This document shows positions 1 to 34,205 of a stretch of DNA of 34,205 nt, in pieces. The DNA is taken from positions 1-34,205 of the IMG/VR virus record IMGVR_UViG_3300042401_000164; one strand, 5' to 3'. The notes under the pieces are model-generated. The model saw only the letters and a program-made list of their open reading frames with translations. It was not told the DNA's origin and made no database searches. Each line of letters opens with the position of its first letter. The first letter of the stretch is position 1. The position numbers were made by a program, and so were the translations under genes. The stretch comes from a virus.

Positions 1-18
1 TTACATCAGCAAAACAAA

Positions 19-93
19 TGGTACACCTAAGGAGAATCGAACTCCTCTTTCCGCCTTGAAAGGGCAGCGTCCTAACCGATAGACGATAGGTGC
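19..93 (-). tRNA. tRNA-Glu (anticodon UUC)
   Basis: Cloverleaf with a 7-bp acceptor stem (first pair G-U), discriminator A and encoded CCA (19-21). The anticodon stem CTGCC/GGCGG holds loop CTTTCAA, giving anticodon UUC. The T loop is TTCGATT. It is the only tRNA of a second transcription unit in view, with its own sigma70-like promoter (151-178) and a boxA-like leader (98-121). More genes may follow beyond the left edge. Confidence 0.95.
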
Positions 94-97
94 AATT

Positions 98-121
98 AAC
101 TACAACAAATTTTTAAAGAAC
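98..121 (-). promoter_or_regulatory. boxA-like leader element, copy 1
   Basis: A 24-bp sequence identical to 825-848 lies just upstream of tRNA-Glu. In transcript sense it contains GTTCTTTAAAAATTTG, close to the bacterial rRNA-leader boxA (TGCTCTTTAACAAT), which binds NusB/NusE. Exact duplication ahead of both tRNA units indicates a function. The antitermination role is inferred from motif likeness. Confidence 0.55.
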
Positions 122-126
122 GTTTG

Positions 127-140
127 ATTGATTTCTCAAT
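127..140 (-). other. leader hairpin with GAAA loop
   Basis: ATTGA-GAAA-TCAAT lies within the predicted leader of the tRNA-Glu transcript, between the -10 box and the boxA-like element. It could stabilise or pace the leader RNA. It is short (5 bp), so chance is possible. Confidence 0.3.
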
Positions 141-150
141 TCATGTATGA

Positions 151-178
151 AGTATAACACAACCACATCTTTTGTCAA
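151..178 (-). promoter_or_regulatory. sigma70-type promoter of tRNA-Glu unit
   Basis: -35 TTGACA (173-178), 16-bp spacer, -10 TATACT (151-156) on the minus strand. The predicted start is near 144, followed by a small hairpin, the boxA-like repeat and tRNA-Glu. Confidence 0.8.
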
Positions 179-185
179 CCAGCAC

Positions 186-203
186 TGTTGTATTTCTACA
201 ACA
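186..203 (-). other. GAAA-tetraloop hairpin after tRNA-Cys
   Basis: TGTTGTA-GAAA-TACAACA is a perfect 7-bp stem immediately downstream of tRNA-Cys. No U-tract follows, so it is not a standard intrinsic terminator. It may mark the 3' end or a processing site of the first tRNA transcript. Confidence 0.45.
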
Positions 204-207
204 TGTT

Positions 208-283
208 TGGAGTTGGTGACAGGATTTGAACCTGCATATAACAGATTTGCAATCTGCTCCCTAGCCATTCGGGTCACACCAAC
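208..283 (-). tRNA. tRNA-Cys (anticodon GCA)
   Basis: Acceptor stem GTTGGTG/CACCAAC, discriminator U and encoded CCA (208-210). The anticodon stem GCAGA/TCTGT holds loop TTGCAAA, giving anticodon GCA. The T loop is TTCAAAT. It is the last tRNA of the first unit. Confidence 0.95.
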
Positions 284-291
284 ATAAAATC

Positions 292-383
292 TGGTACCAG
301 CGTAGGGAATCGAACCCTATCAAGAACGCTAATCTGGCGCTAAAAGGTGTATAAGACCTCTCTGACTACCAAGTCTCGCTGGC
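292..383 (-). tRNA. Unusual long-variable-arm tRNA, apparent anticodon UAU
   Basis: Acceptor stem GCCAGCG/CGCTGGT, T arm TAGGG-TTCGATT-CCCTA, discriminator A and encoded CCA (292-294). A variable arm of about 24 nt can form AGCGC/GCGTT, as in the Leu/Ser/Tyr class. The best anticodon stem, GAGGT/ACCTT, leaves loop CTTATAC, so the anticodon reads UAU (codon AUA, Ile). Ile tRNAs normally have a short variable loop. The D arm is also abnormal (GACT/AGTC with a 4-base loop, or GAC/GTC). It is either a Leu-type tRNA with a changed anticodon, a rare Ile tRNA, or a decaying gene. Confidence 0.7.
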
Positions 384-385
384 AT

Positions 386-475
386 TGGTGGAGAGTCAGG
401 GAGTCGAACCCTGTGGCCCACTTTCATGAGCCTACGGATTAGCAATCCGCTGCATTACCATCCTGCCCACTCTCC
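386..475 (-). tRNA. tRNA-Ser (anticodon GCU)
   Basis: Acceptor stem GGAGAGT/ACTCTCC with encoded CCA at 386-388. The anticodon stem GCGGA/TCCGT holds loop TTGCTAA, giving GCU. A long variable arm and T loop TTCGACT fit a serine tRNA. The discriminator is A rather than the G usual for bacterial serine tRNAs. Only two bases separate it from the next tRNA, so the pair must be cut from one precursor. Confidence 0.92.
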
Positions 476-480
476 GTTTT

Positions 481-554
481 TGGTCTGGGTAGCAAGAATC
501 GAACTTGCACTACAAGGTTCCAAACCTCGGCGACTGCCACTATCATATACCCAG
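481..554 (-). tRNA. tRNA-Pro (anticodon UGG)
   Basis: Acceptor stem CTGGGTA/TACCCAG, discriminator A and encoded CCA (481-483). The anticodon stem CGAGG/CCTTG holds loop TTTGGAA, giving UGG. The T loop is TTCGATT. It reads CCA proline codons, common in AT-rich phage genes. Confidence 0.94.
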
Positions 555-562
555 TTAAAATT

Positions 563-655
563 TGGCGGAAGACAGAGGAGTCGAACCCCATCCCTTTTTG
601 AGAGAACCTAGTTTTCAAGGCTAGTCGGCGGACCATCCCACCTGCATTATCTTCC
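563..655 (-). tRNA. tRNA-Ser (anticodon UGA)
   Basis: Acceptor stem GGAAGAT/GTCTTCC, discriminator G and encoded CCA (563-565). The anticodon loop CTTGAAA gives UGA. A long variable arm and T loop TTCGACT match serine tRNAs. The top pair of the anticodon stem is a C-A mismatch. Its first bases are part of the outer stem of the structured spacer RNA at 654-750. Confidence 0.92.
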
Positions 656-750
656 ATATTGAAACACACTATCTTCACTCACTTACGATTGTCGTAACCA
701 GCGGAAGTTGGTGACCTGCTCATGCGTCACTATAATGTGTTTGAATATGG
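654..750 (-). ncRNA. Cloverleaf-like structured spacer RNA between two tRNA genes
   Basis: The spacer between tRNA-Gln and tRNA-Ser(UGA) is closed by an imperfect 19-bp inverted repeat (654-672 with 732-750; 17 of 19 match). Inside, in transcript order, are GTGAC/GTCAC (730-726 with 715-711), a weaker ACCA/TGGT pairing (712-709 with 700-697) that competes with it for two bases, and a perfect hairpin TTACGA-CAA-TCGTAA (697-683). The outer stem includes the CCA of tRNA-Gln and the first two bases of tRNA-Ser. No T-loop consensus is present, so it is not an ordinary tRNA. T4 also makes two stable non-tRNA RNAs from its tRNA cluster, which is only a positional parallel. Confidence 0.5.
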
Positions 751-821
751 CACCCGAAATAAGAATCGAACTTATACTAACAGAGTCAAAGTCTGCTGTG
801 CTGCCACTACACCATTCGGGA
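748..821 (-). tRNA. tRNA-Gln (anticodon UUG)
   Basis: The anticodon stem GCAGA/TCTGT holds loop CTTTGAC, giving UUG. D arm GTGTAGTGGCAGCAC, T loop TTCGATT, discriminator G and encoded CCA (748-750). Position 1 is U and faces U72, an open end like the weak 1-72 pair of glutamine tRNAs. It is the first gene of the main tRNA transcript. Confidence 0.93.
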
Positions 822-824
822 ATA

Positions 825-848
825 AACTACAACAAATTTTTAAAGAAC
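825..848 (-). promoter_or_regulatory. boxA-like leader element, copy 2
   Basis: Exact 24-bp copy of 98-121, directly upstream of tRNA-Gln. In transcript sense the flank gives TTGTTCTTTAAAAATTTG. It begins within a few bases of the predicted start (near 850), so the RNA would nearly begin with boxA. Placement downstream of a sigma70-type promoter and ahead of stable RNA genes copies the layout of bacterial rRNA leaders. Confidence 0.55.
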
Positions 849-856
849 AAGTGTGT

Positions 857-884
857 ATTGTATCAGAACCAAAGATTCTGGCAA
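857..884 (-). promoter_or_regulatory. sigma70-type promoter of main tRNA cluster
   Basis: -35 TTGCCA (879-884), 16-bp spacer, -10 TACAAT (857-862). The spacer contains the inverted pair CAGAA/TTCTG. It lies just downstream of the terminator at 911-941, so the tRNA cluster is insulated from the genes before it. Confidence 0.7.
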
Positions 885-910
885 CCACTGTGTTGTATTG
901 AAACAACAAA

Positions 911-941
911 CAAAAAACCCTAGATTTTTTAGGTCTAGGGT
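911..941 (-). terminator. Intrinsic terminator
   Basis: The minus-strand stem ACCCTAGA/TCTAGGGT (934-941 with 917-924), with a 9-base loop, is followed by a T-run. It ends transcripts coming from the small unit at 972-1152 and any readthrough from the SprT-like gene. Confidence 0.9.
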
Positions 942-971
942 CTTGTGTTTGGAGTCTTTTTTAGAACTTTT

Positions 972-1091
972 TTATCCGTCCCATCCCTCATCTACACAAA
1001 ACCCGGTTGTAATCGCCCATGAGCTATCGGCGCAATTCATTGTGCGATACTCTAGTTGTAACGTAAAGGGCTTATGGGATATGAGAGACAC
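972..1091 (-). CDS. Candidate 39-aa small protein, or a small RNA
   Basis: The stretch 849-1172 has no long gene. It holds a complete small transcription unit: a promoter (1124-1152), this ORF with a GTG start, and a terminator (911-941). The frame reads MSLISHKPFTLQLEY... and ends ...CVDEGWDG, with two Cys and two Trp. The leader before GTG has only a purine-rich AGAAAG as a ribosome site. An internal ATG at codon 18 is an alternative start. The RNA also contains the bulged hairpin 1025-1049, so the product may be a noncoding RNA of roughly 200 nt. No family is recognised. Confidence 0.4.
   Translation of the reverse strand: MSLISHKPFTLQLEYRTMNCADSSWAITTGFCVDEGWDG
1025..1049 (-). other. Bulged hairpin in small transcription unit
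   Basis: TATC/GATA and GCGCA/TGTGC arms pair around a 6-base loop with one bulged base, 9 bp in all. It lies within the 39-codon ORF region, over the internal ATG. It supports an RNA-level role or control of internal initiation. Confidence 0.4.
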
Positions 1092-1123
1092 TTTTTTCTT
1101 TCTAAAAAATTAAATATGTTTGT

Positions 1124-1152
1124 ATTATATAGTAAACTTTGAGCCTTGGCAA
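1124..1152 (-). promoter_or_regulatory. sigma70-type promoter of small unit
   Basis: -35 TTGCCA (1147-1152), 17-bp spacer, -10 TATAAT (1124-1129). The predicted start is near 1117. No recognised gene lies between it and the terminator at 911-941, so it must serve a small RNA or protein. Confidence 0.75.
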
Positions 1153-1172
1153 GCGGTTTTTTAAAAATATTT

Positions 1173-1685
1173 TTAAGATTTTATTTTCCAACGGATTGAT
1201 TGTTTAACTATTGGTTCTCCAGGGTTAACAAAATCTTCAAATATTTCCCAGAGATGTTCTGAAATTGCAAACTTTGTTAGTAGTCCAGTCTCACGGCCAT
1301 ATGCATCTATTTCCCATGGTTGCACCCAATAGTCCACTTTGTCAGAATTGATCCTTTTACCCCGCCACTTGGTCAGCTGGTCGTTGGTTTCATTTTGAAT
1401 GTACTGTTTGACATGAACCATTTCATGGGCCAGTGTTTCTAGTATTCTTCTGGACCCAATGCCTGGATGAATCTCTATCAAAAATTGTCTTGGTTTGTTT
1501 CTTGTATTGTATTCTTTAACACTTGCAAACCCATATTCTTGTATGGATTCATCAAATTTAATTTCAGTAAAACAGTTGTTTCGTATTCTGGTGTTAGGCA
1601 CAAGTTCTTTGGCGTAGAATTGGGCAGCTCTTTCTACAAAAGGCTTGAAGTCTTTGTCTGGACAATTCACTACCCTAACACGCAT
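1173..1685 (-). CDS. SprT-like zinc metallopeptidase family protein
   Basis: This 170-aa protein carries HEMVH at about residues 87-91, the HExxH zinc motif of SprT/Spartan-like proteins, followed by conserved-looking aromatic residues (WRGKRI, YWVQPWEIDAYGRE). SprT-like proteins are found in many T4-like phages, where their substrate is unknown. Cellular Spartan proteases digest DNA-protein crosslinks. The start chosen is the ATG at 1685, because AAAGGAG lies 5 bases upstream; a start six codons earlier would place that site inside the gene. It is the last gene of the unit starting at the promoter 2542-2570. Confidence 0.75.
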   Translation of the reverse strand: MRVRVVNCPDKDFKPFVERAAQFYAKELVPNTRIRNNCFTEIKFDESIQEYGFASVKEYNTRNKPRQFLIEIHPGIGSRRILETLAHEMVHVKQYIQNETNDQLTKWRGKRINSDKVDYWVQPWEIDAYGRETGLLTKFAISEHLWEIFEDFVNPGEPIVKQSIRWKIKS

Positions 1686-1697
1686 GGGAACTCCTTT

Positions 1698-1711
1698 GGA
1701 CAATAATGTCC
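1698..1711 (-). other. Hairpin beside the SprT-like gene's ribosome site
   Basis: GGACA-TTAT-TGTCC folds immediately upstream of AAAGGAG. It may keep the ribosome site exposed or limit readthrough from the dCMP deaminase gene. It is small, so the role is uncertain. Confidence 0.3.
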
Positions 1712-1728
1712 CAGGCTTATTTAGAGAT

Positions 1729-2247
1729 TCACATCTTTTCCACTTTCACTCCTGCTTTATCCAAGAATTGTAAGCCATCTTGGATACGATAACTATTGCG
1801 ATAATAAACACTATTGATACCAGATTGGTAAACAAGCTTGGCACAGTCCAAACAAGGTGCATGAGTAACAAAGAGATGAGCCCCAAGGCCAGATTCATTC
1901 GATCTTGCCAGCTTAGCGATTGCATTAGTTTCTGCATGAAGAACCTCCGGTTTTGTTTTTAACTTATAACGAAGCCATGGAAGGTCTTCAGTTTTTGGTA
2001 ACTGTTGTTCACTCCATGGCCACTGTTCTTCAATTTCTTCAGGTGACAACCAACCACCCGCCGTTTGGTCCATGTATTCTTTATCTTCACAGTTGTTATC
2101 CCAACCAGATGGCATACCATTGTATCCAATAGATATAATTCTATCATCTTTCACTATAATTGCGCCAACATGAAGGCGTCTGGCGGAAGACAGTTCTGCA
2201 AAAGTCTCTGCCACCTTCATATAAGCATCACGAAATTTTTGTTTCAC
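1729..2247 (-). CDS. cd: dCMP deaminase
   Basis: This 172-aa cytidine/deoxycytidylate deaminase resembles T4 Cd (193 aa). It converts dCMP to dUMP, supplying dTMP synthesis and setting the nucleotide balance for phage DNA. The zinc site is visible as HAE at about 104-106 and PCLDC at about 131-135. The N-terminal GYNGMPSG stretch is typical. The start is GTG at 2247; no ATG precedes the conserved N-terminal helix, and the ribosome site is weak. It starts 14 bases after the CCA of the tRNA at 2262-2336, so the mRNA must be cut by tRNA processing or read through it. Confidence 0.92.
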   Translation of the reverse strand: MKQKFRDAYMKVAETFAELSSARRLHVGAIIVKDDRIISIGYNGMPSGWDNNCEDKEYMDQTAGGWLSPEEIEEQWPWSEQQLPKTEDLPWLRYKLKTKPEVLHAETNAIAKLARSNESGLGAHLFVTHAPCLDCAKLVYQSGINSVYYRNSYRIQDGLQFLDKAGVKVEKM

Positions 2248-2261
2248 ATATCACTTTCAAT

Positions 2262-2336
2262 TGGTGCCCACAGAGGGAATTGAACCCCCACTCAAGGAAT
2301 TATGAGTTCCCTGCTTTACCATTAAGCTATATGGGC
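2262..2336 (-). tRNA. tRNA with CAU anticodon (Met or Ile2)
   Basis: Acceptor stem GCCCATA/TGTGGGC, discriminator A and encoded CCA (2262-2264). The anticodon stem GGGAA/TTCCT holds loop CTCATAA, giving CAU. The T loop is TTCAATT. It could be elongator Met or the lysidine-modified Ile tRNA for AUA; sequence alone does not decide, though T4 carries an Ile(CAU). It is set apart from the main tRNA cluster and squeezed between two protein genes, with one base to the stop of the upstream gene. Confidence 0.92.
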
Positions 2337-2337
2337 G

Positions 2338-2532
2338 TTATTTAACATATTCTAAAGAATCTTTACGCATCCATTTTAACATGCGGCCTCTAGGAATAGG
2401 TATCTGTTCCGCCACAGGCAGAAATAGTACACCATCAATCTCTTTGGGATCCCAATCAGATTGAGTAAAATAGATTTCACTTGGGTTCAAGCGGTTGCGT
2501 AATTTGCGAATGGAAGTTTTAACAGTTTTCAT
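2338..2532 (-). CDS. Small basic protein of unknown function
   Basis: This 64-aa protein has a basic N-terminus (MKTVKTSIRKLRNRLNP) and a C-terminal half with LFLPVAEQIPIPRGRMLKWMRKD. No family is recognised. The ATG at 2532 is only about 3 bases from the predicted start of the exact-consensus promoter at 2542-2570, so the mRNA would be nearly leaderless; no Shine-Dalgarno site is visible. Being first under so strong a promoter suggests immediate-early expression, and the basic character would fit nucleic-acid binding, both inferences. Confidence 0.65.
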   Translation of the reverse strand: MKTVKTSIRKLRNRLNPSEIYFTQSDWDPKEIDGVLFLPVAEQIPIPRGRMLKWMRKDSLEYVK

Positions 2533-2541
2533 AATGACACC

Positions 2542-2570
2542 ATTATACAACAAAAAAAGGGGTCTGTCAA
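2542..2570 (-). promoter_or_regulatory. Exact-consensus sigma70 promoter fused to a terminator
   Basis: -35 TTGACA (2565-2570), 17-bp spacer, -10 TATAAT (2542-2547): all 12 hexamer bases match. The -35 hexamer is exactly the loop of the terminator hairpin at 2557-2578, and the spacer contains that hairpin's 3' arm and T-run. It drives the 64-aa gene, tRNA(CAU), dCMP deaminase and the SprT-like gene. Confidence 0.9.
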
Positions 2571-2578
2571 GACCCCTT
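2552..2578 (-). terminator. Intrinsic terminator overlapping a promoter
   Basis: A perfect 8-bp stem AAGGGGTC/GACCCCTT has loop TTGACA and is followed by a run of T residues. It ends transcripts from the Hsp20 unit. The same bases form the -35 box and spacer of the next promoter. Confidence 0.92.
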
Positions 2579-2582
2579 ATGG

Positions 2583-2669
2583 TTATCTACCTTTTAAGGT
2601 ACGGTCTGACCTGTGTTTCTTGATAGCCTCTATGGCTTCCAATATACTTGAAAATAGTTTTTTAAACAT
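2583..2669 (-). CDS. 28-aa small protein downstream of Hsp20
   Basis: The frame MFKKLFSSILEAIEAIKKHR... ends SDRTLKGR. Its ATG overlaps the stop of the Hsp20 gene (TAATG), and AAGGA lies about 6 bases upstream within the Hsp20 gene, so translation is probably coupled. The terminator follows at once. The sequence predicts a short amphipathic, basic helix. No family is recognised, and its short length is the main doubt. Confidence 0.5.
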   Translation of the reverse strand: MFKKLFSSILEAIEAIKKHRSDRTLKGR

Positions 2670-3109
2670 TAGTCTTCCTTTGTTTGAATGGAAATTTTCT
2701 TGATGGCGTCTTGAGCCTTCACCATATTTTCCAACCACACCTTAAGCATACCATTAACCAATTCAGCATTTTTAATTTCAATCGTATCCTTCAATGTGAA
2801 GGTGCGTTCAAATGCACGGTTGGCAATACCTTTGTAGAGATAGTCCTGGTTATCATCCTCTTTAGAGGCACCTTTGATGGCCAACTTATTACCTTCCATG
2901 GTAATTTCAATATCAGATTTTCCAAATCCAGCAACAGCCATTTCGATGACGAACTTGTTGTCTTTGATTTGTTTGATATTGTATGGGGGATAAGTTGGTA
3001 CAGATTTCGCAATATCTTTGGTTGCAGCTTGCAACATATCGGTAATCTGGTCTAGACCAATCATGTTTGGGTACAGTTGGTCGAATTTTGGAAACAGTAA
3101 TCCTGTCAT
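2669..3109 (-). CDS. Hsp20/IbpA-like small heat-shock protein
   Basis: This 146-aa alpha-crystallin-type chaperone resembles bacterial IbpA: YPPYNI near residue 43, AVAGFGKSDIEI in the core, and GIANRAFERTF followed by the NGMLKVWLE stretch. Such proteins hold unfolding proteins and prevent aggregation; T4-like marine phages often carry one. The start is the ATG at 3109 with AAGGAG 6 bases upstream. Expression is probably strong: an exact-consensus sigma70 promoter and a late-type TATAAATA both lie just upstream (3169-3197). It forms a unit with the 28-aa gene. Confidence 0.9.
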   Translation of the reverse strand: MTGLLFPKFDQLYPNMIGLDQITDMLQAATKDIAKSVPTYPPYNIKQIKDNKFVIEMAVAGFGKSDIEITMEGNKLAIKGASKEDDNQDYLYKGIANRAFERTFTLKDTIEIKNAELVNGMLKVWLENMVKAQDAIKKISIQTKED

Positions 3110-3141
3110 AGTTTTCTCCTTAAAAAGCAAGATTAAAAAAT

Positions 3142-3163
3142 TGCCGCCTCAAAGAGCACGGCA
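3142..3163 (-). promoter_or_regulatory. 5'-terminal hairpin with U-run in Hsp20 leader
   Basis: TGCCG/CGGCA (3159-3163 with 3142-3146) plus inner CTC/GAG folds right at the predicted RNA start (near 3162) and is followed by six T residues. It could stabilise the 5' end of the mRNA or act as an early terminator/attenuator. Confidence 0.45.
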
Positions 3164-3168
3164 CCATT

Positions 3169-3197
3169 ATTATAGTATTATTTATACAGGTTGTCAA
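3169..3197 (-). promoter_or_regulatory. Exact-consensus sigma70 promoter with embedded late promoter
   Basis: -35 TTGACA (3192-3197), 17-bp spacer, -10 TATAAT (3169-3174), 12 of 12. The spacer contains TATAAATA (3179-3186), the exact T4 late promoter read by gp55. The regA stop codon TGA lies inside the -35 box. The Hsp20 gene could thus be transcribed early and late. Confidence 0.85.
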
Positions 3198-3601
3198 GCT
3201 GGTTGTGGTTTTTTACCAATATTGTACTTTGGAGTTAATTGCCACTCATTCTTCTCTTTATGAGAAAGAATCTTTACCTGTGAAAGAAAGATAGGTGCAG
3301 GTACCTCGGTCTGTTTCTTGTTGACAATCTTTACTAGACCCCAATCTTCCAATAGGTTTGCAATAGCATTCCTACGTGATAGATCATTTTCGGTAATGTC
3401 GGTTGGTTTACCATCTAGGGCAAACAACTCTTTGAAATGTACCACATAGTATTGACCACGTTTGTGGAGTATGTGGCAAGATTGATATAGTGTCTTGTCC
3501 TTCTTGGACGCAACACCGATCCGTGTCAGTGTTTCACGAACTTTTAAAAAATCATCTTTTTCATCCAATGTCACTTCAACTAGGTCTTTAATGTCTATCA
3601 T
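3194..3601 (-). CDS. regA: RegA translational repressor
   Basis: This 135-aa protein is strongly T4 RegA-like (122 aa), matching ETLTRIGVASKKDKTLYQSCHIL, YYVVHFKEL, LLEDWGLV and the C-terminal W.L.PKYNIG. RegA binds the start regions of early phage mRNAs, including its own and those of clamp and clamp-loader genes, and shuts off their translation late. Its ATG overlaps the end of gene 62 by 14 bases. Unlike T4, gene 43 (DNA polymerase) does not follow; Hsp20 does. The C-terminus has a short extra tail (GKKPQPA). Confidence 0.95.
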   Translation of the reverse strand: MIDIKDLVEVTLDEKDDFLKVRETLTRIGVASKKDKTLYQSCHILHKRGQYYVVHFKELFALDGKPTDITENDLSRRNAIANLLEDWGLVKIVNKKQTEVPAPIFLSQVKILSHKEKNEWQLTPKYNIGKKPQPA

Positions 3602-3977
3602 TATTCTTCACTCCGCCTGTATCTATTTTTGTTTTTATATCAGCGATTTGTTCATCAGTAAGAATACGAAGGGCTTCTTTAGCCTTGGCGTTTGAATAAC
3701 CAAAATAGATTTTCACACACTCAATATTCCTATCAGAATCGGCTTTTTGCCACGGAACAAACTTCCGTTTCATGGGCCTGATACTATTTAGAAGATACTG
3801 GTATTGCATGTCCTTGTCCAGACCAGGCCACATGTTGATTTCGTTAACAAACAACACGCAATCCAGGTGATTAGATAAAGACCTGTTGATTAGAAATGGA
3901 GCATAATCCTTGAAATCTAAGTCACCTTCTGGTGTCTTTTTTCTTAGGATGAAATCAGCATAGTCGAACGGACTCAT
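3588..3977 (-). CDS. 62: Clamp loader small subunit gp62
   Basis: This 129-aa protein sits between gene 44 and regA exactly as gp62 does in T4. It is shorter than T4 gp62 (187 aa), like other divergent T4-like versions. The family joins four gp44 subunits to load the gp45 ring onto primer-template DNA. Recognisable stretches are DYAPFLINRSLSNHLDC, MQYQYLLNSIRPMKRKF and the C-terminal helix with ILTDEQI. The start ATG overlaps the gene 44 stop (ATGA), indicating coupled translation for a fixed subunit ratio. Identification rests on context as much as sequence. Confidence 0.85.
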   Translation of the reverse strand: MSPFDYADFILRKKTPEGDLDFKDYAPFLINRSLSNHLDCVLFVNEINMWPGLDKDMQYQYLLNSIRPMKRKFVPWQKADSDRNIECVKIYFGYSNAKAKEALRILTDEQIADIKTKIDTGGVKNNDRH

Positions 3978-4909
3978 TTGAATTCACATTCAACCATAAG
4001 TTCCGTCAAACAAGCAATCAAATTGATTTCATGGTCTGCAACAAAGGCCGATTGATATTGATACTTGGCCAATATCAGAACCATTTGTGGTACAGAGTTT
4101 GGTTTTAATTTGTCATACAATGAATCATAGATGTTTCTAAATATTCTGGTAACGTCATTGTCGAGGTTGTTTGTAACCCATTTTCGACAAGAAGCAAAGT
4201 CCTTGTTCATAATAGAAGACACCAGCTCATTCATCTGCACATCAGAAACCGATGCAAGAATGCCTTTGTCGATTGTACCACTAACACTGTAACGCTGCAA
4301 TTCATTAAGAACACGGCGGTTGTCAGGAAAGTGTTTGGTGATAACGGCAGCGACCACGGCTTTGTCGTAGGTTATACCTTCTTGTTCCAGAATCCACTCA
4401 GCACGTTTAAAGAAAGCCGCAGCCATCTTTTGTTTACTGCCATTGATTTTGAAGTCAACAACAGTACAACGAGAATGGATTGGATCAATGATTCTGTTCT
4501 TAAAGTTACATGTGAAGATGAAAGAACAGTTGGATGCAAACTCCTCAATCGCACCACGCATGGCAGGTTGAGTTGAATTTGGATTTAGATAGTCCGCTTC
4601 GTCAATGATGACAACCTTGCGGCCGCCTGACAAGGACATGGATGATGCGTAGTTTTTGATTTTGTTCCGTAGAACATCGATACCCGATTCATCTGAACCG
4701 TTAATCATAATATAATCACAACCGACTTCTTCACAGAGAGCCTTTGCAATTGTAGTTTTACCGACACCAGCAGAACCCGCCAACAAGAGATTGGGAATCT
4801 CTTTACGGTTTACATACTCCTGAAATGTTGACTTGATACCATCAGGAAGAATACAATCTTCAATGGTTTTAGGACGATACTTCTCCACCCACAAAATGTG
4901 TTGCGACAT
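3974..4909 (-). CDS. 44: Clamp loader AAA+ ATPase gp44
   Basis: This 311-aa protein is close to T4 gp44 (319 aa). Walker A GSAGVGKTT lies near residue 45, Walker B VVIIDEAD near 100, and the SRC motif of clamp loaders appears in HSRCTVVDF. It uses ATP to open the gp45 clamp and place it at primer ends together with gp62. GGAG lies 7 bases upstream of the ATG. A spacer of about 20 bases separates it from the unknown gene upstream. Confidence 0.97.
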   Translation of the reverse strand: MSQHILWVEKYRPKTIEDCILPDGIKSTFQEYVNRKEIPNLLLAGSAGVGKTTIAKALCEEVGCDYIMINGSDESGIDVLRNKIKNYASSMSLSGGRKVVIIDEADYLNPNSTQPAMRGAIEEFASNCSFIFTCNFKNRIIDPIHSRCTVVDFKINGSKQKMAAAFFKRAEWILEQEGITYDKAVVAAVITKHFPDNRRVLNELQRYSVSGTIDKGILASVSDVQMNELVSSIMNKDFASCRKWVTNNLDNDVTRIFRNIYDSLYDKLKPNSVPQMVLILAKYQYQSAFVADHEINLIACLTELMVECEFK

Positions 4910-4929
4910 TCAAATTCTCCATAATATAA

Positions 4930-5268
4930 TTAAATTTCGTCATGCCATTTAAAGCCAAGCAGTAACTTGGCAAAAAATCTTACGACTGCATTTGGCTTAG
5001 TGGGTCTATACACAAACACAGAATCTGTGATTTCCCACTTACCAACATTTTTCACAGAAGGTGGTCTTATAACAAAAGAACCTGCCGTTGGTGATGACGA
5101 TGATATAGTAAGACCAGTGCCACCACTACCAATCAAAAAATTGCCACCATAAGTAATATTCAATTTCTTTCGGTGTTCAACATTCCATTGTTCACTTGGA
5201 GTAAAATCCAAATCCAATGTCTTTTGATCCGTCAATGGATAAAAGAATTGAATCTCCAACTGTTGCAT
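4930..5268 (-). CDS. Unknown protein in the clamp operon
   Basis: This 112-aa protein shows no family I recognise. It has a polar N-terminal part (EIQFFYPLTDQKTLDLDFTP), a Gly/Ser/Thr-rich middle near residues 45-65, and ends in RFFAKLLLGFKWHDEI, a hydrophobic-basic tail. Its ATG overlaps the stop of the DsbA-like gene (TAATG). The position between gene 45 and gene 44, inside a translationally coupled set, suggests a replication or transcription accessory protein; T4 has rpbA near here, but no clear likeness is visible. Confidence 0.75.
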   Translation of the reverse strand: MQQLEIQFFYPLTDQKTLDLDFTPSEQWNVEHRKKLNITYGGNFLIGSGGTGLTISSSSPTAGSFVIRPPSVKNVGKWEITDSVFVYRPTKPNAVVRFFAKLLLGFKWHDEI

Positions 5269-5543
5269 TACTTCACCTCAACCATACTTTCGTATAGTGC
5301 TTCAAATTCTTTAGATTCCGCAACCTCAGTTTGGAATGAATTCTTGTGTTGTGTTTTTGCCATGCGTTTAAGAATCTTTTTAGGAATCTTCAACTCATCA
5401 TATGCAAGGTCAATAATGTCTTTGATTGCAGCACTGTTTGAATCGTTCTTGTGCATGTGGTGAACTGCTTCATCCACATAACCTTTGAGTTTCTTCAATG
5501 CTTCATCATCAAAGGAACCGAATAGTGTATTAACTTTAGTCAT
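5268..5543 (-). CDS. dsbA: DsbA-like dsDNA-binding protein
   Basis: This 91-aa protein is nearly the same length as T4 DsbA (89 aa). The similarity I see from memory covers AIKDIIDLAYDELKIPKKIL and the C-terminal E..EFEALYESM. T4 DsbA binds double-stranded DNA and affects late transcription. Overlaps with both neighbours (ATGA before, TAATG after) tie it to clamp production, which makes sense because gp45 is also the coactivator of late transcription with gp55. Confidence 0.6.
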   Translation of the reverse strand: MTKVNTLFGSFDDEALKKLKGYVDEAVHHMHKNDSNSAAIKDIIDLAYDELKIPKKILKRMAKTQHKNSFQTEVAESKEFEALYESMVEVK

Positions 5544-5722
5544 TTTGCAACAATCATTCCGATAACATCATAATCAGATTCATCAACAACAACATTACCA
5601 TTGGTTAAATTGATTGCTGTTTTACCTTTTTGGTCACCTTCGGAAATGGTGAACACGGCCACAATGTATGTGGGATTAACGGCAATCTTGTTGCCGCTTG
5701 CTGATTCTGTAATCCAAATCAT
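5540..5722 (-). CDS. Small FlbD-like protein of unknown function
   Basis: This 60-aa protein reads MIWITESASGNKIAVNPTYI and contains INLTNGNVVVDES. The pattern of a short beta-rich domain with a T.NG..V.V.ES core recalls the FlbD family, but this is a weak likeness. GGAG lies 6 bases before the ATG at 5722, inside the end of gene 45, so an upstream TTG start is not needed. It is coupled with gene 45 and the DsbA-like gene. Confidence 0.65.
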   Translation of the reverse strand: MIWITESASGNKIAVNPTYIVAVFTISEGDQKGKTAINLTNGNVVVDESDYDVIGMIVAK

Positions 5723-5723
5723 A

Positions 5724-6401
5724 TTATTCTCCAAAAGTTAGATCAGATTCTTTAGCTTCGATAGCAATCCAGTATTGCATATCTTCTTTTGAATTTCTAA
5801 AATAGGATAATCCTTTTGAAGAAATTTGTACCTCATAGGTACCGGCGATCATCTTAAAGTTTTCAGTTAAGAATAATGCCTTAAACTTTTTGCCATTACC
5901 ATCAGCAATTTCTGTTGAATCGGTATGTGCAGAATTGTCTTTCGAATCACAAGTTGTAATGTAAATCTTTTCACCATCAGATGTGATGGCAATATTTGGT
6001 GATTGTAGAATGCTTGCAGTTTTAAGAACAGAAGCCAATTCATCTTCTTTTAGTGTGAAAGAAACATCTATAGAAGGAAGAGTTAAATCTTTATCTGGTG
6101 GAGTTACAATCATGCTCTTTGCAGTCTTGCGATAGTTTAGTTTCTTACGACCAACCTTGAAGATAACATGTTCGTTATCGAAATCAATTTCACCGTCTTT
6201 GTACAAGGATTGAACCGACAAAAATTGGTTCAAATCATAGATACAAAAGTCTTGTGGAAAGTCATCTTTAATTCCGGCTTTTGCCAAGACAGTCTTGGTT
6301 GCAGAAATGGTTGTCAATTTCTTACCAGTCTTAAACTCAATGCCAGGATTAATGTTGGCAAAGTTTTTAAGAACCGTTAAGGTCTCATTCGATAATTTCA
6401 T
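5724..6401 (-). CDS. 45: Sliding clamp gp45
   Basis: This 225-aa protein is close to T4 gp45 (228 aa). The trimeric ring holds the polymerase on DNA and, late in infection, tracks DNA to activate gp55-RNA polymerase at late promoters. The N-terminus MKLSNETLTVLKNFANINPG and the stretches IYDLNQFLSV, ILQSPNIAI and YWIAIEA are characteristic. Its start overlaps the dNMP kinase stop (TAATG) and has AAGGAG upstream. It heads the coupled series 45-small-dsbA-unknown-44-62-regA. Confidence 0.96.
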   Translation of the reverse strand: MKLSNETLTVLKNFANINPGIEFKTGKKLTTISATKTVLAKAGIKDDFPQDFCIYDLNQFLSVQSLYKDGEIDFDNEHVIFKVGRKKLNYRKTAKSMIVTPPDKDLTLPSIDVSFTLKEDELASVLKTASILQSPNIAITSDGEKIYITTCDSKDNSAHTDSTEIADGNGKKFKALFLTENFKMIAGTYEVQISSKGLSYFRNSKEDMQYWIAIEAKESDLTFGE

Positions 6402-7054
6402 TACGATACTCCTTCAGTCAATTCACTTATTGTATTCGATCCGTAAGAACGAGTCAAGCACTTTATTAAATTATTTTTCAAGTCTTCCACAGTACCATCA
6501 TTGTCAATGGTGTGGTCAATATGACCACCTATCCATCTCCATTCAGATTCATGTGGACCATTTTCATACATAAAACTTTCGGCTTTATGTGAACCCCTAT
6601 TTGCTTGTGATGCAATTTCATACCAGTGTGGTGTAATACCACGCTGGACTTCAACCACAACACCACCGTTCTTATGCACAAAATCAATTTCATTTTGAAA
6701 TCGTACATCGGTAATGACATAATTTTTCTCTCTATCAATAAGTCTTTCTAACCTATCGACCCAAAAATTTTCATGGAAAATACCACGACCAACCTCAGTA
6801 CCAAGTAACTGTAGGGCTAATCGTGGTGTAAAATCCTTGCCAAATTTTTTAGACCAGAATTTATCTGGTTGTTCCCGCCACTCTCTGGATGTGCTTGTGT
6901 CGCCCTCTAGGTACTCTCTTGGCCAATCAAACATAACTGCCGCAATATCTTTGACACCACCGGCAAAACTAAGTTGTTTAAAACCAACATCTTTTAAAAT
7001 ATCACCAGCGGTACCTTTACCGCAACCAATGAAACCTACGAGGCCGACAATCAT
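6401..7054 (-). CDS. 1: Deoxynucleoside monophosphate kinase
   Basis: This 217-aa protein begins MIVGLVGFIGCGKGTAG, a P-loop at residues 7-15. It resembles T4 gene 1 dNMP kinase (241 aa), which phosphorylates dNMPs (dGMP, dTMP and the modified dCMP in T4) for DNA synthesis. Other family-like stretches are LSFAGGVKDI, LLGTEVGR and VITDVRFQNEID. The ATG at 7054 overlaps the stop of the glycosyltransferase gene (TGATG) and has GGAG upstream. An in-frame extension farther upstream has no ribosome site and would overlap the neighbour. Confidence 0.9.
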   Translation of the reverse strand: MIVGLVGFIGCGKGTAGDILKDVGFKQLSFAGGVKDIAAVMFDWPREYLEGDTSTSREWREQPDKFWSKKFGKDFTPRLALQLLGTEVGRGIFHENFWVDRLERLIDREKNYVITDVRFQNEIDFVHKNGGVVVEVQRGITPHWYEIASQANRGSHKAESFMYENGPHESEWRWIGGHIDHTIDNDGTVEDLKNNLIKCLTRSYGSNTISELTEGVS

Positions 7055-7872
7055 CACATTTCTCCAACAAAGTTTGCTACGGCAGGCATATCTCCCTTGA
7101 AGTGATATGTTCCAATGTGATCCAAACGCATCCAAGGGCACAACCAAATCGAACCGCCTGTCTTGCGCCATAGCTGACAGAACATATAATCTTCTGATAG
7201 GTAACGGTCAGAACCACCACCTGTTGCAGAATCTACGGTGTCGATCATTGTATCAAAGTAAGCATGAATGTATCGTGAACCATCAAAGTGAGCTTGGCCA
7301 ACATGATCTGGTTTGTAACGCAACTGTGGGAATGATTCCGCAAATTTAGGAAACACTTCACGTTTAACCATCATAAAACCAGTTCCAATTTCCATAACCT
7401 CAAGTGGTTCAGAAACAGAGAACTTATCAGTACCACGTACAGGATTAAATACATAATCACCTGTAACTTTGTCCAAGTTTCCAGCATCCATATCTGGATT
7501 TTTAGTCATAGCTTTCTTAACAGAAGACCATTTAATGGCTTTCTTAGGATAAGGTCCACCAATAACATCTTTATCCAAAGCCAGAAGTGCAATAACATCT
7601 TTAGGATCAAAATGAATGTCAGCGTCAATGAACAACATGTGTGTACAATCTGAACGATTTAGAAATTCATCTACGAGATAATTTCTTGCTCTAGTGATTA
7701 GGGACTCATTGAAAAGATATGAAAATTTCACACTCACACCATATTGCATACAAACGGCTTGTAAATCAAGACAAGCTTTCGCATACAGTCCATGATTCAT
7801 GCCGCCATACATTGGTGTCGCAACAAAAATACTTTTCTTTTGAAGTTCCTCTTTTTTAATTGAAATTTCCAT
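7054..7872 (-). CDS. GT-A-type glycosyltransferase
   Basis: This 272-aa protein looks like a nucleotide-sugar glycosyltransferase: FVATPMYGGMNHG at the N-terminus, and a FIDADIHFDP acid motif at about 81-90, where a DxD-type site binds the metal and sugar nucleotide. Later SEDYMFCQLWR resembles the catalytic-base region. The target could be modified DNA bases, phage protein or host envelope; none can be shown. It directly follows the terminator at 7888-7924 with no promoter between, so it and the clamp operon depend on readthrough. Confidence 0.8.
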   Translation of the reverse strand: MEISIKKEELQKKSIFVATPMYGGMNHGLYAKACLDLQAVCMQYGVSVKFSYLFNESLITRARNYLVDEFLNRSDCTHMLFIDADIHFDPKDVIALLALDKDVIGGPYPKKAIKWSSVKKAMTKNPDMDAGNLDKVTGDYVFNPVRGTDKFSVSEPLEVMEIGTGFMMVKREVFPKFAESFPQLRYKPDHVGQAHFDGSRYIHAYFDTMIDTVDSATGGGSDRYLSEDYMFCQLWRKTGGSIWLCPWMRLDHIGTYHFKGDMPAVANFVGEM

Positions 7873-7887
7873 TTACTCTCCAAAAAT

Positions 7888-7924
7888 AAAAAAAAAGGGG
7901 AGTACCACTAGAAGTGGTCTCCCC
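7888..7924 (-). terminator. Strong intrinsic terminator
   Basis: GGGGAG-ACCACT pairs with AGTGGT-CTCCCC around a 3-base loop, with one bulged base, followed by a long T-run on the minus strand. It ends the helix-turn-helix unit. The glycosyltransferase ribosome site follows the T-run directly. Confidence 0.92.
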
Positions 7925-7937
7925 ACAATTCACCTAA

Positions 7938-8207
7938 TTAGGCAGTGAAGCTGTAACCAGCTTTGATAGCAGCACGAACCATAGATTTGGTTGGTGTGCC
8001 CATACGATACACGGCAACTTTGCTACCATCACCACGGGATTTGGTGTTGGTGTAAATTACATGACCTTCTTGACGGAGTTCGTCAATACGTGCGGCAACG
8101 TTTTGGATGCCGAAACGAGCACGAGCCTGTGCGGTCGAAAGTGTGTTGTATCCCTCTTTCTTGTTCAAGAAATTAAGGATGCGGGTTTTTGCGGATAGTT
8201 TAGTCAA
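7938..8207 (-). CDS. Small helix-turn-helix DNA-binding protein
   Basis: This 89-aa protein has a winged-helix-like pattern: MTKLSAKTRILNFLNKKEGY, then STAQARARFGIQNVAARIDEL as helix-turn-helix, then GHVIYTNTK...KVAVYRMG as the wing. Proteins of this kind are common in T4-like phages of aquatic bacteria and are presumed transcription regulators. The start is TTG at 8207, with AGGAG 7 bases upstream; no ATG is available. It has its own exact-consensus promoter and terminator, so it is a single-gene unit made from the start of infection. Confidence 0.75.
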   Translation of the reverse strand: MTKLSAKTRILNFLNKKEGYNTLSTAQARARFGIQNVAARIDELRQEGHVIYTNTKSRGDGSKVAVYRMGTPTKSMVRAAIKAGYSFTA

Positions 8208-8241
8208 GATAAATCTCCTAATGACAAAGTTAAACAAAGTA

Positions 8242-8256
8242 CTTGCGTTGTGCAAG
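8242..8256 (-). promoter_or_regulatory. 5'-terminal mRNA stem-loop
   Basis: CTTGC-ACAAC-GCAAG forms at the very start of the predicted transcript (near 8257) of the helix-turn-helix gene. Such 5' stem-loops can protect mRNA from RNase E. Confidence 0.4.
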
Positions 8257-8263
8257 AATTCAC

Positions 8264-8292
8264 ATTATACTATTACTTAGTGTGTGTGTCAA
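8264..8292 (-). promoter_or_regulatory. Exact-consensus sigma70 promoter
   Basis: -35 TTGACA (8287-8292), 17-bp spacer, -10 TATAAT (8264-8269), 12 of 12. It lies between the DruA-like gene stop and the helix-turn-helix gene and gives a leader of about 50 nt. Confidence 0.9.
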
Positions 8293-8313
8293 GTATATTT
8301 GCGGTATACTTGT

Positions 8314-9579
8314 TTATCTACCAACTTGTGGTAGATATTTTGCCTTGGTTTCTTCCCAAGACAGGTATATCAAGTCATCATAGAACAATGATTCATAAGA
8401 TACATTGTTCTTTTTCTTCAACATTGATATACGTCCTTTGGCATATTTGGTTTTCCAAATGTTTGCCAAAGTTTCAGTACTGGTATCAAATGATTTGACC
8501 AGTTCTTTATCACCAATTTCTTTCCTGAGAAATTCATTGGTGTTATTGTAGAGAGGTGAAAAATAGATACCTCTCTGATGCTCAGTGCGAATCAATTCTT
8601 TTGGTATTCCTAATTTAGAATATGCAAAGTTTAGTGACCGATTCTTATGGTCACGTTTAAGTGGCAAACCATTTTGATTCTTGGCTTCCCACCATTCGAA
8701 ATATTTACGAGTGTGATTTTCTTTGATCCAATCAAAGATCATCTTCATAGTCTTCCTAGTGGGTTCGAAAGCAACCGAGCCACTAGAGAATCCCATTTTG
8801 TTCCAATGTTCCAGGCCATCATATTGAGATAGACCATTAGACTTGGTATTACCATATAAAGAGGTTGTAGTGACGCCAACCAGTGTATCTCCATAACGAA
8901 CCTTCCAATCATTTTGTACTGTATCAGATAGACATAATAATGCCAACAATTTGCCACCCATATAATTAAATCCTAACGGCTGTAGTGGTACAATTGTTGA
9001 ACCTATGGCCGTGTGATTAATCATTCCTTGTTGCGTCTTAACATCTCTTGGCCAACCAATTGCAGAATCTCTTGGAGTTAAATCCAAGAAGTCGGACGAT
9101 ATACAAATAACACCAAGGTATTTTCCTGATTGACCATCAATTACTGTGTAAAACAGATTGCGGCCAATGTTACTATTGTTTTTCATTGTAGATGAGAATG
9201 TACGAATAGTGTTCCAGGTTTCTGCACCAGTACCATTTGATATTTGTAGAATAGGTCTTAACTTTTCATAATCATCTGGACTTTCTGGCATCCAGAAATT
9301 CTTTTTAACCTTCTCAACCAAATTCTTTTGTGTTATATCAATCAACTGTTTATCATCACCAAACAGTGTGGTAATTGTACGTGTTGGATACTTCTCCTGT
9401 ACCTCACACCATTTCTGATATAAGGTATACTCACGCACATCCATTTTGGATGCATATGTCAAATTTTGAATGAGAGTTTCTTTTAATAACTCTGTGTCAA
9501 TATGTTCAAATCTGGATGCATCATTGGTTCTCGACCACACATCCCATTGAGCATCAACATAATCTATAGGTGTTGCCAT
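8314..9579 (-). CDS. DruA/DUF4338-like protein
   Basis: This 421-aa protein has a central block resembling DUF4338, the family of DruA from the Druantia anti-phage system: GRNLFYTVIDGQSGKYLGVI near residue 138, then LTPRDSAIGWP, a hydrophobic/Pro stretch, WKVRYGDTLVGVTTTSLYG near 223 and W..MGFSSGS. In bacteria DruA is needed for Druantia defence, but its biochemical activity is not established. A stand-alone copy in a phage could interfere with a host system, exclude other phages or process nucleic acid. Its ATG overlaps the peptide deformylase stop (TAATG). The family call is from memory of the motif pattern. Confidence 0.55.
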   Translation of the reverse strand: MATPIDYVDAQWDVWSRTNDASRFEHIDTELLKETLIQNLTYASKMDVREYTLYQKWCEVQEKYPTRTITTLFGDDKQLIDITQKNLVEKVKKNFWMPESPDDYEKLRPILQISNGTGAETWNTIRTFSSTMKNNSNIGRNLFYTVIDGQSGKYLGVICISSDFLDLTPRDSAIGWPRDVKTQQGMINHTAIGSTIVPLQPLGFNYMGGKLLALLCLSDTVQNDWKVRYGDTLVGVTTTSLYGNTKSNGLSQYDGLEHWNKMGFSSGSVAFEPTRKTMKMIFDWIKENHTRKYFEWWEAKNQNGLPLKRDHKNRSLNFAYSKLGIPKELIRTEHQRGIYFSPLYNNTNEFLRKEIGDKELVKSFDTSTETLANIWKTKYAKGRISMLKKKNNVSYESLFYDDLIYLSWEETKAKYLPQVGR

Positions 9580-10184
9580 TAAGTTCTTGCTTGCAGTTGT
9601 TTCATATTTTTAGGATTAAAATACTTGCGTCTAATCTTATCCAGTTTCTTCAAACCAAATTGTAACGCCAGTGGTTTCACTCTACTAGTATACACTATTC
9701 CGTTCATGTGGTCAAGCTCATGGAGAAAACAACGAGCAGTTATACCAGTAAATGTTTTGGTACGAGTAATACCGGTAAAGTCTTGATATTCTACTTCCAC
9801 TTCGGCAGGCCTGGTGATTCTCAAATTTAGAAAGGGAAAAGAAAGGCAACCTTCTTCCATGTGTGTTTCACCTTTTGATGAAATAATTCTTGGATTGAAA
9901 TATGCCACATATTCTTCACCTGAACCCATAACAAATACACGGTATTCAAAACCACACTGATTAGCAGAAAGACCAATACCATTATACTTCTTACAAGTTT
10001 CAACCAAAGTGGATGCAAAACTATTTGGATTGATTGGTACATTTTCAAAATTAAATTCAGGTAAAACTTTGTATAGAGCTGGATGGTCTGGTGCCACTAA
10101 ATCAAATGTTTCAACCTTTTCAGTTGCTGGTGCAACCTTAATCGTTTCTTCTGTGTCATATAAAATAATATCTTCTGTGTTCAT
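9579..10184 (-). CDS. def: Peptide deformylase
   Basis: This 201-aa protein carries all three deformylase motifs: GIGLSANQ at 69-76, EGCLS at 111-115 and HELDH at 155-159 (metal-binding Cys and two His, catalytic Glu). It removes formyl groups from new proteins. Phage copies are known in marine T4-like phages, where they are thought to sustain processing of highly made proteins. About 50 residues precede the conserved domain, a longer N-terminus than usual, of unknown role. AGGAT lies just before the ATG. Confidence 0.93.
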   Translation of the reverse strand: MNTEDIILYDTEETIKVAPATEKVETFDLVAPDHPALYKVLPEFNFENVPINPNSFASTLVETCKKYNGIGLSANQCGFEYRVFVMGSGEEYVAYFNPRIISSKGETHMEEGCLSFPFLNLRITRPAEVEVEYQDFTGITRTKTFTGITARCFLHELDHMNGIVYTSRVKPLALQFGLKKLDKIRRKYFNPKNMKQLQART

Positions 10185-10187
10185 AAT

Positions 10188-10964
10188 TTATCCTATGGTT
10201 GGTTTATCAAACAATTTTTTGTACAGTTCATCCACATCAACCACTTTGGATCGGGAATCACACAACAAAACATTTTCATCGTATACTGGCCTAATAGTTA
10301 AACCACTGAACGACAACATGTTCATCTCTGCCATTGCTTTCTTTATGAAAGATAACAATTTTTCTTGATACTGTTGGTGAAATTTCCTTTGACATAGAAA
10401 GGCTTTATTATTACCAATAGTAAATATTCTCCAATTTTTATAATTGTATTTCGACATTATAAATTCACACACAGCACTGTTCACACCAGGATACTCCCAG
10501 TCATTGAAATCATCTACAGCAATAACTCCGTAATCTTTCATTTTGTCTGCAAATAAAATTAAATCATTTAGTACCACAGGATGTTCATGGCATCCATCAA
10601 TATGTAAAAACTTTAATTGATCTTTGAATATCAAATCATCTGGGAATAATTCCATTGTGTCATTTAATTTCCAAATTAGGTTTTCACCTTTACTAAACTT
10701 TTTAATATTGTTATCTGCTATAACTCTTTGTTCTTCGGAAAAGATATCATATAGATAGAAATTATCTTTGGTGTTTTTAAAATTACAAATATTAATGGCA
10801 CTTCGGCCATTTGCAACACCAATCTCACAAATATCACCATCCAAATTGAATTGCATACCTTGTAATATGCCATACATAAGAACAATATCAATTGGATAAA
10901 ACCAGCCTTGTACCTCTTTGTCCACCACATTTCTTTGATGGGACAGATATTCATTGAAATTCAT
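10188..10964 (-). CDS. SAM-dependent methyltransferase, class I
   Basis: This 258-aa protein has EIGVANGRSA at about 47-56 (SAM-binding motif I), FLHIDGCHEH and a following GVIAVDDFNDWEYPGVN, the pattern of Methyltransf_24-type enzymes. These usually methylate sugars or small molecules, so a role with the nearby glycosyltransferase and sugar-nucleotide enzymes is possible. The ATG overlaps the gene 46 stop (ATGA). The C-terminal 70 residues are not assigned. Confidence 0.78.
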   Translation of the reverse strand: MNFNEYLSHQRNVVDKEVQGWFYPIDIVLMYGILQGMQFNLDGDICEIGVANGRSAINICNFKNTKDNFYLYDIFSEEQRVIADNNIKKFSKGENLIWKLNDTMELFPDDLIFKDQLKFLHIDGCHEHPVVLNDLILFADKMKDYGVIAVDDFNDWEYPGVNSAVCEFIMSKYNYKNWRIFTIGNNKAFLCQRKFHQQYQEKLLSFIKKAMAEMNMLSFSGLTIRPVYDENVLLCDSRSKVVDVDELYKKLFDKPTIG

Positions 10965-12679
10965 TTTGCAATCCTTGAAAAGTTTCCTTTTTTCTCAAAC
11001 TTAATAACCGAACGGAACTTGTCAAATAACTGGTCACCTTTGTGAGAGATAACAAACACGTTGGTGTCTGTTCCCATTTCATGTATCAACTTTAGAAATT
11101 CTTCTGTGCCTACTGTATCAAGGCTAGAATCAAATACCTCATCAAGTATCAACAAATTAGTATTGGTACTATTTTTTAGTTTGGCAATCTGTCGCCAAGT
11201 AAACAATAGGGCCAAGTCAATACGCATTTTCTCACCTTCGGAGAAATTGGCATAAGAGAATTCATCACGGTGCCTACTCTTAATTGTTTCTTCAAAGTTT
11301 TCATTGATGTTGAAGTTAACAAAGAAGTCCATTGCAGACAAGTACTTGTTAATCAACTTATTCATGATTGGTAAGTATTGTTTAATGATCCGTGTCTTAA
11401 TGCCACCATCTTTCAATAAACTACCTGCAAATTCATGATAATGTTTTTCTATCAAAACACTTTCATAGTTTGTCTTATACTCATTCAATGCGGCATTCAA
11501 CTCAATTAACTTCTGGTCACCGCCTTCCGTGCCAGTCTGTTTGTTGGTCAACTCATCTATCTCATTGTTTAATTTAGTGATGTAATTGCTTATTGCCGAT
11601 ATAGTAGAAGTGTGTTTAATAATTTCACCACTGTGTTCACTAATGTGTGTAATGATATCCGTAATAGATTTCATTTCAGTAGTTACTTTGTTTAACTCCT
11701 GCTCAATCTCAACCAAGCCAGTTTTTTGTGTGGTAATTTTTTGTGATTTTTCTTGTACCTGAGAATCTTTCCACTCAGGTGTAATGGATTGTTTACATGT
11801 TGGACAATCGTGGTTGGTTTCATAAAAGTCAATCTCTTTTTGATTTCGGTCAATATTAGTTTGTACTTTACCTTTAATTTGAAATAAGCCTTTGGATTTT
11901 TTATCCAGTTTCTCTTTCTTATCACCAACCTTATTCTGTAGTACTGCAATATGTTTGTTAATCAATTGAATATCATTTTGCAATTTGCCCATTTGCATCT
12001 TTGATTTTCCAATTTCTTCCCGTTTGCGGTTGATATCTGCATCATGGTTCTTTTTGTGTTCTTCAATGTTTTGTTTTTGTAATGTTATCTTTTCTTCCGT
12101 AAGAGAAATGGCATACTTAGATTTACTTAAATCATCTTTGATGGCCGAATTCTTCTCTTTGATAACATTGTTCATTGAAGAAAAGATTTGAATATCTAAT
12201 AGGTCTTCAATGATTGCTCTGCGGTCTGATGCTGATAATTGCATGAATGGAACAAAGGATGCTGAACCAAGAATGACAACCTGCGTAAAAGACTTGTAAT
12301 TTAATTTGAGAATATTATTCTCTAGTATCTCTTGATAGTCTTTTGCAGCTGCATCTTGGTTCAGCAATACATCATTCAGATAAATTTCAAATACGTTTGG
12401 TTTAATACCACGAATGACCTTGTATTTCTTTTGGCCAATATTGAAATGTACTTCAATAACAGCTTCTTTATTATTAACGGAATTTAGTAATTGTGGTTTG
12501 TTGATTTTACGAAAAGGTTTACCAAACAATCCAAAACACAGTGCATCCAAAATTGTGGATTTACCTGCACCATTGTGGCCAATAATCAATGTATTATTAG
12601 ACTTGGTAAAATCAATCTCAGTAAAATGAGCTCCAGTAGAAAGTAAATTCTTCCACTTAATCTTTTGAAATAAAATCAT
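10961..12679 (-). CDS. 46: Recombination endonuclease subunit gp46 (Rad50/SbcC-like)
   Basis: This 572-aa protein matches T4 gp46 (560 aa). Walker A GHNGAGKST is at 34-42, the long middle is coiled coil with zinc hook CPTC at 291-294, and the C-terminal part has the ABC signature FSEGEKMR and Walker B LLILDEVFDSS. With gp47 it resects DNA ends for recombination-dependent replication and host DNA breakdown. The ATG overlaps the gene 47 stop (ATGA). An internal exact-consensus promoter within gene 47 may add transcripts for it. Confidence 0.97.
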   Translation of the reverse strand: MILFQKIKWKNLLSTGAHFTEIDFTKSNNTLIIGHNGAGKSTILDALCFGLFGKPFRKINKPQLLNSVNNKEAVIEVHFNIGQKKYKVIRGIKPNVFEIYLNDVLLNQDAAAKDYQEILENNILKLNYKSFTQVVILGSASFVPFMQLSASDRRAIIEDLLDIQIFSSMNNVIKEKNSAIKDDLSKSKYAISLTEEKITLQKQNIEEHKKNHDADINRKREEIGKSKMQMGKLQNDIQLINKHIAVLQNKVGDKKEKLDKKSKGLFQIKGKVQTNIDRNQKEIDFYETNHDCPTCKQSITPEWKDSQVQEKSQKITTQKTGLVEIEQELNKVTTEMKSITDIITHISEHSGEIIKHTSTISAISNYITKLNNEIDELTNKQTGTEGGDQKLIELNAALNEYKTNYESVLIEKHYHEFAGSLLKDGGIKTRIIKQYLPIMNKLINKYLSAMDFFVNFNINENFEETIKSRHRDEFSYANFSEGEKMRIDLALLFTWRQIAKLKNSTNTNLLILDEVFDSSLDTVGTEEFLKLIHEMGTDTNVFVISHKGDQLFDKFRSVIKFEKKGNFSRIAK

Positions 12680-13746
12680 GCTTGTTCAGTATTCAGTGCC
12701 TCTACGTAGAGTTCTTTCAATAATGTTTTTAACCGGTCGTTGTCAATACTTTCTTCTGTAATGCCATCAACATACTTGTTTAATATGGTGAGTGTGTCTT
12801 CCGCTTCATCAACCACTTCATCACCATCTTCCAAGTCTGTAAAATCTTCAGCAATTGTAATGTCTGCTGGGTTCACATTATACAGGTTATTCATGAACTT
12901 GTCAAACAAATACGGATTGGTTTTGTTTATTACAACCACTTTCACATAGGTGTTTGTATATGGTTTGAAATCCATACCATCAAGTTCTTTAATGGTATTC
13001 ACTTTGTCATCGTACATAATACGATGAAACATCTTGTTTGGATTCTCTATGAATTCAAGTTGGTGAGTATCCAAATCAAACAAATGAAAACCCCGAGGGT
13101 CATTATAATCTTGCCAAGTAAGTTCGTACGGATTTCCCAAATAGTAGATATCATCACTAGAAGATTTGTGATGGTAATGACCACTAAAAGTGTGACTAAA
13201 CTTCCTAAAAATTCCACGATCTAACCCTCCTTCAGATGGCATGCCACGATACATGGCAAAGCCCGCAATTTCAAAATGGCCCATACAAAACTTTGCATCG
13301 GTGCCCTTTAATGTCTGTAAAGAATCTTCATAATTTTCTGCACAAATCCAAGGCATCATACAAATCTTATGTGGTCCAACATATATTTCGGCTGGATGGT
13401 CAATAACATTTAATGTGATACCATACTCACCAAGAAGTAAGTCGGATGAATTAACATCATTGGTATTCTTAAAGTAAGTATCGTGGTTACCGGCCAACAT
13501 ATGCACCTGTATACCCATTTCAGATAGTGGATCAAAGAACATTTCTTTGGTGCGTTTCAACGAAAAGAAATTGATGTACTTTCTACGATCAAAGGTATCA
13601 CCAAGAATCAATAGTGTTTCGATCTTTTCCTTTATCAGTGTCGGAAAGAATGTTTCTTTATAAAACTTCTCATAGAAATCTAAGAAAAGTGTGGAATCAT
13701 TTCTTGCACCAAAGTGTTGGTCAGTTATTATTGCTACTTTTGACAT
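12676..13746 (-). CDS. 47: Recombination endonuclease subunit gp47 (Mre11/SbcD-like)
   Basis: This 356-aa protein is close to T4 gp47 (339 aa). The calcineurin-type phosphoesterase motifs are in order: ITDQHFGARND near residue 7, LGDTFDRR near 47, AGNHDTY near 84, and GHFEIAG and GHYHHK farther on, with the metal-binding Asp, His and Asn. The start overlaps the cytidylyltransferase gene end by 13 bases. Residues coding LYN near the C-terminal third overlap a -10 box (12877-12882). Confidence 0.96.
   Translation of the reverse strand: MSKVAIITDQHFGARNDSTLFLDFYEKFYKETFFPTLIKEKIETLLILGDTFDRRKYINFFSLKRTKEMFFDPLSEMGIQVHMLAGNHDTYFKNTNDVNSSDLLLGEYGITLNVIDHPAEIYVGPHKICMMPWICAENYEDSLQTLKGTDAKFCMGHFEIAGFAMYRGMPSEGGLDRGIFRKFSHTFSGHYHHKSSSDDIYYLGNPYELTWQDYNDPRGFHLFDLDTHQLEFIENPNKMFHRIMYDDKVNTIKELDGMDFKPYTNTYVKVVVINKTNPYLFDKFMNNLYNVNPADITIAEDFTDLEDGDEVVDEAEDTLTILNKYVDGITEESIDNDRLKTLLKELYVEALNTEQA
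12877..12905 (-). promoter_or_regulatory. Exact-consensus promoter inside gene 47
   Basis: -35 TTGACA (12900-12905), 17-bp spacer, -10 TATAAT (12877-12882), 12 of 12, within gene 47 coding sequence. The bases after the -10 (GTGAA) match those after the promoter at 8264-8269. It would start RNA near 12870 and feed gene 46 and the genes beyond. Confidence 0.7.
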
Positions 13747-14198
13747 TCATTATATTCCACATTTAATTTTTTCATTCGTTCAACCTCAGCATCATATACT
13801 CTTTGTCTCAATTTAGAACTACTATATGGATGTTGTCTATCATGGAAAAACAATTCTATACCAGTATCAAGACAATATTGTTTTCCTGTAAATGGTTTTG
13901 ATTTATACTCATCACCCAAGAAACGTATATGAATTATTTGTGTCTTAAAAATATTTTCCAAATCTTCTTCGGTTTCATATACCAACACCTCATCAACATA
14001 TTTACAGGATGACACTTGAACAAACCTTTCATACAAAGACTGTACTGGTTTGTTTTTGGTATCTGGTCTATCAATAGTTGGGTCGGATTGTACTGCCACA
14101 ATCAAATAGTCACAATATTGTTTTTCAATTTTCAACATCGTGACATGGCCAGCATGAAACAAATCCAAAGTACTACAATTAAATCCAATTTTTTTCAT
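13734..14198 (-). CDS. Cytidylyltransferase-like nucleotidyltransferase
   Basis: This 154-aa protein begins MKKIGFNCSTLDLFHAGHVTML, with HxGH at residues 15-18, and has YSSSKLRQR near the C-terminus in place of the ISTT..R motif. It fits the TagD/GCT family, which activates phospho-alcohols or sugars as CDP or ADP derivatives. The ATG at 14198 overlaps the stop of the epimerase-like gene and has AAAGGA upstream. Next to an RmlC-like protein it suggests surface-sugar or glycan chemistry, inserted between genes 47 and 55. Confidence 0.85.
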   Translation of the reverse strand: MKKIGFNCSTLDLFHAGHVTMLKIEKQYCDYLIVAVQSDPTIDRPDTKNKPVQSLYERFVQVSSCKYVDEVLVYETEEDLENIFKTQIIHIRFLGDEYKSKPFTGKQYCLDTGIELFFHDRQHPYSSSKLRQRVYDAEVERMKKLNVEYNECQK

Positions 14199-14659
14199 TA
14201 TAAATCCTTTGCAGATAATATTGGTGGCACTGTGATTGGCCACTCTATGTTATAATCATTCCATTTGAAATTTTCTTCTTCTGGTTTGTTATATGGTGCG
14301 TCAACGAAATATTGTACTATTGAGTTCTCAGATAAAACCAAATAACCGTGGGCGTATTGTGCTGGTATGAATAGTGCATTACTTTCATCCAACTCAATAC
14401 CAAACCATTTACCAGTTTCTGGTTCCAATGCAACATCAAATATTCTGCCACTCAAAGGCATAACAAGTTTAGTTTGATTTTGCCTATGCATACCACGCAA
14501 CACATTAAAAACTGATGTTGCTATATTGACTTGCCGAAAGTTACCTCTCATACCATCATCATTTATTTTCCAAAGTTCACAGAAATCACCACGGTCATCA
14601 GTGTGTTTTTTATGCACAATCACTTTTAAACCAGGTAAAAGTTCACCATAAGTTTTCAT
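14198..14659 (-). CDS. RmlC-like dTDP-sugar epimerase/cupin
   Basis: This 153-aa protein has RmlC motifs: DDRGDFCELW, RGMHRQ, then FIPAQYAHGYLVLSENSIVQY and the FKWND end. RmlC epimerises dTDP-4-keto-6-deoxyglucose toward dTDP-L-rhamnose; related cupins make other deoxysugars. It is shorter than typical RmlC (about 180 aa). GAGGAG lies 7 bases before the ATG, just after the gene 55 stop. No other rhamnose-pathway gene is in the window, so it may tap host intermediates. Confidence 0.85.
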   Translation of the reverse strand: MKTYGELLPGLKVIVHKKHTDDRGDFCELWKINDDGMRGNFRQVNIATSVFNVLRGMHRQNQTKLVMPLSGRIFDVALEPETGKWFGIELDESNALFIPAQYAHGYLVLSENSIVQYFVDAPYNKPEEENFKWNDYNIEWPITVPPILSAKDL

Positions 14660-14663
14660 TATA

Positions 14664-15209
14664 TCACTCCTCAATAAATTTTTCAAGCCCTTTTGGTTTC
14701 TTTGCCGCATCTTTTTCGGCTTTCTTTGCCTTCTTAGAGTCCTCATAGTTACCAATAAATTCAGCTATGTTGTCATACAGTTCAAATTGTCTACTTGAAC
14801 CATCTTCACCTTCTAACATTTCAAACTCATCCAAAATACCATACATCTCTGTGGCTTTATACTTGACATACAGCTGTTTCTTTTCCTTCTGTATGCGTCT
14901 TAGGAAGGCAAAGTAAATGATTTGAGTAAAGTATGCAAATGGATTGGAAGACTTTGTTGGATCAAAGTTTTCAAAGTACATCAAACAATTTTCAATACCA
15001 TCGGAAACCATTTCATCTCGGTATGTGTAGTTAATGAAGTTTGGTTTGTGTGATAGGCCTTCGGCAATTTTCATCCAACACTCACCAATGTAATTTGGAA
15101 TGATTGGTTTAGGTTTACCACATTGTTCGGCTTCTACGCAACGGGCTTTGTAATCGACAAGTGCCTTTAGGAAGTCTTGATTGTTTATATAATGTTTCTG
15201 TTTACTCAT
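14664..15209 (-). CDS. 55: Late-transcription sigma factor gp55
   Basis: This 181-aa protein is close in length and pattern to T4 gp55 (185 aa): YINNQDFLKALVDYKARC, IAEGLSHKPNFINYTYRDEM, DGIENCLMYFENFDP and NPFAYFTQIIYFAFLRRI...KEKKQ. gp55 directs host RNA polymerase to TATAAATA late promoters, helped by the gp45 clamp. Several such promoters are present in the right half of the window. The C-terminus is lysine-rich (KKAKKAEKDAAKK). The upstream gap 15210-15310 holds a plus-strand promoter and AT-rich DNA. Confidence 0.95.
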   Translation of the reverse strand: MSKQKHYINNQDFLKALVDYKARCVEAEQCGKPKPIIPNYIGECWMKIAEGLSHKPNFINYTYRDEMVSDGIENCLMYFENFDPTKSSNPFAYFTQIIYFAFLRRIQKEKKQLYVKYKATEMYGILDEFEMLEGEDGSSRQFELYDNIAEFIGNYEDSKKAKKAEKDAAKKPKGLEKFIEE

Positions 15210-15231
15210 TCAAATGTACCATAAAAAGTTG

Positions 15232-15260
15232 TTGACAAAGGGCTTGACATGTGTTAAAGT
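15232..15260 (+). promoter_or_regulatory. Plus-strand sigma70-like promoter beside AT-rich tract
   Basis: -35 TTGACA (15232-15237), 17-bp spacer, -10 TAAAGT (15255-15260), with a second TTGACA at 15244-15249. It is the only consensus-like promoter I noted facing right in an all-leftward window, and no plus-strand gene follows. Downstream, 15278-15322 is almost pure A/T. It may serve an antisense RNA or prime replication. Confidence 0.5.
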
Positions 15261-15277
15261 CCACGGTGTACCCCGGA

Positions 15278-15322
15278 TGATATTAATATATTAATTTTTT
15301 TATTAGCTTATTAATGTATTAA
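15278..15322. other. AT-rich tract, possible DNA-unwinding element
   Basis: About 45 bases with repeated TATTAAT-type units and very few G/C lie downstream of the plus-strand promoter and run into the end of the unknown gene at 15311. T4 origins combine a promoter with a downstream unwinding element that holds an R-loop; this has the same arrangement. Confidence 0.35.
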
Positions 15323-15664
15323 GGAATTCTTACTAGATTCCTTTTCCTCAAAAGCGGAGAGTACCTCATCTGTAAGTACCACTTCTCTTTCTTTTTTAGT
15401 TGATTCGTTTAATTTTGTTGATGCATTAAGGTAATATTCTTCAAAGTCTTCGGTTGGATCCATCAAACACAAAATGGTTTCCACATCAATCTGTACCTTG
15501 TTCTCTTTGATTACTGCCATAGGCAACCAACACTGTAACATTAAATTGGTACCTCTTAATTCAAACAACATTGGATCAGTAATTTCCACCATGTCATCTG
15601 AGGTATACACACAGTCACAGATTACATCTAGACCGTCTTTAAATCTTACTATTTTAATGGCCAT
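15311..15664 (-). CDS. Unknown protein between uvsW and gene 55
   Basis: This 117-aa protein begins MAIKIVRFKDGLDVICDCVY and has a predicted beta-rich first half with LQCWLPMAV near residue 43, then an acidic helical tail. The first half recalls small Sm-like barrels, but I cannot support that beyond pattern. It overlaps the end of uvsW by 11 bases, so it is translated with it; a role in recombination or late transcription is suggested only by position. Confidence 0.75.
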   Translation of the reverse strand: MAIKIVRFKDGLDVICDCVYTSDDMVEITDPMLFELRGTNLMLQCWLPMAVIKENKVQIDVETILCLMDPTEDFEEYYLNASTKLNESTKKEREVVLTDEVLSAFEEKESSKNSLIH

Positions 15665-17150
15665 TTTTAAGTCCTATATTGTAAATTTTAAAAGGAAACT
15701 TCTCCTCATTATATATCTTCACTCTTTCGATGAAGTGTTGTAATGTGAAGTTTGTGTGTTTTTTAATTCTAAGATCATCAGCAACATCATATAATGTGGC
15801 CATTTCCTTACCTTCATTTTGCCTTAAACCACGACCTATAGATTGTAGGTTTCTAATTCTTGATTTACTTGGGCTTGCAAATATGATGTTATGTAAATTT
15901 CTAATGTTTGTACCAGTAGAAAAGGTACCAAAACTGGCCACAGTGATTGCATCGTTTTCTATTTCCATAATCTTTCTAACTTCTTCTCTGACAACAGTGT
16001 CTACATCACCATCAATAAAATAAACACTACGACCATTTGCCTTCTGTTTAATCATTTCGTATAATGCACGACCATGTTTCTTCATCTGAAAAAGAACCAA
16101 TGTATTTTTCTCCAGACTGATTGCCAAATTACGAATGAAACGATTTCTATTTTCAGACTCAATCAAATACTTCAACTCATCTGGATATGTTGCATCTTTC
16201 ATTTCTTTGCATACTTCATCCGAATGTTTCAGTATCAGACACTTTATGTTGAATGCTGATAATTGATTCTTGTCAATCAACTCTTTAGTTGATATGACCT
16301 TTTTCGTTGGTCCAAACAAACCTTCTAATACCAATTTGTGTGTTTTTGTGCCATCTAATGTACCAGTCAATCCAATTCTATACTTTGAATTAACACAAGA
16401 TGTTAGTATTGATGTTAATGATTGTGCCTTGAATAGGTGTGCCTCATCACCAATGACATATTGGAATTGATGGAAGTATTCTGGTGGTAACTTGTAGAGT
16501 GACTGCCATGTGGAGATTGTTAAATTCTTGTCCGTTAGTTTATCTTTACCTTGATAGATTCTGTGTACATTTTCTTCCACATTGAATCCGTTAACGGATG
16601 AATAGTCTGCAAAGTCTGAATACAACTGTTCAACCAATGTTGTTGTTGGAACAATGATTAAACCTTTTAACTGTTGATACTGCAACAACTGTCTGAACAA
16701 CAAATATATGATAAGTGATTTGCCTGATGCAGTGGGAGATAACAGTAAGACTCTCCGTTTTTGCATGGCCTCAATAAATGCATTTTGTTGGTGTTCTCTT
16801 ACACCAATTTGTTTACCTTGTGAATGTAGATTCAATATGTCAAAGAATTTTTGTGCATGATAGACTGAATATTCATCTTCAATAATGTCATGTGAATATG
16901 CATACTCACGTTCTTCACAAAACTCTTTAAGATATGGAATCAAACCAAGATATAATTGACTGCTCTGTAGATTGAATAGACGGATCTTACCGTCCCATAT
17001 GCGATTCCGATAGGCTGGAACGAACTGGTAACCAGGCACAAAGAACGTGAAGTACTCAGATAATTCCTTTGCAACGTGCTTCTCACAGGTCACTTTGGCG
17101 TATACTTCATTCCGTTTAGTTATTAAAATGTCTGTATTCAATTTCTTCAA
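15654..17150 (-). CDS. uvsW: UvsW DNA/RNA-DNA helicase
   Basis: This 498-aa protein is close to T4 UvsW (503 aa). Walker A SPTASGKS is at 138-145, DEAH at 235-238, GLTGTLDGT follows as motif III, and ASFGTFSTG and QSIGRGLRQ are motifs V and VI. UvsW unwinds R-loops and branched DNA, ending origin-dependent replication late in T4 infection. No ATG is near the N-terminus: start codons are TTG at 17150 or TTG at 17141, both with weak ribosome sites inside the DUF3820 gene, so translation is probably coupled. Confidence 0.95.
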   Translation of the reverse strand: MKKLNTDILITKRNEVYAKVTCEKHVAKELSEYFTFFVPGYQFVPAYRNRIWDGKIRLFNLQSSQLYLGLIPYLKEFCEEREYAYSHDIIEDEYSVYHAQKFFDILNLHSQGKQIGVREHQQNAFIEAMQKRRVLLLSPTASGKSLIIYLLFRQLLQYQQLKGLIIVPTTTLVEQLYSDFADYSSVNGFNVEENVHRIYQGKDKLTDKNLTISTWQSLYKLPPEYFHQFQYVIGDEAHLFKAQSLTSILTSCVNSKYRIGLTGTLDGTKTHKLVLEGLFGPTKKVISTKELIDKNQLSAFNIKCLILKHSDEVCKEMKDATYPDELKYLIESENRNRFIRNLAISLEKNTLVLFQMKKHGRALYEMIKQKANGRSVYFIDGDVDTVVREEVRKIMEIENDAITVASFGTFSTGTNIRNLHNIIFASPSKSRIRNLQSIGRGLRQNEGKEMATLYDVADDLRIKKHTNFTLQHFIERVKIYNEEKFPFKIYNIGLKNGH

Positions 17151-17340
17151 CTACTAATATTAATATGGGTCTATATTGTGGTTCAACCCAATGTTTGGCT
17201 GCCCATTCCAAATAATCGGTGGGAACATCTTTGAAATAGAAACCTTTATATTTACCAAAATTCATTCTGGTATTTTGTCTGTCTCTATGATTTCTACGAG
17301 CTTTACGTTCTCTATTTTTTAACGTTTTACTGTCCACCAA
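17116..17340 (-). CDS. DUF3820 domain protein
   Basis: This 74-aa protein has a basic N-terminus (KNRERKARRNHRDRQ) followed by MNFGKYKGFYFKDVPTDYLE, the short domain (FGKYKG...P..YL.W) found in DUF3820 proteins and at the C-terminus of some exonucleases. The domain is thought to bind nucleic acid, but its role is not established. The start is TTG at 17340 with GGGAG 7 bases upstream, overlapping the uvsY end by 14 bases; it in turn overlaps uvsW. It belongs to the uvsY-uvsW recombination unit. Confidence 0.75.
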   Translation of the reverse strand: MVDSKTLKNRERKARRNHRDRQNTRMNFGKYKGFYFKDVPTDYLEWAAKHWVEPQYRPILILVVEEIEYRHFNN

Positions 17341-17761
17341 CGAATTTCTCCCATGATATAAAGTCTCGCAGTTGCCATGTTCTTTGTTTCAATTCGGCCA
17401 TAATAGATTCAATAACTGAAACGACTTCCTCATGGTAGACCTTTTTCTCCAATAATTTGATAAGGTCTTTGTCTGCTTCCAAGTAAGTATTAATGTCAGA
17501 CTTCAATGCAAACTGAAAAGGTTCCCAACCATATTCAGTCAATTCATCTTGTGACATTTTGCCAGTAAAGTATTCCCACTTTACCTTACGCATACGTAGG
17601 TAATCAAAATGAGCTTTCTTTGATGCGATTTTATGTTTGGTCAGAATGCCAAGATATTTACTGTGATATACAGGTATCTTTAATAGTTCTTTGCTGGGTT
17701 CGGTTTGGTCGATGACTGCATCCGATTCCCACATTTTTAATATTATTTCAAGTGTTTCCAT
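17327..17761 (-). CDS. uvsY: UvsY recombination mediator
   Basis: This 144-aa protein is similar in length and pattern to T4 UvsY (137 aa): an N-terminal helix with IDQTEPSKELLKIPVYHSKY, a lysine-rich DNA-binding stretch HKIASKKAHFDYLRMRKVKW, ADKDLIKL and the C-terminal helices with IKL..KK and RDFISWEKF. UvsY loads the UvsX recombinase on gp32-coated single-stranded DNA. An exact-consensus sigma70 promoter lies 30-60 bases upstream, fitting early expression. A TATAAATA lies three bases from the ATG. No Shine-Dalgarno site is evident. Confidence 0.88.
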   Translation of the reverse strand: METLEIILKMWESDAVIDQTEPSKELLKIPVYHSKYLGILTKHKIASKKAHFDYLRMRKVKWEYFTGKMSQDELTEYGWEPFQFALKSDINTYLEADKDLIKLLEKKVYHEEVVSVIESIMAELKQRTWQLRDFISWEKFVGGQ

Positions 17762-17764
17762 AGT

Positions 17765-17772
17765 TATTTATA
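17765..17772 (-). promoter_or_regulatory. Late-promoter-like TATAAATA at the uvsY start
   Basis: An exact TATAAATA lies three bases upstream of the uvsY ATG. Late RNA would start about at the start codon, so it could not express uvsY itself but could feed the downstream uvsW-55 genes. Confidence 0.4.
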
Positions 17773-17789
17773 ATTGCCATAATCAAAAC

Positions 17790-17818
17790 ATTATATCACA
17801 AAAGTATTAAACTGTCAA
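17790..17818 (-). promoter_or_regulatory. Exact-consensus sigma70 promoter of uvsY
   Basis: -35 TTGACA (17813-17818), 17-bp spacer, -10 TATAAT (17790-17795), 12 of 12. The -35 box is also the penultimate coding triplets (Leu-Thr) of the tube-like gene upstream. It separates the early recombination module from the late virion module. Confidence 0.9.
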
Positions 17819-18319
17819 GTATTTGTATGATTGATACCTGAATGTTGCGCTTGCGGTTATAATGGTGTCTGCGGATTGTGTAGTATCAAATTGAATATCA
17901 TTTATACTCAACGGGAATAAATTTGTATATTGTATTCTTAGAATTGGATTGTTTAATCCACTTAGAATAGTTAATGTTGCGTCTGAAAAATGTTTGTTGT
18001 TTTGTAGTTCTTTACTACCGTTGCGTTTTTCAAAACCATCTGGATCAGCAATTGAGGTGAACCAATCATATATGTTTTTCCATGATTGTAATTCTTCATC
18101 AACCAAAAATTCAACATCAAGTGGAGAATACGTTAGTTTGGTACCAGGTGAATACATGTCTAAGAATGGAGTGGCTCTATTAACCTCACCCAAAGAAACG
18201 CCCGGTAGATTAACCGACTGACAAAAATACTGTGTGGCCCTAATTCTATCGAATGACAATAAAAATTTTGTGGGTTGAAGTAAATTGGTATTTTCTGGTG
18301 ATCTAGTTATTGCAGTCAT
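17807..18319 (-). CDS. Second tail-tube-like structural protein
   Basis: This 170-aa protein resembles gp19-type tube proteins found in marine T4-like phages: FLLSFDRIRATQYFCQSVNLPGVSLGEV near the N-terminus, PLDVEFLVDEELQSW in the middle and TASATFRYQSY at the end. It is distinct from the main tube protein at 24311-24853. T4-like baseplates contain several tube-fold proteins (gp48, gp54) that start the tube, so an initiator or terminal ring role is plausible. It follows the gp23 terminator with its own late-type promoter. Confidence 0.7.
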   Translation of the reverse strand: MTAITRSPENTNLLQPTKFLLSFDRIRATQYFCQSVNLPGVSLGEVNRATPFLDMYSPGTKLTYSPLDVEFLVDEELQSWKNIYDWFTSIADPDGFEKRNGSKELQNNKHFSDATLTILSGLNNPILRIQYTNLFPLSINDIQFDTTQSADTIITASATFRYQSYKYLTV

Positions 18320-18337
18320 GTTATCTCCTCTATCAGT

Positions 18338-18345
18338 ATTTAGGA
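18338..18345 (-). promoter_or_regulatory. Weak late-type promoter of tube-like gene
   Basis: CCTAAATA matches 6 of 8 bases of TATAAATA and lies just after the gp23 terminator, giving a predicted leader of about 13 nt before the ATG at 18319 with GAGGAG. Confidence 0.4.
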
Positions 18346-18349
18346 GCCA

Positions 18350-18379
18350 AAAAAAAAGACCACCCGAAGGTGGTCTTTA
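18350..18379 (-). terminator. Intrinsic terminator after gene 23
   Basis: AAAGACCACC pairs with GGTGGTCTTT around a TTCG tetraloop, followed by about nine T residues. This very stable hairpin ends the abundant capsid mRNA. Confidence 0.95.
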
Positions 18380-18425
18380 AATGTCACTCTTAGTGGTGAC
18401 TCTTCCCATCCCTGGTACCCTGGGA

Positions 18426-19763
18426 TTACATCAAGTTTTTAACTGTGAAGATACGATAGTAAACGTTGCTACGTCTGTCTAATGCACCGCTGCCAGTTGT
18501 CAAACCAGTTGCGAATGGGTTTGCAACCATGCCGTAACGTGTTTTGAATCCAATTTTTGGTTGGAATGTGAACTGGTCAATTGCACGAACCATTTGCAAA
18601 GGAACGTATGGGCAATAGAACAATCCAGCATCATAAGGTGAAGTACCTTTGTAACCAACTGTAACCAATTCTTGGTTGCTTGTGTAACCACCAAAATATG
18701 GATCAATGTAAACTTTGATACGACCGTGCAACAAACCAGCAAATGTATTGCCTGTGTCATCAACTTGTAGGTCAGCAGATAGGTTAGGAGTGTATTGCAA
18801 CACACCAGCCATTGCCATTGCGGAAGCAACGTCAGACGATACAATCATCACGTTACCTTTGCCACGACGAGTTTGCTTAGCAATTACGTTAGCATCACGT
18901 TCAATTTGGAAAATCAAACCTTTGAAACGTTCAACTGACCAACGACCGTTAGAGTCTGTGTCCAAGTCGAAAGAACCAGCAGTTGTAGTACCATACTGAG
19001 CACCTGCAACAGCGCATGTATAGATTGTACGGATAACTTCACGGTTGATTTCAGCAAGAATCTCAGTAGAAAGAATGTTGCTCAATTCTGTTTCAGCATC
19101 CAAACCATGGATTGCTTTCAAGTCTTGTGCAAGTTCTAGTGAGTATTCAGCTTTCAACGCACGGCTTTGAGCAGTTACAGTAACTTTCTCAATGGTGAAT
19201 GCCATTTGATTGAATACACCTGTTGAATCATCAGCACCAAGGCTTTCAGCTTTAGTTGTTGGCATGCCAATACCAGTTGAAGTATTTGCAAAACCAAATC
19301 CGCTTGCTGAGTCAGTTGTAACGTTACCTTTGAAACCGTATGGGTTTGCATCGGAACTATTACCAGTGAATATGGTATTTGCTTCATTGAAGAATGCTTC
19401 ATTAGCGTTACCAGTTGCACCGCTTTGGTTGTTATAACGAGCACGCATTGCAAAGATCAAGCCGGTTGGGCCTGTCATTGGCTGAACGCCTGCAACATCA
19501 TATGCAATCAAGTTAGGCAATGCACGGCGAACCAAACTAATCAAGATTGGATCGTAGTTAGAAATGCCAGAACCTGTAGCGTTTGTTGGAGCTGCAGAAT
19601 ATGTGGTCTCATTCAACTGAGATTGAGCAGAAGCCATCTCACGTTGTTGGTTTTCCAAAACAAGCGCTGTAACAGCTTTCTTGTATGGGTCTTTGATGGA
19701 CTCTAGACCTTCGTGCTCAAGCACAGGTGCCCATTTTTTTTGTAGTTCTTCGGTTAGATACAT
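18426..19763 (-). CDS. 23: Major capsid protein gp23
   Basis: This 445-aa protein is a T4 gp23 homologue (T4 521 aa). Recognisable parts are the N-terminal MYLTEELQKKWAPVLEHEG, then NYDPILISLVRRALPNLIAYD, DVAGVQPMTGPTGLIFAMRA and the C-terminal FVT-like strand IGFKTRYGMVANPFA. The first about 52 residues should be the propeptide removed by gp21: LNE-T fits the LxE cleavage rule. The N-arm is shorter than in T4. AAGGAG precedes the ATG, with a late-type promoter overlapping the gene 22 stop and a strong terminator downstream. Confidence 0.97.
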   Translation of the reverse strand: MYLTEELQKKWAPVLEHEGLESIKDPYKKAVTALVLENQQREMASAQSQLNETTYSAAPTNATGSGISNYDPILISLVRRALPNLIAYDVAGVQPMTGPTGLIFAMRARYNNQSGATGNANEAFFNEANTIFTGNSSDANPYGFKGNVTTDSASGFGFANTSTGIGMPTTKAESLGADDSTGVFNQMAFTIEKVTVTAQSRALKAEYSLELAQDLKAIHGLDAETELSNILSTEILAEINREVIRTIYTCAVAGAQYGTTTAGSFDLDTDSNGRWSVERFKGLIFQIERDANVIAKQTRRGKGNVMIVSSDVASAMAMAGVLQYTPNLSADLQVDDTGNTFAGLLHGRIKVYIDPYFGGYTSNQELVTVGYKGTSPYDAGLFYCPYVPLQMVRAIDQFTFQPKIGFKTRYGMVANPFATGLTTGSGALDRRSNVYYRIFTVKNLM

Positions 19764-19802
19764 TTAGTGTTCTCCTTATGAGTATCTTTTATTGGTAAAG
19801 TT

Positions 19803-19810
19803 TATTTATT
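19803..19810 (-). promoter_or_regulatory. Late-type promoter of gene 23
   Basis: AATAAATA matches 7 of 8 bases of TATAAATA and lies on the gene 22 stop codon; the predicted leader to the gene 23 ATG is about 34 nt. Confidence 0.55.
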
Positions 19811-21053
19811 TAACCAATGATTTAGAGATTGTTTGTGCGTACTGTGCAATTTCAGGATCAACAGATGCCGATGGCTTCTTGTCTTCCTCAACTTCCACTG
19901 CTTCGTGCAATACAGAACTTTCAATCGCTTTAATTGGAGACTGGAAGTATGAATCTACCAATGTTTCCAATTTACGACCAAATTCCTCTTCTGTGGTAAA
20001 ATCAACACTCTCTGCGAGTGATTTCAATTTCTCCACTTGAGTCTGCGTTAGGCCTTCACATACTGCATGTATAGCCTCTGTTTTTTTGTATTCGTTAATT
20101 TGTTTCTTCATTTGAACGGCAGTCTGAATCTGTTCGTTTAATGAGTCTTCCAATTCTTCAACCTTGTCTGTCAATTCTTCGACAACGTTTACTTTTTCTT
20201 CTGGAATGTCAATGTAGTGGTCTTCGAACAAAGTTTTCATACCACGGATGAAATCTTCAACGATTTCGGCACGTAGTCCTTTTTCGATTGCCAATTGGTT
20301 TTCTTTGAACCATTCTTCTGACATGTAGTTAATGTAGTCATCCAATTTCTTAGACAATTCTTCCTTAACCTCTTCAACTGAAGCTTCGAATTCTTCGTAC
20401 ATTGCTTCTTCAACTTCTTCCAAAATGGCTTGTGAACGAGCAATAACGGCTGCTTCAAAAATTGTGGTTGCTTTTGTTTTGAATTCTTCGGACAATTCTT
20501 CACCAGAAAGTAATGCACCAACATCTTGGTCCATCTGTTCTTTCATTTTTTGTTTCTTCATCATTTTCTTAATCATTGCTTTGTCCTCACCAGCATCTTC
20601 GTGGCTTTCTTCAGCAACAACTTCTTCTTCTGTTTCTTCAGCATAAGATTGGAATGTTGCACCTGGATTTGCTTGCATCATTTGTGGTGCAAGTTTAGCT
20701 TTAATTCTGTCACGAATGGCAGAATAGTCTGTTGCAGCTGCTTGAACAGCTTTGTGTTCAGCACCTTGTGAATCGGCAGGACCAGATAGTTTGCTGCCAG
20801 GTTGTGAACCGACAGGTGGTGTTGCGCCAGGAGGTGTAGCTGTTGGAACACCTTTGGTGTAATCACCAGTTTCGTCATCTTGTTTCTTGATTTCACCAGC
20901 AACTTCGCCAGCATCTTTCATGCCATAAGCAACAGATGTAGGTAGTTTAGATGAACCTTCTTTGTGGCCACGAGCTACAGAAGCTTCAAAGTTTTCCTTT
21001 GCGCCTTCTGTAAGAATTGATTTAGCGGCGTCTGTCAGATTAAATTTTCCCAT
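19806..21053 (-). CDS. 22: Prohead scaffold core protein gp22
   Basis: This 415-aa protein is an enlarged gp22 (T4 269 aa). The core signature is ALLSGEELSEEFKTKATTIF near residue 181, followed by a long charged coiled coil rich in Glu and Lys. The first about 130 residues are low complexity, including a Pro/Thr/Gly stretch (TPPGATPPVG), not present in T4. gp22 fills the prohead as scaffold and is shredded by gp21 during maturation; several LxE sites are visible. A TATAAATA late promoter lies 30 bases upstream. Confidence 0.9.
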   Translation of the reverse strand: MGKFNLTDAAKSILTEGAKENFEASVARGHKEGSSKLPTSVAYGMKDAGEVAGEIKKQDDETGDYTKGVPTATPPGATPPVGSQPGSKLSGPADSQGAEHKAVQAAATDYSAIRDRIKAKLAPQMMQANPGATFQSYAEETEEEVVAEESHEDAGEDKAMIKKMMKKQKMKEQMDQDVGALLSGEELSEEFKTKATTIFEAAVIARSQAILEEVEEAMYEEFEASVEEVKEELSKKLDDYINYMSEEWFKENQLAIEKGLRAEIVEDFIRGMKTLFEDHYIDIPEEKVNVVEELTDKVEELEDSLNEQIQTAVQMKKQINEYKKTEAIHAVCEGLTQTQVEKLKSLAESVDFTTEEEFGRKLETLVDSYFQSPIKAIESSVLHEAVEVEEDKKPSASVDPEIAQYAQTISKSLVK

Positions 21054-21082
21054 TTTGAGAATCTCCTTGATTTTATATTGGA

Positions 21083-21090
21083 TATTTATA
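21083..21090 (-). promoter_or_regulatory. Late promoter of gene 22
   Basis: An exact TATAAATA lies between gene 21 and gene 22, giving a predicted leader of about 24 nt with AAGGAG before the gene 22 ATG. Confidence 0.75.
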
Positions 21091-21091
21091 A

Positions 21092-21736
21092 TTAAAGTTT
21101 TTTGATGAAGTTTTCGAATATTTTTAAACTTACACGTTCAATGTCTTTACTAGAAGCTTGTTTGATTTCTCTCTTAGCTTCTTCGTACTGAACCTCAGTC
21201 CATGATCCGTTTACCATCATCCACTCTTTACCTTCCATAATACCTTGTACAAAAGCACCAGGCGCAGAAGGGTCTGCTACAATATCTGCCGCTGTGGCCA
21301 GATGAAAGTCATCTTGAACTATGTTAACGCCGTTGATAGCTTTGAGAGAACCCATACCACGGGAAGACACACCTAGTTGTGCGCCACCTTCGATAAGACT
21401 TCTTGCAATGTTACCCATTGGTGTTTCAAGAATTTTAGCTTTGCCTATCCAAGCAGTTCCTTCTTGACGTAATCCCACAATAATGTGAGACACACGATCC
21501 AGATTGATAGATGGGGTGTCTGGATGTCCCAGTTCACCAAAGGCACGATTTTTATCAACATACTCGGTTACATAACGACCAACTTCTTTACGCATGGTTT
21601 CTTCTTTATACATGCGGCCGTTTTTGTTAACCTTCTCAGAAACTAAAAATGGACCTTCAATGAAAAGAGTTTTCTTTCCATCATTTTCTTCCACCAAATA
21701 GTTTACTGATTCGGTAATTTCTTTAATGAGTTTCAT
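21092..21736 (-). CDS. 21: Prohead protease gp21
   Basis: This 214-aa protein is very close to T4 gp21 (212 aa). The likely catalytic His is in ELGHPDTPSINLDRVSH (His71) and the Ser in LGVSSRGMG (residues 124-125). It cleaves scaffold and capsid proteins after LxE or IxE once the prohead is built. Its C-terminal end (VSLKIFENFIKKL) is the part cut off on self-activation in T4. Confidence 0.95.
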   Translation of the reverse strand: MKLIKEITESVNYLVEENDGKKTLFIEGPFLVSEKVNKNGRMYKEETMRKEVGRYVTEYVDKNRAFGELGHPDTPSINLDRVSHIIVGLRQEGTAWIGKAKILETPMGNIARSLIEGGAQLGVSSRGMGSLKAINGVNIVQDDFHLATAADIVADPSAPGAFVQGIMEGKEWMMVNGSWTEVQYEEAKREIKQASSKDIERVSLKIFENFIKKL

Positions 21737-21744
21737 GTTGGTCC

Positions 21745-22266
21745 TTATGGTCTTATTCCGTAACTACCATAATTGAAGGCAGCAGGATCGTTGAACTGTC
21801 CACGTTGGTAGTGTTCATTGTCTTTACGTAATTCTAGTACAATTGTATAAGAACTGTTTGCAACCATACCACGGGTTTGTATACCAATGTCGCCTTTGCA
21901 ACCAGCGGTACCTTTTGCATTGTTTGGAATTGTTGTCCAGTTGCCGGCACCGTCATATTCACCGTTACCGTTCAATATCATTAATGTTACAGCTGTATCG
22001 GCGTGCCAGAATAATTGTACATCACCATCAGTTGAACAATCATACCACATACGATTTAATGACAAACCATAAAATGCCAATGGTCCTGTGTTTGCGGTTG
22101 ATGAAAGTAAATTTGCTTTGGAACTATCTAATGCACCCGACAACGTATTAGCTGTAATTCTAAAGTGATTATCTTCTTGTCCTGTACCATCAAACTTGCC
22201 TGTTAACTTAATAACGGCATGTTCTGTTGTGTCTTTAATGACTTGATATGAAAATGCATTTGCCAT
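21745..22266 (-). CDS. Unknown virion-associated protein
   Basis: This 173-aa protein has no family I recognise. It is polar and beta-rich, with NHFRITANTL, FYGLSLNRMWYDCSTDGDVQLFW and a Gly/Asn-rich middle (NGNGEYDGAGNW). It has its own exact late promoter (22294-22301) and lies between gene 67 and gene 21, so it is made late. A capsid decoration or internal head protein is the best guess; T4 gp68 and gp67 lie in the same interval but look different. Confidence 0.7.
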   Translation of the reverse strand: MANAFSYQVIKDTTEHAVIKLTGKFDGTGQEDNHFRITANTLSGALDSSKANLLSSTANTGPLAFYGLSLNRMWYDCSTDGDVQLFWHADTAVTLMILNGNGEYDGAGNWTTIPNNAKGTAGCKGDIGIQTRGMVANSSYTIVLELRKDNEHYQRGQFNDPAAFNYGSYGIRP

Positions 22267-22293
22267 TTGAAATCCCTGTTATTGTTTGAATAA

Positions 22294-22301
22294 TATTTAT
22301 A
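22294..22301 (-). promoter_or_regulatory. Late promoter upstream of unknown head-region gene
   Basis: An exact TATAAATA between gene 67 and the 173-aa gene gives a predicted leader of about 22 nt. Confidence 0.75.
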
Positions 22302-22315
22302 CCAATATGACAAAA

Positions 22316-22507
22316 TTAAGCTGATGCTTGAATCGCTTCATCTTCAACAGCTGCTTCTGGTGGGTTCATTATGTTCTGTGCAACCACTTGTTTGTGTGCT
22401 TCAATGTGCGCCATTACCTTGTCTTGCAATGCAGAATACAAAGCATCCCGCATTTCTTTTGCGTTATCTTGTTCTGCATAGTCTACTATTTCTCTTGCTG
22501 TTGCCAT
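22316..22507 (-). CDS. 67: Prohead core protein gp67-like
   Basis: This 63-aa protein lies between genes 20 and 21, where T4 has gene 67. The pattern matches: an N-terminal helix AEQDNAKEMRDALYSALQDKV, a second helix HIEAHKQVVAQNIM, then an acidic tail (PEAAVEDEAIQ) that is shorter than in T4 (80 aa). gp67 is a minor scaffold protein affecting head shape. It overlaps nothing and follows gene 20 with a short gap. Confidence 0.75.
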   Translation of the reverse strand: MATAREIVDYAEQDNAKEMRDALYSALQDKVMAHIEAHKQVVAQNIMNPPEAAVEDEAIQASA

Positions 22508-22520
22508 GTTTATCTCCTAA

Positions 22521-24251
22521 TTATAATATGCGTTTTAATCTAGTGAAGGTAGTATCTTCTAAACTCAAATCACCTTTAACTGGCTTCGAACCACTAGAAC
22601 TCTTTGCTTTTGGGCTGGCTGATGTAGAACCACCAGAACCTCCATCAGCTTGACCTTGATCGGGCATCAACTTTGCCTGTTGTACCATTTGGTCAGTTTG
22701 AACCTGACCCATCATTTGTTGTTGTGCAACATCGTTAGTTACTGCAACTGGCAAACCAAGACCCATTTCTTTTTCTTTGTCAATTTGTTCCTGCATTTCT
22801 TCAATCTCATCATCCGATAAACGCAACACATTTTGTTGTATCCACTTTTGTGAAAAATACCGGCCCGTATAAGGATCGACTGCACCCAACAAAGACAATC
22901 TTTGATTAATTAATTCCGATTCTTTTAATTCGGAGAAATTATTATCTCTGATAAAATCATAGTGAATGTGTTCTTTAAACAAGTTCCATTCTTCATTGGT
23001 ACATATGCCTTTAAGTACACACTGTACACGAAGAGCCTGGTCAAAAACATCCGAAAATTTGTTACGTAGTCTATCAACAAATTTGGAGAACTTCAATTCA
23101 TCTCTAGTAATCTCTGAGGTACGACCAAGAGAAAAACTTTGATTCGGTTCTAATCTAGAAACTGGTACACACAATGCACCGTATAATTTCTTTTGAAAGT
23201 ACTTAACATCTTCCAACTCACCTAGGTTTTGTCCACCTGGTAGTGTAGTAATCTCTGTACCTTTGCCACCTTCTCTACGTGGTAACCAAAAGTCTTCCAT
23301 CATGGACATAAACTTGCGGTCATCACGGACTTCACCTGTGTTTGCATCATAGACAAGTTTGTTCTTATACTTGACCATAATGTCACGGAGGTATTGTTCC
23401 GCTTTTAACTTAGGAAGATTGCCAACGTCAATATAAAAGATACGGCGTTCAGGAGCACGTGAAATCCTATAGATAACTGTTGCATCTTCAATCATCCTTA
23501 ATTGATTCAATGGCTTGATTGCCTTGTGTAGATATGACAACACAACTGCCCTACGTGAATCCATAAGGCCAGAAACCACCGAGATGATCGAATCTGTTGT
23601 GATGCGTGTACCGACTGGTCCAAAGTTTGAGGCTGATCCTGAGACTACCTTGTCATTGTAGATGTAGTACTCATTTACAGGGTTCATAATCTCCACACCT
23701 GTGCGTTCATCTTTTTGTTTCTTAATCTCACGCACTTTACGCAATCTACGTGGATCAATATATCTTAACTCTTTAATACCTTCTTGTGGGTTCTCACGAT
23801 CAATAATAAGGTGATAATACATTCTGCCGTCAACATAATAACGGCGGAAAATATCTTGTGCCATATTTTGATAATTAAACAAACGAAGAATGGTATTGAA
23901 TTCTTCTTTAATGGCCTTCTTAATTTTATCTGGTTGTTTTAAATCATCTAAAACAATTTCAGTAATTTTGCCATCATCATTTTGTACAATAGCTTCATTA
24001 ACTATGTCATCTATCGCAGATTCAATTTCTGGTTGCATTGCCATTTCACGGTAACGAGAAATAAGTTCTACCTCATTCTTTGCGGTGCCATCTAAGTCAA
24101 CATATGTACCGTAGTAAGCGGCAGATGTAATAGTTAATGCGCCGTCATCCGAAGTTGGTGGCGCAAAAGATTGTTGAACGACTTTATCATCCTCATCTTG
24201 TTGACGAGAAATTGTAAAACCGAACAGTGAGAACTTGTTTGTATTTGCCAT
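22521..24251 (-). CDS. 20: Portal vertex protein gp20
   Basis: This 576-aa protein is a gp20 homologue (T4 524 aa). Typical stretches are YYGTYVDLDGTAKNEVELIS, PEIESAIDDIVNEAIV, YYVDGRMYYHLIIDRE, GIKELRYIDPR, YRISRAPERRIFYIDVGNLP and RLEPNQSFSLGR. Twelve copies form the head-tail connector through which DNA is packed. The C-terminal Ser/Gly/Lys-rich tail (SGGSTSASPKAKSSSG) is an extra compared with T4. No good ribosome site precedes the ATG, and a terminator lies 24-52 bases upstream. Confidence 0.96.
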   Translation of the reverse strand: MANTNKFSLFGFTISRQQDEDDKVVQQSFAPPTSDDGALTITSAAYYGTYVDLDGTAKNEVELISRYREMAMQPEIESAIDDIVNEAIVQNDDGKITEIVLDDLKQPDKIKKAIKEEFNTILRLFNYQNMAQDIFRRYYVDGRMYYHLIIDRENPQEGIKELRYIDPRRLRKVREIKKQKDERTGVEIMNPVNEYYIYNDKVVSGSASNFGPVGTRITTDSIISVVSGLMDSRRAVVLSYLHKAIKPLNQLRMIEDATVIYRISRAPERRIFYIDVGNLPKLKAEQYLRDIMVKYKNKLVYDANTGEVRDDRKFMSMMEDFWLPRREGGKGTEITTLPGGQNLGELEDVKYFQKKLYGALCVPVSRLEPNQSFSLGRTSEITRDELKFSKFVDRLRNKFSDVFDQALRVQCVLKGICTNEEWNLFKEHIHYDFIRDNNFSELKESELINQRLSLLGAVDPYTGRYFSQKWIQQNVLRLSDDEIEEMQEQIDKEKEMGLGLPVAVTNDVAQQQMMGQVQTDQMVQQAKLMPDQGQADGGSGGSTSASPKAKSSSGSKPVKGDLSLEDTTFTRLKRIL

Positions 24252-24274
24252 ATTTTGTGTGTAATTATAAAATC

Positions 24275-24303
24275 AAAAAAACATGGAGGGCCCAAGGCCC
24301 TCC
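24275..24303 (-). terminator. Intrinsic terminator after gene 19
   Basis: GGAGGGCC pairs with GGCCCTCC around a 3-base loop, followed by ATG and a T7 run. It ends the abundant tail-tube mRNA and limits portal expression to readthrough or an unseen promoter. Confidence 0.92.
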
Positions 24304-24310
24304 GCATATA

Positions 24311-24853
24311 TCAAGTTGTTGTATTTGTTTCCCAGAATTGGTAAGCAAACGTACAAGTGTATTCTTCAATTGCATCATTTGAACCCCAATCCAAATCAAT
24401 TGGTGCCAAGTCTAGTGGGAACATACCAACAAAGTTGTATTTCTTAAGCTCATTTCCTGTCTTGCCGTATTGTGTCACACTTGCATCTACAGAGTAACCT
24501 GTTGAACCAATTGCAGCACCAGAACGGACATTAGTTGCATGGCTGTTGATTGCATTCATCCAAGATTCTAAAGAATTTCGTATTGCGAAATCTTCATCGT
24601 TGATGATTGTCAATGTCCAGTCGGCAAAAGTTCTGTTACCAGGAAACTTCATCTCACGACCAAAGTAAAAAACTGGTACAGTACCAATTGTTGAACCTGG
24701 TAGTTGTGCAGCTTTGGCCATGAAATTAACTTTCTGACCAGCTAGTGCGCCGTTTACGGCTAGTGTTGGAAAAACTAAAGAGACTGAGAACAGATTAGGA
24801 CGGGCTCCGTCACCAATCATATTCGCTCTAAATTCTGCTACGTTGAATGCCAT
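24311..24853 (-). CDS. 19: Tail tube protein gp19
   Basis: This 180-aa protein is close to T4 gp19 (163 aa): MAFNVAEFRANMIGDGARPN, KAAQLPGSTIGTVPVFYFGR, FADWTLTIINDEDFAIRNSL and the C-terminal YTCTFAYQFWE. It polymerises as hexamer rings inside the sheath. It has a late-type promoter and TAGGAG upstream, and a strong terminator downstream. Confidence 0.95.
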   Translation of the reverse strand: MAFNVAEFRANMIGDGARPNLFSVSLVFPTLAVNGALAGQKVNFMAKAAQLPGSTIGTVPVFYFGREMKFPGNRTFADWTLTIINDEDFAIRNSLESWMNAINSHATNVRSGAAIGSTGYSVDASVTQYGKTGNELKKYNFVGMFPLDLAPIDLDWGSNDAIEEYTCTFAYQFWETNTTT

Positions 24854-24874
24854 TGTATTCTCCTATTGTCGTTT

Positions 24875-24882
24875 TATTTATT
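24875..24882 (-). promoter_or_regulatory. Late-type promoter of gene 19
   Basis: AATAAATA matches 7 of 8 bases of TATAAATA and overlaps the gene 18 stop; the predicted leader to the gene 19 ATG is about 16 nt. Confidence 0.55.
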
Positions 24883-26566
24883 AGGCTGCGCCAACAACTG
24901 TAGTGAAGTCAACACCAGTTCCAACAGCAACAAAGTTCAACTGAATGTAGTTAATTGAACGAGCAGGTTTGATGTAGATATCACCAACAAATTGATTGCT
25001 GTCAATTACTTGTGCTGTATTGTTTGTTGAATCACAAACAACTTTGAAATCAGTAATACCACGGCGACCTTGAATGTCACGCAAGAACGGAACTACTAAA
25101 GCAACAAACTGAGCACGGGTAAACTCATCGTTCAATTCAAACAATGAATATTTTGCGGCTTGTGCAATTGCTTTTTCCAAGACAATAAACAATCTACGGA
25201 CATTGATTCTGTCAAATGCAGATGGTTTGGCCAACAATGTTTTATCACCAAACAACAATGTGCCTTGGCCTGGAAATGAAACAACAGGGTTTACACCTTG
25301 TTTATACAACGCATCACGGAATGTTTTGGTTGGATTCCATGCCAATTTAACACAGTTCTTGATCGCACCACGATTCAGACCAGCAGGTGAGAACCATGGA
25401 TCTCTTACTGTATCTGTGTTAACACACAAACCTGCAATGTCAGCATTCAATGGCATCCAACGATAAACGTTGTTGTATTTGTCTAGTTGATACTTCCATC
25501 CAGAATCTGCAACAACATATGAAGATGCTCTTGATAATGAACCTAACCAGTTTGTGATATTAGTAGATTCACTTCCAGCTTGGTTAACAACGTCTGAGTA
25601 TCTTGGAGAAACAAACGCCACACAATCTGCTCTAGTGATGGCAACATTGTCGATTACATATTGTTGAACTGTAACACTATGAGCACCAGTCAATACTAAT
25701 GAAATGTCAACAGCTTCTTTGTTAACAAATAAGTCATATGCACTTGATATATTACCATCTGATGGTGCGTTGGTAACACCAGAACTTAAACTTATATTTG
25801 CAATTACTGTTGGTTGTACAAAAACAGTATTGATTGCACTTGTGCCCCATGTACTATTTGTATCAGAATAAGAAACTGGATCCATTGCATAAACATATTT
25901 TGAGTTATTAAAAATAACTTGTTTGTAGTAATTTGAAACACCATTAATTACTGCGTCAGATGCGGCTGAAAGGAAACCATATGTTTCCAAAACTGTTCCT
26001 TTAACACCAGTGAAAAAGCCATCTTCATCAATAACAACAATGTGCATTTCATCAAGAGAACCACCTACAGACGTTGCATATTCTGATGTGCCTGGTGCAG
26101 ATGTAAAATATGAAGCATATGTCCAACCTGAGAAAAGACTTGCTTTAGCACAAACAGAAACTTTCAAAGAATTACCTAGTGCACCTGGATATCTTGCAAC
26201 GAAAGATCCGTATGTATTGGAGTTACCTGACAACAAATATGTAATTTCATAAATATCTTCATTTTTTATTAATATAGCTGAAGCGCTTGATGCGTTATAC
26301 GATGCATCACCAACAGCTCTGACAACATTTAAACTGTTGCCGTAAGCCAAGAAATTGGAACAAGTAAAAAACGATGTTGATGTAGTTGAGTCTGGTTTAC
26401 CGAATGTGCTAGCTAGTGTTATTTCGTCACCAATCAATTTGATTTTATTTGCTGGACCCCATTGAAATGTTCCAGCAAATGCACCGGTCGTAGTTTGTAC
26501 TGATGGAACGACTGTAGTTAGGTCGATCTCAGATACATTTACGCCTGGAGAGATTTGAAATGCCAT
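24881..26566 (-). CDS. 18: Tail sheath protein gp18
   Basis: This 561-aa protein is a gp18 homologue (T4 659 aa). The N-terminal SPGVNVSEIDLTTVVPSVQTT and the C-terminal third, with KYNNVYRWMPLNADIAGLC, PWFSPAGLNRG, FRDALYKQGVNPVV and RINVRRLFIVLEKAI, are the conserved sheath domains; the middle is variable. Copies wrap the tube and contract to drive it into the host. AAGGAG precedes the ATG, and a CATAAATA late promoter lies about 50 bases upstream. Confidence 0.96.
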   Translation of the reverse strand: MAFQISPGVNVSEIDLTTVVPSVQTTTGAFAGTFQWGPANKIKLIGDEITLASTFGKPDSTTSTSFFTCSNFLAYGNSLNVVRAVGDASYNASSASAILIKNEDIYEITYLLSGNSNTYGSFVARYPGALGNSLKVSVCAKASLFSGWTYASYFTSAPGTSEYATSVGGSLDEMHIVVIDEDGFFTGVKGTVLETYGFLSAASDAVINGVSNYYKQVIFNNSKYVYAMDPVSYSDTNSTWGTSAINTVFVQPTVIANISLSSGVTNAPSDGNISSAYDLFVNKEAVDISLVLTGAHSVTVQQYVIDNVAITRADCVAFVSPRYSDVVNQAGSESTNITNWLGSLSRASSYVVADSGWKYQLDKYNNVYRWMPLNADIAGLCVNTDTVRDPWFSPAGLNRGAIKNCVKLAWNPTKTFRDALYKQGVNPVVSFPGQGTLLFGDKTLLAKPSAFDRINVRRLFIVLEKAIAQAAKYSLFELNDEFTRAQFVALVVPFLRDIQGRRGITDFKVVCDSTNNTAQVIDSNQFVGDIYIKPARSINYIQLNFVAVGTGVDFTTVVGAA

Positions 26567-26614
26567 TTTATTCTCCTTGAATTATTATGTTCTTTTGGCA
26601 AAATACCATATGTG

Positions 26615-26622
26615 TATTTATG
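26615..26622 (-). promoter_or_regulatory. Late-type promoter of gene 18
   Basis: CATAAATA matches 7 of 8 bases of TATAAATA and lies in the gap between genes 17 and 18; the predicted leader is about 43 nt. Confidence 0.6.
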
Positions 26623-26633
26623 AAAGGCCGGAT

Positions 26634-28325
26634 TTACAACCGATCCATCATCTTTTTTGTAAAGTTTGAATATACTTCTGAACCGTCTGCAACTTCCCAC
26701 AGGTCTCCACCCACTATCTCAAAATCATGTTCTAAACCATCTTCAATAATTGGTGCGGGTAGAACATCATCGTCCATCTGGTTCATATTTTCCAGTTGAA
26801 TTTGTTTGCGAATGTCGTGGTTGACAATTTCTTTAAAGTATTGTTGAGTTGTTACCCATGAAAAAATAACTAAAGACATTACCATGTCATCATTTGCACC
26901 TTCTTCCGCAGAAAAAGAATTCTTTTGTTGAACAAAAGTTGTTAATTCCGAATAGGTATCAAAGTCATTTATCAATAGTTTGTCACCTTCAATCAAAGTT
27001 TTTAGGTTGGAACAACCAATTGCCTTGACTTGTGGTGACATTTTTAGACCCATTTGAATGCCCCGAGCAAAACCAGCAGACAATTGTTGGGGTTTCTTGT
27101 TGCCTGTAAATATTTTCCACAGATTCTCATATTCAAAATCCGAGTGTAAAGAGTCTGCCACTTGTGGATTGTTATTAATTTCTACCAGAATATATGCATC
27201 GTTGTAGTATCTGGCTGTATTGTAGATGACCGTAGGAAACAATATTGGTGTGATAGACGAACTCTTATATGTGGCCACCTGTTTGTATGGTGTCTGCGAA
27301 ATGTCAATAACAGAAAACGCTGAACTGTCTAGGTTCTTACCCTCAGATACATCCACTGTTATACAATATAGGTGGTCGGATTTAGATTCGTTGACACCTT
27401 CTTTGACTGGATGTTCATAGATTTTTAACAAATCGTGGTTGGCAACTGGATCTACATAGACCAATTGTTGCAACTTGTAACCCGAAACCAATGTGTTAGA
27501 AGAACCCAAGAACTCGGTTTCAAACTCTTGTTTGAATTGTCTCTCTGAGGTGTTTCGGATTGTTTCTTCTTTCCATTTTTCGTCACGACCTGGTACCATA
27601 GACCAGTGAATTTCAAATGGTTTATAATCATTCTTCTTGTTGATTGAATCCATCCACAGTTTGTAGAATAGATTCATACCATTAGGTGTAGACACAATAA
27701 TAATTTTTGTCTTTTTACCTGATGAAATTACAGGGTAAACAGAGTTAAAGAATTCTTCCGCAATATTTGTTGGAACGAAAGCAAATTCGTCCAAGAATAC
27801 AATGTTAAATGCACCACCACGAATGGCGGAACTTGATGTGGATGCAGCAATAATCTTAGAACCATTCTCTAGTTCTACGTTACCTTTGTTCCAGGTAACC
27901 ACACCTTGTTGCAACCACATAGGTAGATTTTCATATGCAAGTTGATACTTGGCCAAAATATCTCTTGCCAAAGAACCTTTGTTGGCCAATACTGCACAGT
28001 TTTGTGTATCTTTGAAGATAGTTTCCCACAACATATATGCAACAGTTGTGGTTGTCTTACCAACCTGACGGGGACATTTGGTAATAACAAAACGATTGCT
28101 TGCAAATAATTTAAGCATTTCCTCTTGAAACGGCCACATACTAAAATTAATCAAACCCTCATCAACGTTCACAATTTTGATATAATTTTTTGCAAAATAG
28201 ATTGGGTCGTTTTTACACTTAATGTATTCATCAACTTGTTCTTGAGTATATTCTACCTTGACGCCAGCTTTTTTAAGTAAAGGATTATCTCTATACGCTT
28301 CACCAAATCTTAAATCACCACTCAT
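26634..28325 (-). CDS. 17: Terminase large subunit gp17
   Basis: This 563-aa protein is a gp17 homologue (T4 610 aa). The ATPase part has Walker A CPRQVGKTT at about 84-92 and Walker B IVFLDEFAF at about 175-183; the C-terminal nuclease part starts at ITVDVSEGKNLDSS and has a second acid stretch near ANDDMVMSL. It cuts concatemeric DNA and powers packaging through gp20. Its ATG overlaps the gene 16 stop (ATGA). Confidence 0.97.
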   Translation of the reverse strand: MSGDLRFGEAYRDNPLLKKAGVKVEYTQEQVDEYIKCKNDPIYFAKNYIKIVNVDEGLINFSMWPFQEEMLKLFASNRFVITKCPRQVGKTTTTVAYMLWETIFKDTQNCAVLANKGSLARDILAKYQLAYENLPMWLQQGVVTWNKGNVELENGSKIIAASTSSSAIRGGAFNIVFLDEFAFVPTNIAEEFFNSVYPVISSGKKTKIIIVSTPNGMNLFYKLWMDSINKKNDYKPFEIHWSMVPGRDEKWKEETIRNTSERQFKQEFETEFLGSSNTLVSGYKLQQLVYVDPVANHDLLKIYEHPVKEGVNESKSDHLYCITVDVSEGKNLDSSAFSVIDISQTPYKQVATYKSSSITPILFPTVIYNTARYYNDAYILVEINNNPQVADSLHSDFEYENLWKIFTGNKKPQQLSAGFARGIQMGLKMSPQVKAIGCSNLKTLIEGDKLLINDFDTYSELTTFVQQKNSFSAEEGANDDMVMSLVIFSWVTTQQYFKEIVNHDIRKQIQLENMNQMDDDVLPAPIIEDGLEHDFEIVGGDLWEVADGSEVYSNFTKKMMDRL

Positions 28326-28735
28326 TCTTTACCTTTAAGTAACTTGTTCAGTTCTGCGGTTGAACCAACAAAGATGGCTTTGTCAATCTTGGTATCACCT
28401 TCTTTTGGTTTACCATCCATTGTACGCATTTGTTTTTGTACTGCAAGTAGTTCCTTATTTGCATCTACCACATTTTTCAACAGTGTACCATATACCTCAA
28501 ATGCCCTAGGATGTTGTCCTGCTTTCGCAATGTTGAGTATTTCTTCCATGGCTTCTTTGCCTTGGTCAATTAATTCCTGTAGATTATCTTTTGTTTGGTT
28601 ATATGCATCTTCCAAATCATTTTTTAAATCTGGACCGTTTTCAGATTTTGTAACCACCGGCAACAAAGGTTTTTCTTTTTGTTCTACCGGTGTTACATCA
28701 AATAATTTTTCCATGTTCTTGTCAAATGTATTCAT
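28322..28735 (-). CDS. 16: Terminase small subunit gp16
   Basis: This 137-aa protein is gp16-like (T4 164 aa) by position and pattern: DLKNDLEDAYNQTKDNLQEL, a central helix with AKAGQHPRAFEVYGTLLKN and the end FVGSTAELNKLL. The subunit forms rings that recognise DNA and regulate gp17. It overlaps gene 17 by 4 bases. No clear ribosome site precedes the ATG. Confidence 0.9.
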   Translation of the reverse strand: MNTFDKNMEKLFDVTPVEQKEKPLLPVVTKSENGPDLKNDLEDAYNQTKDNLQELIDQGKEAMEEILNIAKAGQHPRAFEVYGTLLKNVVDANKELLAVQKQMRTMDGKPKEGDTKIDKAIFVGSTAELNKLLKGKE

Positions 28736-28749
28736 AGTTTTTAAATTAA

Positions 28750-30477
28750 TTATAATGCTGCAATTCTACTCTGAAAATCGGCAAAACTGGATGATGCAGC
28801 AACAATTACTTTCAAGTTTGCAAGAGGTAGTGCTGCAGCTCTTTGTGTTGTGCCATTTGTAAATATAACATTTCCTGTATTTACAATATTTTTACCGCTC
28901 AAATCTACGCCTGTTGGATCACCAGAAGACGGTAGTATTATTTTACCATTAGAATTGAATTGCCATTTTTGTTTCAGCTGCGTTACAGATTTTCCATATC
29001 GTCCATCAGGACTTGTATAGACAATTACATTCATTGTTTCTGTATAGTCTGTATTTTCTGCAATCGTTACGGTTGTGTTGCCACTACCAACAGTTGTACT
29101 TGTTGCCGTGTTTGCTTCGGGTATACCGACATATGTAAAATCACCCCAAGAACTACCATTTGCACCAAGGTATGTGCCCGATAGAGAACCATCTACAGGT
29201 AATTGATAAACAACTGCATTTGTGTTTGCGACACTTGATGATTTGTTATAACCAATACCAACAAAATAATCACCAGAAACATCTAGTTGTCTGTGTCCAA
29301 ATCTAATTGTTTGATTTGCATTTGCAATTTCTAATGCCTTGGCCCAAACCAATGCACCATTTGCATCAATTTTGTAAGTAATGAATGCTGCCTGATTGTT
29401 TGCATCTACTGTTGCACCATTCACATATAGATAATCGTCTTTATGTTTGATCCAATTTATTTTTGGTGTTGTGATACCAGTTATACTTTTTTCCCATAAC
29501 AATTGATTATTGGATCTAAATTTATAAATGTTAGTATTTGATGCTGCGTACCAATTATTTGATGTATCAGAAGTCAAACTTATAATTGTATTGCCATTTA
29601 CATCAACATTGTTTGTCCAAATATAAACACCTTCTGTATCAAACTTATGAACTTTTCCATTTGCAGAACCAACTAAAACACCATATTCATTTGGTAATGC
29701 TAAACAACAAAATGCATTTGTGGATTCTGTTTGTGAGGTAAAGTAGGTAAACAATAGTTCACCTGTATTATCAAGACCAGTTAACAGGTTATGTTCACCA
29801 ACAAAGTATGGAAATCCTTGGTCATCAACAGTAATGTCCACAGAACCCATGGCATCTTCAACCATGGAACTCCAAACATTTTGGCCAAGATAATTAAATT
29901 TGGTAACTAAAGTTGAAAAATTACCTGGAATATTTGTTAACAAATAAACATTGTTGTTTGCATCAATGTCTAATGATTCGGCAAAACTGCCATATGAGGT
30001 GTTTGCTGGCACAGAACGTGACCAGAATATTTCACCTGTTGCATCAAATTTCACAATTGTTGATTGCGGGAAACCTGTAGATAGATTCTGTGTTGTCAGT
30101 GCAACATAAATGTTATTGGCTGAATCGTATGCAACACTGTGCCCATATGTATTTGCTGCTTGAGTTGTTAATTGGCCATACAATAAACCCCAAGCTTTTT
30201 CGTTGTGGCGATCATTACCAATTTCCACTTTTGTATTACTATACATTATGGTATCGGTAAAACTGATATCACCTAAGAAAACAGAATTGGCTTTGTTGAA
30301 AGCCCCTTGTGCTGTAGCGGCATTGTTTGCTGATAATGAGTTTGAGGTATTGGCATTATTGGAAACGTTGGTATACAACTCAGTAAAGTTGTCATTTGAT
30401 TTAACAAATGCGGTTCTTAGTGTATCGCCTTTACCATCATTTGCTCTAATACCAATATTGATTGTTTGTTTAGCCAT
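28750..30477 (-). CDS. Beta-propeller-like virion structural protein
   Basis: This 575-aa protein starts INIGIRANDGKGDTLRTAFV, an N-terminal motif seen in many structural and fibre proteins of marine T4-like phages. Residues about 110-440 hold at least five repeats of the form K(F/I)...G...W (STIVKFDATGEIFWS, VTKFNYLGQNVWSS, VHKFDTEGVYIWTN, IYKFRSNNQLLWEK, YKIDANGALVWAK), the pattern of a bladed beta-propeller. The C-terminal 130 residues carry TSPDGRYGKS and a Gly/Asn-rich end. T4 has genes 15 and 16 adjacent, so this is an insertion. A fibre or receptor-binding role is inferred. Confidence 0.7.
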   Translation of the reverse strand: MAKQTINIGIRANDGKGDTLRTAFVKSNDNFTELYTNVSNNANTSNSLSANNAATAQGAFNKANSVFLGDISFTDTIMYSNTKVEIGNDRHNEKAWGLLYGQLTTQAANTYGHSVAYDSANNIYVALTTQNLSTGFPQSTIVKFDATGEIFWSRSVPANTSYGSFAESLDIDANNNVYLLTNIPGNFSTLVTKFNYLGQNVWSSMVEDAMGSVDITVDDQGFPYFVGEHNLLTGLDNTGELLFTYFTSQTESTNAFCCLALPNEYGVLVGSANGKVHKFDTEGVYIWTNNVDVNGNTIISLTSDTSNNWYAASNTNIYKFRSNNQLLWEKSITGITTPKINWIKHKDDYLYVNGATVDANNQAAFITYKIDANGALVWAKALEIANANQTIRFGHRQLDVSGDYFVGIGYNKSSSVANTNAVVYQLPVDGSLSGTYLGANGSSWGDFTYVGIPEANTATSTTVGSGNTTVTIAENTDYTETMNVIVYTSPDGRYGKSVTQLKQKWQFNSNGKIILPSSGDPTGVDLSGKNIVNTGNVIFTNGTTQRAAALPLANLKVIVAASSSFADFQSRIAAL

Positions 30478-30497
30478 TTATTTCTCTCATTTGATGT

Positions 30498-31517
30498 TTA
30501 TTGGTTTGCAGCCTTGTTAATTGTCAAGACTTCATTTAGTGTGTTGTCAACCTTAGCGTCAACTTTATCAACAGTCATAAAGTCGATATCTGTAGATACT
30601 CTACCAACAGCATCCACTTCAACAAATTTCAATGGGTTCAGATTGTATGTGGTGAATTTATAGTTTGCCAAAGTATTAATACCGTATATAGGTTTATCGG
30701 ATACAAAGTTTCCTGTTAGTGCTTTTAATCTAAGTAGGTTGTCTTTAAATTGCACAACAATTCCTGTTGCTGATACATCATCTGATGTATATCCTTGATA
30801 TACTTTTTCACCAACTTTGTATGTACCAAAACCAGAATCTAAATTCAAATTAAATTCAACAACATCTTCTTCGGTAATTAGATTGTACACCGAAACAAAT
30901 GCACGATTAATAACACCAGTTTCGGTGGTCTTACCAAATACAAAACCTTTGACTGTAAAGTTTAATGTCCAGATTATCATTCTGGTTTCATTTTCTCTAC
31001 CGCCTTCGTAAATAATATCATGTGAAGTTGAATTCAAAATTATTGGTACTTCTTTAACAATACCCATTTCAGGAATCAAATTTAATTTGATTGTGTAGTC
31101 TGGTGTAAAGAATGGTAGTATGTGTTCGATAATTTGTGTACCGTCTTCAATATTTCTTACATAGATGTATAGATTAAAATCAAAATTATATGGTACAGGA
31201 TTGTATTGTGCAATAACTCCGGTTGCAGAATTTGTTCCTTTAAAATTTTTGATGTTGGTATTTTGTTTTCTACTAGCATCATATGTAAGCCCGGCCATTT
31301 CAAATGACATTCTTGGTAGAGTTATTTGTACCTTTTTGTCTAGTTCTGAATCCGCTTCAAGTCTCATAACATAACGTTCTTTGGTTGCATATGTAATAGG
31401 AACAATGAACCTCTCAGATTCGGTCTCATCTATTTTGAATCTGTATAGTGTTATGTTGTCAAAAAGATTACCAAATCCAACAACTAATTTTCTGATGACA
31501 CGATTATATGTTGACAT
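30498..31517 (-). CDS. 15: Tail completion/sheath stabiliser gp15
   Basis: This 339-aa protein is gp15-like (T4 272 aa): MSTYNRVIRKLVVGFGNLFD, FIVPITYATKERYVMRLEAD, TLPRMSFEMAGLTYDASRKQN, YNPVPYNFDFNLYIYVRN and FFTPDYTIKLNLIPEM. The protein caps the finished tail and joins it to the neck. The C-terminal 80 residues (from about VEFNLNLDSGFG) are an extension relative to T4. It overlaps the gene 14 end by one base. Confidence 0.92.
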   Translation of the reverse strand: MSTYNRVIRKLVVGFGNLFDNITLYRFKIDETESERFIVPITYATKERYVMRLEADSELDKKVQITLPRMSFEMAGLTYDASRKQNTNIKNFKGTNSATGVIAQYNPVPYNFDFNLYIYVRNIEDGTQIIEHILPFFTPDYTIKLNLIPEMGIVKEVPIILNSTSHDIIYEGGRENETRMIIWTLNFTVKGFVFGKTTETGVINRAFVSVYNLITEEDVVEFNLNLDSGFGTYKVGEKVYQGYTSDDVSATGIVVQFKDNLLRLKALTGNFVSDKPIYGINTLANYKFTTYNLNPLKFVEVDAVGRVSTDIDFMTVDKVDAKVDNTLNEVLTINKAANQ

Positions 31518-32398
31518 TATATTTTTCCAAACGGATTAGTTTCTGTGAAATCTATAATATTATTTGCATTATCAAACAGATATTCATTATCATAGGCTTC
31601 ATTTCTTGTACTATCTTTTAATGGATTGTATGATGATAGATAGTATTGTGCATTGCTTGTTGCACCAATGATTGCAACGTTATTGGCAAATTCACCAGCA
31701 ACATTTGTTACTTTCAATATATCATTAACAGTGTTCCAGTCTTGTACTATTGCAACCACAGATGCGTTTGCTTGTGTGCGGTCAGTAGATTGAAATACAA
31801 TTTCTCTAGGAACATATGTTCCTGTGCCAGTGCCAGTATTCAGGTCAATTGTGTAACTTGATTGAATCATCACATCATCAATATCTTCCACACCAGTGTC
31901 GATAACTTCTTGTGAGTACTTGAATTTCTCTAGTTCCAATTCATAGAAATATGGAATCTTGCGGCCTAACATAAAGAAATCTTTAGTTTGATTAGTAAAT
32001 TTAATCTCAAACAATTCACCAGTGCCATTTAAAAATGGTACATAGACCAAATCACCTTCACGGGGTCTATTGAATCTGTCTTGTGGTACTCTTTGAGAGA
32101 AAGAACGCTTTGACAATATAATATTAATATTGTTTTTAATCTCGAGCCCAAATTTTGAGAAGAATTCTTTTTCACCACCGTATTCCATTGAACTGGATAG
32201 ATAGAATTCAATTGGAAATGCAGAACTAAATTTCTTAATTGGATCTTCACCATAAAGAATGTCTCTATCTTCCTCATTCTCAATAGGTAAATAGTATGCG
32301 TCAAAACCCATAATCTTGATTGATTCAACAATCAAGTCTTCAATTACCCTCTGTTCAGCAAGAGAGTTGTAGTTATTGAAGTATACACTGGTTGCCAT
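31517..32398 (-). CDS. 14: Neck protein gp14
   Basis: This 293-aa protein is gp14-like (T4 256 aa). Matching features are MATSVYFNNYNSLAEQRVIE, IMGFDAYYLPIENEEDRDILYGED, FSKFGLEI, REGDLVYVPF and the C-terminal ETNPFG. With gp13 it forms the head-tail joint that closes the filled head. The stretch about 190-240 (with GTGTGTYVPREIVFQ) is not recognisable in T4. Confidence 0.9.
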   Translation of the reverse strand: MATSVYFNNYNSLAEQRVIEDLIVESIKIMGFDAYYLPIENEEDRDILYGEDPIKKFSSAFPIEFYLSSSMEYGGEKEFFSKFGLEIKNNINIILSKRSFSQRVPQDRFNRPREGDLVYVPFLNGTGELFEIKFTNQTKDFFMLGRKIPYFYELELEKFKYSQEVIDTGVEDIDDVMIQSSYTIDLNTGTGTGTYVPREIVFQSTDRTQANASVVAIVQDWNTVNDILKVTNVAGEFANNVAIIGATSNAQYYLSSYNPLKDSTRNEAYDNEYLFDNANNIIDFTETNPFGKI

Positions 32399-32399
32399 A

Positions 32400-33176
32400 T
32401 TAGTTCATCATAAATTCTAATGGTGCACCATATTTGTCACCAATTTCTGCATGTAGTGCATCAATCTCTGATTTGGCTTCTTCGTAAATCTTATCACCAT
32501 TCAACATAACACCACCGGGCAATTGAATGCCACTAAACTTTTTAAGGTTGTTGCCCCATGAACGTTTGATAAGTGCTGTTGCATACTCTTTCAACCAACG
32601 GTCGTTCCAAGCCTGTGTGTACACTTCTGGATCAATCACTGCATAACACTCTGCAATGACTGTTGTACCAATTGGTGCCTCACTGCGACCCCAACTCCAA
32701 TCAATATACAGTCTTTGCATATGTCTTTGGAATCTAATAGGAACCTCACCGGAGAACAATTGTTCCAACATACGTAGATGTTGCAATGTCATTGTATAGT
32801 TGATGTATGATGCTGAGGTGAAATCATACAATTCATTTAAACGTAGTTGATACCTCAAATCAAACATATTGACCTGAGATAGTGAATCGGAAATAGGAAA
32901 TATTCTGGTTATACCAGCAATCTGTAATGCATTGTTTGATGAATCTTTGGCCTGAGATATGTTCAAGTATCTATTGTCTATATCTGTTTGGTCAATTTTT
33001 TTAATATAATATACTTTTTGTAGACCATCAAAATGGTAATCCTGCCAGTATTGAAGTGCATCATCAATACGGTCTTCTACCTGGTCATCATCAACGTTGA
33101 TTTCGATTACTGGAAATCCTAACCTACGCAAGCAATAATCTTTGAATGCCGTTCTTGTTATGATTGTTTTTGCCAT
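32400..33176 (-). CDS. 13: Neck protein gp13
   Basis: This 258-aa protein is gp13-like (T4 309 aa), matching marine T4-like versions: YCLRRLGFPVIEINVDDDQV, DALQYWQDYHFDG, and the C-terminal YATALIKRSWGNNLKKF. It lies immediately upstream of gene 14 as in T4. A strong ribosome site (AGGGGG) and a CATAAATA late promoter precede it. Confidence 0.9.
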   Translation of the reverse strand: MAKTIITRTAFKDYCLRRLGFPVIEINVDDDQVEDRIDDALQYWQDYHFDGLQKVYYIKKIDQTDIDNRYLNISQAKDSSNNALQIAGITRIFPISDSLSQVNMFDLRYQLRLNELYDFTSASYINYTMTLQHLRMLEQLFSGEVPIRFQRHMQRLYIDWSWGRSEAPIGTTVIAECYAVIDPEVYTQAWNDRWLKEYATALIKRSWGNNLKKFSGIQLPGGVMLNGDKIYEEAKSEIDALHAEIGDKYGAPLEFMMN

Positions 33177-33195
33177 TATATCCCCCTAATAAGGA

Positions 33196-33203
33196 TATTT
33201 ATG
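33196..33203 (-). promoter_or_regulatory. Late-type promoter of the neck-terminase genes
   Basis: CATAAATA matches 7 of 8 bases of TATAAATA and lies in the gap 33177-33221; the predicted leader to the gene 13 ATG is about 14 nt and includes the AGGGGG ribosome site. Confidence 0.6.
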
Positions 33204-33221
33204 TTTCGTTCCACTTGCGTT

Positions 33222-34205
33222 TTATAAATTGCTAAGATTTGTTTCTGGGAAAGAACGAGACACATCACCTGGTCTTGTGCCTGCCCAGATAATTCTTACT
33301 GCACCTCCAGCGCCATACCCACTAACCACAGGTAATCCACCAACCACACCGGGACCTTTACGCACTGCTGCGCCGCCGCCACCATAATTTCCACCATATC
33401 CACCAGCAGCTGTAAATGCATTTGTGGTACCATTATCACCATTGGTAGATCCACTTCCGGTTGAAGTGCCGCTGGTTGCACCACCATACGAAATGGTACC
33501 AGTTTTGACGCCACTAATGGTGTATATTGCAGCGCCACCACTGCCACTCACTATTCGGTTTAGACTTTGACCGCCGCCGCCACCACCTCTTGATGAAGGT
33601 CCGTTTTCCACACCTGAGGATCCTCCACCACCAGCTGCGCCGCCATATGTTACACCATCGGTGACAGTGGGTCCTGATGCATCAGATTGCCCACCGGCAG
33701 AACCACCAAATGTTCCGCCACCAGGACTTGGCCATGATCTACCTTGTACACCTGGAGCTCCTCCAGTAGAAATCATGCCGCCAGCACCGCCACCACCCCA
33801 AACACCAGAGTTGGCACTAGATGGTGAATTAGTTGAACTTGCACCACCACCATTACCACCACCATCACCAACAAAGATGCCACCAACTGAATTGGCACTT
33901 GCAGCACTTGTTGGTCCTGATCCACCGAAACCGGCTACTGTAGACAAATCAATAAAATAACTATTACCTGTTGTGTGTCTTCCTGGATATACATTAATTG
34001 TAACGTTGGCTGATACACTTGATTGTCCTGCACCAACAACTACAGTATACGATACTCCTGGCGTAACTGGAATATTATTTTTCCATCCTGTGCCGCCGCC
34101 ACCGCCACCGGCCATTCTGAATGGTAAAGTTTGATTTTGACACATAGCTCCACCTGCACCGCCACCACCAATTGTAACCACACTCACACTTGTAACACCT
34201 TCAGG
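33222..34205 (-). CDS. Glycine-rich fibre-like structural protein (cut by window edge)
   Basis: At least 327 residues are present; the frame is open to the right edge (PEGVTSVSVVTIGGGG at the edge), so the true N-terminus lies outside. The protein is mostly Gly, Ser and Ala in GGGG-type repeats and ends GAVRIIWAGTRPGDVSRSFP, a C-terminal signature seen in structural proteins of marine T4-like phages. Such glycine-rich domains can form polyglycine-type bundles at fibre tips that contact host receptors. The apparent GTG start at 34187 is simply inside the frame. Confidence 0.8.
   Translation of the reverse strand, partial: PEGVTSVSVVTIGGGGAGGAMCQNQTLPFRMAGGGGGGTGWKNNIPVTPGVSYTVVVGAGQSSVSANVTINVYPGRHTTGNSYFIDLSTVAGFGGSGPTSAASANSVGGIFVGDGGGNGGGASSTNSPSSANSGVWGGGGAGGMISTGGAPGVQGRSWPSPGGGTFGGSAGGQSDASGPTVTDGVTYGGAAGGGGSSGVENGPSSRGGGGGGQSLNRIVSGSGGAAIYTISGVKTGTISYGGATSGTSTGSGSTNGDNGTTNAFTAAGGYGGNYGGGGAAVRKGPGVVGGLPVVSGYGAGGAVRIIWAGTRPGDVSRSFPETNLSNL

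Follow-up and report, generated by a model that had tools for sequence, protein, structure and literature searches.

A putative nested terminator-promoter at a gene boundary of a T4-like phage and its relatives

Can the same few bases end one transcription unit and begin the next? The question is raised by a locus in a virus record, the window (the whole stretch of DNA analysed, 34,205 bases), which comes from a T4-like phage: it encodes members of the RegA, gp44 and gp62 families, and also of the T4-type families for major head protein, scaffold, portal and tail sheath. An earlier note, made from the letters of this DNA, had described at the locus an 8-bp terminator stem that encloses exactly TTGACA, the −35 box of the next promoter, with the T-run and the 3′ arm of the stem forming the 17-bp spacer to TATAAT. 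The element is very probably a nested terminator-promoter, which would function as a terminator when it is RNA and as a host-sigma70 promoter when it is DNA.

Anatomy of the element and its surroundings

The strand, which the earlier note did not give, is the minus strand, on which positions 2578–2542 (37 bases) read AAGGGGTC-TTGACA-GACCCCTT-TTTTT-GTTG-TATAAT. The features of the locus are the following:

2669–3109, minus: upstream gene, Hsp20 (PF00011, E = 1.1e-17)
2583–2669, minus: mini-ORF of 28 aa (from the sequence)
2571–2578, minus: left arm of the terminator stem, AAGGGGTC (from the sequence and from paired changes among relatives)
2565–2570, minus: −35 box TTGACA, at the same time the terminator loop (promoter match 12/12)
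2557–2564, minus: right arm of the stem, GACCCCTT, at the same time the first part of the 17-bp spacer (from the sequence)
2552–2558, minus: terminator T-run of 7 T, inside the promoter spacer (from the sequence)
2542–2547, minus: −10 box TATAAT (from the sequence)
2535, minus: predicted transcription start, 7 nt after the −10 box (from the sigma70 spacing rule and the sequence)
2338–2532, minus: downstream gene of 64 aa (MKTVKTSIRKLRNRLN...), start codon 9 nt after the −10 box

The stem of 8 bp with TTGACA as its exact loop (2578–2557, minus strand) and the spacer of exactly 17 bp made up of 3′ arm and T-run are both there as had been described, and the element does lie between two co-directional genes, with Hsp20 and the mini-ORF upstream and the 64-aa gene downstream. 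The first two T of the T-run also pair in the stem. In sigma70 promoters the spacing rule puts the transcription start about 7 nt after the −10 box, from which the start at 2535 is predicted. When the element is folded as RNA, an extra U-A pair from the hexamer closes, resulting in a stem of 9 bp with a loop of 4 nt; a 59-nt stretch with the hairpin folds at −19 kcal/mol (z = −2.9), and only 1 of 200 shuffles folds equally well. A cmscan of positions 2300–3300 for Rfam families (E ≤ 1) found the neighbouring tRNA only.

The ATG of the mini-ORF overlaps the stop codon of Hsp20 (TAATG) and is preceded by a purine-rich stretch, and its own stop codon is separated by 4 nt from the stem and by 50 nt from the next start codon; a PHROG search with it gave no match. 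The 64-aa gene has no match in Pfam or PHROG, and the relatives in its family start at the corresponding ATG. Elsewhere in the window (8314–9579, minus) a protein is encoded that matches Pfam DruA (PF14236, E = 9e-20), a component of the Druantia defence, here in a phage genome.

A chance origin of the nested element is excluded by shuffling. The window has one nested element with a 12/12 promoter, as compared to 0.000 on average in 150 dinucleotide shuffles of the window, in which nested elements number 0.007 per shuffle at ≥11/12 and 0.040 at ≥10/12. Perfect promoters of the form TTGACA-N17-TATAAT are found five times in the window, all on the minus strand, versus 0.027 times per shuffle; the other four have no enclosing stem, and in five relatives (85–114 kb) 4 of 30 perfect-promoter loci are nested, which means that the nested form is not the usual promoter design of this phage. 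One of the four (12877–12905, minus) is located within an ORF (12676–13746), and its 29 bases are identical in the relatives G001, G002 and G005 and differ in one base in G004. Another (17790–17818, minus), again non-nested, has an ATG 9 nt after its −10 box, as has its counterpart in G001, so that near-leaderless starts in this phage may perhaps not be limited to nested elements.

Conservation and exchange at the Hsp20 locus

A relative of the Hsp20 gene is encoded at 467 loci, of which the best 80 were compared. From these L141 and L183 were left out because the sequence ends before any −10 box could show (a 9-bp stem around TTGACA is visible in L183), which leaves 78 informative loci. The earlier note had held that relatives with one half alone would speak for chance overlap. 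Both hairpin and promoter are kept in 76 of the 78 informative loci (best 80 of 467), the exceptions being one of each kind: L151 has kept an 8-bp stem with the loop TTAACT and no −10 box, and L182, whose promoter is perfect, lacks the stem around it. The gene directly after the stem of L151 is a relative of the deaminase of the window (118 of 172 aligned residues identical). In a second count, from which L151, L141 and L183 were omitted, 76 of 77 loci are nested (best 80 of 467), L182 being the miss. The nested element is found at most 330 nt from Hsp20 in 67 of the 78 informative loci and, in nine others (L142–L145 and L152–L156), 410–510 nt downstream behind other genes (both among the best 80 of 467). 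Ten Hsp20 relatives had been scored as promoter-less; for nine of them this was an artefact of the search range, a wider look finding the element.

The 76 loci (best 80 of 467) contain 39 unique elements, in which the −35 box is TTGACA (33) or TTGACT (6) and the −10 box is exactly TATAAT in 34. The start codon follows the −10 box after 6–11 nt in 34 of these 39 elements and after 25–31 nt in 5 (best 80 of 467). With a transcript start at 7 nt, a distance of 6–11 nt corresponds to a leader of 0–5 nt, and we infer that the mRNA made from the element at the Hsp20 locus is near-leaderless.

Behind their stem, the elements at the Hsp20 locus have the T-run that is expected of a terminator. This has a bearing on the idea that the inverted repeat surrounding the −35 box might be extruded as a DNA cruciform and take part in promoter recognition, by analogy with phage N4, which has hairpin promoters. 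The T-run argues against it, and a full-consensus promoter with a 17-bp spacer needs no cruciform, so that this reading appears very improbable.

The stem was evaluated with a score which, like its cut-offs, is our own choice and under which at most two hexamer bases may pair. Of the 37 unique elements that lie no more than 330 nt from Hsp20 (best 80 of 467), 35 score ≥18; when the left arms were dealt among those 37 elements, the mean was 10.7 (sd 2.5, maximum 18; 500 runs). Where the register makes the hexamer the loop (14 unique rows), changes on both sides are seen at pairs 2 (TA/CG/GT), 3 (GC/CG), 5 and 6 (both GC/AT); where the loop is longer by two bases (10 rows), the same holds for pairs 2, 3 and 5; and in a third register (8 rows), in which the last two bases of TTGACA pair, there is variation at pair 6 alone. 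The register shifts, as the three loop forms indicate, and the hairpin stays centred on the −35 box. Since close relatives keep both halves although the letters of the hairpin change, the overlap of terminator and promoter at the Hsp20 locus looks selected rather than accidental.

The element is also a place where relatives part company. Pairwise identities on its two sides were determined for the 435 pairs formed by 30 of the 76 loci. For example, L148 and L150 share 40 of the 41 bases of the element and are 91% identical upstream of it and 51% downstream, L161 and L165 are 91% identical upstream and 52% downstream, and L146 and L165, the other way round, 52% upstream and 85% downstream. Behind the same type of element three different downstream gene families are found (Hsp20 loci, best 80 of 467). 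Such chimeric relatives are taken as the products of putative crossovers at the element. Among pairs with ≥80% identity on one side, identity drops to ≤60% across the element in 18 of 35; by the same criterion the Hsp20 start gives breaks in 12 of 62 and the interior of Hsp20 in 0 of 52, the pairs in all three counts not being independent. Breaks are therefore more common at the element, yet they also occur at a boundary without one.

Compactness together with recombination might by themselves account for the geometry: the element would be the shortest possible boundary, and TTGACA, T-run and TATAAT would be short homologies that serve as crossover points. The chimeric joints, the three gene families and the excess of breaks over those at the Hsp20 start (in pairs that are not independent) are in favour, and the explanation deserves to be taken seriously, although we rather doubt that it suffices, because it leaves the paired changes in the stem unexplained: stems with changed letters still pair, for which selection on the hairpin is needed.

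Recurrence in other viruses and in cultured phages

Judged from sequence, the nested geometry recurs in other phages beyond the Hsp20 locus. A scan of viral sequences with the pattern GGTCTTGACAGACC, in which the stem is included, gave at least 120 hits; among the matches listed TATAAT follows at exactly 17 bp in 58 of 120, with a T-rich spacer in 52 of the 58. Because this pattern presupposes the stem, viral contigs were also scanned with a stem-blind pattern, TTGACA-N8-TTTTT-N4-TATAAT, which yielded at least 120 stretches; 4 of them, shared with the first scan, were omitted, and the remaining 116 minus duplicates and edge hits left 114 to be scored. The control was the same pattern with AAAAA (at least 120 stretches, 115 scored). 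Among the matches listed, the stem score was ≥18 in 41 of the 114 T-run hits versus 2 of the 115 A-run hits, and with a cut-off of 15 in 46 versus 7; when the arms were swapped within the stem-blind viral set, the mean was 5.1 (sd 2.1, maximum 11; 300 runs). Looked at from the terminator side nesting is rare, with 1 of 62 terminators nested in DNA from the A-run control set.

The gene neighbourhoods of the viral elements differ, as is evident from the diverse PHROG types next to them: 20 large proteins on loci of the nested type were queried and 16 had a match, among them gp44-type clamp loaders, photosystem II D1, tail proteins, DNA polymerase, thymidylate synthase-like proteins and RtcB. Both flanking genes are on the strand of the element in 29 of the 41 nested and in 41 of the 68 stemless cases (matches listed; crude ORF calling), a contrast too weak for same-strand gene context to count as proof; the other 12 nested elements lie inside an opposite-strand ORF (5), between divergent (3) or convergent (2) genes, between genes both on the opposite strand (1) or at an edge (1). 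The start codon is 21–29 nt after the −10 box in 27 of the 41 nested viral elements listed and 6–9 nt after it in 7. A near-leaderless start as a property of the whole class is ruled out by these 27 elements and is rather a trait of the Hsp20-locus lineage.

Many copies per genome seem unlikely, the number being low where looked at: exactly one copy of GGTCTTGACAGACC was found in 13 of 16 records and none in 3, a count that covers one stem alone in records that are fragments, the 3 zero-copy records having been chosen for other stems. A further nested element (L625), built on a different stem, is present in record G008. In a 257-Gb genome collection, GGNCTTGACAGNCC-N13-TATAAT was found at 64 loci, only 6 of which have ≥5 T within 6 bases of the spacer, which argues against a common element of bacterial chromosomes; since the pattern used for the viral sequences was a different one, a direct comparison of the two collections is not warranted. 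None of 34 terminators at bacterial loci was nested. A few loci do look nested, such as L484 and L498 on contigs of Clostridia/Lachnospiraceae, with long G+C-rich stems and T-rich spacers. In six recurrent viral promoters (L274, L292, L304, L310, L312 and L314) TTGACA is immediately preceded by a small hairpin (CTGG..CCAG or similar), and the spacers are first C-rich and then T-rich; these may be a branched form of the nested element.

Using the element as query, BLAST found 16 phage records, and five of these phages were examined. The Synechococcus phages S-CREM1, S-CAM3, ACG-2014h and Sf-CH11 have GGGGTC-TTGAC[AG]-GACCCC followed by a T-run, with a weaker −10 box (CATACT, 4/6) at 17 bp. Acinetobacter phage Phab24 (93.6 kb) has, between primase/helicase and DNA polymerase, GAGGTC-TTGACA-GACCTC-TTTT with TATAAT at 16 bp. 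The same junction is present in 6 records, 4 of which were examined. In MD-2021a and Ab5 it reads GAGGGC-TTGC-GCCCTC-TTTTT plus TATAAT, the stem being altered on both sides, and here no recognisable −35 box and no promoter reaching 9/12 were found; in Edwardsiella phage ET-ABTNL-9 it has TTGACA with TAGCAT at 17 bp and no stem. The association that holds at the Hsp20 locus is thus loosened here: Phab24 is nested, whereas MD-2021a and Ab5 have the stem and TATAAT with no recognisable −35 box and ET-ABTNL-9 has a stemless promoter-like site, so that in the Acinetobacter/Edwardsiella lineage the two halves part.

This separation, like that in L151 and L182, together with the fact that terminators and promoters are both common signals, is what can be said for a mere chance overlap of an ordinary terminator with an ordinary promoter. 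Against it stand the shuffles, the A-run control, the swapped arms, the conservation at the Hsp20 locus and the covariation in the stem, and it is scarcely credible as an explanation.

In a strict scan for terminators, none was nested in T4 (0/17), KVP40 (0/32), S-PM2 (0/12) or RB49 (0/24), nor in Phab24 (0/6), the T-run of whose element is too short for the scan; nested terminators were found in S-CREM1 (1/12), S-CAM3 (3/18) and ACG-2014h (3/11). S-CREM1, S-CAM3, ACG-2014h and Phab24 were chosen for their BLAST match, and their counts are therefore not rates for phages at large. A second way in which stem and promoter can overlap was seen in RB49 (L650, minus, two sites) and S-CREM1 (L631, plus), where the spacer of a perfect TTGACA/TATAAT promoter is itself a hairpin, for example GGGGATCGGTGATCCCC (−10.4 kcal/mol); a similar spacer hairpin, with a TTCG loop, is present in G013.

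Possible function and comparison with known elements

In the RNA of the Hsp20 operon the element would act as a Rho-independent terminator, the hairpin being followed by a U-run. In the DNA it would act as a host-sigma70 promoter, the −35 box of which is the terminator loop, the spacer the 3′ arm plus T-run, and the −10 box the sequence behind the T-run. One code is at the level of RNA and the other at the level of DNA, and for this reason the same bases can preserve the two together. The Hsp20/mini-ORF unit would in this way be split from the next unit on one strand within 50 bp, and the new mRNA would start almost at its start codon. Polymerase at the promoter and a passing elongation complex might, as the earlier note proposed, compete for this DNA. 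We infer from the letters that termination, initiation, early timing and leaderless translation would come together at the element.

To the nested terminator-promoter a further step could be added: RNA polymerase that has stopped at the U-run might stay on the DNA and re-engage sigma70 there, so that the handover would couple both units and the nested geometry would have been selected for it. RNA polymerase often stays on the DNA after intrinsic termination and can reinitiate (PMC6978380, PMC6978322), usually at the closest promoter (PMC11347151); the expected release point would be about 15 bp from the predicted start. However, the reach of reinitiation is estimated at about 1000 bp (PMC11347151), within which promoters that are side by side with a terminator would be reached too, making nesting unnecessary for a restart, and restarts are reported to run mostly in the reverse direction (PMC6978322). 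We therefore consider this addition unlikely.

A nested terminator-promoter would be a natural case of a short DNA that is under two selections, one for an RNA hairpin and one for a DNA promoter, and that is retained although its letters change. Provided that it both terminates and initiates, the element could be a test bed for polymerase competition and post-termination reinitiation, a compact part for gene circuits that combines insulator and promoter, and a marker of module boundaries in environmental phages. The widest proposal would be a recurring class of phage gene boundaries, with terminator, −35 box, spacer, −10 box and start codon in about 50 bp, at which the polymerase that ends an early transcript is handed to the promoter there and makes the near-leaderless mRNA of an exchangeable gene; taken as a whole, it has a small chance of being correct.

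With which known elements can the nested terminator-promoter be compared? An ordinary tandem of Rho-independent terminator and sigma70 promoter has the same signals in the same functional order, without the sharing of bases seen here. The recycling and reinitiation of RNA polymerase (PMC6978380, PMC6978322) also link a terminator to a nearby promoter and are a process rather than a sequence element.

The closest known kind are the PeSLs. It is said that these promoter-early stem-loops were described by Arbiol et al. in 2010 and by Comeau et al. in 2014 in the T4-type phages RB49 and phi1. In PMC4503421 they are cited as composite promoter/stem-loop elements of T4-like phages, present at high density in shuffled regions of other T4-like phages. 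The earlier view that the geometry is not a standard phage element can accordingly be upheld in part, for composite elements of this kind had been published (PMC4503421), while in the literature searched, which included PMC4503421, PMC2988021, PMC5931544, PMC5348500, PMC1524935, PMC11347151, PMC7698491, PMC6978380 and PMC6978322 but few subscription papers and neither of the primary PeSL reports, no description of a −35 box as terminator loop was found.

The likeness is considerable. At the level of sequence the element combines, as a PeSL does, a strong, host-like sigma70 promoter with a stem-loop terminator; it lies between genes of a T4-type phage; and it appears to be a joint for the exchange of gene modules, as far as pairs that are not independent suggest. 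The differences are in geometry and density. In RB49 a promoter (≥10/12) with the centre of its −35 box 20–49 nt downstream of the loop centre was found at 11 of 24 terminators, and in three clear cases in the first 50 kb the hairpin ends 12–16 nt before the −35 box. The terminator is there upstream of the promoter and beside it (0 of 24 enclose one), an arrangement taken as criterion from the RB49 sequence itself, whereas in the window the hairpin loop coincides with the −35 box, and the T-run falls within the spacer. As to density, there is one nested element in the 34 kb of the window. Because of these two differences the element is not classed as a PeSL. It probably works like one, and nested and side-by-side arrangements would thus be two geometries of one composite kind.
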